The notes under the pieces: generated by a model
What the model saw: only the letters and a program-made list of their open reading frames with translations
Databases searched by the model: none
What the model was told of the DNA's origin: nothing
Position numbers and translations under genes: made by a program
Shown: positions 1 through 64,000 of the stretch, in pieces
Position numbering within the stretch: position 1 is the stretch's first letter
Layout: every line of letters begins with the position of its first letter
Assembly: GCA_017936605.1 (NCBI GenBank)
Contig: JAGBFH010000024.1
Location: 1-64,000 of the forward strand
Length of the DNA stretch: 64,000 nt
Direction of reading: 5' to 3'
Source of the DNA: Tidjanibacter sp.
GTDB lineage: Bacteria; Bacteroidota; Bacteroidia; Bacteroidales; Rikenellaceae

Positions 1-28
1 ACTTAAGGTTGCAGCGATACGCAGTATC

Positions 29-157
29 GGGCACAACGGTGCCAGCGAGTGCTGGGATTCCGAAGTAAGGCGATAGGTAGAATTACGGCATTGGGTTAAA
101 GAGATACGAAGTATCTCCTAAAAATTTTTGGGGCGCCTTTTTATAAAAAGGCGCGAA
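29..157 (+). repeat. Dispersed hairpin leader element, copy A1
   Basis: This stretch matches segments at 32655-32941 (plus) and 50059-50175 (minus). Shared pieces are the string ACTGGGATTCCGAAG (here GCTGGGATTCCGAAG), a GTAGAA-TTACG segment, the stem-loop GAGATAC-GAA-GTATCTC (101-117), an AAA-TTTTTGG segment and an AT-cored palindrome (134-155, half-site GCGCCTTTTT). A purine-rich tract follows and runs into the ATG at 194. All three copies point toward the gene they precede, so a role in the 5' untranslated region is likely. That role is inference. Confidence 0.75.
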
Positions 158-193
158 AAAGCGGAAAAAGAAAAGAAGAAACGAAAGAAGGTT

Positions 194-631
194 ATGGGAT
201 ATAAGGAAGACAAACAGTATCAGCTCGATGGGCGTTATATGAGAATGGCTCGTGTGTGGGCCGAGAATTCGTACTGTATCCGCCGCCAGGTGGGTGCGCT
301 CATTGTCAAGGATAAGATGATTATCTCCGACGGCTATAATGGTACGCCCTCGGGGTTTGAGAATATCTGTGAGGACGAGAGCGGCGTGACCAAACCCTAT
401 GTGCTCCACGCCGAGGCCAATGCCATCACAAAGCTGGCCAAGAGCAGCAACTCGGGAGATGGTAGTACACTCTATGTGACCGCCTCGCCCTGTATGGAGT
501 GCTCCAAGCTCATCATCCAGGCGGGCATCAAGAGGGTTGTGTATTGCGACCTCTACCACAATACCGATGGTATAGACCTCTTGGAGCGCAGCGGCATTGA
601 GGTGGTGCGTAGAACGCTCGATAACGATTAG
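194..631 (+). CDS. dCMP deaminase (cytidine/deoxycytidylate deaminase family)
   Basis: The 145-aa product has the zinc-dependent deaminase signature: HAE at residues 72-74 supplies a zinc ligand and the proton-shuttling Glu, and PCMEC at 99-103 supplies two Cys ligands. Length and motifs fit cytosolic dCMP deaminases, which make dUMP for thymidylate synthesis. I chose the ATG at 194 because GAAAGAAGG lies just before it and the protein begins there as relatives do. The frame stays open 66 bases further upstream, but that part encodes only Lys/Glu-rich sequence from the repeat leader. It heads an operon, with the MATE gene starting 24 bases after its stop. Confidence 0.92.
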   Translation: MGYKEDKQYQLDGRYMRMARVWAENSYCIRRQVGALIVKDKMIISDGYNGTPSGFENICEDESGVTKPYVLHAEANAITKLAKSSNSGDGSTLYVTASPCMECSKLIIQAGIKRVVYCDLYHNTDGIDLLERSGIEVVRRTLDND

Positions 632-655
632 AACAAAAAAGAATTAGGTTAGGAT

Positions 656-2071
656 ATGAAAGAGGAAAAAACAATGAACAATGCGGCCCCCACCGCGCTG
701 GGCGAGGAGAGCATAGGCTCGCTGCTGCGCAAGTATGCTGTGCCGGCGATTATTGCGATGACCGCCTCGTCGCTCTACAATATGGTCGATAGTGTGTTCA
801 TTGGTCAGGGCGTAGGCGCGCTGGCCATCTCGGGCTTGGCTGTGACCTTCCCTCTTATGAACATCTCGGCTGCCTTTGGCTCCCTTGTGGGTGTGGGTGC
901 TTCGGCCATTGTGTCGATGCTCCTCGGTCAGAGGAACTACACAATGGCTCGCAGGGTGCTGGGTAATGTGATGACAATGAATGTGGTCCTGGGTGTGCTG
1001 CTGATGGTCTTCGGCATCGCTTTTCTGGACCCCATTTTGTATTTCTTCGGCGCAAGCGAAAACACTATAGGTTTTGCTCGCGAGTATATGATTTACATCC
1101 TCATCGGCAATGTTGTGACCCACCTCTACTTGGGCCTCAATGCTGTTCTGAGGGCCGCGGGACGACCCAAGGTGGCGATGTGGGCGACCATCCTGACGGT
1201 GGTGCTCAACACGATTTTGGACCCGCTCTTCATCTTCGTCTTCGATATGGGCATCAAGGGTGCGGCCATCGCTACGGTCTTGGCACAGATAGTGTCGCTC
1301 ATCTGGCAGCTCCGCATCTTCTCCAATAAGAACGAGATACTCCACTTCGAGGACGGAAAGATGTTCACCTACGACAATAAGATTGCCCGCGAGTCGCTCA
1401 AGATTGGCCTCTCGCCCTTTCTGATGAATATGGCCTCGTGCTTTGTGGTGCTGCTGATTAACAACCAGTTGCGCCGCTACGGCGACCAGATGAGCGCGGG
1501 CTCAGGCGACCTTGCCATCGGTGCCTACGGCATTGTCAACCGCATAATCTTCCTCTTTGTGATGGTGGTTATGGGCTTCAATCAGGGTATGCAGCCCATT
1601 GCGGGCTACAACTACGGCGCGGCCAAGTACGATAGGGTGCTCAAGGTCTTCTGGAAGACGGTTATGTGGGCCACGATAACTACGACGGTGGCGTTCCTTG
1701 TGGGCACATTCGCCCCGAGGGTGGCCGTATCGCTCTTCACGAGTGACGAGACGATGAGAGAGATTGCTGCCAGGGGCTTCACGATAGCCGTTTGGGCCTT
1801 CCCGATTGTTGGTTTTCAGATGGTGGCCTCCAACTTCTTCCAGAGTATCGGTATGGCGAGCAAGGCGATATTCTTGTCCCTCTCGCGTCAGGTGCTGTTC
1901 CTGATACCCTGCCTCATTGTCGTGCCCTTGAGCTTCGGCATCGAGGGTGTGTGGATGGCGCTGCCCATCTCCGACGCTATCGCCACCGTGGTTGCCGCGT
2001 TCCTCATCGTGGGCCTGGTACGCAAGTTCAGGAAGTCGCCCTCGGAGATTGGCTTTAAGGGGGTGAAATAG
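656..2071 (+). CDS. MATE family efflux transporter
   Basis: This 471-aa integral membrane protein has about twelve hydrophobic segments in two similar halves. The N-terminal part (SLLRKYAVPAI, then SLYNMVDSVFIGQG) is typical of MATE exporters, which use a Na+ or H+ gradient to expel cationic compounds. GFNQGMQPIAGYNYGA at about residue 300 is the matching motif of the second half. An AGGTTAGG sequence precedes the ATG at 656, and a second in-frame ATG lies at 674. It is the second gene of the 194-4108 operon. The substrate cannot be told from sequence. Confidence 0.92.
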   Translation: MKEEKTMNNAAPTALGEESIGSLLRKYAVPAIIAMTASSLYNMVDSVFIGQGVGALAISGLAVTFPLMNISAAFGSLVGVGASAIVSMLLGQRNYTMARRVLGNVMTMNVVLGVLLMVFGIAFLDPILYFFGASENTIGFAREYMIYILIGNVVTHLYLGLNAVLRAAGRPKVAMWATILTVVLNTILDPLFIFVFDMGIKGAAIATVLAQIVSLIWQLRIFSNKNEILHFEDGKMFTYDNKIARESLKIGLSPFLMNMASCFVVLLINNQLRRYGDQMSAGSGDLAIGAYGIVNRIIFLFVMVVMGFNQGMQPIAGYNYGAAKYDRVLKVFWKTVMWATITTTVAFLVGTFAPRVAVSLFTSDETMREIAARGFTIAVWAFPIVGFQMVASNFFQSIGMASKAIFLSLSRQVLFLIPCLIVVPLSFGIEGVWMALPISDAIATVVAAFLIVGLVRKFRKSPSEIGFKGVK

Positions 2072-2103
2072 AGAAGATTGTCACACTAAATAGAACCGCT
2101 GTT

Positions 2104-2718
2104 ATGGAGAAAAAATTTGTGATAACCATAGGTCGTCAGCTCGGCGCAGGAGGCAAACTTCTGGCCGAGGAGCTGGGGCGCCGACTCGGGGTGCCCGTCT
2201 ATAACCACGAGATTATCAACGAGGCGGCCAAGCAGAGCGGCATCTCGGCCGAGCTGTTCGAGAAGGCCGATGAGCACACCAGCAATGTGACACCTCTCGG
2301 CACGGGCATCTGGTCGTTCGGCTCGATGACCACTCCCGGCTACATCAACAACGACACCCTCTTTGCTATCCAGAGCCAAACTATTGAGTGCCTGGCTGAT
2401 AGTGGGTCGTGTATTATCATTGGCAGGTGTGCCGACTATGTGCTCAGGGAGAGGGAGAATGTGCTGAAAGTCTTTGTCACAGCCTCGCTGGAGGATAGGG
2501 TTGCAAGGCTCTGCTCCTCGTGCGATAAGGGCGAGAAGGAGTGCCGCGCGTGGATAGCCTCCGCCGAGCGCAAACGCTCAGCCTACTACAACTACTACAC
2601 CTTCAAGACCTGGGGCGCGGCCGAGAGCTACGACCTCTGTCTGAACTCCTCCACGCTCGGAATAGAGGGGTGTGCCGATGTCATCGAAAAGTATATAAGA
2701 GGCGTGAAAAACCTCTAA
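2104..2718 (+). CDS. Cytidylate kinase-like protein
   Basis: The 204-aa protein starts with a beta-strand and a P-loop variant, GRQLGAGGK (residues 10-18), in place of the classical GxxGxGKS/T. Next comes an NMP-kinase-like helix (ELGRRLGVPVYNHEII). This matches the cytidylate-kinase-like family (Pfam Cytidylate_kin2), common in Bacteroidetes and mostly uncharacterised. IIIGRCADYVL at about 102-112 is the second conserved strand. It may phosphorylate a nucleotide or another small molecule. Being next to a dCMP deaminase suggests pyrimidine metabolism, but that is inference. The gene lies 32 bases after the MATE gene and 19 before the acyltransferase. Confidence 0.8.
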   Translation: MEKKFVITIGRQLGAGGKLLAEELGRRLGVPVYNHEIINEAAKQSGISAELFEKADEHTSNVTPLGTGIWSFGSMTTPGYINNDTLFAIQSQTIECLADSGSCIIIGRCADYVLRERENVLKVFVTASLEDRVARLCSSCDKGEKECRAWIASAERKRSAYYNYYTFKTWGAAESYDLCLNSSTLGIEGCADVIEKYIRGVKNL

Positions 2719-2737
2719 ATAAGATAGTTACAATAGT

Positions 2738-4108
2738 ATGGAAAGGGAGAAGCAAACCAAACTAAAACCACGCAAGAGGGGCTTTGCTGCCAATCTGTTT
2801 CGCAGCTACCTCTCGAGGGTGAACCATCCGCTCTATTTTCGCCACTTCTACGCTACGGGCCGTGAGCGTATGCCCGAGGACGGCAACCCTGTAGTGCTGG
2901 TGTCCAACCACCAAAACTGCCTTATAGACCCGCTGGCGCTGGTCTTCCTCCTCTCGGATAGGAAACCACGCTTTCTGGCCCGCGCAAGCGTCTTCCAGAA
3001 CCCATTGTTAAACAAAGTCATACGCGGATTGGGGGCATTGCCGACATACCGCGCAAGGGTCGACGGCATACGCGGTGTGGCCAAGAATAAGGGCACACTC
3101 GAGGAGGTGGCCAAGGCGCTCTCCTATGGCGAAACCGTGGTGCTCTACCCCGAGGGTCAGCACCAGAATAAACGCTGGCTCGGGGCCTTCTCGCAGGCCT
3201 ATCTGAAGATGGCCTTCGGTGCGGCCGAGGATGCCGGTTTTGAGCGCGAGGTATATGTTATGCCCACCGCCAACCACTACTCCCACTACCGCCTGCCGAG
3301 GGAGGATATGATGATTGCCTTCGGTGAGCCCATAGCACTCTCGCCCTACTACCAGGAGTTCAAGGAGAATCCCCGAGAGGTAATGAGCAGGGTCAACGAC
3401 CTTGTCAGGGCACAAATAGAGAACCTTATGCTCAACATCGAGGACCTCGACAACTACCGCGAGATTGATTTTCTGCGCACGGGAACATACGGAAAACAGT
3501 TTGCTGCAAAGCACTCCTACAGAGCCGATTACCTGCCCGAGAAGCTCGCCTCCGACAAGGCCCTGGTGGCCGCGCTAAAGGAGGCCTCCGAGAGGGACGA
3601 AGAGCAGATGAAGAGCCTCTTCGAGCAGACCAAAAAGTTGCGCAAGGGAATAGAGAAATTGGGCATCAGGGAGTGGCTCTTCGAGGGTCGCCACGGCCTC
3701 GGAGGACTCGTTCTGTTTGCGCTCGGAATGTTGGTGGGCCTGCCCCTGTTTGTGGCCGCCATAGCCGCCACTTGGCTTGTATTTTTGGCACCTCTGGTTG
3801 TCAATAGGTTTATTAGGGACCGCCAGTTCCACGGCTCCATAAACCTCGCCGCCACCCTGCTTGTGACCTACCCCATAGGGGGAATTGTAACCCCTATTGT
3901 GATGCTCTGCTGCGGCTCGTGGGCGCTGGCTCTGGGATGGTTTGTGGGCTTCCCGATAGCTATCATCTACGCCTCGAACTATATGCGTTGGGGCCAAAAA
4001 CTCATAGGCTACGCGAGGTTTGTCTTTGCCAAGAGGTCACAAATCACCTCGCTCGCCTCGCTTCGTGAGAAGCTCTATGGGCAGCTCGATAAGACCCTTC
4101 AAAAATAG
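2738..4108 (+). CDS. Phospholipid/glycerolipid acyltransferase (PlsC-like)
   Basis: This 456-aa protein has an N-terminal acyltransferase domain: SNHQNCLIDPL at residues 56-66 carries the catalytic His58 and Asp64, and YPEGQHQNKRW is the acyl-acceptor motif. His and Asp are five residues apart rather than the four of standard PlsC, a spacing known from yeast Gat-type enzymes. Residues of about 200-310 are charged and helical. Four hydrophobic segments between about 318 and 410 anchor the C-terminus in the membrane. Likely role: acyl transfer to a lysophospholipid or glycerol-phosphate. It is the last gene of the operon, with a terminator downstream. Confidence 0.85.
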   Translation: MEREKQTKLKPRKRGFAANLFRSYLSRVNHPLYFRHFYATGRERMPEDGNPVVLVSNHQNCLIDPLALVFLLSDRKPRFLARASVFQNPLLNKVIRGLGALPTYRARVDGIRGVAKNKGTLEEVAKALSYGETVVLYPEGQHQNKRWLGAFSQAYLKMAFGAAEDAGFEREVYVMPTANHYSHYRLPREDMMIAFGEPIALSPYYQEFKENPREVMSRVNDLVRAQIENLMLNIEDLDNYREIDFLRTGTYGKQFAAKHSYRADYLPEKLASDKALVAALKEASERDEEQMKSLFEQTKKLRKGIEKLGIREWLFEGRHGLGGLVLFALGMLVGLPLFVAAIAATWLVFLAPLVVNRFIRDRQFHGSINLAATLLVTYPIGGIVTPIVMLCCGSWALALGWFVGFPIAIIYASNYMRWGQKLIGYARFVFAKRSQITSLASLREKLYGQLDKTLQK

Positions 4109-4149
4109 GGGTTGAGGCTCTTTGAGAGCTGTTTACGATAACGACTAAA

Positions 4150-4193
4150 GGGAAAAGTTGAACACAGCAAAGTGCTCAACTTTTCCCTTTTTT
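4150..4193 (+). terminator. Intrinsic terminator of the 194-4108 operon
   Basis: GGGAAAAGTTGA pairs with TCAACTTTTCCC around a short loop, followed by a T run. It closes the operon before fimbrial cluster 1. Confidence 0.85.
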
Positions 4194-4334
4194 AATGTGC
4201 AATATTTCTCTCTCAAAAGAAAAATCGGGCCAAAATCGCAATTTGTTGGCAAAATTGGATATAACTTCAGAGAAAAATGCTATATTGCAGAGCGAACTAT
4301 GGACTCTGCAAAGCAGAGTTAAAACAGAGAGAGA

Positions 4335-5372
4335 ATGAGAGTGAAAAATTGGACATATTTCTTGGCGGTCGCAACCCTTCTCGGGGTGTCACTTTTTGCG
4401 ACCTCTTGTGAGCGCGACAATCGCGAGGAGCCCGTGGTAGAGAAGGAGGCAATCTCTTTCCGCTCGGCCCAATCCAATGGCGAGGGTAGGAGTCGTGTGG
4501 TCATAGCAGATGATGAGGCATTGCAGAACGCTTGCGCGTCGGGCGAGGGCATAGGTGTATGGGGCATTGTAAACGACGATGTGAACACCAACGCCTCACT
4601 GCTCGATAATGTGAAGCTCACCTTCGACACCGCCATTTCCGATTGGACCTATGAGCCCACCCAATACTGGATTCGCGGAGCCAAGCACGACTTCTGGGCC
4701 ATCTATCCCTATTCGGCTGCCGACTGCTCGCTCAACCCTACAACCGGCATCCTCACGCGCACGAACATCACCCTCGGAACAACCAACCCCGCAAACAATG
4801 TGGACTATATGTGTGCCGTAAGCAGCCGCGACCTTGCCGACCCCGCAGCCTCCACCGGCCCTGTGCCTCTGGAGTTGCGTCACGCTATGTCGCTCCTCGA
4901 GTTCCGCTTTGTGAACGCTATGGGTTTTGTGGACGCCGTGACCGACATATCGCTCAATGGTCACCTCTACAAGGCGAGCCTTGCTTTTGCCCGCGACGGT
5001 GTGCTGGAGGGTACGACCGACGGAGTGGTGGATATCCTCGTCACCCCCACAGGTGATTTGGCCGAGGCAAACCTGTTTCAGGGTCAGTCGCTCACAAACA
5101 TCGACAAAAACATCTCGACAAGCCACAACCTCTTTGGCAATGTGGGTAGCATTGTGGTGCTGCCGCAGGAGGTTGAGGGCAAAAGCGTCTTTTTCAACCT
5201 GACGGTGGGTAGCTCCCCCTCAAACATCAACCTCGGCATCCTCCCCATTACCGAGTGGTTGCCCGGAAAGAAGTATGTCTACACCGTGACCCTTACGACC
5301 TCCACCATCACTTGCGATGTGATAGTGGTCGATTGGATAAAAGACGAGGTGGAACTTGTGCCCGTAGAGTAA
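4335..5372 (+). CDS. Fimbrillin family lipoprotein (cluster 1, first gene)
   Basis: The 345-aa product has a lipoprotein signal peptide ending LFATSC, with the lipid-modified Cys at 25, followed by acidic residues (CERD) of the kind that direct Bacteroidetes lipoproteins to the surface. The body fits the fimbrillin (FimA/Mfa) family: beta-rich, with YWIRGAKHDFWAIYPYS at about 112-128, LRHAMSLLEFRF at about 177-188, and a closing strand ending W-x-P-G-K-K-Y-V-Y-T-V. In this family precursors cross the envelope as lipoproteins, are trimmed by an Arg/Lys protease and polymerise by strand exchange. GRSR at about residue 52 is a possible trimming site. A hairpin without T run (5398-5412) follows the stop. 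Confidence 0.85.
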   Translation: MRVKNWTYFLAVATLLGVSLFATSCERDNREEPVVEKEAISFRSAQSNGEGRSRVVIADDEALQNACASGEGIGVWGIVNDDVNTNASLLDNVKLTFDTAISDWTYEPTQYWIRGAKHDFWAIYPYSAADCSLNPTTGILTRTNITLGTTNPANNVDYMCAVSSRDLADPAASTGPVPLELRHAMSLLEFRFVNAMGFVDAVTDISLNGHLYKASLAFARDGVLEGTTDGVVDILVTPTGDLAEANLFQGQSLTNIDKNISTSHNLFGNVGSIVVLPQEVEGKSVFFNLTVGSSPSNINLGILPITEWLPGKKYVYTVTLTTSTITCDVIVVDWIKDEVELVPVE

Positions 5373-5451
5373 GAACCCCAAACATAAAATACCCCTTCCT
5401 CACAAAGTGAGGTGAGAAAAAAACGAAAAGAGAAACACAGAGAGAGAAGAT

Positions 5452-6540
5452 ATGAGAGTTGGAAAAAAGATATTGGCAGTAGCGATGTGCCTCGTGGCGA
5501 TGGTGGGCTGCGAGAACGAGTGGACAACCCCCACCTCGTCGCAGGCTATACGCTTTGCGGTGGGAGGCCAGTTGGCAGTCTCCACCAAGGGCCCCATTGA
5601 CCAGGCGATGGTCAACGACCATACGGTGCCGGTGAGGGTGACGGCCACCCAGGCGGGTACAACCATCTACAACAACGAGCAGATATTCCGCGACGCGACC
5701 ACAGGCGAGTGGCTCCCCATCGAGAGCCGCCGAATGGATTGGACCACCGATGTGCGCCACTCCTTCTATGCTACCGCCTATCACCCCGCCGATGCGACCA
5801 CCAGCGGCGAGTTGACGATTAACAGCCCCACAAGCATTGTGATACAGCAGCCCGCAACCTACAGCGATGAGTCGAAGGGTAGGATGGTGGACTACCTGCT
5901 CTCGCAGAACTTCGTCTATACGGTGCCTATGGGCTCCAATCCCCCTCTGGTGAAACTTATGATGGAGCACGCGGTGACGATGGTGGAGATTAACATTGCC
6001 AAGCATATCTCCTTCCAGAGCACGGGTGTCTACTTGAGGATGCTCACTCTCGAGGGTTTCTACCGCTCGGCCACAATGACCTGCCCCACCCTGGCTCAGT
6101 ATGGCAAGGAGGGCGAGAGCAATGCCGAGAATTGGCAGTATATCGTCAGGGGCGCCAAGGATGCGGTCTATTCAATCACCGGCGACAACCCCTCGCCAGT
6201 GGTGAGCGAAGGGTGCAAACCCCTCTCCATCCGCGAGGATGAGGGTGGTGTGAGAATGCTCTTTCTGGCCACTCCCCAGCAGCTCGAGGAGGGGTGCAGG
6301 CTGACAGTTGGCTATTGGGTAAACGAGAAATATAGGGACGACCTCCCCGACAACTATGTCTACCACGAGTCCTCGTTCGACCTGTTCGACTACAAGACTG
6401 TGGGCAATGTGGCCATCTGGGCTCCGGGTCACCATGTGCTCTACACTCTGGAGGTCGATACGGGCATCAACCTCGAGGGTACGATTGTTCCCTGGGTGGA
6501 TGTAGACTACATCGAGGGTACTGTACTTCCCGTGGTGTAG
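5452..6540 (+). CDS. Fimbrillin family lipoprotein (cluster 1, second gene)
   Basis: The 362-aa lipoprotein has its signal peptide ending LVAMVGC (Cys20). STKGPI at about residues 44-49 is a candidate basic trimming site. Beta-rich segments such as WTTDVRHSFYATAYHP and KLMMEHAVTMVEINI match the middle of the fimbrillin fold, and the end (WAPGHHVLYTLEVDT, then WVDVDY) matches its last strands. The gene lies 79 bases after the first fimbrillin and 56 before the 1188-aa gene, probably in one transcript. It may be an accessory or alternative subunit. The sequence does not say which. Confidence 0.82.
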   Translation: MRVGKKILAVAMCLVAMVGCENEWTTPTSSQAIRFAVGGQLAVSTKGPIDQAMVNDHTVPVRVTATQAGTTIYNNEQIFRDATTGEWLPIESRRMDWTTDVRHSFYATAYHPADATTSGELTINSPTSIVIQQPATYSDESKGRMVDYLLSQNFVYTVPMGSNPPLVKLMMEHAVTMVEINIAKHISFQSTGVYLRMLTLEGFYRSATMTCPTLAQYGKEGESNAENWQYIVRGAKDAVYSITGDNPSPVVSEGCKPLSIREDEGGVRMLFLATPQQLEEGCRLTVGYWVNEKYRDDLPDNYVYHESSFDLFDYKTVGNVAIWAPGHHVLYTLEVDTGINLEGTIVPWVDVDYIEGTVLPVV

Positions 6541-6596
6541 TGCCTATTTGGGTTTGACCCCCAACCCGACAAAACTGAAGAAAGCGAAAAAAGAGA

Positions 6597-9500
6597 ATGA
6601 GAATGAAGACGACAACGAAAATACTTACTCGCATAGCGGCTCTGGCACTGGCGTTTGTGGCCACGGGCTGCCTCAACGACTTTGTGGACGAGAGCGAGCG
6701 CTCCGATAGGGTGCGCCTCTGGGCCGGCATCTCCAACTCCTCTTCGAGGGGCGAGGCGGAGGCCGAGAAGAGCCCCGTCCAGAGTACCCGTATTCTGCGC
6801 AACTCCAACCCCGGCTTGCGTATGCCCGACTACGACGGCACGCTTGACATCGGCATCGTGAGGGTGAGCGCAAAGGAGGATGCCGACCGCTTCCCCGACT
6901 TCCGCGACACCAATGAGCCCGTGCTGGCTCGCCTCGGCCATAACAACGACGAGAGCGACTTCATACGCCCCATTGAGTTCTTGAGTCAGGCTCAGTTTTT
7001 CCCCGATGCGACCAGTGAGTTGCGCTATGCGGCCTGGTACCCCTGGGTGGATACCGACGATGACCCAACGACCGACGATAATGGCGGTCTTTACTACTCC
7101 GACGAGAAGGCGAGTCAGGTGACCCTCCCCATTACAGGCTGGAGCGATGTGATGTATGGCAATGTTATCACAGGGTCCTATGCTTCGGGCTTCCCCGTTA
7201 TGAAGTTCGACCACGCGCTGTGTGTCTTCCGCATCCACGTCTATGCGATGATTGCCAAGGATGAGTTTGGCAACGATGTGCCCACTGCCGAGTGGGGCGA
7301 GATTAAGGAGATGACTCTCAACAATGTGCCCCAGAAGGTGAGGATGACCCTGCCCCACGTGTGCAAGGAGATTGTGGATGGAGAGCCCGTACACGATGGC
7401 CTCAACGGCGAAAAGTTCACCCTCGAGTTCTTGGAGGATGGTCCTCTGGAGTTGGATAATAACGCCCCGATTCCCTTCGACCCTCCCAAGTCGCTGCCTC
7501 TGGGTATCAACAAGAGTGTGATGGTTACGGAGGTTATTTCCGGTCCTCCCGCAAGCGGTGTTCTGAATATCTCGGTCAGGACGACGAGTATGGGCGAGGC
7601 AGAGCAGGATGTGTCTATTGCCCGAAACTTCCAGCCCGGCCACGCCTACGATATTGTGCTGCGCTTCTCGGACCACGGTATGATTAACGCGGATGTCTAT
7701 GTGAGCAAGTGGCAGACCAATGACCCCATCTACGAGGATATGGCGGCCAATATGTACTATGATTTGAGTACGCTCGAGACCTCCAACTGCTACATTGTGC
7801 GCTCGGCCAACTACGCCTACTGTTTCGACGGCACAGTGAAGGGTAACGGCAAGGGCGAACTGCTGGAGATGTCGGTTGAGGATACGAAACTCAACCCCGG
7901 CTGGATTGATGTTTTGTGGAACGACCTGCCCACCAATATCGACCTCGATGGTGATGGCGATTCCGACCCGCTCTTTGCGTTGCAGAGCAACCGCCTCTCG
8001 GAGGGCAAGGTACTCTTCGACCTGTTTGGCTATACCACCACCAACCCCGACGGCACGACCAACAAAGACGACAAGGTGCTGCCCGCCAGGGGTAATGTGA
8101 TACTCGGCGCCTATGACAAAAATCCTGCCGAGGGTGGTAAGGTGCTGTGGACTTGGCACTTGTGGATTACTCCCCAGCCCACCGCTATCGGTTGCTCCAA
8201 CGGCTTTGTGGTGCTGGACCGCAACCTGGGTGCATTGGCTGTTGAGCCCACGACGGGAGGCTATAGCGACCCCGCACACGGCTTCTTCTATCAGTGGGGC
8301 CGCCCCTCGCCTCTGCACTTCGAGGGCACAAGCATCCCCACCTCTTCGACCCACACAAGGCTCGACGACCTCTATCCCGACGGTGACTATAACATCATCT
8401 ACGGTGCGGGCGATAAGGACCCCGGCGCGTGGATGGATAAGACGGGCCCCTGGGGTGCCCACCACGACCATATGTGGGGCGATACGGGTAGCGACTATGA
8501 GGACCAGACCAAGACCCTCTTTGACCCCTGTCCTCCCGGGTACTTTGTGGCCAACTACGCCTTCTGGCGCGACTTTGCCGAGTATGAGGTTTCGTTTGAG
8601 TCGAGGGGCGCTGTTGTGAATCGCAATAGTGAGAATATATGGCTGCCGGCGACGACTGTGCTCAACGACGAGGGCCAGGCGGATGACCGCTTTACGGGCG
8701 TGACGCTGCGTACCTCGAGTATCGACTACGCCAACGGAACCCACCCCTATAACTTCTACTACACCGCCTCGGGAGTCTCCGAGCGAAGCTCCGAGATGTC
8801 GAGGTGTAACTATGCAATCCCTGTGAGGTGTATTTCGACCACCACCGCACCTGCTGTTACGGACCTGAGCGAGAGCCAGACGGCCAATAGCTACATTGTG
8901 ACCGAGCCCGGCTACTACAAGTTCAAGGCAACCGTCAGGGGTAATGGTGTTACGGAGCTGTGGCCCTTTGGTAACGGAACAAACAAACAGATGTTGCAGT
9001 TTGGCGACGGTATGGATGCCAACATCAACCCCTCGCGTGTGGACCTGCTGTGGTGGCAGGGCGACTTTACGGAGATGAGGGATGTGGCCGATGCGGAGGA
9101 GATAGACAAGCTGCAATGTATTGAGTTGCAGAATGGTGGCAAACTCAAGGATGGCTATGTGGAGTTCCTCATCAAGGAGGGTAACTTCCACGCGGGCAAT
9201 GCTGTGATTGCGGCCTACGACGCTTCGGGCAACATACTTTGGACCTGGCATATCTGGATGCCCTCGACCCGCCCTGCGGATTTGCGCTCGGGCCGAAAGA
9301 CTATGCAGGACCGCTACCTGGGAGCAACTCAGGCCCCCATCATCAGCCAGTCGACCACCTCGCTCGACTTTGTGAACTACAAGGGCGAAGTGGATAACTC
9401 CAATGAGGCCATAAGGGCAACCTTTGGTTTCTACTACCAGTGGGGTAGGAAAGACCCCATTATGGCGGCACCTCTGGATGCCGAGGGGGGCGAAACCGTC

Positions 9501-10163
9501 ACCGGTTCGGAGCTCGATTGTGCCCCCTATTGGCAGAAGGCCTATAGCACCGATGGCTCGGGTGCTTGGACAAGGAAGACCACCATCCCCCGCGCCGCAG
9601 GTCAGGTTAGACCGAGTGTGGCAGTGGCCAACCCTCTGACATTCTATTACTCGCAAAGCAGTGGAGGCCAAGATAACTCGCGTTGGTGCTCTCCTATGGC
9701 AAGTGGCGATACCAATGCTGCAATGTGGGGCTATGCGGTAGTTGGTCAGGCCGCGGGTGAGGACTTCTCCAAGACCTTCTACGACCCCTGTCCTCCGGGT
9801 TATCGTACCGCCTTCCACACCATTTGGAGGGATTCCAATGGCCAAGGTTATGGTGGTGACGACTCGGGTACGGAGGATTACGACTGGACTATAGAGGGCG
9901 ATTTTGCGCCCGACTATGGATTTGTGACTACGAAGACCAACTTCGACCGCAACTTCTACCCCTATGCAGGTAGGCGATACTACACCGGAGCCTATAACAA
10001 CATATTCGTCTATGGCTACTGGACTTCGGGTATGCCTATGGGTGTGCATAACACCCGAACATACCGCTATGGGTTGCAGAACACTTGGGGTACCCGCTAC
10101 TCCGACCAGGTGATAGGCGAGAGTACTGCCTATGGCCGTTCGGTAAGGTGTATGAAAGAGTAA
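6597..10163 (+). CDS. Large fimbrial-cluster lipoprotein with two FISUMP-like modules
   Basis: The 1188-aa protein has a lipoprotein signal (ALAFVATGC, Cys25). Residues of about 30-395 look like a fimbrillin fold: the strand NFQPGHAYDIVLRFSD and the W-Q-T-N-D ending are typical. Two long modules follow, at about 398-745 and 763-1188. Each has an SYIV- or CYIV-type start, VLWTWHLW or ILWTWHIW, a DRNLGA or DRYLGA segment, FFYQWGR or FYYQWGR and DPCPPGY, the last being the hallmark of FISUMP (Fibrobacter major paralogous) domains. A third copy is in the next gene. The architecture suggests a pilus tip or stalk-associated surface protein; this is inference. An apparent long open frame on the other strand is a codon-bias artefact. 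Confidence 0.82.
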   Translation: MRMKTTTKILTRIAALALAFVATGCLNDFVDESERSDRVRLWAGISNSSSRGEAEAEKSPVQSTRILRNSNPGLRMPDYDGTLDIGIVRVSAKEDADRFPDFRDTNEPVLARLGHNNDESDFIRPIEFLSQAQFFPDATSELRYAAWYPWVDTDDDPTTDDNGGLYYSDEKASQVTLPITGWSDVMYGNVITGSYASGFPVMKFDHALCVFRIHVYAMIAKDEFGNDVPTAEWGEIKEMTLNNVPQKVRMTLPHVCKEIVDGEPVHDGLNGEKFTLEFLEDGPLELDNNAPIPFDPPKSLPLGINKSVMVTEVISGPPASGVLNISVRTTSMGEAEQDVSIARNFQPGHAYDIVLRFSDHGMINADVYVSKWQTNDPIYEDMAANMYYDLSTLETSNCYIVRSANYAYCFDGTVKGNGKGELLEMSVEDTKLNPGWIDVLWNDLPTNIDLDGDGDSDPLFALQSNRLSEGKVLFDLFGYTTTNPDGTTNKDDKVLPARGNVILGAYDKNPAEGGKVLWTWHLWITPQPTAIGCSNGFVVLDRNLGALAVEPTTGGYSDPAHGFFYQWGRPSPLHFEGTSIPTSSTHTRLDDLYPDGDYNIIYGAGDKDPGAWMDKTGPWGAHHDHMWGDTGSDYEDQTKTLFDPCPPGYFVANYAFWRDFAEYEVSFESRGAVVNRNSENIWLPATTVLNDEGQADDRFTGVTLRTSSIDYANGTHPYNFYYTASGVSERSSEMSRCNYAIPVRCISTTTAPAVTDLSESQTANSYIVTEPGYYKFKATVRGNGVTELWPFGNGTNKQMLQFGDGMDANINPSRVDLLWWQGDFTEMRDVADAEEIDKLQCIELQNGGKLKDGYVEFLIKEGNFHAGNAVIAAYDASGNILWTWHIWMPSTRPADLRSGRKTMQDRYLGATQAPIISQSTTSLDFVNYKGEVDNSNEAIRATFGFYYQWGRKDPIMAAPLDAEGGETVTGSELDCAPYWQKAYSTDGSGAWTRKTTIPRAAGQVRPSVAVANPLTFYYSQSSGGQDNSRWCSPMASGDTNAAMWGYAVVGQAAGEDFSKTFYDPCPPGYRTAFHTIWRDSNGQGYGGDDSGTEDYDWTIEGDFAPDYGFVTTKTNFDRNFYPYAGRRYYTGAYNNIFVYGYWTSGMPMGVHNTRTYRYGLQNTWGTRYSDQVIGESTAYGRSVRCMKE

Positions 10164-10278
10164 AAAGAGTACCTCGCATCAGGGCAAAGAAAGAGAGAGA
10201 GAAAGAGAGTGTGGGCCAAAGAGGTGGGGAGGCGACAACCCCAAGGGCCCCAAAACGAGATATGACATAGCAGTAGTT

Positions 10279-13200
10279 ATGAGAAGAGAGAAAAAGAAAA
10301 TGTGGTTAGGTGTGGCTGCGGCCCTGCTTTTGGCGGGTTGCGTGGCCTATGACCCTCAGGAAGATATAATGACGGGAGGCCCGGGTGGTGCGCTCTCAGA
10401 CGGTCCCTCCTCCGAGATGGAACTGTCCTACGACGGCGCTGTGGCCGACCTGCCCCCCTACTCCAAGGGTAGGCTCTCCACCCGCTCGCTCATCGACAGC
10501 GAGACGACCGTGGCGGTGAAGGCCAACTTTCTGCGTATCGACGAGGACTTGGCACTCGACGACAAGGGCCTCTACACCTTTACCTCCGAGGCCAATCCTG
10601 CATCGAGCCCCTACTATAGGAGCGTGAACTGGTATGACTCCTATCTGCTGGAGGCTACGCTTATGTCGTCGCCCGACAAGGATATGATTCGTTCGGTCTT
10701 TCTGGACCCCGTGCAGACCTACAAGATGCGTGTCCACACCGATGAGAACGATGTGACCGACACGCTCGACTTCTACCACACCCGTATGGTGGGTTGGTAC
10801 CCAATGACTTGCGGTGATGGTCAGGGCAGCGCCCCCGTCTGTAAGGTGGGCGAGATGTATAGCTCGGTGGTGTCGGAGGGTACGGATGCTTCGGGCAGGG
10901 GTGTGGTCTCCGTTCAGTTCCACAACCTCGATGGTCAGACCGATGTGATGGTGAGCGATATGCTCGAGGGTCAGCACTGGCACTCGCCCGATGCGGACTC
11001 TGGCATTAGCCACTACCACAGCAACTTCGCCCCCGCAGGACACCCCACGCTCGCCGAGGGCACCAAAATCTACGCCTCGCCCTTTGGCCACCACTCCCAG
11101 GAGCGCGTTATGGGCCCCAATGGTGAGACCCTCCAGTGGGCTATCGACTACGACAACCACTTCACCTACAAGCACTACCTTTCGGCCGTGAGGGTCTACG
11201 CCCACGCCGACCAGTCGCCCCAGAGCCTTTCGATGTGGGGCCAGATTGAGAATGTGGTATTCGCCAACCAGCCCACCTCGGTGAAGGTTTCGCTCCCCTA
11301 TGAGCTGGGCGGATTCGGCGAGGCCTACGACTGGGACAACTACGCCAACTACGACATCGCCACAGGCCGCCTCTTTGGTGAGGGTGACACCAATAGTGAT
11401 GACGCGGTAGCGGTGACCTACCCCATCTCTATGAAGGATGCCAACCACGGCGCCTACATCTATCTCGGCTATGCACTGGTGCGTCCCGACCACGATGTGG
11501 AGCTCCAACTCCACACCTCCTCGGGTGTCTACCTTGTGACCATTCCTTGCCAGATTACCGAAGATGGTGGCAATACGGTGGAGGTCTTCAAGTCGAGTAA
11601 TATCTATGATATTATGCTCGATCTGAAGACCAATGGTTCGATTGCGGCCCTGCTCGAGAAGGAGGAGAACTATCGCTTCTACGACCTGACGCGTCTGACC
11701 CTCTTTGAAAACCCCGATGAGAGCGACGATGATTTTGCCCTCTACCGCTACGCCAACACCTACATCGTGTCGCCCGACCATACCCCCAAGGTTGATGAGG
11801 ATGGTAGGTTTGTCTTCGATGCCTATGGCAATCCCGTCTATGACACCTACGATGGCTACTGCTTCTCGGCCAACACCATCGGTAATGGTCAGGCAGGTAT
11901 CATCTCCCACGGTACCCAGACCCTCTATCCCGCAGATGCGTCAATCTCTCCCGTTTCGGCCCGCCTGCTGTGGGAGAGCCAGTTGGGCCTTGTGACCCAG
12001 GTGGAGTTAATCTATGGCTATGTCCGCTTCAGGGTGCCCGACAGGGCGGCTCGCGGAAACGCGGTGATTGCGGTCTATGACGAAAATGGCAATGTGCTCT
12101 GGAGTTGGCACATCTGGATTACCGACCCGCCACAAGAGAGAGTCTTTGAGAACGGCGAGAACGACATCGTCCTGCTCGATCGCAACCTCGGCGCAACCAA
12201 AGAGGTGTGGACGGGTGCGGGTGACGCACTGGATACCTATGGCCTCTACTACCAGTGGGGCCGTAAAGACCCCTCAATGGGTCCCAAGAGCTACAACTAC
12301 TCCATCACTGACCTCATCACAGCCCCCTATTGGGACTACTCGTCGCGTGAGCGTACGGCTGCGGAGGTCACCCAGTTTGCCCGCCCGACCATACGCGACG
12401 GTGTGGAGAACCCTATGTTCCTCATCCTGCCCACCGCCCAGCAGCAGGCATACTACTTCAACTGGATATATGAGCGTAACGACATCCTGTGGGGCTACTA
12501 CCCCGAGGATGGCGCAATCTTCAAGACCATCTATGACCCCTGTCCGTTTGGCTACCGCGTGCCGCTCCATAGCGAGATGTCCACAGTCTTTAGGGAGGCG
12601 GCCACAAGGCAGAACTATGGTCAGATTGTGAGCTCCTCCGGCGGCGACCAGATTTATTTCCCCTACGCAGGCTACAAGGGTGTGGACCGCGAGCTTCAGT
12701 CGCTGGTGCTCTCGTGGAACTCGGTGGGTGAGAAGGGCGACTATATGACCGCCACCATCAGCAAGAACAACACCGAGACCTTTGCGGGTCAGCCCACCCT
12801 CGACCACCGCGGCCGAATCTACATCGTGAGCGATGCGGATGACGACTGGGAGGAGACGCTGGATGCCGGCGCCTACCACTATACCACTGCCGATACGGAG
12901 GGCAAACACCGCGTGCTCGACTACGCCAACCGTCGTACGGCGGCCTCTGTGAGGTGTGTCAAGAACTTCGGCGTGGGCTCCATCGGTGCCCGCCTGACCG
13001 CTTCGCAAGACTGGTATATACCCGGCACCGAGATTAAACTCTACTGCGAGGCTGTCAGCTCGGAGAACCAGATTGCCTCGGCAATCCTCACCGTCGAGAG
13101 CGTCGATACGGGCCTCACAAAGACCCTCTATCAGACCCTGCCCGACCAGATGGAGATCAACCAGCCTATGTGGGGCCGCGAAGACTCCTTCATTGTTGGT

Positions 13201-14019
13201 GTGATGGGTGGCGAGTTCTGGAGCGAGAGCTACATCTTCACCCTCACCGTCTACAACGCTTATGGAGTCAAGGATGAGGTCACCCAGACCATCTTCTACC
13301 ACGACCACCCGCTATCCATCGACCTCTCGATTGTGGCAAGCAACACTACCGAGATGTTCTACGGCGACAAGTCGTCGGGCACTATCTCTGCAAGTGTATC
13401 GTCGCCTAACGGCAATCTGACAAGCATTGAGGTTAAGGACGAGGAGGGCAACCCCATCTACTCCAACAATAATGTTGGCTCGAGTAGCTGGATTACGACC
13501 GATATCATTACCGAGACGGGTTCCAACTTCGTCGGCGGCTCGAATAAGACCTACACCATCACCGCAACAGACGAAGCAGGAGAGACGGGCACCGCCTCAA
13601 CCCCTGTCATCACCACCGTCTATAAGGTGACCAAGGTGACAAGCAGTCCTGCAAATGGTAAATATCTGATTGAGAACACCAACTATACGGGTAGATACCT
13701 TGCGGCTAACAATGGAACGCTTACCACAACCCAAAACCTTGAGTCAACCACCTTGGTTACTGTGTCGGGTGGCAATACCATTATGTTTAACTCGGGTCGC
13801 TATTTGTATATGAATGCTCAATGGACTAGTTGTAATGTTTCGGCAGATGCTACCAATCGAACAGTAACAATCTCCGATGCGGGCGATAACTTTACAATAA
13901 GCAAATCTTCTGGCACGCGAACATACTACTTGCGACAGACGGGTAATACCACTCTGGAGGGCAATAGAAATCAAACCACTGGACGAAACTGGAATTTCTA
14001 TTCGGTTGTTGCCGAGTAG
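10279..14019 (+). CDS. Giant fimbrial-cluster lipoprotein: fimbrillin-like, FISUMP-like, Ig-like and C-terminal trefoil-like parts
   Basis: The 1246-aa product starts with a lipoprotein signal (ALLLAGC, Cys21). Residues of about 30-480 are beta-rich and end in SNIYDIMLDLKTNG, as Mfa/fimbrillin-like accessory proteins do. Residues 492-891 form a FISUMP-like module (VLWSWHIWI, LLDRNLGAT, LYYQWGRKDP, DPCPFGYRVP) akin to the two in the preceding gene. Residues of about 895-1110 look like one or two Ig/PKD-like domains. The last 130 residues repeat patterns of the type GRYLxxNxGxL, as in beta-trefoil or fascin-like carbohydrate-binding folds, and are encoded by DNA visibly richer in A/T. It is last in cluster 1 and is followed by a terminator. 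A tip adhesin is plausible but unproven. Confidence 0.8.
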   Translation: MRREKKKMWLGVAAALLLAGCVAYDPQEDIMTGGPGGALSDGPSSEMELSYDGAVADLPPYSKGRLSTRSLIDSETTVAVKANFLRIDEDLALDDKGLYTFTSEANPASSPYYRSVNWYDSYLLEATLMSSPDKDMIRSVFLDPVQTYKMRVHTDENDVTDTLDFYHTRMVGWYPMTCGDGQGSAPVCKVGEMYSSVVSEGTDASGRGVVSVQFHNLDGQTDVMVSDMLEGQHWHSPDADSGISHYHSNFAPAGHPTLAEGTKIYASPFGHHSQERVMGPNGETLQWAIDYDNHFTYKHYLSAVRVYAHADQSPQSLSMWGQIENVVFANQPTSVKVSLPYELGGFGEAYDWDNYANYDIATGRLFGEGDTNSDDAVAVTYPISMKDANHGAYIYLGYALVRPDHDVELQLHTSSGVYLVTIPCQITEDGGNTVEVFKSSNIYDIMLDLKTNGSIAALLEKEENYRFYDLTRLTLFENPDESDDDFALYRYANTYIVSPDHTPKVDEDGRFVFDAYGNPVYDTYDGYCFSANTIGNGQAGIISHGTQTLYPADASISPVSARLLWESQLGLVTQVELIYGYVRFRVPDRAARGNAVIAVYDENGNVLWSWHIWITDPPQERVFENGENDIVLLDRNLGATKEVWTGAGDALDTYGLYYQWGRKDPSMGPKSYNYSITDLITAPYWDYSSRERTAAEVTQFARPTIRDGVENPMFLILPTAQQQAYYFNWIYERNDILWGYYPEDGAIFKTIYDPCPFGYRVPLHSEMSTVFREAATRQNYGQIVSSSGGDQIYFPYAGYKGVDRELQSLVLSWNSVGEKGDYMTATISKNNTETFAGQPTLDHRGRIYIVSDADDDWEETLDAGAYHYTTADTEGKHRVLDYANRRTAASVRCVKNFGVGSIGARLTASQDWYIPGTEIKLYCEAVSSENQIASAILTVESVDTGLTKTLYQTLPDQMEINQPMWGREDSFIVGVMGGEFWSESYIFTLTVYNAYGVKDEVTQTIFYHDHPLSIDLSIVASNTTEMFYGDKSSGTISASVSSPNGNLTSIEVKDEEGNPIYSNNNVGSSSWITTDIITETGSNFVGGSNKTYTITATDEAGETGTASTPVITTVYKVTKVTSSPANGKYLIENTNYTGRYLAANNGTLTTTQNLESTTLVTVSGGNTIMFNSGRYLYMNAQWTSCNVSADATNRTVTISDAGDNFTISKSSGTRTYYLRQTGNTTLEGNRNQTTGRNWNFYSVVAE

Positions 14020-14041
14020 TGGTTTCGGAGAGTGAAAGGCA

Positions 14042-14078
14042 AAGAGCGCACATTTTGTTGTGCGCTCTTGGTTTTTTT
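14042..14078 (+). terminator. Terminator of fimbrial cluster 1
   Basis: AAGAGCGCACA pairs with TGTGCGCTCTT around TTTTGT, followed by GG and seven T. Nearly the same stem recurs inverted at 17726-17759, where it ends the ABC permease gene. Confidence 0.88.
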
Positions 14079-14080
14079 GT

Positions 14081-14645
14081 CGAAGGTCTATGGTCTAACG
14101 ACTAACCGCCCCAAGGCTTATAGGGCTTATGAGGCCTATATGTCCCATAGGTCTTATAGGTCTTATAAGTCATTGGCCCTTTTGGCCCTTTTGGCCCTTT
14201 CAATTCCCTCCAGACCTCTCCCGAGCTTCGCCCACCCTCCCCTAACTTAGGGGAGGGAAAAGGGCAAAAAGGGCAAAAAGGGCAAAAAGGGCCAATATGC
14301 CCTATAAGCCCCATAGGCCCCATAGGCCCCATAGGCCTTTAAGGACCTTAAGGAAACTCCCATTCCTCCCATCTCTCCCATCTCTCCTATCTCTCCCATT
14401 CTTCTACCGAAGCACAACAGACCTCTCCCCCGCTTCGCGGACCCTCCCCTAATTTAGGGGAGGGAAAAGGGCAAAAAGGGCAAAAAGGGCCAATATGCCC
14501 TATAAGCCCCATAGGCCTTTAAGGACCTTAAGGAAACTCCCATTCCTCCCATTTCTCCCATTTCTCCCATTTCTCCCATTCCTCTACCGAAGCACAACAG
14601 ACCTCTCCCGAGCTTCGCCCACCCTCCCCTAACTTAGGGGAGGGA
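14081..14645. repeat. Composite intergenic repeat cluster, copy 1
   Basis: There is no gene here. The stretch is a mosaic of short repeats: decamers of the type CCCATAGGCC; nonamers of the type CTCCCATTC (about 14348-14402 and 14537-14582); AAGGGC-AAA runs; and three copies (14213-14257, 14420-14464, 14600-14644) of a 45-bp unit made of an imperfect CG-rich hairpin and a palindrome with half-site CCCTCCCCTAA. The 46 bp at 14133-14178 recur exactly and inverted at 17612-17657. Other clusters lie at 17320-17700, 30087-30540 and 59461-59860. Confidence 0.85.
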
Positions 14646-14709
14646 ATCAATTCTCTGCTCTCAACTCAAGAAAAAATAGCATTTGCGTGTATTTTTTCAA
14701 AAAAATATA

Positions 14710-14717
14710 TATCTTTG
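14710..14717 (+). promoter_or_regulatory. Bacteroidetes -7 box for exbB
   Basis: TATCTTTG fits the TAnnTTTG consensus. The nearest TTTG upstream (14682-14685) is 24 bases away, a little far. It would give a 5' untranslated leader of about 125 bases before exbB. Confidence 0.6.
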
Positions 14718-14845
14718 TGCGTTGCAGAGTATGGTCTGGAGAGCGCTTTGGGCCATTGCAGGTACCAAAAGCCCCCAAAAGGGCAATAAAACGACAATTT
14801 ACACAAACAAAACACATTTAATTAATTCCAAACAAATTCAAAGTT

Positions 14846-15655
14846 ATGAAAAAACTTTTTATGATTTTGTCGGTTGTAGGTGTTATGAGCCTTGCAACTG
14901 CTAATGTTTACGCACAGGACGCTCAGGCTGAGGCAGCTCAGACCGAGCAGGTTGCTGAAGAGGCTCCCGCAGCAGAGGAGGCTCCCGCAGCAGAGGAGAC
15001 TGTAGCTGAGGAGGCTGAGGTTGTTCCTTTCCACCAGGCTATCAAACAGAAATTCATTGAGGGTGGTGTTCTTTGGATGACCCCCGTGTTGCTCTGCTTG
15101 ATCATCGGTATGGCAGTTTCGATTGAGCGTATCCTCTACCTGTCGTTCTCGAAAATCAACACCAAAAAGTTCATTGCTAAGTTTGAGGCAGCTCTCGAGG
15201 AGGGTGGCATTGAGGCCGCTAAAGAGGTAGCTCGCAACACCAAAGGTCCCGTTGCAAGCATCTTCTACCAGGGCGCTCTTCGCTACAATGAGGGTCTTGA
15301 TGTTGTTGAGAAAGCAGTTGCTTCCTACGGTTCCGTACAGAACGGTCTGATGGAGAGCGGTCTTAGCTGGATTAGCCTTTTCATCGCTCTGTCCCCCTCG
15401 TTGGGCTTTATGGGTACCGTTGTTGGTATGATTGAGGCATTCGACCAGATTCAGGCTGCAGGTGAGGTTTCGGCTACCCTCGTAGCAGGTGGTATTAAAG
15501 TGGCTCTGCTGACCACCCTCGCAGGTCTTATCGCTGCTGTTATTCTCCAGTTGTTCTATAACTACATCCTCAACAAGATTGACTCGTCGGTAGTTGAGTT
15601 GGAGGATACTTCGATCACCTTGGTTGATATCCTGACCGCTTATAGCAAGAAATAA
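14846..15655 (+). CDS. exbB: MotA/TolQ/ExbB proton channel family protein
   Basis: The 269-aa inner-membrane protein forms the proton channel that, with ExbD, powers TonB. Three membrane segments are visible, at about 76-96, 172-192 and 208-235. The channel motif SPSLGFMGTVVGMIEAF and the later LAGLIAAVILQLF are typical of ExbB/TolQ. Unusually, it begins with a cleavable-looking signal peptide (ending ANVYAQ) and a Glu/Ala-rich stretch in which EEAPAA is directly repeated. Related Bacteroidetes ExbB proteins often carry such a segment. A membrane protein gene and two exbD genes follow closely. Codon use, rich in GCT and GTT, suggests strong expression. Confidence 0.92.
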   Translation: MKKLFMILSVVGVMSLATANVYAQDAQAEAAQTEQVAEEAPAAEEAPAAEETVAEEAEVVPFHQAIKQKFIEGGVLWMTPVLLCLIIGMAVSIERILYLSFSKINTKKFIAKFEAALEEGGIEAAKEVARNTKGPVASIFYQGALRYNEGLDVVEKAVASYGSVQNGLMESGLSWISLFIALSPSLGFMGTVVGMIEAFDQIQAAGEVSATLVAGGIKVALLTTLAGLIAAVILQLFYNYILNKIDSSVVELEDTSITLVDILTAYSKK

Positions 15656-15687
15656 GTTACCCACCAAATATTAATACCTTGTAGAAT

Positions 15688-16116
15688 ATGAAATGGGTTA
15701 AATATGTAGAGTATCTCCTGTTCGCAGTGACCATTCTCTGCTTCGCATCGCTCTTCTTCCTGCCTCAGGTGCAGCATATGGGCGATTCGCACGCAAACCC
15801 CGAATGGATTATGCTGTGGATGTATGGAATCGTAATCATCGGCGTTGTTTGCGCCCTGATTTCGCCTATCAAAAATCTGTTCTCCTCCCCCAAAGCAGCG
15901 CTCAAAGCCCTCATCGGCCTTGTAGTGGCAGCTGCGGTAGTGTTCGGTTGCTACGCTATTTCGAGCGCAGAGCCCGTGCCTAACTCGGCAGGTGGTTTCT
16001 TCGAGAATGTTTTTGACCTCAAGTTTACCGACACTATGCTCTACCTCACCTACCTCGTGGGTGGCGCAAGCATCCTCGCGATCCTCGCCGGCGAGATTCG
16101 CAATGCTATCAAATAG
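15688..16116 (+). CDS. Small membrane protein of the exb operon, function unknown
   Basis: The 142-aa protein has about four hydrophobic segments (roughly 9-27, 45-63, 72-92 and 115-138) and short soluble loops. I recognise no functional motif. The position between exbB and exbD, 32 bases from each, is one where Bacteroidetes often carry a conserved protein of this kind, so a part in assembly or regulation of the ExbB/ExbD complex is a fair guess, not a demonstration. Confidence 0.8.
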   Translation: MKWVKYVEYLLFAVTILCFASLFFLPQVQHMGDSHANPEWIMLWMYGIVIIGVVCALISPIKNLFSSPKAALKALIGLVVAAAVVFGCYAISSAEPVPNSAGGFFENVFDLKFTDTMLYLTYLVGGASILAILAGEIRNAIK

Positions 16117-16148
16117 AGTTTGTCCCATATTGAAAAAAACATTGTAAT

Positions 16149-16712
16149 ATGGCAAAAAAGACACCGGAGATTAATGCGAGTTCGATGGCGGATGTGGCCT
16201 TTCTGCTCCTTATCTTCTTCCTTGTTGCTACCACAATGGATATCGACTCGGGTCTGAACCGTGTGCTCCCTCCCTGGAGTGAGAAGCAGACCGAGGCCCC
16301 CGATATCAAAGAGCGCAACCTTCTGCTCGTTCATGTGAACAAGTATGACCAGATTGCAGTTCAGGGTGAGGTTGTGGATATTTCGATGCTCAAGGATAGG
16401 GCTAAAGAGTGGGTGCTCAACCGCGAGGACGACAAGAAGCTCCCCGAGAAGAAAGAAGAGAATATCGACCTCATTGGCAAGTACAAGGTCAGCCAGGGTA
16501 TCATCTCCCTCCAGAACGACCGTGGTACCAGCTACGAGAGGTATATTCAGGTACAGAACGAACTTACTCGAGCCTTCAACGAGATTCGTGACGAACTCGG
16601 AAAGGCGCACTTCGGAAAAGCTTATGCTGAGCTTGAGAAAGAGCAGCAGGATGCTATCTCCAAAGCAGTGCCCTTGAAGATTTCGGAGGCCGAGCCACAA
16701 AACATTAAGTAG
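16149..16712 (+). CDS. exbD: ExbD/TolR family biopolymer transport protein (first copy)
   Basis: The 187-aa protein has a short cytoplasmic N-terminus, one membrane segment (SMADVAFLLLIFFLVAT, residues 12-28) with the essential Asp at 15, and a periplasmic domain. The Asp in the membrane helix takes part in proton flow through ExbB. The periplasmic domain of about 155 residues has a charged, helical middle (DDKKLPEKKEEN) that is longer than in proteobacterial ExbD. Only one base separates its stop from the second exbD. Confidence 0.92.
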   Translation: MAKKTPEINASSMADVAFLLLIFFLVATTMDIDSGLNRVLPPWSEKQTEAPDIKERNLLLVHVNKYDQIAVQGEVVDISMLKDRAKEWVLNREDDKKLPEKKEENIDLIGKYKVSQGIISLQNDRGTSYERYIQVQNELTRAFNEIRDELGKAHFGKAYAELEKEQQDAISKAVPLKISEAEPQNIK

Positions 16713-16713
16713 T

Positions 16714-17193
16714 ATGCCAGTAATCAGGAAAAAAGAGAAAAAGGAGATTGGTCAGATTTCGACCTCGTCGCTCCCCGATATCGTGTTTATGATTCTCTTC
16801 TTCTTCATGGTATCTACTTCGATGAAGGAGACCGAGCTTGTAGTTAAGTTCAAGGCTCCCCAGGCTACCGAGATTCAGAAACTCGAGAATAAGTCGCTCG
16901 TGAGCTACATCTATGTAGGCCCCCCTGCAACCGCCGAATTGCGTGCGAAGTTTGGTGAGGCTCCCAAGATTCAGCTCAATAACAGCTTTAGCAACCCCGA
17001 GCAGATTGGTCAGTTCATCGCTTCGGAGCGCGACGCCCTCAATGAGGCCGACCGCAACAAGATGACTGTCTGCCTGAAGGCCGATAAGGATACCCGTATG
17101 GGTGTCATCACCGACATCAAGCAGGAGTTGCGTAAAGCCGAGGCTTACAAGATCAGCTACGCCGCCCTCAAGGCCGTTAAGACTGCTCAGTAA
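16714..17193 (+). CDS. exbD: ExbD/TolR family biopolymer transport protein (second copy)
   Basis: The 159-aa paralogue has the membrane segment LPDIVFMILFFFMVST (about 20-35) with the key Asp at 22. The ending TDIKQELRKAEAYKISYA matches the last helix and strand of ExbD periplasmic domains. Two dissimilar ExbD proteins beside one ExbB is a common Bacteroidetes arrangement and may allow a mixed complex. The gene is the last of the operon and is followed by a strong terminator. Confidence 0.92.
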   Translation: MPVIRKKEKKEIGQISTSSLPDIVFMILFFFMVSTSMKETELVVKFKAPQATEIQKLENKSLVSYIYVGPPATAELRAKFGEAPKIQLNNSFSNPEQIGQFIASERDALNEADRNKMTVCLKADKDTRMGVITDIKQELRKAEAYKISYAALKAVKTAQ

Positions 17194-17215
17194 GAAGAAG
17201 CCTCAGGCGTTCACC

Positions 17216-17251
17216 AAGGAGGTGGGTCCCAATGGACCCACCTCCTTTTTT
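17216..17251 (+). terminator. Terminator of the exb operon
   Basis: AAGGAGGTGGGTCC pairs perfectly with GGACCCACCTCCTT around CAAT, followed by a T run, 22 bases after the exbD stop. Confidence 0.93.
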
Positions 17252-17319
17252 GTCGCCCAGTGGCGACAAAAAGAGAATGGAAAATGGACAATGGAAAATT
17301 GAGAATTGACAATTGAGAA

Positions 17320-17700
17320 TTGAGAATTGAAAGGGCTAAAAGGGCAAAAAAGGCCGAAAGGGCCAAAATGATTCCCTCCCCTAAGTTAGGGGAGGGTCCG
17401 CGAAGCGGGGGAGAGGTCTGTAAGGAATTGAGAAGGGCTAAAGGGGCTAAAAGGGCGAAAAGGAGAATTGAGAGTTGGGAATTGACAACGGAAAATTCCC
17501 TCCCCTAAGTTAGGGGAGGGTCCGCGAAGCGGGGGAGAGGTCTGTTGTGCTTCGGTAGAAGAATGGGAGAGATGGGAGAGATGAGAGAGATGAGAGAGAT
17601 GAGAGAGATGAGGCCAATGACTTATAAGACCTATAAGACCTATGGGACATATAGGCCCCATAAGCCCCATAAGCCCCATAAGCTTTAGGTTGGTTAGTCG
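17320..17700. repeat. Composite intergenic repeat cluster, copy 2 (inverted relative to copy 1)
   Basis: There is no gene here. It has the modules of copy 1 in the opposite orientation: AAGGGC-type runs; two palindrome units (17374-17418 and 17498-17542, half-site CCCTCCCCTAA); nonamers of the type GAGAGATGG (about 17560-17611); the exact 46-bp match to 14133-14178 at 17612-17657; and then the GTTAGTCGTTAGACC segment that in copy 1 adjoins the terminator. The exb operon therefore lies between inverted copies. Confidence 0.85.
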
Positions 17701-17725
17701 TTAGACCTTAGACTTTAGGCAAAAT

Positions 17726-17759
17726 AGAAAGAGCGCACAGCAATCTGTGCGCTCTTTCT
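17726..17759 (-). terminator. Terminator of the ABC exporter genes
   Basis: A perfect 15-bp stem (AGAAAGAGCGCACAG) around a 4-base loop lies 17 bases past the stop at 17777. ATTTTG follows on the minus strand and GTTTTG on the plus strand, so it may work both ways. The stem core is the same as at 14042-14069. Confidence 0.85.
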
Positions 17760-17776
17760 GTTTTGTCTGCTTGCGA

Positions 17777-19111
17777 CTAATACTTATATCGCATCCATTT
17801 GAAGAGCTCCTTGAAGGTCGGCTTCTTGCCGTACATAAAGACGCCCACGCGGTAGATTTTGCCCGCCAGGAAGACGATGGCCACAAAGGTCACCACCAGG
17901 AGGCCGACGGAGAGTGCGAGCTCCCAGCCGGGAACGCCATAGGGCAGGCGCACCATCATCACGATGGGCGATGTGAAGGGTATCATACTGAACCAGAAGG
18001 CGAGTTGACCGTGGGGGTCCTGCATTGCGCTCATCATCACAAAGAGGGCCACGATGAGGGGCACGGTGATGGGGAGCTGGAGGTTGTTGGTATCCTTCTC
18101 GTTGTCCACAGCGCTACCCACAGCCGCAAACATTGCAGCGTAGAGTAGGTAGCCGCCGATGAAGTAGATGAGGAAACCGCCCAGTATGCGCAGCAGGTAG
18201 GCGGGGTTGGTGATGGTCGCAACGAGTGACACCAGCTCGTCGTCCACCTCGGGCATCTGTGCGGCACCGGCCATAGCCACGGGGTCCATAGAGGCTGCCG
18301 AGCCGGCCGCGGCCATCATCTCATCAACGCCCATCAGGTTCATAGCCGCACCGCCCACAACGAGGATGAATACCACCCAGATGACAAACTGGGTGATGGC
18401 CACCGAGGCGATACCGAGAATCTTACCCATCATAAGCTCAAAGGGCTTGACGCTCGACACCATCACCTCCATAACCTTGTTGCTCTTCTCCTCGATGACG
18501 CCCTGCATAACCATATTGCCGTAGAGGAACACGAACATATAGATGAGGAAGCCGAAGATGTAGGCCAGTGCGATGTTGAGCATCGAGGAGCTATCCTGCG
18601 CCTCGCCGCTCTCGCCCAGCTGTTTGACCTTGAGCGACACACGGGTGTCGATTTCGGCCAGTATGGAGTCTATGTCGTCGATGTTGTAGGCCTTGAGCTT
18701 CTCCGACTCGATGATGGTGGCTATCTGGTCGGCGATGGCGCTCTCGATGTTGATTGTCGAGGACTCATAGGTGAAGAGCTGCACATTGGAGGGGTTGGTG
18801 GCCACATCGCTACCGATAATCAGTATGCCGAAGGGGTTGCTCTCGCGCTCCTCTGTGGTGAGCTCCTCGAACGACTTGTCGGAGGGGGTGAAGTCTATGC
18901 CCGAGCCGTCCTCGAGGCGGGAGGCTATGAGGCCGCTCTGGTCCACAACCAAAATCTCCTTCTGCTCGTCGCTCTGGATGTTCATCATCAGTGCGGGGAC
19001 AAACATAATGCCCACAAAGATGATTGGCATCAGAATTGTGGTGAAAATAAAACTTTTTTTGCGCACGCGCTCGTTGAACTCGCGCCCTGCTATGATGGAT
19101 ATTTTACTCAT
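17777..19111 (-). CDS. ABC transporter permease (ABC-2 type, NatB-like)
   Basis: The 444-aa protein has the usual ABC-2 plan: a first membrane helix at about 21-42 (FIFTTILMPIIFVGIMFVPAL), an extracytoplasmic domain to about residue 185, then five or so further helices. VIEEKSNKVMEVMVSSVKP is the conserved cytoplasmic coupling segment of NatB-type permeases. A Met/Ala-rich loop (GSAASMDPVAMAG) separates two of the later helices. It pairs with the ATPase encoded 56 bases upstream. The substrate is unknown; NatAB of Bacillus exports Na+. Confidence 0.88.
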   Translation of the reverse strand: MSKISIIAGREFNERVRKKSFIFTTILMPIIFVGIMFVPALMMNIQSDEQKEILVVDQSGLIASRLEDGSGIDFTPSDKSFEELTTEERESNPFGILIIGSDVATNPSNVQLFTYESSTINIESAIADQIATIIESEKLKAYNIDDIDSILAEIDTRVSLKVKQLGESGEAQDSSSMLNIALAYIFGFLIYMFVFLYGNMVMQGVIEEKSNKVMEVMVSSVKPFELMMGKILGIASVAITQFVIWVVFILVVGGAAMNLMGVDEMMAAAGSAASMDPVAMAGAAQMPEVDDELVSLVATITNPAYLLRILGGFLIYFIGGYLLYAAMFAAVGSAVDNEKDTNNLQLPITVPLIVALFVMMSAMQDPHGQLAFWFSMIPFTSPIVMMVRLPYGVPGWELALSVGLLVVTFVAIVFLAGKIYRVGVFMYGKKPTFKELFKWMRYKY

Positions 19112-19167
19112 AATCGTCTTGCAGTACCTATTATTATATATAATATATATGTGTGTGTGAGAAATCC

Positions 19168-20112
19168 CTAAAGCTCCCCCGCCACCGCTCTGATGAAAAT
19201 ATCATTCATTGAGGGGATGACCTCGCGGAAGGAGCGCAGGGAGGTGGTGTCGTTTATGAGCGCCACGACGCTGCGGATATCCTCATCCTTGGGGATGTGA
19301 ACCTTGAGGCTCGAGGTGTTCGGGGTGGCCAGTGCTTCGTCGTCAGAGGCGGCGCTGTCCAGCAGGGTGCAGGGTGCCTTCAGGAGCGCCTCGCGGAGTG
19401 CCTCGCCCGAGCCCTTGAAGTCCACCTCGAAGATGTTGCCACCGTGGGAGCGGCGAATCTCGTCGAGCGAACCACTTAGGATGTTCTTGGACTTATTGAT
19501 GAGGGTTATGTGGTCACAGACCTCCTCCACCGATGACATATTGTGGGTGGAGAAGATGACGGTTGCGCCCTTGTCCTTGAGGGCCAGAATCTCCTGCTTG
19601 AGGAGGTTGGCATTGATGGGGTCGAAGCCGCTGAAGGGCTCATCAAAGATGAGAAGCTCGGGCTCGTGAACGACGGTGACGATGAACTGCACCTTCTGGG
19701 CCATACCCTTGGAGAGTTCGCTCACCTTCTTGTTCCACCAGCTCTCGATGCCGAACTTGACGAACCATTTTTTAAGGCGTGCGGTGGCCTCGGCACGAGA
19801 GAGTCCCTTGAGTCGTGCGAAGTAGAGGGCCTGTTCGCCCACCTTCATTGTCTTGTAGAGGCCGCGCTCCTCGGGCAGATAGCCAATGTTGGGCACATCC
19901 TCGGGTGCGAGAGGGTGGCCGTTGAACCATACTTGGCCCTTGTCGGGGGCGGTGATGCGGTTGATAATCCTGATGAGAGTTGTTTTACCTGCGCCGTTGG
20001 GTCCCAGCAGACCGTAGACTCCGCCGCGGGGTATCTCGAGCGAGACATTGTCGAGCGCTGTGTGGCCGGAGAACTGTTTTGTGACATTCTCGACCCTTAT
20101 GAGTTCTTTCAT
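19168..20112 (-). CDS. ABC transporter ATP-binding protein (NatA-like)
   Basis: The 314-aa ATPase has all nucleotide-binding motifs: Walker A GPNGAGKTT (about 38-46), signature LSKGMAQ (about 138-144), Walker B LLIFDEPFSGFDP and the switch His in STHNMSS. The C-terminal 90 residues are the extension common in NatA-type proteins (DUF4162-like). It is the energising partner of the permease that follows. Its promoter diverges from that of manA. Confidence 0.92.
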   Translation of the reverse strand: MKELIRVENVTKQFSGHTALDNVSLEIPRGGVYGLLGPNGAGKTTLIRIINRITAPDKGQVWFNGHPLAPEDVPNIGYLPEERGLYKTMKVGEQALYFARLKGLSRAEATARLKKWFVKFGIESWWNKKVSELSKGMAQKVQFIVTVVHEPELLIFDEPFSGFDPINANLLKQEILALKDKGATVIFSTHNMSSVEEVCDHITLINKSKNILSGSLDEIRRSHGGNIFEVDFKGSGEALREALLKAPCTLLDSAASDDEALATPNTSSLKVHIPKDEDIRSVVALINDTTSLRSFREVIPSMNDIFIRAVAGEL

Positions 20113-20140
20113 ATTCCTTGAAAAGTGTTTGTTATTTCCA

Positions 20141-20148
20141 CAAAGATA
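20141..20148 (-). promoter_or_regulatory. -7 box for the ABC exporter genes
   Basis: TATCTTTG on the minus strand ends 29 bases upstream of the ATPase start. No clear TTTG lies at the usual distance. Confidence 0.55.
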
Positions 20149-20191
20149 GGAATTAATTTCTGCACTTGTCTTTAGTTAATGGTTTTTTGAC

Positions 20192-20199
20192 TACTTTTG
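20192..20199 (+). promoter_or_regulatory. -7 box for manA
   Basis: TACTTTTG fits TAnnTTTG, 31 bases before the manA start, with TTTA 17 bases upstream as a weak -33 candidate. Confidence 0.5.
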
Positions 20200-20229
20200 G
20201 CGTAGGAAATTTAGAGAAAAAAGAAAAAG

Positions 20230-21204
20230 ATGTTGTATCCGCTGAGGTTTACACCTCTGATGAAAGAGGTTGTTTGGGGCGGCGAGCGATTGGCTCGCGC
20301 AGGCAAGAGTGTGCCCCGTGGAAAGAACGCTTCTCACATAGGCGAGAGCTGGGAGCTCTCGGGCCTTGAGGGCGACGAGTCGGTAGTGTCGGAGGGCGAG
20401 CTCGAGGGCAATACCATCTCGGAGCTTGTGGAGGTCTATATGGGAGAGCTCGTAGGCGACAAAGTATATAGCCAGTATGGACTGGAGTTTCCGGTTCTTC
20501 TTAAGTTCATAGATACCCGCGACACGCTTTCGGTGCAGGTACACCCCAACGACGAGTTCGCCCAAGAGATGCACTCGGCGCGAGGCAAGACGGAGATGTG
20601 GTATGTGGTGGATGCGGCCCCCGACGGAGCCATCTACCTCGACTTCTCGCGTGCCCTCACGGAGGAGGAGTACGACCAGGCGGTGGAGAGTGGCACCATC
20701 GACAAGCTGTTGCGCAAGAGGCTTGTTCACAAGGGTGAGGCCTTCCTTGTGCCCGCCGGCACTGTTCACTCCATTGGAGGAGGTGTGCTGTTGGCCGAGG
20801 TGCAGGAGACTTCGGACATAACCTATCGCATCTACGACTGGGGGCGCAAGGATTTGTTGGGTCACCCCCGCGAACTCCATACAGCCCTGGCGGCCGAGGT
20901 TGTGGGCCTCACACCCCACGAGAACCTCAATATCACCAAACCCGCGGTGAGGAATGGTGCCGTGGAGCTCGCCTCGTGCGATGTCTTCTCGGTGAATCTT
21001 GTGGCGGTGGACGGCGCTGTGGAACTGGACTATGCGCCGCTGGATAGTTTTGTGGCCTATATGTGTGTCGAGGGCGAGGTTTCAATCAAGGCGATGGGCA
21101 GTAGTGTCCACCTGGAGCAGCTCGGCACGGTACTGATACCCGCCGAGGCCACCGACCTTGTGATTTCGGGTAAGGGTAAACTCCTTGAGATATACATAAA
21201 ATAA
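20230..21204 (+). CDS. manA: Mannose-6-phosphate isomerase, class I
   Basis: The 324-aa cupin enzyme interconverts mannose-6-phosphate and fructose-6-phosphate, which feeds GDP-mannose synthesis. Zinc ligands are visible: SVQVHPND gives Gln103 and His105, KTEMWYV gives Glu122, and PAGTVHSIGG gives His180. At 324 aa it is the short form typical of Firmicutes and Bacteroidetes. It is a single gene between the divergent ABC exporter and the ATP synthase operon, with an AGAAAAAAGAAAAAG tract before the ATG. Confidence 0.93.
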   Translation: MLYPLRFTPLMKEVVWGGERLARAGKSVPRGKNASHIGESWELSGLEGDESVVSEGELEGNTISELVEVYMGELVGDKVYSQYGLEFPVLLKFIDTRDTLSVQVHPNDEFAQEMHSARGKTEMWYVVDAAPDGAIYLDFSRALTEEEYDQAVESGTIDKLLRKRLVHKGEAFLVPAGTVHSIGGGVLLAEVQETSDITYRIYDWGRKDLLGHPRELHTALAAEVVGLTPHENLNITKPAVRNGAVELASCDVFSVNLVAVDGAVELDYAPLDSFVAYMCVEGEVSIKAMGSSVHLEQLGTVLIPAEATDLVISGKGKLLEIYIK

Positions 21205-21278
21205 CCTCTGTTTCGGGTTCTGCGTTTCGCAAAACTCGGGTTAGAATAATAATTTGTAAGGTTTTTGAGGTGAGTTGG

Positions 21279-21309
21279 CTTGAGATTTACGATAAAAATG
21301 TTATATTTG
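21279..21309 (+). promoter_or_regulatory. Promoter of the ATP synthase operon
   Basis: CTTG (21279-21282) and TATATTTG (21302-21309) are 19 bases apart, close to the Bacteroidetes TTTG/TAnnTTTG pattern. The ATG of atpD lies 40 bases further on. Confidence 0.65.
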
Positions 21310-21318
21310 TAAAAATAA

Positions 21319-22872
<1,554 letters not shown>

Positions 22873-22900
22873 ACCACACATTTTCTAAGCCGTTTGGACT

Positions 22901-23137
22901 ATGAAGTTGCGCGTCATATCACCAGTTGGGACCCTCTTTGAGGGCGAGGTACAGAGGGTGCTGCTCCCCGGAGCCAAGGCCCCCTTTGTGGTGCTCCCGC
23001 ACCACGCGCCACTCATCTCCTCGCTCGAGGCGGGGCGCATTACCTACACCTCGGCGGAGGGCTCGGAGGGCTCTCTGGAACTCTCGGGCGGCTTTGTGGA
23101 GGTGAAAAACGACACAGTTGTGGTTTGCACCGAGTAG
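22901..23137 (+). CDS. atpC: F1Fo ATP synthase subunit epsilon (beta-sandwich only)
   Basis: The 78-aa protein covers only the N-terminal beta-sandwich of epsilon (MKLRVISPVGTLFEGEV, then VLPHHAPLISSLEAGRI). The usual C-terminal helical hairpin, which inhibits ATP hydrolysis, is absent; full-length epsilon is about 130-140 aa. Short epsilon subunits are common in Bacteroidetes, so this is probably not a truncation. It lies 28 bases after atpD. Confidence 0.93.
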   Translation: MKLRVISPVGTLFEGEVQRVLLPGAKAPFVVLPHHAPLISSLEAGRITYTSAEGSEGSLELSGGFVEVKNDTVVVCTE

Positions 23138-23161
23138 AACAATAAAAGTTACGATAGAACA

Positions 23162-23548
23162 ATGAGTTACAAATCAATAAAGGTTGTTTTCGAGGCGGTG
23201 GTGCTGCTCTATGGCGCGGCCATCGTGGCAGTCGATAGGCTGTGGGCATCCGACCTGCTGCCGCTCGGATGGATAGCTCCCGCATTTTTCGTGCTCTACG
23301 ATAGCCTTTTCGTGGGGCTTATGGGGCGTTACGAGAGGATGAAACCCGAGAGGGTGGTGCTCGTGTCGATGGTGATGCGTGGCGTGAAGTTCCTCGCGGT
23401 GGCGGCAATGATGTTCGTGTGGGTGCTGTTGGCACTGCCCGCCAAGAGTGCCTTCCTCATCTACCTGCTGGGCTACTACCTGCTCTCCTCGCTCTTTGAG
23501 GGGTGGAGCGTTTCGGCCTACAACAAGGAGAAACAGTCAAAACAGTAA
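23162..23548 (+). CDS. Small membrane protein of the ATP synthase operon (AtpI-like position)
   Basis: The 128-aa protein has about four hydrophobic segments (roughly 8-24, 33-50, 64-84 and 90-107). It sits where AtpI-type assembly proteins or their analogues are found, just before subunit a. Sequence likeness to AtpI is not obvious by eye, so the role in assembling the c-ring is inferred from position. It is separated from atpC by 24 bases and from atpB by 9. Confidence 0.8.
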   Translation: MSYKSIKVVFEAVVLLYGAAIVAVDRLWASDLLPLGWIAPAFFVLYDSLFVGLMGRYERMKPERVVLVSMVMRGVKFLAVAAMMFVWVLLALPAKSAFLIYLLGYYLLSSLFEGWSVSAYNKEKQSKQ

Positions 23549-23557
23549 AAAAGACCG

Positions 23558-24736
23558 ATGAAAAAGGCTGTGCGCCACATATTTATGCTGCTTGCGGTGC
23601 TCCTTACGGGGGCGTTGCAGGGCGGCGTGTGGGCACAAGAGGTGGAGCAAGGGGTGGCACAAACCGAGGCCACCGATATGTCCGCCGAGGTTGTGGATGT
23701 GGAGGTGTCGGATGGCGCTACGGAGGCCTCCGAGGAGCCCGAAAAGTTGGATGTTGTGGGGCTCATCTTCGACCACATAAACGACAGCTACTCGTGGCAC
23801 ATCGCCACCCACAAGGGCCACCACATAGAGATTCCCCTGCTCTGCATCGTGCGAGGTGAGGGGGGCGACTGGCACCTCTTCTCATCGGCCAAAGTGGCCC
23901 ACGGAGATAGCTACAAGGGCTTCCGCATTGCCTCCGAGGGCGAAGAGTGGGAGGGAAAACTCGTGGCCGAGGGGGGTGATGGAGCGCTCTACCGACCGCT
24001 GGATTTGTCATTCACGAAAAATGCCGCGGGACTTATGATAAACGCGCTGTTGATGGTGGCCATATTCCTTGGTGTTGCGAGGTGGTATAAGCGCCGCAAT
24101 TATAGCATCTATGAGGTGCCCCGAGGCTTTGTGGGGGCTGTAGAGATGCTCGTTATGAGCCTCGAAGACGACATAATAAGGCCCTCGGTGGGCAAGGACT
24201 ACAAACGCTACTCGCCCTACCTGCTGACCGCCTTCTTCTTCATCTTCATCAACAACCTGATGGGCCTTGTGCCGACCTTCCCGGGTGGTGCCAACACGAC
24301 GGGCAACATTGCAGTGACACTCATAATGGCCCTGGCGACAACCTTTGTGGTGACTGTCTTTGGCAACAAGGAGTATTGGAAGGAGATTCTCTGGCCCGAT
24401 GTACCGGTGTGGATGAAGTTCCCCATCCCATTGATGCCCGTAATAGAGTTGTTTGGCGTCATCTCCAAGCCCTTTGCACTGACGGTGCGTCTGTTTGCCA
24501 ACATTCTGGCGGGCCATACGGTCATCCTGGCGCTCACCTGCCTTGTCTTCATCTCGGTGAGTATGGGCACCACGATGAATATTGTTATGACAATATTCTC
24601 GGTACTATTGTCGGTATTTATGTTGGTGTTGGAGATACTCGTTGCCTACATTCAGGCCTATGTCTTCACGATGCTCTCGTCGGTCTTCATCGGCCTCTCG
24701 CGCAAGGAGCACCACGCAGCCCACAAGAAAAACTAA
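23558..24736 (+). CDS. atpB: F1Fo ATP synthase subunit a
   Basis: The 392-aa Fo subunit has a signal peptide-like start (LLTGALQGGVWAQ) and an acidic extension to about residue 150 before the conserved membrane part. The proton half-channel segment TVRLFANILAGHTVIL carries the essential Arg. LTAFFFIFINNLMGLVP is the matching earlier helix. The long N-terminus is usual in Bacteroidetes but not in proteobacteria, where subunit a is about 270 aa. Confidence 0.96.
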   Translation: MKKAVRHIFMLLAVLLTGALQGGVWAQEVEQGVAQTEATDMSAEVVDVEVSDGATEASEEPEKLDVVGLIFDHINDSYSWHIATHKGHHIEIPLLCIVRGEGGDWHLFSSAKVAHGDSYKGFRIASEGEEWEGKLVAEGGDGALYRPLDLSFTKNAAGLMINALLMVAIFLGVARWYKRRNYSIYEVPRGFVGAVEMLVMSLEDDIIRPSVGKDYKRYSPYLLTAFFFIFINNLMGLVPTFPGGANTTGNIAVTLIMALATTFVVTVFGNKEYWKEILWPDVPVWMKFPIPLMPVIELFGVISKPFALTVRLFANILAGHTVILALTCLVFISVSMGTTMNIVMTIFSVLLSVFMLVLEILVAYIQAYVFTMLSSVFIGLSRKEHHAAHKKN

Positions 24737-24796
24737 ACGACTCACAAATAGCAAGAAACAACAATATATTAACCCAAAATAAAAACAGTTAGAACT

Positions 24797-25039
24797 ATGT
24801 ATCTTTTTGCAACACTTCTTCAGGCCGCATCGCTCGGCTCGGCAATCGCTCCTCTGGCAGCGGCATTGGCAGTATTCGCAGCAGCGTGGGGTATCGGTAA
24901 GATTGGCACACAGGCCCTCGAGGGTATGGCCCGTCAGCCCGAGGCCGCAGGCTCCTTGCAGACCGCAATGATTGTGTCGGCCGCACTGATTGAGGGTGCA
25001 ACCCTCTTTGCAATTGTGGTTTGTCTGATGGCCCTATAG
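24797..25039 (+). CDS. atpE: F1Fo ATP synthase subunit c
   Basis: The 80-aa proteolipid has two membrane helices joined by the polar loop ARQPEA (residues 45-50) and carries the ion-binding Glu66 in helix 2. Residues needed for Na+ binding (Gln in helix 1, Ser after the Glu) are absent: the sites read AAWGIGK and IEGATL. A proton-driven rotor is therefore likely. Confidence 0.96.
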   Translation: MYLFATLLQAASLGSAIAPLAAALAVFAAAWGIGKIGTQALEGMARQPEAAGSLQTAMIVSAALIEGATLFAIVVCLMAL

Positions 25040-25082
25040 GCGGCACGAAAAACCTAAAAAACACTAAAAAACCCTAACACAG

Positions 25083-25607
25083 ATGTCGCTACTTACTCCC
25101 GATTTGGGACTCCTTTTCTGGATGCTCCTATCGTTCCTGATAGTCTTTGGGGCGCTGGCCAAGTTCGGCTTCCCAATCATTACGGGGATGGTGGACAAGC
25201 GTCGTCAGCACATCTCCGAGGCTTTGCGCGCAGCCGATGAGGCTCGCGCAAGGCTCGATGGTGTCGAGGAGGAGGCCCGCAAGATGATGGAAGAGGCCAC
25301 CAAGCGCTCGAGCGAGATTATGGCCACAGCCGTGAGCGATAGCCAGCGCATAGTGACCGCGGCCCACGAGAGGGCCGAGGCTGAGTCGGCAGCGCGTGTG
25401 GAGGCGGCACGAAGGCAGATCGAAATCGAAAAGGAGAAGGCCCTGGGCCAGATGCGCTCCGAGGTGGCTATGCTCTCGGTGGACATCGCCGAGAAGGTTA
25501 TGCGCACCCACCTGGATAGCGAGGCAGGCGAGCGTGAGCTCATCGCGCGCCTTCTGGACGAGGCCCAAAATAACACAAACGCCCCCGCGAAGGAGGGCGA
25601 AAGGTAA
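25083..25607 (+). CDS. atpF: F1Fo ATP synthase subunit b
   Basis: The 174-aa peripheral-stalk subunit has one N-terminal membrane helix (LLFWMLLSFLIVFGALAKF, about 10-28) followed by a long charged helix rich in Ala, Glu and Arg that forms the dimeric coiled coil. ILTGMVDKRRQHI-type sequence after the helix (here ITGMVDKRRQHI) is conserved. It lies 43 bases after atpE and 6 before atpH. Confidence 0.95.
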   Translation: MSLLTPDLGLLFWMLLSFLIVFGALAKFGFPIITGMVDKRRQHISEALRAADEARARLDGVEEEARKMMEEATKRSSEIMATAVSDSQRIVTAAHERAEAESAARVEAARRQIEIEKEKALGQMRSEVAMLSVDIAEKVMRTHLDSEAGERELIARLLDEAQNNTNAPAKEGER

Positions 25608-25613
25608 GGTCGT

Positions 25614-26168
25614 ATGAACGAGAGTCTACTTGCAGCCAGGTATGCCAAAGCGCTTCTTGGTCAGGCCCTTGAGGAGGGCGTGGCCGAGGCCTTGTACCCC
25701 ATTGTCAAGAGCCTCTCGCAGAGCCTTCCGATGAGGGCTGGCTGGCGCGCGACGGTGGATAATCCCACCCTTTCGGAGGAACTTCGCGCAAGGTTTGTGG
25801 TGGCCTTGGCGGGTGAGAATCCACCCCCACTGCTCGAGAGATTTGTCCGTCTGGTGCTCAGTCACCACCGCGAGTCGCAGCTTGGCGAGATGGCCCGAGC
25901 CTATGTGAAGCTCTACCGCCACCACTACGGCATAACCTACGCGCGCATTACCTCCGCCCGCGAGATGCCCACCGAGGTCATTGAGCAGTTGCGAGGCCTA
26001 CTGGCTCAGCGCTTTGGCGGAGAGATTGAACTGGATGTGTTCGAGGATGCAGGCCTCATAGGAGGCTTTGTGGTCCGTGTGGATGGCCGCCAGATGGACG
26101 CCTCCATCAAGGGCCAACTCGAGCGCATACGCCACCAGTTCATCAACAAGAATAAAAACATTGTATAG
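25614..26168 (+). CDS. atpH: F1Fo ATP synthase subunit delta
   Basis: The 184-aa protein has the OSCP/delta pattern: [12 protein letters not shown] near the start, and toward the end [21 protein letters not shown], the family's conserved strand-turn-strand. It links the peripheral stalk to the top of F1. The spacing of 6 bases to atpF and 20 to atpA fits one transcript. Confidence 0.94.
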
Positions 26169-26188
26169 CAACAACTAAGACAATAGAT

Positions 26189-27769
26189 ATGGCAGAGATT
26201 AAACCCAGCGAGGTCTCTCGCGTGCTGCAAGAGCAGCTTGCGGGGGTTGATACCTCGCTCAAGTATGAGGAGATGGGTACCGTCTTGCAGGTGAGCGACG
26301 GCGTGGCCCGCATCTATGGACTCGAGGGAGCCGAGGCAGGCGAACTTCTGGAGTTCGAGGGCGGCGTTACGGGCGTTGTGATGAACCTCGAGGAGGATAA
26401 TGTGGGTGCCGTCTTGTTTGGCTCCTCGGAGATGGTCAAAGAGGGCTTCGAGGTGCGTCGTACCCATAGGATTGCCTCTGTGAGGGTGAGCGAGGAGATG
26501 GTCGGCAGGGTGCTGAACCCTCTGGGCGAGCCCATCGACGGCAGGGGAGAGATTGGTGGCCAGAAGTTCGAGATGCCACTCGAGCGCAAGGCCCCGGGCG
26601 TGGTCTTCCGTCAGCCCGTGAGTGAGCCTCTCCAGACGGGCCTGAAGGCTGTCGATGCGATGATTCCCATCGGTAGGGGTCAGCGCGAGCTCATCATTGG
26701 CGACAGACAGACGGGCAAGACCGCCATTGCCATCGACACGATTCTCAATCAGCGTGCGGGCTATCTGCGCGGTGAGCCTGTCTATTGTATCTATGTCGCT
26801 GTGGGCCAGAAGGGTTCGACGGTGGCAAACATTGTCAGCACCTTGCGCGAGAAGGGGGCTATGGACTACACCATTGTGGTTGCCGCTACCGCCTCCGACC
26901 CCGCTGCAATGCAATATTTTGCCCCCTTTGCGGGTGCGGCCATTGGCGAGTTCTTCCGCGATACGGGTCGCCACGCACTGGTGGTCTACGACGACCTCTC
27001 GAAGCAGGCGGTGGCCTACCGCGAGGTGTCGCTCATCCTGCGCCGCCCCTCGGGCAGAGAGGCCTACCCGGGCGATATCTTCTACCTCCACTCACGATTG
27101 CTCGAGAGAGCCGCCAAAATCATTGGCCGCAAGGAGGTTGCCGAGAAGATGAACGACCTCCCCGAGTCGCTCGTGGGTCGTGTTGAGGGCGGTGGCTCGC
27201 TCACGGCGCTCCCCATTATCGAAACACAGGCAGGCGATGTGTCGGCCTACATTCCCACGAATGTAATCTCCATTACGGATGGTCAGATATTCCTCGCCAG
27301 CGACCTCTTCAATCAGGGCATCAGGCCCGCGATTAATGTCGGAATTTCCGTGTCGAGGGTGGGTGGCAATGCCCAGATTAAGTCGATGAAAAAGGTGGCC
27401 GGTACGCTCAAGATTGACCAGGCGCAATATCGTGAGCTGGAGGCCTTTACGAAGTTTGGCGGCGACCTGGACCCTGTGACCGCCTATGTGATTGACAAGG
27501 GCAAGAAGAACACCCAACTGCTGATTCAGCCCCAGTATGCACCTATGCCCGTCGAGGAGCAGATTGCGGTGCTCTACTGTGGCGTGAACGGACTGCTCAA
27601 GGGGCTCGATGTGGCCCGCGTGGGCGAGTTCGAAAAGGCTTTCCTCGGGGTGCTGAGGGCGGCACACAAAGAGAGTGTGCTGGATGTTCTGGCCTCGGGT
27701 GTGGTCAGCCAGGAGGTGACAGAAATCCTCTCTCGCGTGGCCTCCGAGGTTGTTGAATCGTTGAAATAG
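26189..27769 (+). CDS. atpA: F1Fo ATP synthase subunit alpha
   Basis: The 526-aa nucleotide-binding subunit has Walker A GDRQTGKT (about 171-178), [27 protein letters not shown] and [14 protein letters not shown], all standard for alpha. It alternates with beta in the F1 hexamer and holds the non-catalytic sites. Confidence 0.98.
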
Positions 27770-27790
27770 AGATAATTAGGATAAGGTAAG

Positions 27791-28666
27791 GTGGCATCAC
27801 TCAAGGAAATAAAAGAACGCATTGGCTCTGTGCGCTCTACGCGCAAGATTACCTCGGCTATGAAGATGGTGGCGGCGGCCAAGCTGCACCGCTCACAGCG
27901 CGAGATAGGGGCCCTTGTGCCCTACTCGGAGGAGTTGCAAGCTATTGTGGGCCACTTGGTTGCAGGCGAGGGTGTGGGTCCCATACCTCTGGCCGAGGCG
28001 AGGGAGCCGAGGAGGGTGACCATCGTGGGCTTTGCCTCCAATACGACCTTCTGTGGCGCCTATAATAGCAATGTGGGGCGCAAGATTGACTCCATTCTCA
28101 GGGAGGAGTACGGCAATATCGCCCCCGAGAATAGGCGCGTTGTGGCCATCGGTCGCCAACTCGATGCCGAGCTGAATCGCCACAAGATTGCCCACGAGGC
28201 AGCCGATGAACATCTTGCCGAGAAGCCTAATTATCAGGACTATAGGGCGCTGCTCGAGGGGCTTATTGAGGAGTTCCTCGCGGGGCGAACCGACCGCATT
28301 GTGCTCATTTATCATAAGTTCCTCTCGCCCGGCACCCAACGCCTTGTGGCCGAGACACTCCTTCCGATTGAGCTGCCGCAGCAGAGCGCTGAGGGGGCTC
28401 TCCAGGAGGCCACCGAATATATCCTCGAGCCCACTCGCGAGGCCCTTCTGGGCGAGATTATCCCCCGCGAGGTGGCACTCAAGCTCTTCACGGCGGCCCT
28501 CTCGGCTGTGGCCTCGGAGCACGCTGCCCGTATGATGGCTATGCAACTGGCCACCGACAATGCCGACGAGCTCATCGCCACGCTGTCGCTCGAGTATAAC
28601 AAACAGCGCCAGCAGGCCATCACCACCGAACTGCTCGATATGATGGGCGGTCAGAGGGGCAACTAA
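27791..28666 (+). CDS. atpG: F1Fo ATP synthase subunit gamma (GTG start)
   Basis: The 291-aa central shaft has the conserved N-terminus ASLKEIKERIGSVRSTRKITSAMKM-like (first part residues 2-12, then KITSAMKMVAAAKL) and C-terminal helix ASEHAARMMAMQLATDNADELI. The start codon is GTG, preceded by AGGATAAGGTAAG. No ATG gives a full-length product, because the conserved N-terminus begins right at the GTG. It is the last gene of the operon. I see no clear terminator. Confidence 0.95.
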   Translation: MASLKEIKERIGSVRSTRKITSAMKMVAAAKLHRSQREIGALVPYSEELQAIVGHLVAGEGVGPIPLAEAREPRRVTIVGFASNTTFCGAYNSNVGRKIDSILREEYGNIAPENRRVVAIGRQLDAELNRHKIAHEAADEHLAEKPNYQDYRALLEGLIEEFLAGRTDRIVLIYHKFLSPGTQRLVAETLLPIELPQQSAEGALQEATEYILEPTREALLGEIIPREVALKLFTAALSAVASEHAARMMAMQLATDNADELIATLSLEYNKQRQQAITTELLDMMGGQRGN

Positions 28667-28992
28667 TTCCCTCGCAGCAGCAAGTGGGCCCCCTCATTGC
28701 GACACCCCACCCGTAGTAGCAAGTGGCCCCCTCGGGCGCGCAACCGCCCCAACGACACCCGCGCACATTCCCCTCTGTGCGGCAAAATTGAACATTAGGC
28801 CCAAAATTTCCCTACGCACTTTCACTATTCTCTTTTGGCAAATCCCTAACTCGTTGGGCTGATATGCAGTTACGCGGCTTTTGGGTGTGCAATATTTTCC
28901 CGTGTGTGTGCACAATTTGCCCGGAGAGTGTGTTTTTTTGTCAAAAATCCCATAATTTTCTTCACGAATAGTGGTCATTTTTTCCGTTTTTG
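28667..28992. other. Intergenic region between atpG and the AraC-type gene
   Basis: I see no gene in this stretch of about 330 bases. Near the left end AGCAAGTGG-CCCCCTC occurs twice (about 28680-28697 and 28717-28733). The right half is T-rich and leads into the promoter of the regulator gene. Confidence 0.6.
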
Positions 28993-29000
28993 TATCTTTG
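28993..29000 (+). promoter_or_regulatory. -7 box for the AraC-type regulator
   Basis: TATCTTTG fits the Bacteroidetes consensus, 70 bases before the start codon. No clear TTTG is present at 19-21 bases. Confidence 0.6.
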
Positions 29001-29070
29001 CCACAGAAAATCCAAACATTCATATCCGGGTTGCTTCGGCGTAGACCCTGGATTCATTTTTTGAGAGATA

Positions 29071-29964
29071 ATGATTAATAAGCATCAGTATTTGTTGGTC
29101 GATTTCGAGACCATCGTGAAGATGAGAGGCCTTGACTCCTCCTCGAGTTTTAGGTATTTTGAACTCCGAGAGGATAAGGGCGACTTCCTTGCAGGAATGA
29201 TGAACCGTTCGGTACACCTGAAGGATGTTGTGATGGTGGTGATTTGTCGCGCAGGCAGCGTGGTTGTGTCGATTGACGGCACGAGCCACACCCTCTCCGC
29301 GGGGCAGATGTTGCTCCTCTTTGCAGGCACCTACTGCCGCTTCTCGGCCCTCTCCTCCGACTTCGAGGCCGAAGCGATTATTGGCCGTGTGGGCCACGAA
29401 AACTCGGTGGATAGCATCGCCGCAACCTTCCCCCGCGTGCGCCAAATGCCCGTCGTTTCGCTGCTCAAGCAGGAGAACCAAACCCTCACAGCACTAATGC
29501 ACTATGTGGATTGCACCTCGCGCAACTCGCTCAACACCTCGCGTCTGGATATCGACAACGGCATCCTCTCGCTACTGCGCGCAGAGCTGGTGGACATCTT
29601 CCTCCACCGCAATATGGCCGTTAGGGAGGCGACTGTTGACGAGCAACTTGTCAAGAGGTTCAATATGCTCCTGGCGGTCCATAGTTTCGAACATAGGGAT
29701 GTGGAGCACTACGCCGCGGAGTTTGGCCTTACGCCCAAGCGCTTTGCGGCCAAAGTGAAGCGCATAACGGGCACAACCCCCTCGGACCTGATTGCCTCGG
29801 CGGTGGTCCGCAATGCCAAGAAACTCCTGGTTAGCACCGAGTTGAGCTCGGCAGAGATTGCCGAGAAACTCAACTTCTCGACCCCCTCGTTCTTCTGCCG
29901 CTACTTCAAACGCTACACCGGCACCACACCCCAGGAGTGGCGTTTGCGCAGCACATCGTATTAA
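29071..29964 (+). CDS. AraC family transcriptional regulator
   Basis: The 297-aa protein has an N-terminal cupin-like sensing half (about 20-110, with GTSHTLSAGQMLLLF) and two C-terminal helix-turn-helix units. The first is near AAEFGLTPKRFAAKVKRITG, the second SSAEIAEKLNFSTPSFFCRYFKR, followed by the family ending TGTTPQEWR. The ligand and targets are unknown. It stands alone between the ATP synthase operon and fimbrial cluster 2 (1.3 kb away, same strand), so control of the fimbrial genes is possible but unsupported. Its stop codon overlaps the left end of a terminal-inverted-repeat element. Confidence 0.9.
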   Translation: MINKHQYLLVDFETIVKMRGLDSSSSFRYFELREDKGDFLAGMMNRSVHLKDVVMVVICRAGSVVVSIDGTSHTLSAGQMLLLFAGTYCRFSALSSDFEAEAIIGRVGHENSVDSIAATFPRVRQMPVVSLLKQENQTLTALMHYVDCTSRNSLNTSRLDIDNGILSLLRAELVDIFLHRNMAVREATVDEQLVKRFNMLLAVHSFEHRDVEHYAAEFGLTPKRFAAKVKRITGTTPSDLIASAVVRNAKKLLVSTELSSAEIAEKLNFSTPSFFCRYFKRYTGTTPQEWRLRSTSY

Positions 29965-30086
29965 AAACACATATAGCGGGTGAATTTTTCACCAACTGCA
30001 ACGGGCGAGACCCTCACTTACCTCGAGTAAGCTGCGGGCCTCGCCCATCTTGTTGTTAAAAAATTCCCTCCGCTCTATGCGTTTTT
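29963..30086. repeat. Terminal-inverted-repeat element at the araC stop codon
   Basis: The left end AAAAACACATATAGCGGG (29963-29980) begins inside the TAA stop. The right end CCGCTCTATGCGTTTTT (30070-30086) is its inverse with two mismatches over 17 bases. Inside is an imperfect stem with arms GGGCGAG and CTCGCCC. The same kind of element, 122 bp long, begins inside the stop codon of upp at 58993. Confidence 0.75.
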
Positions 30087-30540
30087 ACTTTCAATGGAAA
30101 GCGGTTGGTAGCACCACCCTCACAAATGGGTCGTTCCGACCCCGCTCTATGCGTTTTTTGCCTACCGTCTACCAACAATGGGGCCTATAAGACTTATAAG
30201 ACCTATAAGCCCCATAGGCCCTTAATGCCCTTAAGGAAACTCCCATTTCTCCCATTTCTCCCATTTCTCTCATCTCTCTCATTCTTCTACCGAAGCACAG
30301 CAGACTACAGACCTCTCCCGGGCTTCGCCCACCCTCCCCTAACTTAGGGGAGGGAAAAAAAGGAAGGGCCAAAAGGGCGAAAAGGGCGAAAAGGGCCAAA
30401 AAGAGAATTGAAAGTTGGGAATTGACAGCGGAAAATTCCCTCCCCTAAGTTAGGGGAGGGTCCGCGAAGCGGGGGAGAGGTCTGTAAGGAATTGAGAAGG
30501 GCAAAAGGGGCTAAAACGGCCAAAATGAGATTCAAAATTG
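30087..30540. repeat. Composite intergenic repeat cluster, copy 3
   Basis: There is no gene. First comes a segment shared with 59115-59300 (CTTTCAATGGAAAG, then GGGTCGTTCCGACCC and another CGCTCTATGCGTTTTT). Then follow CCCATAGG decamers, CTCCCATTT nonamers (about 30238-30292), two palindrome units (30310-30354 and, inverted, 30438-30482) and AAAAGGGC runs between them. Confidence 0.8.
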
Positions 30541-31303
30541 ACAACTGTCAACCGATAACTGTCAATAACTTTTTGGGAGGGAAAAATTGCACATCGCGGC
30601 GAAAAGCGCTCAAAAATAATTGGCTATTTTCCCTCCGTTTGCATCCTATTTATCCCCCGTGATTGGCTCTTGCGAGCAATCTCACAATGTTCTAAATTGC
30701 CTCGCGAGATGTGCAAAAAGTCGCAATGGGGGGGGTAAAATTGATGCTCCTATGCAAATAATGTGTGACTTTATATCCAATTCTCAAATATTTTTATTAG
30801 CTTTACCGATAATGGCGCGCTATGCAATTGCGTTTGTGGTGATTGTCAGGCCCAAAGTTGTCACGCAGGGTGACGAAGTAGTGGGCAGTGTGTCGGAAAA
30901 ATTGAACAGCAAAAAGGTTGATTGGGTAGGTTGAATTTCCCCCAACCAATGCCCCGAAGCAGGGGTGGGGTCCGAAGGCTTTTGGCTCGGGAAGTCAGAG
31001 GTGGCCAGAGGGGTGTTCGGCTTGGTGGCAGTGGCCGCAAAAGAGAACATCTCCAAAACAGGGACCCGAGAGGGTGATTATGTGGAGCCCACAGGGCTTT
31101 GAAAGAATTGAATGAGAGTTATGAAATTCGTGTTTTCCAACGCGTGCGCGTGCGCGGTAAGTCGCGCGTGCGTGAAAGAGCAGGCAGCTGAAGAGCTTGT
31201 TGGTTGTGAGCGTGGCTCGGACCAGCAGGGTCTTCGTTTTTTTGTGTCTGGCTCCGCGAGGGTGGGCGATTTTTCACAACATAGTAGAGCAAACAGGTAG
31301 ATA
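30541..31303. other. Long intergenic region upstream of fimbrial cluster 2
   Basis: I find no convincing gene in these roughly 760 bases. The left part is A/T-rich with TTTTTATTAGCTTTA near 30794 as a weak promoter candidate. A run of eight G lies at about 30729. The right part has alternating purine-pyrimidine stretches (GCGTGCGCGTGCGCG near 31141). Given its place it may hold regulatory sites for the fimbrial genes, but I cannot name any. Confidence 0.5.
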
Positions 31304-32677
31304 ATGAACGCGTTGAGGAGAGTGATACTTCTGATTGTCGCGATGGTGGCATCGGCGACTTCGCTTCTGGCCCAAAAGCAAGATGGGCTCCAGAAGTCGG
31401 AGGTCGTTGTCTATTATCGTCACGACAAGTACTCCATCGACCGCACCTATATGACCAACCAGGAGGCTTTCAATACCCTGGACAGCATCTTCTGCAACTA
31501 CGGCGACGCCATCGACAGCATCTCCATCATCTCACACGCCTCGCCCGAGGGTCGTCACTACTACAATATGTGGCTCTCCAGGCAGCGTGCCAACAGTATG
31601 AAGGGCTTTTTGAGGGTGAAGTATCCCACCGTTGATTTCTCCAACCTGAAGACCTACCCTCGAGGTGAGGACTTCCAGGGCCTCATCGAGATGGTCGAGG
31701 CCGACCAGAAGGTCCCCTACCGTAAGGAGGTGCTCTCCATACTGAAAAATGGAAACCTCCACGCCGACAAGAGGATGGAGGAGCTCTATAAGCTGCGCGG
31801 CGGTGTCAGCTATAGCTACATCAAGCGTCAGATTCTTCCCTGGTTGCGTACGGCAACAACCTGCATCATCTACTACAATCGTGAGGCTATCGAGGCCCAG
31901 GAGGTGATTGATAATATCGCCCAGCAGGAGATTATCATCGAGGAGCGCGAGGACGGCAAAGCCTCGGCGTTTGTTCCCTTCGTGCCCGCGCCCGAGCAGC
32001 CCACCTACACGCCCGTAGGCGAGGAGCCCACACCCGAGGAGCCCGCACCCGAGGAGCCCCTCGAGCAGCCGAAGGATGTGGAGAGGCGGGAGTCGGGGAC
32101 TATCGACTACCTCGTGGCGGCCAAGACTAACCTCTTGTTCGACGCTGTGGCGGCTGTGAATGTGGCGGCCGAGATACCCATCGGCAACCGCTACTCGGTG
32201 GAGGGTAGCTGGACCTTCCCCTGGTATGTGCCCAACGATTGGGACTGGTGCTACCAGCTGTTGTGGGGCGATGTGTCGGGTCGCTACTGGCTCGGCGAAC
32301 GCACAAGGGATAATAGGCTGTTGGGTCACTTTGTGGGCCTCTATGCCGGTGGTGGTCTCTATGACTTCCAGTGGCGTAGCACGGATGGCTATCAGGGCGA
32401 GTTCTTCTTGGCGGCAGGCGTGAGCTACGGCTACACTATGAGGCTCAAGAACAACTGGAGGTTCGAGTTCGAGTTCGGCCTCGGCTACCTCCGAAGCAAC
32501 TATCGCCACTACTACCACATCACCGAGCCCGACGGCAAGGAGACCCTCATCCGCGACCGCGTGACGGGCGTGTTTGGCTACTGGGGTCCCACCCGAGCAC
32601 GCATCTCGCTGGTGATGCCCATCGAGTGGACTATAAATAAAAACAGAACCAAAGGCGGCAACGGCCGCAACGAGTGA
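31304..32677 (+). CDS. DUF3575 / OmpA-like outer-membrane protein of fimbrial cluster 2
   Basis: The 457-aa protein has a signal peptide (ending SLLAQ, about residue 24). An OmpA-like segment follows at about 45-130 (IDSISIISHASPEG, LSRQRANSMKGFL). Next is a Pro/Glu linker with repeats of EEPAPEEP (about 225-260), and then a DUF3575 beta-barrel-like domain (LVAAKTNLLFDAVAAVNVAAEIPIG to SLVMPIEWTI). Proteins of this build commonly head fimbrial clusters in Bacteroidales and may anchor the pilus in the outer membrane. The last residues (KGGNGRNE) and the stop are supplied by the repeat element that begins at about 32655. Confidence 0.85.
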   Translation: MNALRRVILLIVAMVASATSLLAQKQDGLQKSEVVVYYRHDKYSIDRTYMTNQEAFNTLDSIFCNYGDAIDSISIISHASPEGRHYYNMWLSRQRANSMKGFLRVKYPTVDFSNLKTYPRGEDFQGLIEMVEADQKVPYRKEVLSILKNGNLHADKRMEELYKLRGGVSYSYIKRQILPWLRTATTCIIYYNREAIEAQEVIDNIAQQEIIIEEREDGKASAFVPFVPAPEQPTYTPVGEEPTPEEPAPEEPLEQPKDVERRESGTIDYLVAAKTNLLFDAVAAVNVAAEIPIGNRYSVEGSWTFPWYVPNDWDWCYQLLWGDVSGRYWLGERTRDNRLLGHFVGLYAGGGLYDFQWRSTDGYQGEFFLAAGVSYGYTMRLKNNWRFEFEFGLGYLRSNYRHYYHITEPDGKETLIRDRVTGVFGYWGPTRARISLVMPIEWTINKNRTKGGNGRNE

Positions 32678-32941
32678 GGGTGGCTCCGAAGCAAGGCGGT
32701 AAGAAGAACGGAAACAAAAGGTTACACTAAAAGTTTTTGGCCGCAACGGGCACAACGGTGCCAGCGAGTACTGGGATTCCGAAGCAAAGCCGTGGGTAGA
32801 ACTACGACATACGGTTACACTAAAAGTTTTTGGGCACAACGGTGCCAGCGAGTGATGGTGGCTCCGAAGCAAGGCGGTAAGTAGAACGGAAACATAAGGT
32901 TACACTAAAAGTTTTTGGTGCAGCTTTTTACAAAAAGCTGC
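32655..32941 (+). repeat. Dispersed hairpin leader element, copy A2 (three tandem units)
   Basis: Three units of about 87 bases each end in ACTAAAAGTTTTTGG (ends near 32744, 32831 and 32918). Each has TCCGAAGCAAGGCGG or ATTCCGAAGCAAAGCCG in the middle. The last continues into a stem-loop with arms GCAGCTTTTT and AAAAAGCTGC (32920-32941), and AAAAGCTGCGAAA-like motifs follow up to the lipoprotein start at 32997. The first unit overlaps the end of the DUF3575 gene. The gap between the two genes (319 bases) is filled by it. Confidence 0.8.
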
Positions 32942-32996
32942 GAAACAAAAAGCTGCGAAAAGAAAAGCTGCGATAAGAGAGAGAAAAAAAGAAAAA

Positions 32997-33994
32997 ATGA
33001 GGTTGAGAAACAAAATATGGAGTATGGTTGCTCTGCTGATGGTTTTGCTGTCGGCGGGTTGCCACCGTCGTCCTCTGGAGGAGATGGACGACAGCTCTAT
33101 CTCGACCTTAGTTTGGACCTTGAGATTCAGAATATTGAGGGTGGCAGACTGAATAAGCCCGAGCTTATGAGGGTGGTCTTCTACGATGCCGAGACTCTGG
33201 AGTTTGTGTCGGATGACTATGTGCTGCCCGAGGGTGGCTATATCAACGCGCTGCCTGGTAGGTATAAGATGCTGGTCTATAACTTCGATACGGAGTCGAC
33301 CCTCATCCGTAGAGATAGGGCTTTGAGTGATATTGAGGCCTACACGAGTGAGATTCCCACGAGCACGCGTACGGGTCTGCTGACCAAGCTCAAGGCGTCG
33401 GCCACGAAACCTTCGTTCATTGCGCCCGACCCCGAGGCTCTGATTGTCTATGAGCCCGACCACCTGCTGGTTGCGAGAAAGGATGTGGAGGTTGTGCGCC
33501 GTACGGGCACCCAGACCATCTATGCCGATGCGGCGAGCATTGTGGAGACCTACTACCTGGGCGTGAAGCTGAATAATAAGGGCCACCTGGCGAGCGCACA
33601 GGCGCTGCTGTCGGGTCAGGCCAAGAGTAATACCTTCGGTTTTGATGGTGGCGTGAGCGAGGAGAGCGTCATCCTCTACTTCGATATGTACTCGGGCGTG
33701 AATGATAAGGAGGGTGGTGTGGATGTGCTCCAGACGACCTTCAACACCTTCGGTAAGTTGCCCGAGGAGGTTTCTCACCTGTGGCTCACCATTGTTGTGA
33801 CCAACACCAACGGCGAGACCGTCACCTGGCAGAAGGATATCACCGACGAGTTCAACAATAACCCCGATAAGTACATATACATTGAGGAGCCTCCTATTGA
33901 TGTGCCCATACCGCCCACACCGCCAGGCGGTGGTGGTGGCTTCCAACCCACGGTGGGCGAGTGGGAAGAGGAGAACTACGACATTGCAATTTAG
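32997..33994 (+). pseudogene. DUF5119 fimbrial lipoprotein with a broken reading frame
   Basis: Translation from the ATG at 32997 gives a lipoprotein signal (VLLSAGC, Cys22) and the family start CHRRPLEEMDDS, then runs into a stop at 33150. The rest of the family sequence (YLDLSLDLEIQNIE, ELMRVVFYD, GGYINALPGRYKMLVYNFDTE, to the end at 33994) lies in another frame, as if one base were missing near 33092-33096. Rejoined, it would be about 330 aa and match DUF5119 proteins of fimbrial clusters. The body frame is open upstream to 32915, but that part lacks a signal peptide and comes from the repeat leader. It may be a true mutation or a sequencing error. No slippery homopolymer is present. Confidence 0.8.
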
Positions 33995-34047
33995 CGAGAA
34001 ACAAATAACAACAAAATAACAAACAAACAACTAAACAAAAAAAGCGT

Positions 34048-34992
34048 ATGAAAAAGTTTATGATTATTGCAGTGGGTGCAGCGCTGGCGCTGACCGCTTG
34101 CGTGAACAACGAGATGGTGGACGATGCAGCTCCCAAGGAGCTCTCGTTCAAGAGCTTCAACCTGGGCGAGAGCACTCGTGGTGATTTCAAGGGTTCGGAG
34201 TTTATGGTCTATGCCAAGTTTACCAATGCCGGTGACGGTAGCGACTATGTTGATTACTGGGGTGCTGCTGCACAGCTGATTAATAAGGACAAAGGCTACT
34301 GGGCAACCGCAACCGGAATCTACTACTGGCCCAAGGCCGGTAAGATCTCCTTCTGGGGCTACTATCCCGCAACCCAGGGTGATGTTACTTTCGACACCAC
34401 CAATGGTGTTATGGTTGCAGATGTGGATGCTGACGAGGCTGCTGAGCTGATGCTCGCGGACCCCACAAAGTCGGCTTTCAAGACCGGTAACGATGTTCCT
34501 ATGGTCTTCAAGCACGCAGGTGCACAGGTTATCTTCCGCTTTGCAAATGCAGACTACAAAGTTGCTACGAACGAGGGCTTTGACCTCACCATTAATAGCG
34601 TGTCGATTTCGGAGGTGATGCCTAAGGCCAACTACCAGTGGAGTGGTTGGAGCAACTGGAGTGGTGCCGCTACCGCTATCGGCGAGGTGGCTAACAAGGT
34701 TATCACCAACACCACTATCGGCTCCGAGGACATCTATACCTTCAATGTTGTTCCCCAGGCAGTAGACCAGTCGGGCAATCCCAAGAAGATTACTATTGCC
34801 TACACCGTTAAGGACAAAAATGCCAACTATAGCTACACTGGCACCGCTACTCTCGATGCAACCGATTGGAATGTGAACACCAAGCACTACTACAATGTGA
34901 CCTTCACTTTCACTGTTGGCGCAGAGATTAAGTTTGCTCCCACTACCGACGACTGGTCGACCGAGGACGAAGGCTACAATGTTGTGGGCTAA
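34048..34992 (+). CDS. Fimbrillin family lipoprotein (cluster 2, first of three)
   Basis: The 314-aa lipoprotein has the signal ALALTAC (Cys18). LGESTRGDFKG at about 45-55 contains the kind of Arg at which FimA-type precursors are trimmed. IYYWPKAGKISFWGYYP, VPMVFKHAGAQVIFRF and the late NTKHYYNVTFTF are typical fimbrillin strands. The end (KFAPTTDDWSTEDEGYNVVG) resembles the ends of the next two proteins. The start is preceded by A-rich sequence without a Shine-Dalgarno site. Codon use (GCT, GTT, GGT) suggests high expression, as for a major pilin. Confidence 0.88.
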   Translation: MKKFMIIAVGAALALTACVNNEMVDDAAPKELSFKSFNLGESTRGDFKGSEFMVYAKFTNAGDGSDYVDYWGAAAQLINKDKGYWATATGIYYWPKAGKISFWGYYPATQGDVTFDTTNGVMVADVDADEAAELMLADPTKSAFKTGNDVPMVFKHAGAQVIFRFANADYKVATNEGFDLTINSVSISEVMPKANYQWSGWSNWSGAATAIGEVANKVITNTTIGSEDIYTFNVVPQAVDQSGNPKKITIAYTVKDKNANYSYTGTATLDATDWNVNTKHYYNVTFTFTVGAEIKFAPTTDDWSTEDEGYNVVG

Positions 34993-35038
34993 ACAACGCA
35001 ATAATCAGAAAACTAAACAATAACAAATCTGACGCACT

Positions 35039-36049
35039 ATGAAAAAGATTTTTGCAATTGCAGCCGTGGTGGCCGTGGCGCTCACCAGCTGCGTGAATAG
35101 TGTAGAGGTGCCCGACGCTCAGGAGGAACTCACCTTCCAGGCTGTGACCTACAAGTCACAGGCAGGCAGGGCTCCCCAGTGGGGCCCTATGACGGGTGCT
35201 GCTTACAACACCGCGGAGCACTTTGGTGCATACGCTTTCCACGACACCGATTTCTGGAGCGCTACAGACGCCTCCTACAACCCCGCAACCTATATGGAGA
35301 AGGTGGACATCTCGCTCGTGAGCGGACAGTGGAAAAATACGGCTCGTTCCTACCACTGGCCCAAGACCGGTCAGCTCTCCTTTGTCTGCTACTCGCCCTT
35401 TGGGTTTGGCACTGGCACGGTAAGTGCTACCGCCACCAAGGGTGTCAAGATTGATGGCTTCACCGCCACCAACAACCTCGCCCAGCAGGTGGACCTTATG
35501 ACTATGGATGTCCTGAAGGACCAGACCAAGGCGGGTGGCGAGGTTGAGGCTGCGTTCAAACACATCCTCTCGCAGATTGTCTTCACCGTGGCTCCCAAAG
35601 AGGACCTCTCCGCGAGCGTTCAGACCATCTCCCTCGATGGTCTTGTGCTCAAGGCTGTGGACACCAAGGCCAACTACGCTCAGACCGACGAGACCGTAGC
35701 TACGGGTGCGTGGAGCAACCATAGTGAGGAACTTGATTACAGCTTCCTTGCCGAAGCACAGGATGTGTCGGTAAGCAGCACCACCGCTGTGAATGTGGGC
35801 AATGCTGCAATCGTCATTCCCCAGACTTGCGCAGGCTATAAACTGCTGGTTAGCTACACCATCACCTACCACGGTGGCGCAAAGGATGTTATGAAGGATG
35901 TTGAGGTTACCATCGCAACTGACGAGTGGGAGAAAGGCCTCAAATATGTATACAACATCCAGATTGGCCTCGGTGATGAGATTATCTTCTCGCCCTCGAT
36001 TCCTACCGACTGGGAGACCGGCGGCGGTGCAGACATCTCGATTGGCTAA
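35039..36049 (+). CDS. Fimbrillin family lipoprotein (cluster 2, second of three)
   Basis: The 336-aa lipoprotein has the signal VAVALTSC (Cys18). QAGRAPQ at about 41-47 is the candidate trimming site. SYHWPKTGQLSFVCYSP, VEAAFKHILSQIVFTV and WEKGLKYVYNIQIGL match the fold. The signal peptide is almost the same as that of the next gene, so the three genes in a row probably arose by duplication. The gaps are 46 and 67 bases. Whether they are alternative or joint subunits cannot be told. Confidence 0.88.
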   Translation: MKKIFAIAAVVAVALTSCVNSVEVPDAQEELTFQAVTYKSQAGRAPQWGPMTGAAYNTAEHFGAYAFHDTDFWSATDASYNPATYMEKVDISLVSGQWKNTARSYHWPKTGQLSFVCYSPFGFGTGTVSATATKGVKIDGFTATNNLAQQVDLMTMDVLKDQTKAGGEVEAAFKHILSQIVFTVAPKEDLSASVQTISLDGLVLKAVDTKANYAQTDETVATGAWSNHSEELDYSFLAEAQDVSVSSTTAVNVGNAAIVIPQTCAGYKLLVSYTITYHGGAKDVMKDVEVTIATDEWEKGLKYVYNIQIGLGDEIIFSPSIPTDWETGGGADISIG

Positions 36050-36116
36050 TCGCTCATAGATGAACAACAAACAAAACAAACAACATAAACATTAACACAT
36101 TAAAACACAAAACACT

Positions 36117-37187
36117 ATGAAAAAACTTTTCGCAATTGCAGCCCTGGTAGCAGTAGCTCTTACCAGCTGCGTAGAGAATGAGGTTATCACCCCCGCAGGT
36201 GAGATCGCTTTCAGGGATTACACCCTCTCGACTAAGGCACTCGTTTTGCCCGGCTCTACCGCCAACGAGGCTCTGCCTACCGATTGTGCATTTGGTGCTT
36301 TTGCACTCTACAGTGGTCAGTATGAGACCGTTACTAATGAGCACCCCGTTGATGCAGACTACACTACCGACGACGCAATCTATGTAGATGGTCTTAGGGT
36401 TAGCCACGATGGTACCCAGTGGGCTTACGATGAGGCTCAGTACTGGCCTACCGACAAGGCTCCTCTGGATTTCTATGCCTACTATCCCTACAACGCAAGC
36501 GTTGCTTCGTGGGACGCTGTGAACAACTGCGTAGCTCTGACCGCTGCTGAGCTTGGCACCCCCACCGCCCTCAACGGCCAGACCGACTGGATGGTAACCG
36601 CTGCTGCCGAGGATAAGACCTCCGACAATGCTGCCACTGGCGTAGGTATCGTTTTCGACCACATCACCAGTATGGTTGTTTTCAAGGCTATTGATGTTAC
36701 CGAGGACACCCGTTATCAGGAGCTCGTAACCATCAAAAAGATTGAGGTTAAACAGGCTGCCTACAAGGGCAACTACACCGCTGCCGCTTGGACCGCCGAT
36801 GGCGCAAGCCGTCAGGATGTTACCGTTTACAACAGCTCTATTGCAGTGCCCATTACCACCGCTGCTGATGTAACCAAAGCTACCGTAGATGGTGGCGCTC
36901 TCATCGTAGTTCCCGAGACCGTTCAGGCAACTACCGAGTTCGTTGTTACCTACGACCTCAAAGAGTCGCTCGACCATGTTATCGCTGAACAGACCGGCAA
37001 AACCGCGACTATCCAGGTTGCTCCCCTCACTACTACTTGGGAGCCTGGTAAGAAGTATGTTTACACCATCAAGTTCAACCTTGTTGCTGGTGGCGTAGGC
37101 GGTGGCGACGAGGTGCTCCAGGAGATTACCTTCACCCCCGAGGTTGCTCCTTGGGATGAGGTTGCCGGTGGCGACTACACCATCTAA
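36117..37187 (+). CDS. Fimbrillin family lipoprotein (cluster 2, third of three)
   Basis: The 356-aa lipoprotein has the signal VAVALTSC (Cys18). TLSTKALVLPG at about 36-46 gives a Lys as trimming candidate. QYWPTDKAPLDFYAYYPY, GIVFDHITSMVVFKA and WEPGKKYVYTIKFNL are clear fimbrillin strands. Strong GCT/GTT/ACC codon bias suggests abundant expression. A hairpin at 37250 separates it from the distal gene. Confidence 0.88.
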   Translation: MKKLFAIAALVAVALTSCVENEVITPAGEIAFRDYTLSTKALVLPGSTANEALPTDCAFGAFALYSGQYETVTNEHPVDADYTTDDAIYVDGLRVSHDGTQWAYDEAQYWPTDKAPLDFYAYYPYNASVASWDAVNNCVALTAAELGTPTALNGQTDWMVTAAAEDKTSDNAATGVGIVFDHITSMVVFKAIDVTEDTRYQELVTIKKIEVKQAAYKGNYTAAAWTADGASRQDVTVYNSSIAVPITTAADVTKATVDGGALIVVPETVQATTEFVVTYDLKESLDHVIAEQTGKTATIQVAPLTTTWEPGKKYVYTIKFNLVAGGVGGGDEVLQEITFTPEVAPWDEVAGGDYTI

Positions 37188-37249
37188 TCTTGCCGTGGCG
37201 TAGAATAGCTACGCACAACACACAAGACAAAATTTTCATACGACTTTAG

Positions 37250-37276
37250 CTTTGGGGAGGGTGATACCTCCCCAGA
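37250..37276 (+). terminator. Hairpin between the fimbrillins and the distal gene, possible attenuator
   Basis: CTTTGGGGAGG can pair with CCTCCCCAGAG (one mismatch) around GTGATA. No T run follows, so it may stall or shield transcripts rather than end them fully. Confidence 0.5.
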
Positions 37277-37306
37277 GCACAAATTACATTATAATAATAT
37301 ATATAG

Positions 37307-38284
37307 GTGCAAATTGTGAGAAGAAGAGCAAGCATACTGGTAGCTTTGTGTGGCATTGCGGCCCTTTTGGGCGGCTGTGTCCTCGGCCACGATGTGTCGA
37401 CCGATGAGCCCGTGGAGCTCCGTTGCCGACCCGTAATGAGCCCGGGAATGAGAGGCACACAGACCACCGGCCAGATGAGCTCGGGCTTCGACCAACTCTT
37501 CCCCACAGAGACCAACATCGGCCTTTGGGCCTACTCGCTGCCGAGGGATAAGCAGTGGGAGATATTCTCGCCCGATGCCGAGCAGTTCCTCTCCGAGGCC
37601 ACCTTCACACACAACGAGCAGGACGGACTGTGGTATCCCGCCTCGAGAGTGGAGTGGAAGTATGCCAACTCGCTCACCATCCTCGCCTATGCGCCCCGCG
37701 AGCAGGAGGTCAGCTTCGACAAAAAGCGAGGAATCATCATCGAGGGCTACGACTCCGAGGAGAAACACAACATCGACCTGATGTACACCGACTTTCTGGC
37801 CGACCTCCGTTGTGAGAATAATCGCCAGGGCGTCTATCTGCCATTCTACCACGCACTTGCGGCGGTGGATGTGAAGATAGCAACCACCCTCACAATTGAT
37901 AGTTCGGTAGTCATCAGGGGAATCTATCTGGAGCAGATTGCTGTTGAGGGCGACTTCTTCTCCCATCCCGACCCCGCGTGGTACCCAGCCGATGAGAAAC
38001 AGACCATAACCCTCTACACCAACGAGGCCGAGGGCTGGGCCCTGCCGCAGAATAACGGTGAGATTGTCGCCGGCAGCACCCGCTACCTTATACCCCAGTC
38101 GGGAGCCACACGCATTGTGGTGGTTGCGGATGTGATGCAGGGCGGTATGATAACCCCCGAGCAGCGCTTTGTGACCGACGATGTGGTCTTCTTCTGGGAG
38201 CCCGGCCGCCACTACACCTATAGCCTCAATATCACCACCAAGAGCCTCCAGATTGAGGAACCCAACCCCGAGGAGCATAAGTAA
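37307..38284 (+). CDS. Fimbrillin-like lipoprotein (cluster 2, distal gene; GTG start)
   Basis: The 325-aa protein has a lipoprotein signal (IAALLGGC, Cys24 with this start). Start choice is between GTG at 37307 and GTG at 37316; no ATG fits. Beta-rich segments (NSLTILAYAPR, VYLPFYHALAAVDVKIAT, WEPGRHYTYSLNITT) match the fimbrillin fold. PGMRGTQ at about residue 47-53 holds a candidate trimming Arg. Codon use is more GC-rich than in the three genes upstream, which suggests lower expression. It could be a tip or anchor subunit. Confidence 0.8.
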   Translation: MQIVRRRASILVALCGIAALLGGCVLGHDVSTDEPVELRCRPVMSPGMRGTQTTGQMSSGFDQLFPTETNIGLWAYSLPRDKQWEIFSPDAEQFLSEATFTHNEQDGLWYPASRVEWKYANSLTILAYAPREQEVSFDKKRGIIIEGYDSEEKHNIDLMYTDFLADLRCENNRQGVYLPFYHALAAVDVKIATTLTIDSSVVIRGIYLEQIAVEGDFFSHPDPAWYPADEKQTITLYTNEAEGWALPQNNGEIVAGSTRYLIPQSGATRIVVVADVMQGGMITPEQRFVTDDVVFFWEPGRHYTYSLNITTKSLQIEEPNPEEHK

Positions 38285-38511
38285 TGGGGTGGGGCTGTAG
38301 GCGCGAAAATTGCCACCCATTTTTTGTGTTTCTGCCTTGCCACGAATTTTTGTTAGATGGGTGCAGCCACAGCGATTCTTGTCTATAATCCAGAGTTTAG
38401 GAGTTTGGGGGGTTGAAAATCTTGTTGGTCGCCGAGGGGCCTTTTAGCCCCAAAGTGGATGGTTAACAGCCGATTGTCGAACGGTTTATTAGATAATTTT
38501 GCATTTTGCAT

Positions 38512-38541
38512 TTTGCATTTTGAATTTTATATGTATCTTTG
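38512..38541 (+). promoter_or_regulatory. Promoter of tRNA-Leu
   Basis: TTTG (38512-38515) and TATCTTTG (38534-38541) are 18 bases apart. The -33 box lies inside a heptamer repeat (ATTTTGC three times, then ATTTTGA, about 38496-38524), so several TTTG copies are available. Confidence 0.7.
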
Positions 38542-38564
38542 TGCGCTCAAAAGGAGCAAAAGAG

Positions 38565-38646
38565 GCCCAGATGGCGGAATCGGTAGACGCGTTGGTCTCA
38601 AACACCAATAGGGAAACCTGTGCCGGTTCGACCCCGGCTCTGGGTA
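38565..38646 (+). tRNA. tRNA-Leu (anticodon CAA)
   Basis: The sequence folds as a class II tRNA: acceptor GCCCAGA with TCTGGGT (first pair G-U), D-arm GCGG-AATCGGTAGAC-GCG, anticodon arm TTGGT-CTCAAAC-ACCAA with CAA in the loop, a long variable arm, and T-arm CCGGTTCGACCCCGG. The terminal CCA is not encoded. Confidence 0.93.
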
Positions 38647-38650
38647 CTGA

Positions 38651-38680
38651 AAAGGAGATGTGGAAGCATCTCCTTTTTTT
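38651..38680 (+). terminator. Terminator of tRNA-Leu
   Basis: AAAGGAGATG pairs with CATCTCCTTT around TGGAAG, followed by T residues. Confidence 0.9.
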
Positions 38681-38822
38681 GTTTGCACTCTTTTGTGGGG
38701 GAAATTGTGGTGGGGAGTGGGGAGTTTGGAAATCTTTTTGTAACTTTACGCCAAATGTGTCGGCTCAGAGGTGGGCGGCACCGCGAAAAAAAACGATAGA
38801 TTAACCAAAAAACTATAGAGCT

Positions 38823-40229
38823 ATGTTCTCAAAACAGACCTACATTGCGCGTCGCAACGAACTCCGACGCCGTATGCCCAAGGGTGGTATTGTGGTGCTC
38901 CTCGGCAACAGCGAGGCACCTCGCAACTATTTCGACAACGCCTACGCCTTCCGTCAGGACAGCACCTTCCTCTACTATTTCGGTCTTCAGAATGCCGACC
39001 TGGTGGGTGTCATCGACCTCGATGAGGAGCGCGACTGGCTCTTCGGCAACGACTACACCGTGGACGACATCATCTGGATGGGTCCTCAGCCCTCCCTGAA
39101 GGAGCTCGGCGCACAGGTGGGCGTGGAGAATACTGCCCCCTTTGCAGCCGCACGCGAGAAGGTGCAGGAGGTCATTCGCGCGGGTCGCAAGGTACACTAT
39201 CTGGTGCCCTACCGTGGTGACGGCGTGTTGCTGATGAGTCAGCTTACGGGCATCAAGACCACCGAGCACTATGCCCACTGCTCGGCCGACCTGATTATCA
39301 ATGTGGCAGCTATGAGGGAGGAGAAGAGCGCCGAGGAGATTGAGGAGCTCCAGAGGGCCTTCGAGATTGGCTATCAGATGCATACGACCGCTATGAGGCT
39401 CACCCGCGAGGGTGTGTCGGAGCGCTTTGTTGCAGGCGCAATGGAGGGTGTCACCCACCAGTTGGGCGAGGGCGTGTCGTTCCACTCCATCGTGTCGCAG
39501 CACGGCGAGACCCTCCACAACCACTCCCACGACGGCATCTGCCAGAATGGTCGTCTGATGTTGGTAGATGCGGGTGGCGAGAGTGTCAACAACTACTGCT
39601 CGGACCACACCCGTACTTTCCCTGTGAGCGGCAAGTTCAGCCCCCTCCAGAGGGATATCTACAACATTGTGCTTGCGGCCCACGACGAGGTGCTCAAGGT
39701 TGCAAAGCCCGGACAGTATATGGACCTCCACAATGTAGCCCTCAAGACTTTGGCCGAGGGTCTTATCGGTGTGGGTCTTATGAAGGGCAATGCCGATGAC
39801 GCTGTGGCCGCCGGCGCAGTGGGTCTCTTTATGCCCCACGGCTTGGGTCACGGTCTGGGTATGGATGTCCACGACTGCGAGGCTATGGGTGAGAGGGGTA
39901 TGAGGGATTACTCCAAGATTTTGGCGCGTGCCGACGAGGTGGACACCTGCATCATCCGCAGCCGCTGGCGCTTACGCCCCGGTACGGTGCTCACCGACGA
40001 GCCCGGCATCTACTTCATCCCCGCTCTCATCGAGCAGTGGAAGGGCGAGGGCAAGTGCCGCGATTTCATCAACTACGACCGCCTAACGGAGTTCTACAAC
40101 TTTGGCGGCATTCGCCTCGAGGACGACCTCTTGATTACCGAGACGGGCAACATTATGCTCGGCGAGGGCAAACATATCCCCATCACCGTCGAGGAGGTGG
40201 AGGCCTATATGGCTGCCGCACGAGAGTAA
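38823..40229 (+). CDS. Xaa-Pro aminopeptidase (aminopeptidase P, M24B)
   Basis: The 468-aa enzyme removes N-terminal residues linked to proline. It has the N-terminal creatinase-like domain (1-170) and the pita-bread metal domain. Metal ligands are visible in LMLVDAGGESVNNYCSDHTRTF (Asp, Asp), GLGHGLGMDVHD (His) and the Glu residues of TVLTDEPGIYFIP and GGIRLEDDLLIT. There is no signal peptide, so it is cytosolic. The gene stands alone, with its own terminator. Confidence 0.94.
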   Translation: MFSKQTYIARRNELRRRMPKGGIVVLLGNSEAPRNYFDNAYAFRQDSTFLYYFGLQNADLVGVIDLDEERDWLFGNDYTVDDIIWMGPQPSLKELGAQVGVENTAPFAAAREKVQEVIRAGRKVHYLVPYRGDGVLLMSQLTGIKTTEHYAHCSADLIINVAAMREEKSAEEIEELQRAFEIGYQMHTTAMRLTREGVSERFVAGAMEGVTHQLGEGVSFHSIVSQHGETLHNHSHDGICQNGRLMLVDAGGESVNNYCSDHTRTFPVSGKFSPLQRDIYNIVLAAHDEVLKVAKPGQYMDLHNVALKTLAEGLIGVGLMKGNADDAVAAGAVGLFMPHGLGHGLGMDVHDCEAMGERGMRDYSKILARADEVDTCIIRSRWRLRPGTVLTDEPGIYFIPALIEQWKGEGKCRDFINYDRLTEFYNFGGIRLEDDLLITETGNIMLGEGKHIPITVEEVEAYMAAARE

Positions 40230-40249
40230 GGTGGTGGATATCAGAACTT

Positions 40250-40291
40250 CACCGCTCCGCAATTTTTTGCGGGGCGGTGGTTTTGTTTTTT
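40250..40291 (+). terminator. Terminator of the aminopeptidase P gene
   Basis: CACCGCTCCGCAA pairs with TTGCGGGGCGGTG (one G-G mismatch), followed by a T-rich stretch. Confidence 0.85.
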
Positions 40292-40311
40292 ATAGCTTTT
40301 TGTTATTTTTG
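40282..40311 (+). promoter_or_regulatory. Promoter of the 987-aa lipoprotein gene
   Basis: TTTG (40282-40285) and TATTTTTG (40304-40311) are 18 bases apart. The -33 box overlaps the T tract of the preceding terminator. Confidence 0.6.
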
Positions 40312-40394
40312 CGTCATATTGCTGGCGGTCTTAACTGTTAGCACGGAACTAATCACGAACTACAATACACTAACTATTTATCTAACAATCAATT

Positions 40395-43358
40395 ATGAAA
40401 AAAATCCTGAAATTTGCGGCGCTGCTTTTCGCATCTGTCGCTATGGTCATGACAAGTTGTGATGATCCCGAGCCTCCCGTAGAAGTGGTAGATCCCTTTG
40501 AGGGTGCCAGCCTCGAGGTGAAACTTGTCGGTGCAGACATCACCGCGGCTACCGTTTCGGTGAGTGCCGAGGTGCTCAATGTTGTGAGCTATATCGTCAA
40601 GCCCGTCGAGGGCGAGATGGTTGCCCCCACCGTAGAGGAGATTTTCGCCAATGGTACTATGGTGGCTCTCGAGAAAGAGGGCGCTACCCAGGTTACTATG
40701 CGTGACCTTACGGCTGAGACCAACTATGTAACCTACTGGGCAGGCCGTATTTCGGCCGACAAGGTTTGGAGCGAGATTAAGGAGTTCAAGTTCAAGACCG
40801 CAGCCGAGCCTATCATTCCCGTGCTGACCGCGGAGCTGGGCGCTGTGGATGCAACCACTGCCGAGATTAAACTCTATGCCGAGAATGTTTCGCGCATTGC
40901 CTATGTTGTGAAAACCCCTGCCGAGGTAGAGGCCGAGGGCGCTCCCTCCATCCAGAAGATTTTTGCTACTGGTAAGAATGTCAATATGGAGGCCGGCGAG
41001 AACACCTTGGTGGTGAAGGCTCTTTCGCCCAACACAGAGTATGTGGTTTACATCGCCGGTGAGATTGCTGTGATTGAGGAGTATATGGAGGAGATTATCA
41101 CCGTCAAGAACATCAAGACCACCGACTTCGCAGATGATATTACCGTTCGCGATATTCACTACCGTGGCTTCACCGTAGATGTGAAAGTAGATCCCAAAGT
41201 AAAGGAGCAGAACCATATGATTAAGTGGGCGACAATGAGTCTTTACACCCACAATCAGAATGCTAACCCCGATTATGTGGCGCTCAACCTCCACGATACT
41301 GCTTGGGGTGGTATCAACCTCTTCAACGAGAGCCGTTCGCTCATTATTGATGAGGAGCACAGCCTCTTCCAGAGCGGTGACGGCTGGGAGACATACTACG
41401 AAGCGCTTGTCCCCGGTCAGCCTCAGGTTGTGATAATGGGTGAGTACCGTCGTGGTGAGCACTGGGGTGGTTATGGCTTGGGCTACTACCGTCCTATGTT
41501 CGACGAGGATAGCTATCTCATCGATTTGAACAAGAGTGGCCAGAAGATAGACGAGGCTCCCTATTGGACCGGTTTCTATCAGAGCCTGGAGGTTCAGGTG
41601 CAGAAACCCGAGCCCATCTCGGAGGATTTGATTGACATTCAGGTTAATGCCGAGCCTGCTGATGCACAGGTTATTATTACCGCCGACGAGTCGCTTGATA
41701 GGGTGGCTATTATGATTATGAGTGAGCTCGAGCACGGTCTTGCATCGGCTGCTCTTGGTGGTGAGGAGCATATGCAGTGGTTTGCAACCTCTCTGGAGGC
41801 TGCCTACGCAGGTGTGACAATGATTGTAGACCCCTACGATGAAGAGTATGGTCTTAATGGCACCATCTCTACCGCGCTGACAGATTATTTCTATGATATT
41901 CCTCGCGATTCGAAGTATTGGGTATATGTTGTAGGTCTTCGTGGTGATGTTGAGGGCGACGGCGTTCTCGACGGTCACGAGCAGGTATACAAGACTTATG
42001 AGTTCTATCTGCCCAAGCCTACCAAACCCGCACCCGAGCTCGTTGTTACCGCTCTGGAGTCGACCTCTCCCTTTGAGGTTGGTTTCAACATCAAGTGCCC
42101 CACCAAGGATGCCTACAAAGCAAAGGCCATTGCCAACTATGAGAAGGAGTGGCTGATGGAGGGTCTGAGCACACAGGAGATTGTCTACAACTATGGTTCG
42201 GAGCTGGGCACCGTTGAGCTTATGCAGATCAACTCCGACGAGGGTTGGACCATCACGCTCTCCTCGCGCCCCGGTGCGAAGACCTATCTGGCCGCTATGG
42301 TCGCCAATGACGAGGGTACCGAGACCTATTCGGAGGCTGCTATTGCTCAGTCGCTGCCCGAGCCCGTAGGTGATAGGGTAGAGAGCGAGTTGTTCACGAG
42401 CCTCGAGGGTGAGTGGACCGCCACCGCAACTGTTGGTTACAGCCTCTACAACGAGGAGACTGAGGAGTATGACCCCTACACCGCAACCCACACCTCGCAG
42501 GTTACCATTGGTAATTTCGAGTATCCCGAGGAGCTCGACGAGGATGCCTATGCTATCTTCGACAAACACGGTGTAGACCGCGAGAAGGCTGCTGCTTACT
42601 ATGAGGAGTTCAAGGTTGCTGCCGAGACCTTCCTCAGCAACACCCGTGCACAGAACCGTATCCTTATGAATGGCTTTGACTTTGGTGGCGATATCCTGCC
42701 CTACTTCGAGTATGCGGATCCCTATAGCCTCTTCATCTCGGATACCTACAATGCCTACACCAGCGAGATGCCCCTCTATGACTTCGGTCCCAAGTGGTAC
42801 CTCGAGGTTGCTGCCGATGGCACCGTTACCGCGCCTTTCAATGTCAACTACTTCACTCCTATGTCGAGCTGGTACACAGAGCGCGGCGCTCTCTATGAGT
42901 CGCACTTCGTTGCTTTCGACCCCGTAAATCGTGCGGTTGTAGGCTATATGGGTGACTCGGAAGGCAATTTGGTCAATGGTGGCTTCCCCGTGGAGATTTC
43001 CGAGGATGGCAATACCATCACCATCAAACCTCTCACCCACGGCGGCATCAACTACTATCCCAACTCTGCCATCTACTATGGTAGTGACCAGTATAGTGTG
43101 AGCGTGGCTGTGTCTTCGGAGATTGTTCTTACTCGCAACACCTCTTCGGCTACCGTAGCACCTGCGAAGATTAACAGGAAGAAGGCCGGTGCACTCAAGA
43201 GCGAGAGGGTAGAGGCCGAGCAGGAGATTAAGAGCCCCGCTTGTCCCTATAGCCGTTCCGCTATTGGCAAGAAGGTTGAGCTCAAGAGTGTTGGTGGTCC
43301 CAAGGACCAGACTGCCGACCAGAGGACTCAGAATTGGTTTGAGGCCTGGGGTAGGTAA
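40395..43358 (+). CDS. Large surface lipoprotein with FN3-like repeats, function unknown
   Basis: The 987-aa protein has a lipoprotein signal (AMVMTSC, Cys22) followed by DDPE, an acidic export signal for the cell surface in Bacteroidetes. Residues of about 36-135 and 141-245 are two related beta-sandwich modules (TAATVSVSAEVLN and TTAEIKLYAENVS; LTAETNYVTYWAG and LSPNTEYVVYIAG). Further FN3-like parts lie at about 415-655. The last third (about 660-930), with SLEGEWTATATVGY, looks like a separate beta-rich domain. The end is Lys-rich. I recognise no catalytic motif. It has its own promoter and terminator. Confidence 0.75.
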   Translation: MKKILKFAALLFASVAMVMTSCDDPEPPVEVVDPFEGASLEVKLVGADITAATVSVSAEVLNVVSYIVKPVEGEMVAPTVEEIFANGTMVALEKEGATQVTMRDLTAETNYVTYWAGRISADKVWSEIKEFKFKTAAEPIIPVLTAELGAVDATTAEIKLYAENVSRIAYVVKTPAEVEAEGAPSIQKIFATGKNVNMEAGENTLVVKALSPNTEYVVYIAGEIAVIEEYMEEIITVKNIKTTDFADDITVRDIHYRGFTVDVKVDPKVKEQNHMIKWATMSLYTHNQNANPDYVALNLHDTAWGGINLFNESRSLIIDEEHSLFQSGDGWETYYEALVPGQPQVVIMGEYRRGEHWGGYGLGYYRPMFDEDSYLIDLNKSGQKIDEAPYWTGFYQSLEVQVQKPEPISEDLIDIQVNAEPADAQVIITADESLDRVAIMIMSELEHGLASAALGGEEHMQWFATSLEAAYAGVTMIVDPYDEEYGLNGTISTALTDYFYDIPRDSKYWVYVVGLRGDVEGDGVLDGHEQVYKTYEFYLPKPTKPAPELVVTALESTSPFEVGFNIKCPTKDAYKAKAIANYEKEWLMEGLSTQEIVYNYGSELGTVELMQINSDEGWTITLSSRPGAKTYLAAMVANDEGTETYSEAAIAQSLPEPVGDRVESELFTSLEGEWTATATVGYSLYNEETEEYDPYTATHTSQVTIGNFEYPEELDEDAYAIFDKHGVDREKAAAYYEEFKVAAETFLSNTRAQNRILMNGFDFGGDILPYFEYADPYSLFISDTYNAYTSEMPLYDFGPKWYLEVAADGTVTAPFNVNYFTPMSSWYTERGALYESHFVAFDPVNRAVVGYMGDSEGNLVNGGFPVEISEDGNTITIKPLTHGGINYYPNSAIYYGSDQYSVSVAVSSEIVLTRNTSSATVAPAKINRKKAGALKSERVEAEQEIKSPACPYSRSAIGKKVELKSVGGPKDQTADQRTQNWFEAWGR

Positions 43359-43375
43359 TCCCGAGTAGTCCAAAG

Positions 43376-43412
43376 AAAAAAGCAGGTGTAAATTTTTTAC
43401 ACCTGCTTTTTT
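43376..43412. terminator. Bidirectional terminator between the lipoprotein gene and folE
   Basis: AAAAAAGCAGGTGTAAA pairs with TTTACACCTGCTTTTTT. T runs occur on both strands, so it can serve both converging genes. Confidence 0.9.
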
Positions 43413-43450
43413 GTGGGTCAACCGTCGACCGTCAACCGACCTAAGTCATT

Positions 43451-43478
43451 AAGGACTTTAAGGACCTTAAGGACCTTA
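43451..43478. repeat. Short AAGGACCTT repeat upstream of the folE stop
   Basis: AAGGACTTT-AAGGACCTT-AAGGACCTT-A is three tandem nonamers. The motif also occurs in the composite clusters near 14340, 14520 and 59375, so this is a fragment of that family. Confidence 0.6.
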
Positions 43479-43503
43479 TCTCACTTCTAAACTCTCGTTA
43501 CTC

Positions 43504-44100
43504 CTAATGTAGCGTGGCGCCGATGAGTTCGAGAAACTCCTGGCGGGTCTCGTGGTGGTTGAGGAATGCGCCACTGAAGGCCGAGGTGGTCGTTATGGAG
43601 TTCTGCTTCTGCACACCTCGCATCTGCATACACATATGCGCGGCCTCGATGACAACTGCCACACCCAGAGGGTTGAGGGTCTCCTGTATGCAGTCACGAA
43701 TCTCCATCGTAAGTCGCTCCTGCACCTGAAGTCGGCGAGCAAAGCTCTCCACGCAACGAGGAATCTTCGAGAGGCCCACAATCTGACCATTTGGGATGTA
43801 GGCGATGTGTGCCTTGCCGTAGAAGGGCAACATATGGTGCTCACAGAGCGAGTAGAGCTCAATATCCTTGACGAGGACCATCTGGCGGTAGTCCTCCTTG
43901 AAGATGGCACTACGCAGAATCTCGGCGGGCTCTTCGGTGTAGCCCTTGGTGAGGAACTGCATACACTTGGCCACCCTCTCGGGGGTCTTCAGAAGTCCCT
44001 CCCTCTGGACATCCTCACCCAGCAGGCGCAGTATTGCCTCATAGTGCTCCATCAGCTCGGCAGTGGTTTTGGGGTCGTAAATCTCCTCTCTTTTGTACAT
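43504..44100 (-). CDS. folE: GTP cyclohydrolase I
   Basis: The 198-aa enzyme converts GTP to dihydroneopterin triphosphate, the first step of folate/pterin synthesis. Zinc and catalytic residues are visible: [10 protein letters not shown] gives Cys86 and the two His at 88-89, and [12 protein letters not shown] gives His155 and Cys157. It is the last gene of the minus-strand run. folK, which acts three steps later, lies 6 kb upstream on the same strand. Confidence 0.96.
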
Positions 44101-44181
44101 ATTGATTGTAGTTTTGTGGTTGTCGGTTATCTGTAGTTATACTTCTCTCTTATTACGCGCCCACGCGCCCGTACGCGCGCG

Positions 44182-45330
44182 TTACTCCTTGTTGTCGTCA
44201 TCCTCCTCGCGCTCGCGGGGCTGACCAAAGACATTGGTTTCGAGCTCCTCGGCCTTGCGGATATGCTCACCTCGGAGGCTGTCGAGCAGGGTGATTTGGT
44301 GCTCGAGGCTGTCAATCTGTGTGCCATTTTTGCGCCTCCACTCCTGGCTCTTGGCCTTGAGTTTTTTGAGCTCCTTTTGTGCTTTGGAGCCCACCTCTTT
44401 GAGTGAGTCGGCCTCCAACAGGTGCCTGTCGGCAGCGGCAAGCTCCACCGTGTCGAGGTGTACCCACACGGTGTCCGTGGGCAACATAGGGGTCTTGGTG
44501 AAGGGGAACTCGCGGAATCTTATCTGCTCGTCAAAGTGGATGGCTGGCCTTATGCGCTGGTCGTAGTCGAGTTGTTCGAGGGCCTCCTCCACCGCGGGAT
44601 AGTAGATGATGCGGAGCGAGGAGAAGGAGATGTGGGGCTCCTCTTCGCGGCGGGTGTAGTCGGCCAGCACGAGCTCATAGCGTGTGGCACCCTTCTTGGG
44701 GACGATGGTCGTCTGGTAGTGCTTCTTGGTACCGCCCGAGGCGAGGTTGTTGCGCATAAGACTCAGGCGCTTGCCATTCTCGTCATAGGTGGCGTGCTCC
44801 GACTGGAGGCGCAGGTTCTTATCGAGGGTATCCACCACATAGCTGTACTCCACAGCGTACTCACCCTTGTCCACAATGGGGAACGAGAGTCTTAGGCGGG
44901 CCGTATCCTTCATACGGTCCACCTTCACCTCGCCCAGCACAAAGAACTCCTTTTGATAGGTGGCCTTGGCCAGCGAGTCGATATACTTGAGGTCGCGCAC
45001 CCTCTTCTGGTAGCCTTTGGTGAGGTTGTCGAGGTCGGTGATGGTGGCGTTTATCACATCGCTCAGACGCGCACTCTTACGCTTCTGGAAGTTGGCCAGA
45101 GTGTTGAAAAAGTCATCCTGGGTGTAGCCGTAGCGCTCGAGGATGGGGGTGTACATATCGATGCTGTCGACACTGGTCTTGTTGAGGCTGACATAGGCAT
45201 TTGTAAGGAACATCTCGCGTGCAATATTGGAGAGCTCCTCATCGGGTATGATTTTCTTCCTCGAGCAGCCTCCCAGTAGGAGAGCGCCCAGCATCAGGAG
45301 TAGAAGTGTGTATTTAATTGCGTGCTTCAT
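44182..45330 (-). CDS. DUF4296 lipoprotein
   Basis: The 382-aa protein has a lipoprotein signal (ALLLGGC, Cys22) and then the DUF4296 domain: KKIIPDEELSNIAREMFLT and a helical segment to about residue 130. Beta-rich and finally coiled-coil-like parts follow (residues of about 310-370, rich in Lys/Glu, with EHQITLLDSLRGEHI). The function is unknown. Its first 17 bases overlap the end of the permease gene upstream, which suggests coupled translation and perhaps a shared envelope role. Confidence 0.85.
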   Translation of the reverse strand: MKHAIKYTLLLLMLGALLLGGCSRKKIIPDEELSNIAREMFLTNAYVSLNKTSVDSIDMYTPILERYGYTQDDFFNTLANFQKRKSARLSDVINATITDLDNLTKGYQKRVRDLKYIDSLAKATYQKEFFVLGEVKVDRMKDTARLRLSFPIVDKGEYAVEYSYVVDTLDKNLRLQSEHATYDENGKRLSLMRNNLASGGTKKHYQTTIVPKKGATRYELVLADYTRREEEPHISFSSLRIIYYPAVEEALEQLDYDQRIRPAIHFDEQIRFREFPFTKTPMLPTDTVWVHLDTVELAAADRHLLEADSLKEVGSKAQKELKKLKAKSQEWRRKNGTQIDSLEHQITLLDSLRGEHIRKAEELETNVFGQPREREEDDDNKE

Positions 45331-46570
45331 TCGGTTTGTTTGCTCTCGGTATCATTCGAGAGATTGTGAAATTGGTTATTATCCAGGTGACGGCCAGCAC
45401 CGCCAACGAAATTCCTATCAGATCGCCCACCCGTAGCTCCACAGGGTACTCCTCAATCAAAAAGGTGCTGCCGGGCATCTTTATGACCCCGAAGAGTATC
45501 TGCACCAGACAGACGGCGACTCCCAGCAGAACGCCCCCCACGATGCCTCGTGCGCCAATGAGCATACCCGAGAGGGTGAAGATGCGTGCCACAAAGCTGC
45601 GGCGGGCACCTATGGAGTAGAGGGTTGCGATGTCGTTCCTCTTCTCGGTGATGAGCATCACCAGTGAGCCAATAATCGTGGCCCCCGCAATGATGGTCAC
45701 CAGCAGCAGTATGAAGAAGATGCTCCACTTCTCAAACTTGGTGGCCTTGTAGAGTGCCTCGTTCACCTCATAGCGACTCTGCACCCTGAACTCCTCGCCG
45801 AGGCTCTTTTGCAGCCCTCGGGCCACGCGCTCGATGTTTCGGCCCTCCTCGACATCCACCGCCACCGCCGAGAGTCGGCCCTCACTCGTCAGGAACCTCT
45901 GGGCCCAGTCGAGCGAGGTGAAGATGTGGTTGGTGAGCGAGTTTGCCCTTTCGGAGAGGGTGCCTCCGTGGCGTAGGCTGTCGCTCTTGATGGCCGAGAT
46001 GGGCAGCAGGGGCGAGATGCTCTCTTTGCGCAAGGAGAGAATCTTGAGCGGAGCGTGAACGGCGGTGTTGCGCACCGAGAATCCGTCGGCAAAGATGTTG
46101 TCTATATCCCTGCCTACGACCACCCGTCGCAACTCACCCAAGGCTACCTGCCAACTGCCGTAGTAGAGCATTTCGGGCTCGGCGAGGGCCACAACCTGTG
46201 TGTAGTTCTCGTCGACACCGCGAAGCGTGGCAAAGGCCTGACGGCCGTGGTACTCCACCATAACGCTCTCCTCTATGTAGGGCGAAAAGTGGGCCACACC
46301 CTCCGCGCTCCCCAGAGCCTCCCAGTCGAGAGCCTCCTCTTTGAAGGTCTTTCCGCGGGTGGGGGTCACAATGATGTCGGCCTCGGTGGTGTCCGTAAGG
46401 CTACGGAGCAGGTTGTCGAACCCATTGTAGACCGACAGCAGGATGACCATCGCCGCCACCGCCACACCTATGGCCACGGAACTCACCGCTGCGGTGGTGT
46501 TAATCACCGAGAGCGACTTGCGCGAGCGCAGGTAGCGGCGTGCGAAGAGTATGTCGAGCCCCCCTTTCAT
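45314..46570 (-). CDS. FtsX/LolC-E-like ABC transporter permease
   Basis: The 418-aa protein has the LolC/LolE/MacB plan: an N-terminal membrane helix (VAIGVAVAAMVILLSVYNGF, about 32-51), a periplasmic domain to about 270, and three further helices (about 280-305, 325-360 and 378-402). The start FARRYLRSRKSLSVIN is the family's cytoplasmic lead. LolC/E proteins move lipoproteins to the outer membrane, fitting a genome rich in lipoproteins; the ATPase partner is not in this window. It lies 25 bases after rbfA. Confidence 0.88.
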   Translation of the reverse strand: MKGGLDILFARRYLRSRKSLSVINTTAAVSSVAIGVAVAAMVILLSVYNGFDNLLRSLTDTTEADIIVTPTRGKTFKEEALDWEALGSAEGVAHFSPYIEESVMVEYHGRQAFATLRGVDENYTQVVALAEPEMLYYGSWQVALGELRRVVVGRDIDNIFADGFSVRNTAVHAPLKILSLRKESISPLLPISAIKSDSLRHGGTLSERANSLTNHIFTSLDWAQRFLTSEGRLSAVAVDVEEGRNIERVARGLQKSLGEEFRVQSRYEVNEALYKATKFEKWSIFFILLLVTIIAGATIIGSLVMLITEKRNDIATLYSIGARRSFVARIFTLSGMLIGARGIVGGVLLGVAVCLVQILFGVIKMPGSTFLIEEYPVELRVGDLIGISLAVLAVTWIITNFTISRMIPRANKPNEARN

Positions 46571-46595
46571 TGTCGGTCGGTCTACATCCCGAAGG

Positions 46596-46949
46596 CTATT
46601 TTTTCAGAAGGTTGTCGATGTTCTCGATGTACTCCAGCGAGTCGTCGAGGAAGAAGGTAATCTCGGGCACCAGTCGCAGCTGATTCCTCAGTTTGGCACC
46701 CAGCAGTTTGCGAATCTTCCAGCTCTCGGCCTGAATACCCGCCATAATCTGCTCGTGGCGGTCGAAGGGGAAGATGCTTAGGTAGATGCGCGCGTGCTCC
46801 AAATCGGGGCTAACCCTCACGGTTGTCACCGACACAATCACACCTCTGACCAACTCGGCACACTCCTTCAGGAAGAGGTTGCTGATATCTTTCTGTATCT
46901 GACGAGCCACCTTCTGCTGTCGGGTGGACTCTCCAAAAGTGTTTTCCAT
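46596..46949 (-). CDS. rbfA: 30S ribosome-binding factor RbfA
   Basis: The 117-aa KH-like protein binds 16S rRNA during maturation of the small subunit. RQQKVARQIQKDISNLFL, VSVTTVRVSPDLEHARIYLSIF and LRNQLRLVPEITFFLDDSLEYIENID cover the three conserved parts. Gene order barrel - rbfA - permease is the one seen in many Bacteroidales. Confidence 0.93.
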   Translation of the reverse strand: MENTFGESTRQQKVARQIQKDISNLFLKECAELVRGVIVSVTTVRVSPDLEHARIYLSIFPFDRHEQIMAGIQAESWKIRKLLGAKLRNQLRLVPEITFFLDDSLEYIENIDNLLKK

Positions 46950-46987
46950 AAAGTGTTCTTTTGTTTATCTTTTTTTGCGTATTCTTC

Positions 46988-47824
46988 TTATTCTGTGATG
47001 ATTTCCGCCACCTCGCCTATATCCTCCACGAGTTCTGTGGGGATGGTGTCCAGTTTGGCGGCTCGTGCGGCTCTGCGCTGTGCGGGGCCGTGGGACCAGC
47101 TGCCCGAGTGGTTCCAGCGGTAGGCCACGCCGAGGCTGAAGTTGATGTTGTCCACAGGCGAGCGCAGGAACTGCGTGCCGAGGTAGATGGTCTTACGCTT
47201 GACGATGTCGGAGTAGCCGAAGTAGTAGCGTGCCTCGGCCATAACCTCTATGCGGCTGAAGTTGAGGCCCGCACCAAGTCCCACCACCAGGCCGTAGCCG
47301 AAGCGGTTGTCGCGCACCGTCTGCCACTCATAGTCGAACTCCTCCACCTTGCCCGTATCGTTGTTGATGTAGTACTCGATGGAGCCCTGCGAGAGGTTGT
47401 AGGAGAGCGTTGCGCCCGCATTGAGGAAGAGCCTCAGGCGGCCATCTAAGGCAAAGGCGTGGGGTTGCCACATAATGGGCACCGTTATGGAGTTGAAGTG
47501 GCGGCCATACATATACTGCTTGCTGTTCCTATCGAGCGCCGCATACTCAAAGCCGCGTTGCAGCACCTCGAGCTCCACGCACACGCCACCCGTGTAGTCA
47601 TCATAGAGGTAGGCGTTATCCTTGCCACCGCCATAGTAGACCCAGTAGAAACCTCCGTTCAGTTTGCCCCACACAGGTGGAGATGTCCAGTGGGGGTAGA
47701 GCCTCACATCGCCCTCGCCCCAGCCCCCCTTGAGGCCGAAATACTGCACCTGCGCCGAGGCCGTCTGGAGCCCCGCAAGGCCCACGAGCAACAGTAGTAG
47801 GTATGTCTTGAAAAGTCTATTCAT
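46988..47824 (-). CDS. Outer-membrane beta-barrel protein (PorT-like)
   Basis: The 278-aa protein has a signal peptide (QTASAQ, cut at about 25) and alternating hydrophobic strands typical of an eight-to-ten-stranded barrel (QYFGLKGGWGEG, LRLFLNAGATLSYNL, EVMAEARYYFGYSDI, INFSLGVAYRWNHS). It resembles the outer-membrane barrel family that includes PorT. The tail after about 245 is charged and probably soluble. Function unknown. It lies 67 bases after the Ig-like lipoprotein gene. Confidence 0.78.
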   Translation of the reverse strand: MNRLFKTYLLLLLVGLAGLQTASAQVQYFGLKGGWGEGDVRLYPHWTSPPVWGKLNGGFYWVYYGGGKDNAYLYDDYTGGVCVELEVLQRGFEYAALDRNSKQYMYGRHFNSITVPIMWQPHAFALDGRLRLFLNAGATLSYNLSQGSIEYYINNDTGKVEEFDYEWQTVRDNRFGYGLVVGLGAGLNFSRIEVMAEARYYFGYSDIVKRKTIYLGTQFLRSPVDNINFSLGVAYRWNHSGSWSHGPAQRRAARAAKLDTIPTELVEDIGEVAEIITE

Positions 47825-47891
47825 CGTTTTTTTGCATTCAGCATTCAGCGTTCAGCTGTCAGCTTTTTTTAATAATCTGATATCGGTTTCT

Positions 47892-50012
47892 TTAGCGGCC
47901 TACGGAGTTTACGGCGCTCTTCATAGAGCTCATACCCGACGAGAAGCCGCCCAGACCGCCGCCCTGCTGCTCCTTCTCCCTCTTGAGGGCCTCCTGGCGC
48001 TTCTTCTCCCTCTCCTCGAGGAGCTTCTGGAGCCTTACGGCCTCCGTCTTGCGCAACTGCTCATTGACGCTCTCGAAGGTTATGGGCTTGAAGAGATTGT
48101 TGGCGTCTATGGCAATCTCAATCTCCCAGTTGGCCTTGACCTCAATGAGCTCCTCGCCCTTGGGGTCCACATAGGGCTCCGTGCGCTCGGGCTGGCGGCG
48201 CTCAATCAGATTGCCGGTATCCCACTTGCCGTTGGCGTTGCCGTCCTCCAGAACGGCGAGTTTCACCTTGCCGGGGGTCACATAGTTGAAGCGATAGGTG
48301 CCCGTAGTGGCATTCTTCACCTCCGCGAGGGTCTTGCCCGACTCGTTCTTGAGGTAGATGACATAGTTGGCCTCGGGGCTCTTGCCCTGAATCTTCACAA
48401 TCACAACGCCATACTTCTCGGGGTCGAGGGTCACATAGTCGTTGCGCAGTGTGTCGTTGGACTCGCCCGCCACATTGCGGAACGCGCCCGCAGGCACCAC
48501 GAGTTTATACTTCTTCTTGGGCTGCCAGTCGGCCTTCAGGTGCCAAACCTTCATATCGAGGCTGTCGCAGAAGAGCTCATAGTCGATGGTGGGCAGCTCC
48601 GAGAGGTCCTCCGAGATGCTCTCCACGCCCCTCTTCTTGGCCTCCTTCTCCCTCTCCTCGGCGAGCTTCTTCTCCTCCTCGGGGGAGAGCGCATCGCCCG
48701 CCACGCGCAACTCGAGTGCGGCCGTATCGACCGCCACCAGAGGCATAGCAAACTTAAAGGTCACGGTCTTCTCGGGGTTCAGCTCGCCCTTGCTCACCTC
48801 CACCGAGAAGGGGTTTTTCTTCACAGGGGGCACATACTCCACGCTATCCTTCAGCGCCTGCTCCATCTTCTTCTCCTCCTCCTCGCGGGCCTTCTTCTCC
48901 TCCTTGCTCTCGATGTACTTCCACACCAGCGACAGCTTGGCCGTATCGGGCACAAGGTTATTGACCGAGTCGTGTTTCATATAGACCACGCGGCCCCTCA
49001 GGGTGTCACCCAGACGCTCGGCGGGCACATTGAGCCAGTAGTTCACCGTATCCCTATCTCTGGTGACATACTCGGTCACTATCTCGCTCTGGTCGATGCT
49101 GTCAATCGCAAAGTCGAGCACCTCGGGCCAGGGGGCACCGAAGAAGAGTGTCACCTTATGACGGCTCTCGCGCTTGGACTCCGAGAGGGTCTGGCGCTGA
49201 AACCTGCCGTCGGTGAACATCTGGAAGTAGAGCTGTGGCTCGGCTGTGAGGTAGTGGCGCGTGGTGTCGTACCACACCTTGAAGTCGGGCTCGCTCAAGG
49301 GGTTGTGTATCGTGTCGAGGAAACCTACCATATCGGTCTCGGGGTCGTAGGTGAAGTTGTTGTTCTTGTCCTCGATGGCGTAAATCTTATAGTCTATGGG
49401 CTTGAGGTTCTGGGCGATGAAGATGCCGTTGCCACCTGCACGAGCCACCACTGCGGGCTTATACTTGAATAGTATGGAGTCGTACTCGGGGATGGAGTCC
49501 ACCTCGGCGGGGTAGAAGAAGATGAGCGAGTTGCTCACACTGTCGCCCTTGCTGGCACTCACCGTATAGCCGCTCATAACCATCGAGTCTATCTCGCTGC
49601 CCGTGGAGAAGACATAGCGCAGACCGCTCAGGCGGTTGCCCTCGTTGTTGTCCACAATGGAGTTGCCGAAGTTCAGCGCGTAGGTCTGATTCTCCTCGAG
49701 GGTGTCGAGGATGGTGATGCGGATACCCTTACCACTCGTGGTGACGGTGGGGGTCTTCTTCATCATTGGCGAGGTGAAGAACTCCTTTTGCTGGTCCTTG
49801 ATTTGGACATACTCGTTGAAGCCGATGTATATCTCCTTGCCGGTGAAATTGGTGGTCCCAAACCCGGGCATAGCACTCACAACAATGGGCGGCAGCGTGT
49901 CCTTAGGGCCACCCTGCAAGGTCGCCACATTGGCACAACGCCACAGCAGACTGCTCGCAAACAGCACCACTGTCGCCAACTGCAAAAATCTCTTAACCAA
50001 CTTTTCGTTCAT
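47892..50012 (-). CDS. Ig-like (Big_5) domain lipoprotein, conserved in Bacteroidales
   Basis: The 706-aa protein has a hydrophobic signal ending SLLWRC (Cys26), then ANVATLQGGPKDTLPP, the hallmark start of a conserved Bacteroidales lipoprotein family. An N-terminal Ig-like domain with the bacterial Big_5 pattern (GKEIYIGFNEYVQI, ILDTLEENQTYALNFG) covers about 40-140. Glu/Lys-rich helical stretches (about 385-410 and 490-510) separate further beta domains. The C-terminal 60 residues are coiled-coil-like, then Gly/Ser-rich. Function unknown. Copy A3 of the hairpin leader element lies just upstream of its start. Confidence 0.8.
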   Translation of the reverse strand: MNEKLVKRFLQLATVVLFASSLLWRCANVATLQGGPKDTLPPIVVSAMPGFGTTNFTGKEIYIGFNEYVQIKDQQKEFFTSPMMKKTPTVTTSGKGIRITILDTLEENQTYALNFGNSIVDNNEGNRLSGLRYVFSTGSEIDSMVMSGYTVSASKGDSVSNSLIFFYPAEVDSIPEYDSILFKYKPAVVARAGGNGIFIAQNLKPIDYKIYAIEDKNNNFTYDPETDMVGFLDTIHNPLSEPDFKVWYDTTRHYLTAEPQLYFQMFTDGRFQRQTLSESKRESRHKVTLFFGAPWPEVLDFAIDSIDQSEIVTEYVTRDRDTVNYWLNVPAERLGDTLRGRVVYMKHDSVNNLVPDTAKLSLVWKYIESKEEKKAREEEEKKMEQALKDSVEYVPPVKKNPFSVEVSKGELNPEKTVTFKFAMPLVAVDTAALELRVAGDALSPEEEKKLAEEREKEAKKRGVESISEDLSELPTIDYELFCDSLDMKVWHLKADWQPKKKYKLVVPAGAFRNVAGESNDTLRNDYVTLDPEKYGVVIVKIQGKSPEANYVIYLKNESGKTLAEVKNATTGTYRFNYVTPGKVKLAVLEDGNANGKWDTGNLIERRQPERTEPYVDPKGEELIEVKANWEIEIAIDANNLFKPITFESVNEQLRKTEAVRLQKLLEEREKKRQEALKREKEQQGGGLGGFSSGMSSMKSAVNSVGR

Positions 50013-50058
50013 TCTCTCTTTTTGTTTTCGCTTTTTTCGCGCCTTTTTGCGCCTTTTC

Positions 50059-50175
50059 GCAGCTTTTTGTAAAAAGCTGCACCAAAAACTTTTGGGAGAT
50101 ACTTCGTATCTCTGTAACCGTATGTCGTAATTCTACCTACCGCCTTGCTTCGGAATCCCAGTGCCCGCCGTGGCC
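50059..50175 (-). repeat. Dispersed hairpin leader element, copy A3
   Basis: Read on the minus strand it has CACTGGGATTCCGAAG, AAGGCGGTAGGTAGAA, ACATACGGTTACA, the stem-loop GAGATAC-GAA-GTATCTC (50096-50112), AAAAGTTTTTGG and the stem GCAGCTTTTT/AAAAAGCTGC (50059-50080). The start codon of the Ig-like lipoprotein lies 47 bases further on, across purine-rich sequence. Confidence 0.8.
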
Positions 50176-50192
50176 GATGCCACTTTTAATTT

Positions 50193-50232
50193 CCTTTTGG
50201 CCCTTTTGGCCCTTTTGGCCCCTTCGGCCCTT
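50193..50232. repeat. GGCCCTTTT tandem repeat
   Basis: Four units of the type GGCCCTTTT lie between leader element A3 and the folK stop codon. The same units occur in the composite clusters. Confidence 0.65.
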
Positions 50233-50234
50233 TC

Positions 50235-50732
50235 TCAACTCTCCTTCTCCATCATCTCCTCAAAGAGGGTGTGTATGGTCTTGCGCAGGGTGGGGTGAAT
50301 CTTGTCGGGGGCAATCTCGTTCAGGGGGCGCAGCACAAAGTCCCTATCCTGAATCAGGGGGTGGGGGATTTTGAGCGTGGGGGTGTCGATAACCTCGTCG
50401 TCGTAGAAGAGGATGTCGATATCTATTGCGCGGGGAGCGAAGGGCTCGCCAGTCTGGGCCTTGATGCGTGCCTCCTCCTGACGGTCGCGGCCGAGCTTCT
50501 GCTCTATCTCCATCACCTTCTCCAGCAGCTCCTCGGGCGAGAAGTCGGTGTCGAGGATGATGGCCTGGTTGTAGAAGTTGTCCGACGAGGTGAAGCCCCA
50601 AGCCTTGCTCTCGTAGCTGTGGGAGCAGCGCAGGATGATGCCCAAGTTCTTGTTTATCTCCTGCTGTGCGCGACGCAGTGTGTCCTTCACATCGCCCACA
50701 TTACCTCCTGTTATAATTATCGCTTTTGCCAT
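50235..50732 (-). CDS. folK: 2-amino-4-hydroxy-6-hydroxymethyldihydropteridine diphosphokinase
   Basis: The 165-aa enzyme transfers pyrophosphate from ATP to hydroxymethyl-dihydropterin in folate synthesis. Family motifs are clear: ITGGNVGDVKDTL at the start, PRAIDIDILFYDD (metal-binding Asp pair) and IPHPLIQDRDFVLRPLNEIAP. It lies 55 bases downstream of holB on the same strand. Confidence 0.95.
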   Translation of the reverse strand: MAKAIIITGGNVGDVKDTLRRAQQEINKNLGIILRCSHSYESKAWGFTSSDNFYNQAIILDTDFSPEELLEKVMEIEQKLGRDRQEEARIKAQTGEPFAPRAIDIDILFYDDEVIDTPTLKIPHPLIQDRDFVLRPLNEIAPDKIHPTLRKTIHTLFEEMMEKES

Positions 50733-50787
50733 ATCTTTTGTTGTGTTATTGTTTTGTAGTTTATAAGGTTTATTTTCGTTGTAGTTG

Positions 50788-51918
50788 TTATCCCCTCATT
50801 GCTATCAGCTTGCTGGTGGCCAGGGCAAAGTGTGAGAGCACCATTCGAGGGTTGCCGTTCTGGGCGAGGTCCCTCAGGGCGCGTTCCATCTCGGCCACCA
50901 GAGCCTCCACATTGTGGTTGGCCACATAGGGTGCAAACTTCAGGCAGAACTCCCTCTCGGCGCCCCATAGGTGGCTGATGTTCTCCATTCCGGCGGTGAG
51001 CATATAGCTCTCGCGGATGAGCCCTAAGGCGTACTCGAAGAAGTTTTTTTGCGCCTCACGACCTGCCGAGGCCAGCTGCTCGGCCCAGTCGAAGAGCTCC
51101 AGGTGACGGTTGCTGAACGACAGACGCATAAGCCTCGTGAAGAGCTCGAAGTTGTCGGTCTGGGCTGCGCCCTCGGTGCTGAGCACGCGGCGCAGGGCTA
51201 TGACGGAGCCGTCGGCTATGCGTGCGGCAGCCGCGGCGCTCTCGGGGGTGGCACCGAGCCTCTCGACGGCATAGGCGGCCAGTTCTTCGGGCTCTATGCG
51301 ACCCACATTTATGGGCTGTGTGCGCGAGATGATGGTGTCCAGGAGTTGCTCGGGGTGCTCGGTGATGAGCATAAAGAGGGTCTTCTCCCAGGGCTCCTCG
51401 AGAATCTTCAGCAGGGTGTTGGCGGCCTCGCGGTTCATACGCTCGGGAAGCCAGATGATGACGCTCTTGAACTCGCCCTCGAAGGCCTTGAAGGAGAGCT
51501 TGCGGATGATGTTGTCGGCCTCCTTCTTGGGGATTATGCCCTGTGAGTTGTTAGCCTCGATAGCCTCATACCAATCCTTCTCGTCGAAGATTGCGTCGTG
51601 GGCCCTCACGAACTCCCTCCACTCGCCAATGAAGGAGTCGCTTGTGGGGTTCTTTGTGGGGTTCACGATGGGGAAGGTGAAGTGCATATCGGGGTGGGCG
51701 AGTGCCTCAATCTGCACACACGAAGGGCACTTGCCGCAGGGCTCACCCCCCTCACGGTGTGGGCAGTGGAGATATTGGATGTAGGCCAAGGCCACCTGAA
51801 GCGTGCCCCAACCACACTCACCCACAATGAGTTGGGCGTGGCTTACGCGGCCGGTGTCGATGTTCCGACGCAGGGTTTCGAGCAACTCTTTGTGACCTAT
51901 CACTTGGCTAAACTTCAT
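50788..51918 (-). CDS. holB: DNA polymerase III subunit delta prime
   Basis: The 376-aa clamp-loader subunit has an AAA+ fold with a degenerate nucleotide site (GECGWGTL in place of Walker A), which fits delta prime, an ATPase-dead subunit. CPHREGGEPCGKCPSC at about 51-66 is the zinc-binding module. LFMLITEHPEQLLDTIISRTQ includes the SRT/SRC motif that acts on the neighbouring subunit. DnaX, its partner, is encoded at the right end of the window. Confidence 0.92.
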   Translation of the reverse strand: MKFSQVIGHKELLETLRRNIDTGRVSHAQLIVGECGWGTLQVALAYIQYLHCPHREGGEPCGKCPSCVQIEALAHPDMHFTFPIVNPTKNPTSDSFIGEWREFVRAHDAIFDEKDWYEAIEANNSQGIIPKKEADNIIRKLSFKAFEGEFKSVIIWLPERMNREAANTLLKILEEPWEKTLFMLITEHPEQLLDTIISRTQPINVGRIEPEELAAYAVERLGATPESAAAAARIADGSVIALRRVLSTEGAAQTDNFELFTRLMRLSFSNRHLELFDWAEQLASAGREAQKNFFEYALGLIRESYMLTAGMENISHLWGAEREFCLKFAPYVANHNVEALVAEMERALRDLAQNGNPRMVLSHFALATSKLIAMRG

Positions 51919-51951
51919 CTCTTTGCACTTTTAGGGTTGATATGCAAACAA

Positions 51952-51959
51952 CAAAGATA
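51952..51959 (-). promoter_or_regulatory. -7 box for holB-folK
   Basis: TATCTTTG on the minus strand, 34 bases upstream of the holB start. Confidence 0.6.
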
Positions 51960-52106
51960 CAAGAATAACTCGAAACTGCATTAAAAAAACTATGTTTTTT
52001 TCTCGCGCCCACAAGTGGCGGGCGGTTTTGTGGCACGAAACGGGTGGTGGGGATGTTCGGTTGTGCGGTAAGGAGTGGCCACAATCATTAGTCACCACCG
52101 TTGAGG

Positions 52107-52140
52107 CAAAAAAATCGTGGGTTACAAATCGTAACCCACG
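52107..52140 (-). terminator. Terminator of the rlmN-flippase-dut operon
   Basis: CGTGGGTTAC pairs with GTAACCCACG around five bases. ATTTTTTTG follows on the minus strand, about 80 bases past the dut stop. The rest of the 301-base gap (51919-52219) holds the holB promoter and no gene that I can see. Confidence 0.85.
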
Positions 52141-52219
52141 AAAGCTGTCATTAGAATATTTGTGTCTATAAGTCAGTGGTAGATAGTTGGTTGACTGCTG
52201 CAACCAACCGAAAGCCTCG

Positions 52220-52651
52220 CTATTTGCCAGTGCTGCCGAAGCCGCCGGTGCCGCGAGAGGTGTCGGAGAGCTCCTCGGAGGCCTCCCACTCCACCTGGGC
52301 GTGCTGTGCTACAACAAGTTGCGCTATGCGCTCGCCGTCGTTGATGGTGAACTCGTCGGACGAGAGGTTGGCCAGGATGACCTTCACCTCGCCTCGGTAG
52401 TCGGCATCAATGGTGCCAGGGGCGTTCAGCACGGTGAGGCCATACTTGGCGGCCAGGCCGCTGCGAGGCCTTACCTGCATCTCATAGCCTGCGGGTAACT
52501 CCACAAAGAGGCCTGTGGGGATGAGTGCGCGTGCGAGGGGTTTCAGGGTGACGGGCTCATCGAGGTTGGCCCTTACATCCATACCTGCCGACAGCGGGGT
52601 CTCATAGCGGGGCAGGTCGTGGTGGGAGCGGTTGATAACTTTCACTTTCAT
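52220..52651 (-). CDS. dut: dUTP diphosphatase
   Basis: The 143-aa trimeric enzyme hydrolyses dUTP to dUMP, which keeps uracil out of DNA. All five motifs are present: [41 protein letters not shown] and the C-terminal [11 protein letters not shown]. It is the last of a three-gene operon, 21 bases after the flippase gene. Confidence 0.96.
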
Positions 52652-52672
52652 AGTTATAGGGTCTTTGGATTA

Positions 52673-54184
52673 CTATTTTCGTCGCAAAACGGAGCGCACA
52701 AGGCCTCCGATGTTTATCTTCTCGCGGCGCACAGCATAGATAAGGAACAGCACAAGCATTGCTCCATTAATCAGGTATTTAAGCACTGGCGCAAGTTGTG
52801 CGGTGAGGAGTGAGATGCCCCACAAAACGGCCGTTATGGCCACATAGGAGAAGATTACTTTCAGATTGTAAGGTATGGGGTAGTGCTTCTGCCCGAGGCG
52901 GTAGCTCACAACGACCATTGCCATCTCGCACATAACCCTCGCCAAGGCCGCACCGGCATAGCCGAGCGTGGGCACCAAGAGGATGTTGAAAACAACGGTG
53001 AAGATGAGGCCCGTACCCGTAATCCAGATGGCATATTTGGTCGCCCCCGTCTGCTTGTACCAGAAGGAGAGGTTGAGCACCACGCCACTCAGGGCGTTGC
53101 CCACCAGAATCATAGGCAGGATGTACATACCCTCCCTAAATTCGGGGCCTACTATCAGGGCAAAGAGGTCGCTGAAGAGTGTGATAAATAGGAAGATAGC
53201 AAGGCTCACTATCACAAAATATTTCATAACCTCGGCGTTGGAGTTCTTGAACTCGTCCTTCTTGAACTCCGACAGGAAGAAGGGCTCGGCAGCCATTCGG
53301 TACATCTGCGTGAAGAGCAGCATCACCACGCCAATCTTCACCACCGCGCCATAGACACCCAGTGCTGCGAGGCTCTCCTCGGCGGGCATCAGGAACTTAA
53401 TCATCTGGCGGTCAATAAATTCGTTGGCTGTGCCCGCTATGCCACTAACCAGTAGCGGCAGCGAGTAGAGGAATATTGTTCGGAGTCTTTTCCACTCGAT
53501 TTTTGGGGCCACACCTCGGCACGAAAAGAGTAGCAAAACAAAGGTAATGGCGCTTGCTATGAGGTTGGCAACCAGAGCCCAAATGGGGCTTGTGGGGCTC
53601 ATTACCTCACTATACCAACCCTCAACAGTGGGGCTTTCGACGGCGTAGAACCACAAGCAGAGTCCGATGTTGATGACGACCGAGAGGGTCCTCAGAACCA
53701 CATAGCGCACCGCCCTGCCCTCCTGCCTGAGGCGTGCAAAGGGGATTGCTCCGGCCACATCGAAAAAGACAATGAGTCCCATCAGCCACACATAAAGCAG
53801 CGGCTCTTGAGGTGCCTGGTAGCCCACATTGAGCGAGTTGTAGCCCAGAAGGCCTGCAAGCTCATTGTCAAATGTAAAGGTCAGGGCCAAAAATGCGGTT
53901 GCAGCCAAAAGTACCGCACCCCAGGTTGTGCCATAGACCCTCTTGCGCTCTGCGGCATCGGTGGCCTTGGCCGCAAAGCGGAAGTAGCCGCTCTCCATAC
54001 CCATCGTGAGGACCACCAGGGCAAAGGGGATGAGGGAGTAGATGTCGGTCAGGATACCATACTCCGCAGGGTCCATAATGCGGGTGTAGTAGGGGACCAG
54101 CAGGTAGTTGAGCAGTCGTGCCACAACGCTGCTTATGCCATAGATGGCCACTTGGCCTGCAAGTTTCGTTAGATTAGCTGCCAT
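52673..54184 (-). CDS. Polysaccharide flippase (Wzx/MurJ-like superfamily)
   Basis: The 503-aa integral membrane protein has about twelve to fourteen hydrophobic segments. Its N-terminal part, QVAIYGISSVVARLLNYLLVPYYTRIMDPAEYG, is the mark of oligosaccharide flippases (first and last part cited at residues 9-24 and 27-41). Such proteins carry lipid-linked sugars across the inner membrane for surface polysaccharides. No glycosyltransferase genes lie next to it. It follows rlmN by 12 bases. Confidence 0.9.
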   Translation of the reverse strand: MAANLTKLAGQVAIYGISSVVARLLNYLLVPYYTRIMDPAEYGILTDIYSLIPFALVVLTMGMESGYFRFAAKATDAAERKRVYGTTWGAVLLAATAFLALTFTFDNELAGLLGYNSLNVGYQAPQEPLLYVWLMGLIVFFDVAGAIPFARLRQEGRAVRYVVLRTLSVVINIGLCLWFYAVESPTVEGWYSEVMSPTSPIWALVANLIASAITFVLLLFSCRGVAPKIEWKRLRTIFLYSLPLLVSGIAGTANEFIDRQMIKFLMPAEESLAALGVYGAVVKIGVVMLLFTQMYRMAAEPFFLSEFKKDEFKNSNAEVMKYFVIVSLAIFLFITLFSDLFALIVGPEFREGMYILPMILVGNALSGVVLNLSFWYKQTGATKYAIWITGTGLIFTVVFNILLVPTLGYAGAALARVMCEMAMVVVSYRLGQKHYPIPYNLKVIFSYVAITAVLWGISLLTAQLAPVLKYLINGAMLVLFLIYAVRREKINIGGLVRSVLRRK

Positions 54185-54196
54185 TGTTGTTGGTGT

Positions 54197-55213
54197 TTAT
54201 TTGCGGCCGGCCTCGCCCGAGAGCAGACCACACGCCGCCTTGATATCCTCGCCCCTGGAGGCGCGGATGGTTGTCATAATGCCCTTATTGGTGAGGGTGT
54301 CGCGGAAGCGTATCATCTTCTCGCCGTCGGGGCTCACATAGGGCGAGTCGGGGATGGCGTGGAAACGGATGAGGTTTATGCGACACTTGAGTCCGTCGAG
54401 TAGTCGGCAGAGCTCCTTGATGTGCTCGGGCGAGTCGTTCATACCCTTGAGCACGATATACTCGAAGCTCACTCGGCGCTGATGGCTGAAATCATACTGC
54501 TTCAGTAGTGCTACAACCTCGCGTATGGGAAAGGCTTTTTCGACGGGCATAATCTCCTTGCGTTGCTCGCCAAAGGGGTTGTGGAGCGATACGGCAAGGT
54601 GCACCTGCGACTCCTCCAAAAAACGCTTCAGGTTGGGGATGACACCCACCGTCGAGAGGGTAATCCTCGTGGGACTCCAGCCGAAACCCCACGCCGAGGT
54701 CATCACCTCCAGCGCACGCATAACATTGTCGGGATTGTCGAGCGGCTCACCCATACCCATTAGCACCACATTCGTAATGCGCTCTCTTTCGGGCAGTGAG
54801 CATATCTGGTTGAGAATCTCGGCCACGGTGAGGTCGCCGTGGTAGCCGCCACGGCCCGTGAAGCAGAACTTGCACCCCATCTTGCAGCCCGCCTGTGAGG
54901 AGATGCAGAGTGTGGCGCGGTCACCGTCGGGAATGAAGGCGCTCTCGATGCGCTGTCCGCCGCCCACGACGAAGATATACTTTTTGGTGCCGTCCGAACT
55001 CTCCGACACGCTCACGGGGGCACTGAGCCCTAAGGTGTAGTGCTCAGCGAGGGCCTTGCGACCCGCCAGCGAGATGTTGGTCATCTGCTCAAAAGAGGTC
55101 GCCCCCTTCTTGTATATCCACTCGGCCAGCTGTGTGGCGGCGAACTTGGGTAGCCCCACGGCCTGTGCTACGGCCTTGAGCTCCTCGACATTCTTTCCTA
55201 AAAGTGACTCCAT
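54197..55213 (-). CDS. rlmN: 23S rRNA (adenine-2503-C2)-methyltransferase
   Basis: The 338-aa radical-SAM enzyme methylates A2503 of 23S rRNA and an adenine in certain tRNAs. The iron-sulfur cluster Cys are at 110, 114 and 117 (CKMGCKFC). Cys328 near the end (ACGLLSG) is the methyl-carrying residue. VLMGMGEPLDN and YVMLKGVND-type sequence (here YIVLKGMNDS) also fit. The start MESLLGKN matches the family's usual N-terminus, and the promoter box is so near that the transcript is probably leaderless. Confidence 0.95.
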   Translation of the reverse strand: MESLLGKNVEELKAVAQAVGLPKFAATQLAEWIYKKGATSFEQMTNISLAGRKALAEHYTLGLSAPVSVSESSDGTKKYIFVVGGGQRIESAFIPDGDRATLCISSQAGCKMGCKFCFTGRGGYHGDLTVAEILNQICSLPERERITNVVLMGMGEPLDNPDNVMRALEVMTSAWGFGWSPTRITLSTVGVIPNLKRFLEESQVHLAVSLHNPFGEQRKEIMPVEKAFPIREVVALLKQYDFSHQRRVSFEYIVLKGMNDSPEHIKELCRLLDGLKCRINLIRFHAIPDSPYVSPDGEKMIRFRDTLTNKGIMTTIRASRGEDIKAACGLLSGEAGRK

Positions 55214-55217
55214 ACCG

Positions 55218-55225
55218 CAAAGATA
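55218..55225 (-). promoter_or_regulatory. -7 box for rlmN, adjoining the start codon
   Basis: TATCTTTG on the minus strand ends only four bases before the rlmN ATG at 55213. Transcription would start at or very near the start codon. Confidence 0.6.
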
Positions 55226-55311
55226 GGGCTCAATCTTGAAACTTGAAAACTCCGCCCCGTTTTTTTGCCTCCAAAGGGGGCGAGCAGTGTCCGTTTGGGC
55301 AAAAAATGTTG

Positions 55312-55319
55312 TACCTTTG
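55312..55319 (+). promoter_or_regulatory. -7 box for the deformylase gene
   Basis: TACCTTTG fits TAnnTTTG, 23 bases before the ATG at 55343. The nearest TTTG (55294-55297) is only 14 bases away. Confidence 0.5.
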
Positions 55320-55342
55320 CGCTAAATAAAGAGTTTTTTTGT

Positions 55343-55933
55343 ATGAAACAGACAATCAAAAAATACCTGCTTTTGTTGGTGTCTCCGCTCCTGATGGTCG
55401 GCTGTGGGTCGGCGTGGAGCCAGGGCGAGAGGAGGCTCATAAATGAGGCCGCCTACTCGAGAATGAGGGTTACGACTATTGCTTGCAAGGCCGACTCGCT
55501 GTTGTTGCGAACGGTGTGCAGTCCGCTGACACGCAAGCACATAGAGGCCCCCGAGTTTGGCCGACTGGTGGCCTCAATGATAGAGACCGTTATGGACCCC
55601 GAGAATGAGGGTGTGGGCATTGCCGCGCCTCAGGTGGGCATCCTCGGAAGGGTGGTTGTGGTGCAGCGATTCGACAAGGCGGGCACCCCCTTTGAGGTCT
55701 ATGTGAATCCGGAGATTGTGGCTCGCAGCGAGAGTGTTGCCCTCGGTCCCGAGGGGTGCCTCTCGGTGCCCGACCGTAGAGAGGAGGTGGCCCGAGCTAC
55801 GGAGATAATCCTCCGCTACCGCGACGCTGTGACCTTCGAGCCCCGCGAGGAGGTTGTCGAGGGCTTCACCGCCGTCATATTCCAACACGAGATTGACCAC
55901 CTCGACGGCATCCTCTACATCGACCGTTTGTAG
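55343..55933 (+). CDS. def: Peptide deformylase with a lipoprotein signal peptide
   Basis: The 196-aa protein has the three deformylase motifs intact: GVGIAAPQ (90-97), EGCLS (137-141, metal Cys139) and QHEIDH (181-186, His182, catalytic Glu183, His186). Deformylase removes the formyl group from new proteins and is normally cytosolic. Here the motif domain is preceded by a clear lipoprotein signal (KK, a hydrophobic core, LLMVGC with Cys21) that would place it outside the inner membrane. The frame is open upstream to 55265, but the ATG at 55343 is preceded by a promoter box and begins the signal peptide. It may be a specialised second deformylase. Confidence 0.88.
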   Translation: MKQTIKKYLLLLVSPLLMVGCGSAWSQGERRLINEAAYSRMRVTTIACKADSLLLRTVCSPLTRKHIEAPEFGRLVASMIETVMDPENEGVGIAAPQVGILGRVVVVQRFDKAGTPFEVYVNPEIVARSESVALGPEGCLSVPDRREEVARATEIILRYRDAVTFEPREEVVEGFTAVIFQHEIDHLDGILYIDRL

Positions 55934-55960
55934 GTGCCCTGAAAGGTATTCTCCACAAAA

Positions 55961-55990
55961 AAAAGGCAGCCAATTCGGCTGCCTGCTTTT
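55961..55990. terminator. Bidirectional terminator between def and tRNA-Ala
   Basis: GGCAGCC and GGCTGCC pair around AATTC with A runs on the left and T on the right, so both converging genes have a T run after the stem. Confidence 0.85.
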
Positions 55991-55992
55991 TG

Positions 55993-56066
<74 letters not shown>

Positions 56067-56080
56067 ATCGTTTTACGGTG

Positions 56081-56088
56081 CAAATATA
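56081..56088 (-). promoter_or_regulatory. -7 box for tRNA-Ala
   Basis: TATATTTG on the minus strand, 14 bases upstream of the mature tRNA. Confidence 0.6.
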
Positions 56089-56120
56089 CACATTTTTCTA
56101 AATAAAAAAGCGTTTCGTGC

Positions 56121-56149
56121 TTTGTTTTCGTTTTTTCTTCATATATTTG
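56121..56149 (+). promoter_or_regulatory. Promoter of tonB
   Basis: TTTG (56121-56124) and TATATTTG (56142-56149) are 17 bases apart. A second -7-like box, TACTTTTG, lies at 56154-56161. The leader of about 75 bases carries a stem GCCCTCT-AA-AGAGGGC. Confidence 0.6.
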
Positions 56150-56233
56150 TGGGTACTTTTGTGCGCTATGCGCAAAAGGGGCCCTCTAAAGAGGGCGCAA
56201 GACGAAGAATAACAAATTAAAAAACATAGAACA

Positions 56234-56914
56234 ATGGAAGTTAAAAAGAACCCAAAAGTTGACCTTGAGAACAAAAAAGGTATTTATCTGGAGATTGGTA
56301 TGATTGTGGCTTTGGCTCTCTGTATCGTTGCATTCAGCGTGGGTCAGACCAAGAAGACCATTGAGATTGTGACTGTGTCGGGTCCCGAGGTGGAGATTGA
56401 GCTCGTGGATGTTACCAAAACCGAGGAGCCCAAAACTCAGGCTCCCGTAAAGCAGTCCGTGAAACTCATTACCAATATGATTAATGTGGTGAAAGATGAC
56501 GCCCGCATTGACGACTCCGAGTTCTCGTTTGCCGACTTCACCGAGGAGGAGATCATCGTTGAGGAGGTAGAGGTTAAAGAGGAGGTTGTTGAGGAGCAGG
56601 TCTTCGTGAAAGTAGAGCGTATGCCCTCGTTTGCAGGTGGTGACCTCAACACTTTCCGTCAGTGGTTTGGTGGCGAGTTCAAATATCCCCAGATTGCTAT
56701 GGAGAACGGTATCCAGGGTACTGTTGTTGTGAAGTTCGTGGTGGAGAAAGACGGCCGTCTGACCAATGTGGAGTTCTTGCAGTCGCCCGACCCCGTATTC
56801 AACGACGAGGTTATCCGCGTGCTGAAGAAGTCGCCCAGGTGGACTCCCGGTTACCAGGGTGATAAGCCCGTGCGCGTAAGCTATGTGCTTCCCATCAAAC
56901 TCAACCTCCAGTAG
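56234..56914 (+). CDS. tonB: Energy transducer TonB
   Basis: The 226-aa protein has a short cytoplasmic N-terminus, one membrane anchor (IGMIVALALCIVAFSVG, about 21-37), a Glu/Val-rich periplasmic linker (about 95-125) instead of the usual Pro-rich one, and a C-terminal TonB domain (about 132-226: YPQIAMENGIQGTVVVKFVV, then VLPIKLNLQ). It passes energy from ExbB/ExbD to outer-membrane receptors. The exb operon lies 39 kb away. It is monocistronic with its own promoter and terminator. Confidence 0.94.
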   Translation: MEVKKNPKVDLENKKGIYLEIGMIVALALCIVAFSVGQTKKTIEIVTVSGPEVEIELVDVTKTEEPKTQAPVKQSVKLITNMINVVKDDARIDDSEFSFADFTEEEIIVEEVEVKEEVVEEQVFVKVERMPSFAGGDLNTFRQWFGGEFKYPQIAMENGIQGTVVVKFVVEKDGRLTNVEFLQSPDPVFNDEVIRVLKKSPRWTPGYQGDKPVRVSYVLPIKLNLQ

Positions 56915-56956
56915 TTAGAGTACGAGTCGCACAAACGGCAAAAAAACAATATAGAT

Positions 56957-56990
56957 GAGGGGACTCGCCTTTTGGAGGGTCCCCTCTTTT
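56957..56990 (+). terminator. Terminator of tonB
   Basis: GAGGGGAC pairs with GTCCCCTC, followed by TTTT. Confidence 0.8.
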
Positions 56991-57061
56991 AAGAGGCCGA
57001 CCTCAAGCGAGAGCGAGTGCGCGTTGCACCCAAGGAGATGTCGTCCTAAATCAGATAGACT

Positions 57062-58273
57062 ATGGCAGAGCAGAATAACAACAACCTTCCGACAATAGAG
57101 CGCGACTACCAGAGGGCCGTGCTTGTGGCTGTGTGTCGTGACCGTCAGCCTATGGCGCAGGTGGAGGAGTACCTCGACGAGCTCGAGTTCCTCGCCGAGA
57201 CCGCCCATATTGTCACCGAGCATCGCTTTGTGCAGAAACTCTCCACGCCCGACAGCCGCTACTTTGTGGGCCCCGGCAAGCTGGAGGAGATTAGGGACTG
57301 GTGCGAGGAGCAGGAGATTGATGTGGTCATCTTTGATGATGAACTCTCGCCCTCCCAAACCCGCAATATCGAGAAGGTGGTAGGCCGCCGCATCTCGGAC
57401 CGCACACGCCTCATCCTCGACATCTTTGTGCAGAGGGCCCGCACAGCCTACGCCAAGACGCAGGTCAAGTTGGCCCAGTATGAGTATATGCTGCCCCGCC
57501 TGACGGGTATGTGGACCCACCTGGAGCGCCAGCGTGGTGGTACGGGTACCCGTGGAGGCTCGGGTGAGAGGGAGATTGAGACCGACCGAAGGGTTGTGCG
57601 CAACAACATCTCGAAACTCAAGGAGGAGCTCAAAAAAATAGACCGTCAGATGGCGGTGCAGCGTAGTAATAGGGGCTCGATGGTGAGGGTGGCCCTTGTG
57701 GGCTATACCAATGTGGGCAAGTCGACGCTTATGAACCTCATCAGCAAGAGCGATGTCTTCGCCGAGAATAAACTCTTTGCGACACTCGATACGACGGTGA
57801 GGAAGGTGGTCTTCGACAACCTCCCGTTCCTGATGTCCGATACGGTAGGTTTCATCCGCAAACTGCCCACTCAGCTTGTGGAGGCCTTCAAGTCGACCCT
57901 CGATGAGGTGAGGGAGGCCGACCTGCTGATTCATGTGGTGGACATCTCGCACCCCGCCTTTGAGGACCAGCTCAATGTGGTCAAGCAGACACTGGCCGAA
58001 ATCGGTGCAAGCGACAAGCCCGTCTATCTGGTCTTCAACAAGATAGATGCCTACACCTGGACCCCCAAGGAGGAGGACGACCTCACGCCCGCCACGCGCG
58101 AAAATATCTCACTCGAGGAGTTGCAGCGCAGCTGGATAGCCAAGGCCAACACCCCCTGCATCTTCCTCTCGGCCAAGACCAAGGCCAATATCGAGAAGTT
58201 CCGCAGCGACCTCTACGGTATGGTGCGCGAAATTCACGCCGGCCGCTACCCGTTCAATAATTTCCTCTATTAG
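57062..58273 (+). CDS. hflX: GTPase HflX
   Basis: The 403-aa ribosome-associated GTPase splits stalled or idle ribosomes. The N-terminal HflX domain ends in a helical region (GGTGTRGGSGEREIETDRR at about 160-178). The G domain has GYTNVGKST (about 214-222), DTVGF and NKID. Length and order are standard. It stands between tonB and upp with about 65 bases to upp. Confidence 0.95.
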   Translation: MAEQNNNNLPTIERDYQRAVLVAVCRDRQPMAQVEEYLDELEFLAETAHIVTEHRFVQKLSTPDSRYFVGPGKLEEIRDWCEEQEIDVVIFDDELSPSQTRNIEKVVGRRISDRTRLILDIFVQRARTAYAKTQVKLAQYEYMLPRLTGMWTHLERQRGGTGTRGGSGEREIETDRRVVRNNISKLKEELKKIDRQMAVQRSNRGSMVRVALVGYTNVGKSTLMNLISKSDVFAENKLFATLDTTVRKVVFDNLPFLMSDTVGFIRKLPTQLVEAFKSTLDEVREADLLIHVVDISHPAFEDQLNVVKQTLAEIGASDKPVYLVFNKIDAYTWTPKEEDDLTPATRENISLEELQRSWIAKANTPCIFLSAKTKANIEKFRSDLYGMVREIHAGRYPFNNFLY

Positions 58274-58339
58274 CTCGCGGGTGTGGTCGCCCCACAACAA
58301 GGCAAACAAAAAGTATTAACACATATAATATAAATAGGT

Positions 58340-58993
58340 ATGGTACACATTCTTGACAAGGAGAGTTCTATTCTCAACAAGTTTTTGGCAGAGATTCGTG
58401 ATGTGAATATTCAGGGCGACAGTATGCGCTTTCGTCGCAACCTGGAGCGTATAGCCGAGATTTGCGCCTATGAGATTAGCCGCACACTCAACTACACTCC
58501 ACAGATTGTAGAGACCCCTCTGGGCGAGGCACAGGTGATGCTCTCCACCGACAAGATTGTGCTTGCCACCATCCTGCGTGCAGGCCTTCCCTTCCACCGC
58601 GGCTTCCTCAACTACTTCGATGACGCACAGAACGCCTTTGTCACCGCCTATCGCAAGCACCACAAGGATGGCTCATTCGAGGTGAAGGTGGAGTATATTT
58701 CGTGTGGTCAGCTCGAGGGTAAGGTGCTGATACTGGTAGACCCAATGCTCGCTACGGGCACCTCGTTGGTCTACTCCTATGAGGCACTTGTGGCCAAGGG
58801 TGGCGCACCCAAGGAGCTCCATGTGGCTGCTGTTATTGCCAGTGAGGCCGGCGTGGAGTATGCCGAGAAACATCTGCCCCACGGCACTCACATCTGGTGT
58901 GCCTCGGTAGACCCCGAGCTCTCAGCCCAGAGCTACATCATCCCTGGCTTGGGTGATGCTGGAGATTTGGCGTATGGGTCCAAACTCGACTAA
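58340..58993 (+). CDS. upp: Uracil phosphoribosyltransferase
   Basis: The 217-aa salvage enzyme makes UMP from uracil and PRPP. The PRPP loop VDPMLATGTSL (about 133-143) and the C-terminal uracil-binding part (IPGLGDAGDLAYG) are visible. The stop codon overlaps the left end of a terminal-inverted-repeat element. Confidence 0.94.
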   Translation: MVHILDKESSILNKFLAEIRDVNIQGDSMRFRRNLERIAEICAYEISRTLNYTPQIVETPLGEAQVMLSTDKIVLATILRAGLPFHRGFLNYFDDAQNAFVTAYRKHHKDGSFEVKVEYISCGQLEGKVLILVDPMLATGTSLVYSYEALVAKGGAPKELHVAAVIASEAGVEYAEKHLPHGTHIWCASVDPELSAQSYIIPGLGDAGDLAYGSKLD

Positions 58994-59114
58994 AAAACGC
59001 ATATAGCGAGCGACTACTGCGTTATACAACAAAAATGCCCTGGCATTTACGCTTAGTAATATGCCAGGGCATTTTTGTTGTAAGCCTTGTATTCATCTCG
59101 CTATCTGCGTTTTT
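58993..59114. repeat. Terminal-inverted-repeat element at the upp stop codon
   Basis: The left end AAAAACGCATATAGCGAG (58993-59010) starts in the TAA stop. The right end CTCGCTATCTGCGTTTTT (59097-59114) is its inverse with one mismatch in 18. The inside is a long perfect hairpin. It is related to 29963-30086; the ends are alike, the insides differ. Confidence 0.78.
59025..59082 (+). terminator. Long hairpin downstream of upp
   Basis: A perfect 22-bp stem (arms start TACAACAAAAATGCCC and end GGGCATTTTTGTTGTA) encloses a 14-base loop. The T run lies within the right arm after GGGCA. It probably ends upp transcription or protects its 3' end. Confidence 0.75.
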
Positions 59115-59460
59115 ACTTTCAATGGAAAGCGGTCTGGAGCCCCACCAGCACTCGTAGCGGCCGTTGCCGCCTGCGGGCCTCGCCCATCTTGTTGGCAAAA
59201 AATTCCCCTCGCTCTATGCGTTTTTACTTTCAAGGGGAAGCGGCCTGGAGCACCACCATCACAAAAGGGTCGTTACGACCCCGCCCTATGCGTTTATTTT
59301 TGTCTACCGACGCCCGACGACAGTCTACCGTCTACCGACAATGGGGCCTATAAGCCCCATAGGTCCCATAGGTCTTTAAGGACCTTAAGGACCTTAGGGA
59401 GTTTAAGGAATTTAGAGAATTTAGGGATTCCACCTAAGTCCCCTCCATAATTTTCAATTT
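59115..59460. repeat. Repeat segment related to 30087-30172, then decamer repeats
   Basis: There is no gene. CTTTCAATGGAAAGCGG and CGCTCTATGCGTTTTT recur (again at about 59211-59226), as do GGGTCGTTACGACCC and GCGGGCCTCGCCCATC. From 59340 the CCCATAGG decamers and AAGGACCTT nonamers of the composite family follow. Confidence 0.75.
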
Positions 59461-59860
59461 TCAATTGTCGCAAATGCGAGTAAGCGAGGGTAGAGGCTGC
59501 TTGCAGACTATGCCGAGCGAGAGCATTTTAGACAAAACTAAGTTTTGTCAATTTCCTTTTGGCCCTTTCGGCCCCTTCTGCCCCTTTACAAAAGTTCACG
59601 GGTTACAAAAATGTAACCCGTGAACTTTTTGTGGGTCGTCGGTAGACCTTTGACAGACCTCTCCCGCCTTCGGCACCCTCCCCTAACTTAGGGGAGGGGA
59701 AAGGGCCAAAAAGGGCCAAAAAGGCCAAAGGGCCCAAAAGGGCTTATGGGTCCCATAGGTCCCATAGGTCCTTAAGGAATCTCCCATTTCTCTCATTTCT
59801 CCCATTCCTCCCATCTCTCCCATTCCTCTACCGAAGCACTACAGACCTTCGACTTTAGAC
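59461..59860. repeat. Composite intergenic repeat cluster, copy 4
   Basis: There is no gene. It holds a palindrome with arms GACAAAAC/GTTTTGTC (59532-59550), a long stem with arms AAAGTTCACGGGTTACA (59591-59630), one palindrome unit (59656-59698), GGGCC-AAAA runs, CCCATAGGT decamers and CTCCCATTT nonamers (about 59771-59827). Confidence 0.8.
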
Positions 59861-59862
59861 AA

Positions 59863-59902
59863 AAAACCTCGCGGGTATTAATTTTAATACCCGCGAGGTT
59901 TT
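59863..59902 (-). terminator. Terminator of the dnaX-tyrS-M28 genes
   Basis: AAAACCTCGCGGGTATTAA pairs with TTAATACCCGCGAGGTTTT around a short loop, 17 bases past the M28 stop, with T residues next on the minus strand. Confidence 0.88.
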
Positions 59903-59919
59903 GTAAGCTGACCGCACCC

Positions 59920-61362
59920 TTAGAAGTAAATGCCTAATGTGCAATAACTTGTGCGGTTGTAGATTGTGGGGCCCGAGGTGTAGACGGGGGTGAGGCCATA
60001 GCGGTTGTTGCCCTCGATGTAGAAGCCCGCAATGCGTACACCGAGGCTCCACTGCCAGCCCATTTCGCTCTCCGAAAGGCCGAGGTGGGAGAGGCCGCAG
60101 AGCTCCTTATTCTGCTTGGCGAGGAGGTTTCGGCTATAGTAGCAGCCAATGGTCGCATAGATGCACGAGTTGCCCTTGGTCTTGAGCATCAGCTCCACAG
60201 GCACTGTCACAGCGCCCGTCGAGATGGTCTGTGCGGGGCCGAAGGGGTCGTCGGTATCCATAGGCGTGAGGGCCTTGCGGCGCTCAAAGGTCGCGCCCGT
60301 GCGGAAGCCGAAGTGTTTATGGGTATAGAGCACCGAGAGACCGAGGTTCCAGGCACCTGCCTCGCGGCCGCGCAGTGCGGTGCCGGGGTAGGTGTGGTGG
60401 TTGTCACCCCCCGAGTAGGCGATGCCGAAGAGGAGGTTGTTGGTGCCGCTATTGTGCTTGCGTGCAACCTTGCCCGAGGCCACGACAGCCTCGCTCTGGT
60501 CGATGCGCACAATGGCATCGGCAAGCATCTGGGTGATGGAGGCAAGTCCCTTGTAATCAATCCTTGAGGCCACATCCTGGGGTGAGTGGTAGGCCGAATC
60601 CTTACCCGTAGAGAGCGACAGTGTGGGGATGTTTTTCTCGGCAAAGGCTTCGGTGTCCGTGGCGGTCATAATGCTCGTCTCGAACCTTACGGGCTTGAGC
60701 GCGATGCCTGCCTTGCTTGCCACTTCGCCAAGCAACTCTTCGCTGCCCTCGAGGGTGCCCACGCCCTCAATGGTGAGTTTCCCCTGGCCGAGCAGTCCCA
60801 CCATATCCATATTGACCATCACCTTCACCTCCTCGGTGCGGAACCTGTCGGCGAGGTCTTGCGAGCCGTGGAGGCCGTTCTCCTCGGCATCAAAGGCGGC
60901 AAAGATGAGGGTATGGGTGGGCTTGTAATTCATTGTCGTAAAGAGCCTTGCGAGCTCAATGAGGGCTGCGGTGCCCGAGGCGTTGTCGTTGGCGCCCGCA
61001 TAGAGTTCGCCCTCGTCGGTGCCGAGGTGGTCGTAGTGGGCACCGATGATGATGTACCTATCCCTCGCGGTGCCCTCTATGCGCCCCACTACATTGCGGA
61101 ACACTCCGTCCTCAAACGCTGTGGTAAAGGGGTGGAAGAAGTCTGCCCTCTGGAAAGGTTTGAGCCCCATAGCGTCGAACTCGTTGCTGATGTACTCGGC
61201 AGCCATACGCGCGCCTGTCGAGCCCGCCTTGCGCCCCTCGAGTGTGGGACTGGTGAGGAACTCTATGTGGCTCTGAAGGTTTGCGGCCACATCGAAGGGT
61301 TGCGCGAAACCAAAAAGTAGCGACGCCGAGAGCGCCGCTACAAGTGTGAGAAATCTCTTCAT
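59920..61362 (-). CDS. M28 family peptidase with a C-terminal barrel-like domain
   Basis: The 480-aa protein has a signal peptide (LLFGFAQ, about 21) and an M28 aminopeptidase domain to about residue 300. Its zinc ligands and catalytic residues are in GAHYDHLG (His109), GANDNASG (Asp126), DAEENGLHGS (Glu160, Glu161), NMDMVG (Asp186) and AYHSPQD. Residues of about 305-480 have alternating strands (WNLGLSVLYTHKHFGFRTG, WSLGVRIAGFYIEG) and end in an aromatic residue (LGIYF), as outer-membrane barrels do. The usual M28 protein ends at the peptidase domain, so this looks like a fusion. It follows tyrS by three bases. Confidence 0.85.
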   Translation of the reverse strand: MKRFLTLVAALSASLLFGFAQPFDVAANLQSHIEFLTSPTLEGRKAGSTGARMAAEYISNEFDAMGLKPFQRADFFHPFTTAFEDGVFRNVVGRIEGTARDRYIIIGAHYDHLGTDEGELYAGANDNASGTAALIELARLFTTMNYKPTHTLIFAAFDAEENGLHGSQDLADRFRTEEVKVMVNMDMVGLLGQGKLTIEGVGTLEGSEELLGEVASKAGIALKPVRFETSIMTATDTEAFAEKNIPTLSLSTGKDSAYHSPQDVASRIDYKGLASITQMLADAIVRIDQSEAVVASGKVARKHNSGTNNLLFGIAYSGGDNHHTYPGTALRGREAGAWNLGLSVLYTHKHFGFRTGATFERRKALTPMDTDDPFGPAQTISTGAVTVPVELMLKTKGNSCIYATIGCYYSRNLLAKQNKELCGLSHLGLSESEMGWQWSLGVRIAGFYIEGNNRYGLTPVYTSGPTIYNRTSYCTLGIYF

Positions 61363-61365
61363 AAT

Positions 61366-62661
61366 CTACTCTGCTATAATGATATAGTAGTTCTTCTTGC
61401 CCTTCTGAACAAGCAGATACTTGCCTGCAATCAGCTGCTCGGAGGTAACCCTTAGGTAGGGGTCTGCAATTTTCTCCTTGTTAAGCGAAATGCCGCCGCC
61501 CTGAATCAGCTTGCGCAACTCGCCCTTGGAGGGGAATACGGGGGCTTTCTCTACGCAGAGCGAGAGGAAGTCCACGCCCTCGGAGAGTTCCGAGGCTGCA
61601 ACCTTATATTGGGGCACACCCTCGAACACCTGGAGGAATGTCTGCTCATCAATAGTTTTGAGCGCCTCGCCCGCGCCTGCACCAAAGAGGATGCCGCTGG
61701 CAGCAACAGCCTTCTCGTACTCCTCCCTCGAGTGAATCATAACGGTAATCTCCTCTGCCAGACGCTTTTGAAGTTTGCGCTCGTGGGGAGCGGCCTCGTG
61801 CTCGGCGATGAGGGTGTCGATGGTGGGTTTGTCGAGCAGGGTGAAGATTTTGATGTAGCTCTTGGCGTCCTCGTCGCTCACATTGAGCCAGAACTGGTAG
61901 AACTTATAGGGCGAGGTGTAGCGGGCGTCGAGCCACACATTGCCGCTCTCGGTCTTGCCAAACTTGGTGCCATCGGCCTTCTTGATAAGGGGGCAGGTGA
62001 GCGCGAAAGCGTCGTTTGCACCCTTCTTGCGGCGGATGAGCTCCGTACCGGTGGTGATGTTGCCCCACTGGTCGCTGCCGCCGAGCTGGAGTTTACAGCC
62101 GTGAGCCTCGTAGAGGTGGTAGAAGTCGTAGCCCTGAACGAGCTGATAGGTGAACTCGGTGAACGACATACCGTCGCCCTCACCGTTAAACCTCTTCTTC
62201 ACGGAGTCCTTGGCCATCATATAGTTCACTGTGATGTGCTTGCCCACATCGCGGATGAACTCGAGGAACGAAAACTCCTTCATCCAGTCGTAGTTGTTCA
62301 CCAGAAGGGCAGCATTGGGAGCGTCGCTGTCGAAGTCGATGAGCTTCGAGAGCTGGCGTTTGATGCTCTCCTGATTGTGGCGCAAGGTGGCCTCATCCAG
62401 CAGGTTACGCTCCTGCGACTTACCCGAGGGGTCGCCAATCATACCGGTTGCGCCACCCACAAGAGCGATGGGGCGGTGGCCGCAGCGCTGGAGGTGTTTG
62501 AGTATCATTACGCCCACAAGGTGACCGATGTGCAGCGAGTCTGCTGTGGGGTCAATGCCGAGGTAGGCGGTGGTCATCTCCTTCTGGAGTTGTTCTTCGG
62601 TGCCGGGCATGATATCGTGAATCATACCTCTCCATTTGAGTTCTTCTACGAAATTAATCAT
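61366..62661 (-). CDS. tyrS: Tyrosyl-tRNA synthetase
   Basis: The 431-aa class I enzyme has HIGH at 44-47 (SLHIGHLVG) and KFGKT in place of KMSKS (about residue 230). [15 protein letters not shown] and [10 protein letters not shown] are the tyrosine- and ATP-binding parts. The C-terminal S4-like RNA-binding domain covers about 360-431. It attaches Tyr to tRNA-Tyr. Confidence 0.96.
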
Positions 62662-62725
62662 CTTTCCAATAATCTCTTTTTATATGTTTTTTCCTCTTTT
62701 TCGTAACTATTCCCTCGCTCGTAGG

Positions 62726-64000
62726 CTATTGCAAGTCAAGTCCGAGGTCCTGAATGAGGGTGTTGAGCTCGGGGTTTTTCTCCACCAGGAAGTGGAGTTT
62801 GTCCATCGTGCGATGGGGGAGTGAGTCGTCCTGCTCGGCCCTGACCTCCACATCGAGGATGATGCTACCCTCCACACCGCAACACTCACTGAGCAAGGTG
62901 GTTATCTCGGGCTGGTTGCGCAGGAGCTCGTCGCGGATAATGTCGGTCGAGACGGTTATCGAGAGCGTGTGGCCGCTCACCTTTGTGCTCTTCATTGCGT
63001 TGCCCAGACGGGGGTGCTCCTTGGTCAGACGCTCCAGAAAACCCTCCCAGTTCTTGTTGATTTTCTGTTGCGTCTGAGGGTCATAGTAGATGGCCTTCTC
63101 CTCCTCTTCGCCATCCAATGCGCGGCCGCTTATGATGTCGCTTATGGAGCTGCCGAAGAGTTTTTTGACAGCTTTGGCGCCGGACTCCGACTGGGGCTTG
63201 GCGCTTGCCGTCTGGGGGGTTGCCGCGGGCGCTGCCGCTACCTCTACTCGAGGTTGAGCCTTCGATTCGGGAGCCTTGGGGGCCTCTTGAGGTGTGGCCC
63301 TCTGGGGCGCCGAAGCCGTTGGTGCCGCAGTGGTGGTTTTTACTGCTGGTGCGCTAACGGGCTGTGTTGTAGTGGGTTGTGCGGCCGACACCTGCTCCTT
63401 CTGAAGCGGAGGGAGCGAGGGGGCGATTACATCAAAAGTTTTTTTTTGACCCAAGTTGGAGAGCTTCATCAGGCCAAGCTCAATGTGCAGTCGCTGGTTG
63501 GTGGCCGTGCGGAAACCTCCATCGAGCACGCCGAGTAGCGAGATGGCGTTGAACAGGAAGCCCACATCGCACATCGAGCTCTGCTCCTTATAACGAGCCA
63601 GTATGGAGCCCGAGAGCTCCAGCAGGGGGAGTGTCTGGGGGTCCTTGCACATCAGCAGGTCCCTCATATGGCTTGCCAGTCCCGAGGCGAATGTCTGGCC
63701 CGAAAAGCCTTTTTTGAGTACCTCGTCGAAGATATTAAGGGCCGCCTTGTAGTCACCCTCGTAGAGTGCGCGGGTGACGCTGAAATAGGTGTCGTAGTCG
63801 AGCACATTGAGCGTGGCGGCCACCTCTTTGTACTCCAACTTGCCGCCGCAGAACGACACCGCCTTGTCGAACATCGAGAGCGCGTCCCTCATACCGCCAT
63901 CCGACTTGATGGCAATCAGGTGCAGCGACTCGTCGTCGAAGGCGACACCCTCGCGGGTGGCTATGGTCTTCAGGTACTCCACCGTATCCTCGAGTCTTAT
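62726..64000 (-). CDS. dnaX: DNA polymerase III subunit gamma/tau, C-terminal part (runs off the window)
   Basis: About 425 codons are visible, without the start. The part next to the window edge (LHLIAIKSDGGMRDALSMFDKAVSF) is the lid region of the AAA+ module. Next come the collar domain (to about 200 residues from the edge), a Pro/Ala/Thr/Gln-rich linker (about 63180-63420) and a C-terminal domain (IYYDPQTQQKINKNWEGFLERL to the end). Walker A lies outside the window. It is the clamp-loader motor that works with HolB. Confidence 0.93.
   Translation of the reverse strand: MRLEDTVEYLKTIATREGVAFDDESLHLIAIKSDGGMRDALSMFDKAVSFCGGKLEYKEVAATLNVLDYDTYFSVTRALYEGDYKAALNIFDEVLKKGFSGQTFASGLASHMRDLLMCKDPQTLPLLELSGSILARYKEQSSMCDVGFLFNAISLLGVLDGGFRTATNQRLHIELGLMKLSNLGQKKTFDVIAPSLPPLQKEQVSAAQPTTTQPVSAPAVKTTTAAPTASAPQRATPQEAPKAPESKAQPRVEVAAAPAATPQTASAKPQSESGAKAVKKLFGSSISDIISGRALDGEEEEKAIYYDPQTQQKINKNWEGFLERLTKEHPRLGNAMKSTKVSGHTLSITVSTDIIRDELLRNQPEITTLLSECCGVEGSIILDVEVRAEQDDSLPHRTMDKLHFLVEKNPELNTLIQDLGLDLQ

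Follow-up and report, generated by a model that had tools for sequence, protein, structure and literature searches.

Placement between the genes of an operon is known for some REP sequences, and the element that we describe here appears to be placed likewise. It resembles the BIME/REP class in being intergenic, in its short palindromes and mosaic arrays, in its many copies, and in the compensating variants of its stems. Two unit types alternate in orientation, as they do in BIMEs, but in a relative (G020) of the genome under study. In contrast to REPs, each unit combines three to four hairpins, and most genomes of the genus show it in one fixed orientation. REP/BIME palindromes bear a GTAG or CGTC tag at one end (PMC3733652). 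By direct reading rather than by formal test, GTAG in our element lies within the core (GGTAGGTAGAA), not at the end of a palindrome. The REP transposase RAYT (Y1 transposase, PF01797) is absent from the source genome and from 14 of 15 other genomes checked, and the sole RAYT among those 15 belongs to a genome, G006, that is itself free of the element. Because the REP transposase is missing, we do not file the element as a REP.

Like BOX of Streptococcus pneumoniae, the element is modular, with optional or repeated modules, would form hairpin RNA, lies between genes and can precede them. BOX elements have terminal inverted repeats and target duplications and are over-represented between convergent genes (PMC3049150, Table 1 for placement). 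The present element lies instead in co-directional spacers and has no duplication at the one site that was resolved. One of its hairpins, H2, is optional, yet what repeats is the whole unit and not a middle module. We know of no sequence relation between the two.

Another comparison is with the BrickBuilt MITE of Porphyromonas gingivalis, which like our element is found in the Bacteroidales, is intergenic, has an internal unit number that varies between strains, and has a limited host range. BrickBuilt consists of 23-nt tandem repeats between a leader and a tail, with terminal inverted repeats, 4-nt target duplications and promoter activity (PMC4596501), none of which was found in our element. 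In the source genome there are no matching ends that would make terminal inverted repeats of the MITE kind; the left end is ragged and the right end is hairpin H3. Because neither terminal repeats nor a target duplication were found, we do not file the element as a MITE. It also resembles the RNA families of Rfam in being structured, with covariation; the window gave no Rfam match at the gathering score, and permissive thresholds returned only matches at chance level.

Copies of the element in the window

The window is a 64,000-nt stretch of contig C14 in a 1.88-Mb draft genome (G000). An earlier note, made from the letters of the window, had described three copies of a structured element and taken them for a mobile 5' leader. 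Reading the sequence bore out the three copies at the places given (Table 1), along with the purine-rich tails that follow all of them, the GAGATAC hairpin said to occur in two of the three (copies 1 and 3), and a spacing of 38-55 bases between H3 and the start codon, which we measured as about 39, 55 and 46 nt for copies 1, 2 and 3. A motif is common to the copies, as the note had it, but copy 1 reads GCTGGGATTCCGAAG, so the exact shared string is TGGGATTCCGAAG.

Copy 1 lies at the extreme end of the assembly contig, which puts its upstream neighbour beyond the contig. The gene after copy 2 looks frameshifted, with the signal-peptide ORF (51 aa) and the remainder of the gene (33113-33994, + strand) in different frames; this is either a real frameshift or a sequencing error.

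Table 1. Features of the repeat copies and their neighbours, in window positions
Feature	Position	Strand	Remarks
Copy 1	30-155	+	one full unit H1-core-H2-box-H3; covariance model E 1.2e-34, 147 bits
H2-like hairpin (GCGATAC GCA GTATCG)	14-29	+	remnant of preceding unit, cut by contig end; read directly
H1 hairpin GGCAC(AACG)GTGCC, copy 1	30-43	+	
H2 hairpin GAGATAC(GAA)GTATCTC, copy 1	101-117	+	
Conserved box CTAAAAATTTTTGG, copy 1	118-131	+	
H3 palindrome GCGCCTTTTTATAAAAAGGCGC, copy 1	133-154	+	
dCMP deaminase ATG, downstream of copy 1	194-196	+	N-terminus common to orthologues
Copy 2, three-unit tandem array	32655-32942	+	H3 on last unit only
Copy 2, unit 1	32655-32743	+	covariance model E 2.0e-14
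Copy 2, unit 2	32749-32834	+	covariance model E 3.7e-17
Copy 2, unit 3	32833-32942	+	covariance model E 3.1e-26
Box, copy 2 unit 1	32727-32740	+	
Box, copy 2 unit 2	32820-32833	+	
Box, copy 2 unit 3	32905-32918	+	
H3 hairpin GCAGCTTTTTACAAAAAGCTGC, copy 2	32920-32941	+	
ORF upstream of copy 2	31304-32677	+	last codons and stop (32677) within unit 1
Short ORF from ATG after copy 2	32997-33152	+	lipoprotein signal peptide
Copy 3	50058-50183	-	one full unit; covariance model E 6.8e-34
H1 hairpin GTGGC(ATCG)GCCAC, copy 3	50170-50183	-	
H2 hairpin, copy 3	50096-50112	-	
Box CCAAAAGTTTTTGG, copy 3	50082-50095	-	
H3 hairpin, copy 3	50059-50080	-	
Lipoprotein gene ATG, downstream of copy 3	50010-50012	-	
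CGCATAGAGCGNNGGGAATTTT family in the window	30060-30081, 59199-59220	-	hairpins extend about 200-350 nt around

Structure of the unit

A full unit consists, in order, of hairpin H1, a core of 40-60 nt, the optional hairpin H2, the box CYAAAARTTTTTGG, hairpin H3 and a purine-rich tail, and arrays hold one to three units. H1 has forms such as GGCAC AACG GTGCC, the core exists in at least three versions, H2 is GAGATAC GAA GTATCTC with variants, and H3 is GCAGCTTTTTACAAAAAGCTGC with variants. The tail contains partial repeats of the H3 arm. Units are ragged at their left (5') ends, while the 3' end (H3) is nearly always intact; the 3' part, comprising H2, the box and H3, is also the part conserved between species.

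We assessed the hairpins by comparing each named pair with a control in which the partner was slid. For 21 units, standard pairs fill 97.9% of the named pair cells as against 45-51% with the slid partner, and there are 63 two-sided changes in the stems as against 1-2 in the control. The 100% reached by H1 follows from its having been chosen for its ability to pair; no such choice was made for H2 or for the outer arms of H3. Across several genomes H3 occurs with 11 different complementary arm pairs, and 51 loops of H2 have the form C(GNA)G. Because the arms co-vary, we conclude that the hairpin structure is maintained, as RNA or as DNA. The hairpin of the box has a U-G wobble in 16 of the 21 units, which pairs only in sense RNA. 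Folding of single copies gave mixed z-scores (-3.1, 0.1, -1.3 and -2.1) and is weak support beside the covariation. We rejected an intrinsic terminator, since direct reading found no U-tract after the stems.

Copy number in the genome

Across the source genome the strong units number about 48 and are grouped into about 34 arrays. With up to two mismatches, the box CTAAAAGTTTTTGG matches the window 7 times where 0.31 matches are expected, and with up to one mismatch it matches the genome 47 times, compared with 2 for the reversed control. The shorter string TGGGATTCCGAAG alone, with two mismatches allowed, gave a window count below significance. The earlier note had proposed a search with a covariance model built from the copies, and this search returned 48 matches at E<1e-8, 21 of which are training units or close likenesses of them. 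The DNA search and the covariance model recover the same set, plus a tail of weaker partial matches.

Identical 109-base stretches of the element stand at four contig ends (C3:67330-67438, C7:1-109, C8:29-141 and window 29-137). The repeat thus breaks the assembly, and copies may be missing or collapsed.

Orientation and placement

Genes were called with a simple codon-usage scorer, and the starts of seven arrays were corrected by eye. Two of the 34 arrays lie at contig ends, which leaves 32 that can be assessed. The fixed orientation and distance claimed for the window copies hold across this genome: 30 of the 32 arrays point toward a co-directional gene whose ATG follows 29-156 nt after the box (binomial sign test, p about 2.5e-7). 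The exceptions are C1:2720, where the next gene is convergent and the array is co-directional with its upstream gene, and C4:91211, a weak, off-type array with an opposed gene. Another array, C8:32157, is directed at the downstream gene from within a divergent spacer. An effect of the replication strand is an unlikely source of this pattern, since on a single contig the copies of either strand are oriented with their own genes.

Where both flanking genes were called on the same strand, the array agrees with both of them in 27 of 27 cases. Since the upstream gene is co-directional too, the orientation is equally compatible with a role at the 5' end, at the 3' end or between cistrons. The distance to the upstream gene, 24-575 nt, is more variable than that to the ATG, and arrays often start at or overlap the upstream stop codon, as in copy 2 and at hydG. 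Many of the spacers lengthened by arrays belong to housekeeping operons, among them the suf genes, pdxA-thrS, nusA-infB and aspartokinase. The downstream genes have no common function. We rejected a riboswitch or metabolite leader on the grounds that these genes are functionally unrelated and that one sister species may have the unit at a gene where another does without it.

Promoter boxes and the dnaX and thrS spacers

The Bacteroidetes -7 box, TAnnTTTG, served as the sign of a likely promoter. Of 32 divergent spacer sides, 25 contain it, and of 30 convergent spacers, 2 do. Among co-directional spacers, it is present in 1 of 26 that carry the element, compared with 28 of 91 that do not (Fisher p=0.004). 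No array of the source genome has TAnnTTTG inside it, which removes the unit as a carrier of a promoter of this kind.

The sole element spacer with the box is that of dnaX, where the likely promoter box, TATCTTTG, stands 40 nt before the ATG, between array and gene, so that the array is upstream of it. A conserved TATCTTTGTGAGGTTATACCTCACAAG directly precedes dnaX here (locus L058, on C14 outside the window) and in relatives; it comprises a likely promoter box and then a small hairpin. At thrS, the array lies between the pdxA stop codon and a conserved leader (GGGGCGGTAGGCCGCAGGTCGTATTGCGGTGCCCC in the source genome), and this leader is kept in relatives that are free of the element. The thrS leader (L057, on C13; also in G012, G016, G018, G020, G021 and G022) has a conserved GC-rich hairpin, GGGGCGGTAGG..CGTATTGC..GCCCC, and has no match in Rfam. 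Given the dnaX and thrS cases and the absence of the promoter box elsewhere, we infer from sequence that most copies are intercistronic, inside operons, and not leaders of separate transcripts.

Gain, turnover and distribution

We compared orthologous spacers in relatives. In G012 the box is absent from all 15 spacers compared, and the median gap is 44 nt; at sufS the gap is 8 nt, compared with 137 in the source genome. Sharing of the element at orthologous genes is mostly with the nearest relative, G022, where 10 of 14 loci have it in both genomes and 4 have it in the source genome only. The shared loci usually differ in unit number or subtype, and unit types have been swapped at the same position, for example at thrS and AK.

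The best filled/empty pair is the spacer before hydG, which measures 202 nt in the source genome and 21 nt in G022. The empty site in G022 reads GACCATCCCGATTTTGTTGAAAAACAGTGACTTAAAATATAC, and the array in the source genome lies between ...CCCGACTTT and ...AAAAAACAAGACACTTAAAATATAG. The upstream gene ends in VEKQ and a stop in G022, while in the source genome it reads into the element and ends in PGSEVKQ and a stop; in the more distant G012 this protein ends differently. There is no target duplication at this pair, the single site resolved. On this one case, hydG appears to be a recent gain in the source genome, a polarity that rests on the improbability of a precise loss in G022.

The covariance model has matches in 23 of 60 relatives, all within the family, and none in 24 genomes from other families of the order. 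Named relatives with the same core belong to Tidjanibacter (Rikenellaceae), which places the source genome in that genus, near to but not in Alistipes, the genus named in the earlier note. Several near-complete genomes of the same genus (G004, G006, G010, G014 and G015) are without the element. Annotated phages and plasmids gave no match to copy 1, and viral contigs gave none to two patterns; we set aside a phage or plasmid origin. A reverse transcriptase was rejected as mobiliser: one gene for it is present in the source genome (C10:17214-17894), as also in G018 and G012, and it is absent from the element-rich G020, G011, G021 and G022, so that there is no correlation.

Units in co-directional spacers of the other genomes of the genus, G020 excepted, have the same orientation as the genes in 21 cases and the opposite in none. 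The preference that the earlier note had expected of copies in general disappears outside the nearer relatives. The expanded, GAAGC-type subfamily of G020 has 11 units in the same and 9 in the opposite orientation (9 to 1 for the AAAAATTTTT type), and other genera of the family have 4 and 7. The orientation rule is a property of the clade and of particular subtypes, not of the whole family. In G020 the two unit subtypes alternate head to head or tail to tail about 60 nt apart, in a BIME-like mosaic (loci L204, L216, L228-L235, L249, L252, L253 and L257). Such alternation within arrays is not seen in the source genome, where all units of an array have the same orientation.

Other simple repeats are common in the spacers of the clade, with runs of AATTGAAAATTG, AATTGAGA and CTTAAGGAC in the source genome and in G016 (for example L050 and L141), which suggests a general expansion of spacers.

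A second repeat family behind gene ends

Weak matches of the model led to another family, of long terminator-like hairpins, CGCATAGAGCGNNGGGAATTTT ... CACCCGCTATATGCGTTTTTT. It has 37 sites in the source genome and none in the control. Among fetched sites that have a gene to their right, this gene runs on the opposite strand in 18 of 18, and in the unit nearest the gene the motif is mostly 94-100 nt from the stop codon. The opposite strand and this spacing together place the hairpin just behind the stop codon. Many of these hairpins share their H1 module with the element of operon spacers, which suggests that both types of spacer repeat are built from a common set of modules.

Discussion

Taken together, the element looks like a new mosaic relative of the known bacterial spacer repeats and not like a dedicated gene switch. 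Our preferred explanation, to which we assign a probability of roughly 0.6, is that it is a non-autonomous, modular, palindromic intergenic repeat, of the BIME/BOX kind, that has come into co-directional spacers, mostly those of operons, and multiplied there. Judging by the missing promoter box, most copies would be transcribed within polycistronic mRNA as a row of stable hairpins. This row would separate the stop codon of the upstream gene from the A-rich initiation region that belongs to the downstream gene and that insertion would leave intact. It might act as intercistronic REPs do, by shielding the upstream message from exonucleases, making processing sites or breaking translational coupling, with effects on the mRNA that are probably mild and tolerated by selection. 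The nearly always intact 3' end and the ragged 5' end suggest that insertion or copying is anchored at the run of purines that precedes start codons, and such anchoring would yield a constant orientation without any need of function. Selection against copies that disturb expression may contribute. Purine-anchored copying plus selection thus seems to us the simplest source of the constant orientation in the clade. Against this explanation, the search for a mobilising enzyme yielded neither a REP transposase nor a reverse transcriptase linked to the element. Orientation in the source genome is also stronger than in most such repeats, which could mean that the sense RNA has a function.

That possibility leads to the reading of the earlier note, in which a spreading 5' untranslated region sets translation or mRNA stability of the downstream gene and orientation is kept by a function of the sense strand. 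The element is indeed repeated and structured, and in the source genome it is locked in orientation and distance; the 30 arrays that point to a nearby start codon, the conservation of H2, box and H3 between species, and the wobble pair of the box all agree with a role of this kind. What does not stand is a specific 5' role. Upstream genes are equally co-directional, the arrays of dnaX and thrS lie upstream of a likely promoter and of a native leader, the downstream genes share no function, sister species lack the element at the same genes, and the bias is gone in the G020 subfamily and in other genera. We therefore consider this reading unlikely. A role at the 3' end of the upstream message, which the element would process, terminate or protect, seems quite unlikely: C8:32157 points to a downstream gene from a divergent spacer, the hairpins have no terminator U-tract, and the more variable distance is the upstream one, although the upstream stop frequently coincides with the start of an array or falls inside it (position 32677 in unit 1 of copy 2; hydG), H1 recurs in the family behind gene ends, and C1:2720 goes with its upstream gene against a convergent neighbour.

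A further alternative is functionless copying from one spacer to another through recombination or template switching; the purine-rich homology ahead of start codons would then give the orientation as a side effect. The absence of a target duplication at hydG, the swapped unit types at thrS and AK, and the repeated partial copies of the H3 arm in the tails all agree with such copying. We nevertheless regard it as very improbable, as compensatory changes in three hairpins indicate a structure that is maintained or re-made, which slippage would not ensure, and only one junction has been resolved. A broader scheme, speculative and rather unlikely, is a spacer grammar in which the element marks the joints of operons and the H1-sharing second family marks gene ends, both oriented by transcription; copying would be purine-anchored, and units would set how separately operon neighbours are expressed.

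Conclusions

Short length and conservation are the usual expectation for the spacers of bacterial operons. In this clade, rows of hairpins have lengthened many such spacers; the corresponding gaps in near relatives measure a few tens of bases. The same operons thereby supply natural filled/empty pairs, which would give a direct view of the effect of an intercistronic hairpin array on expression.
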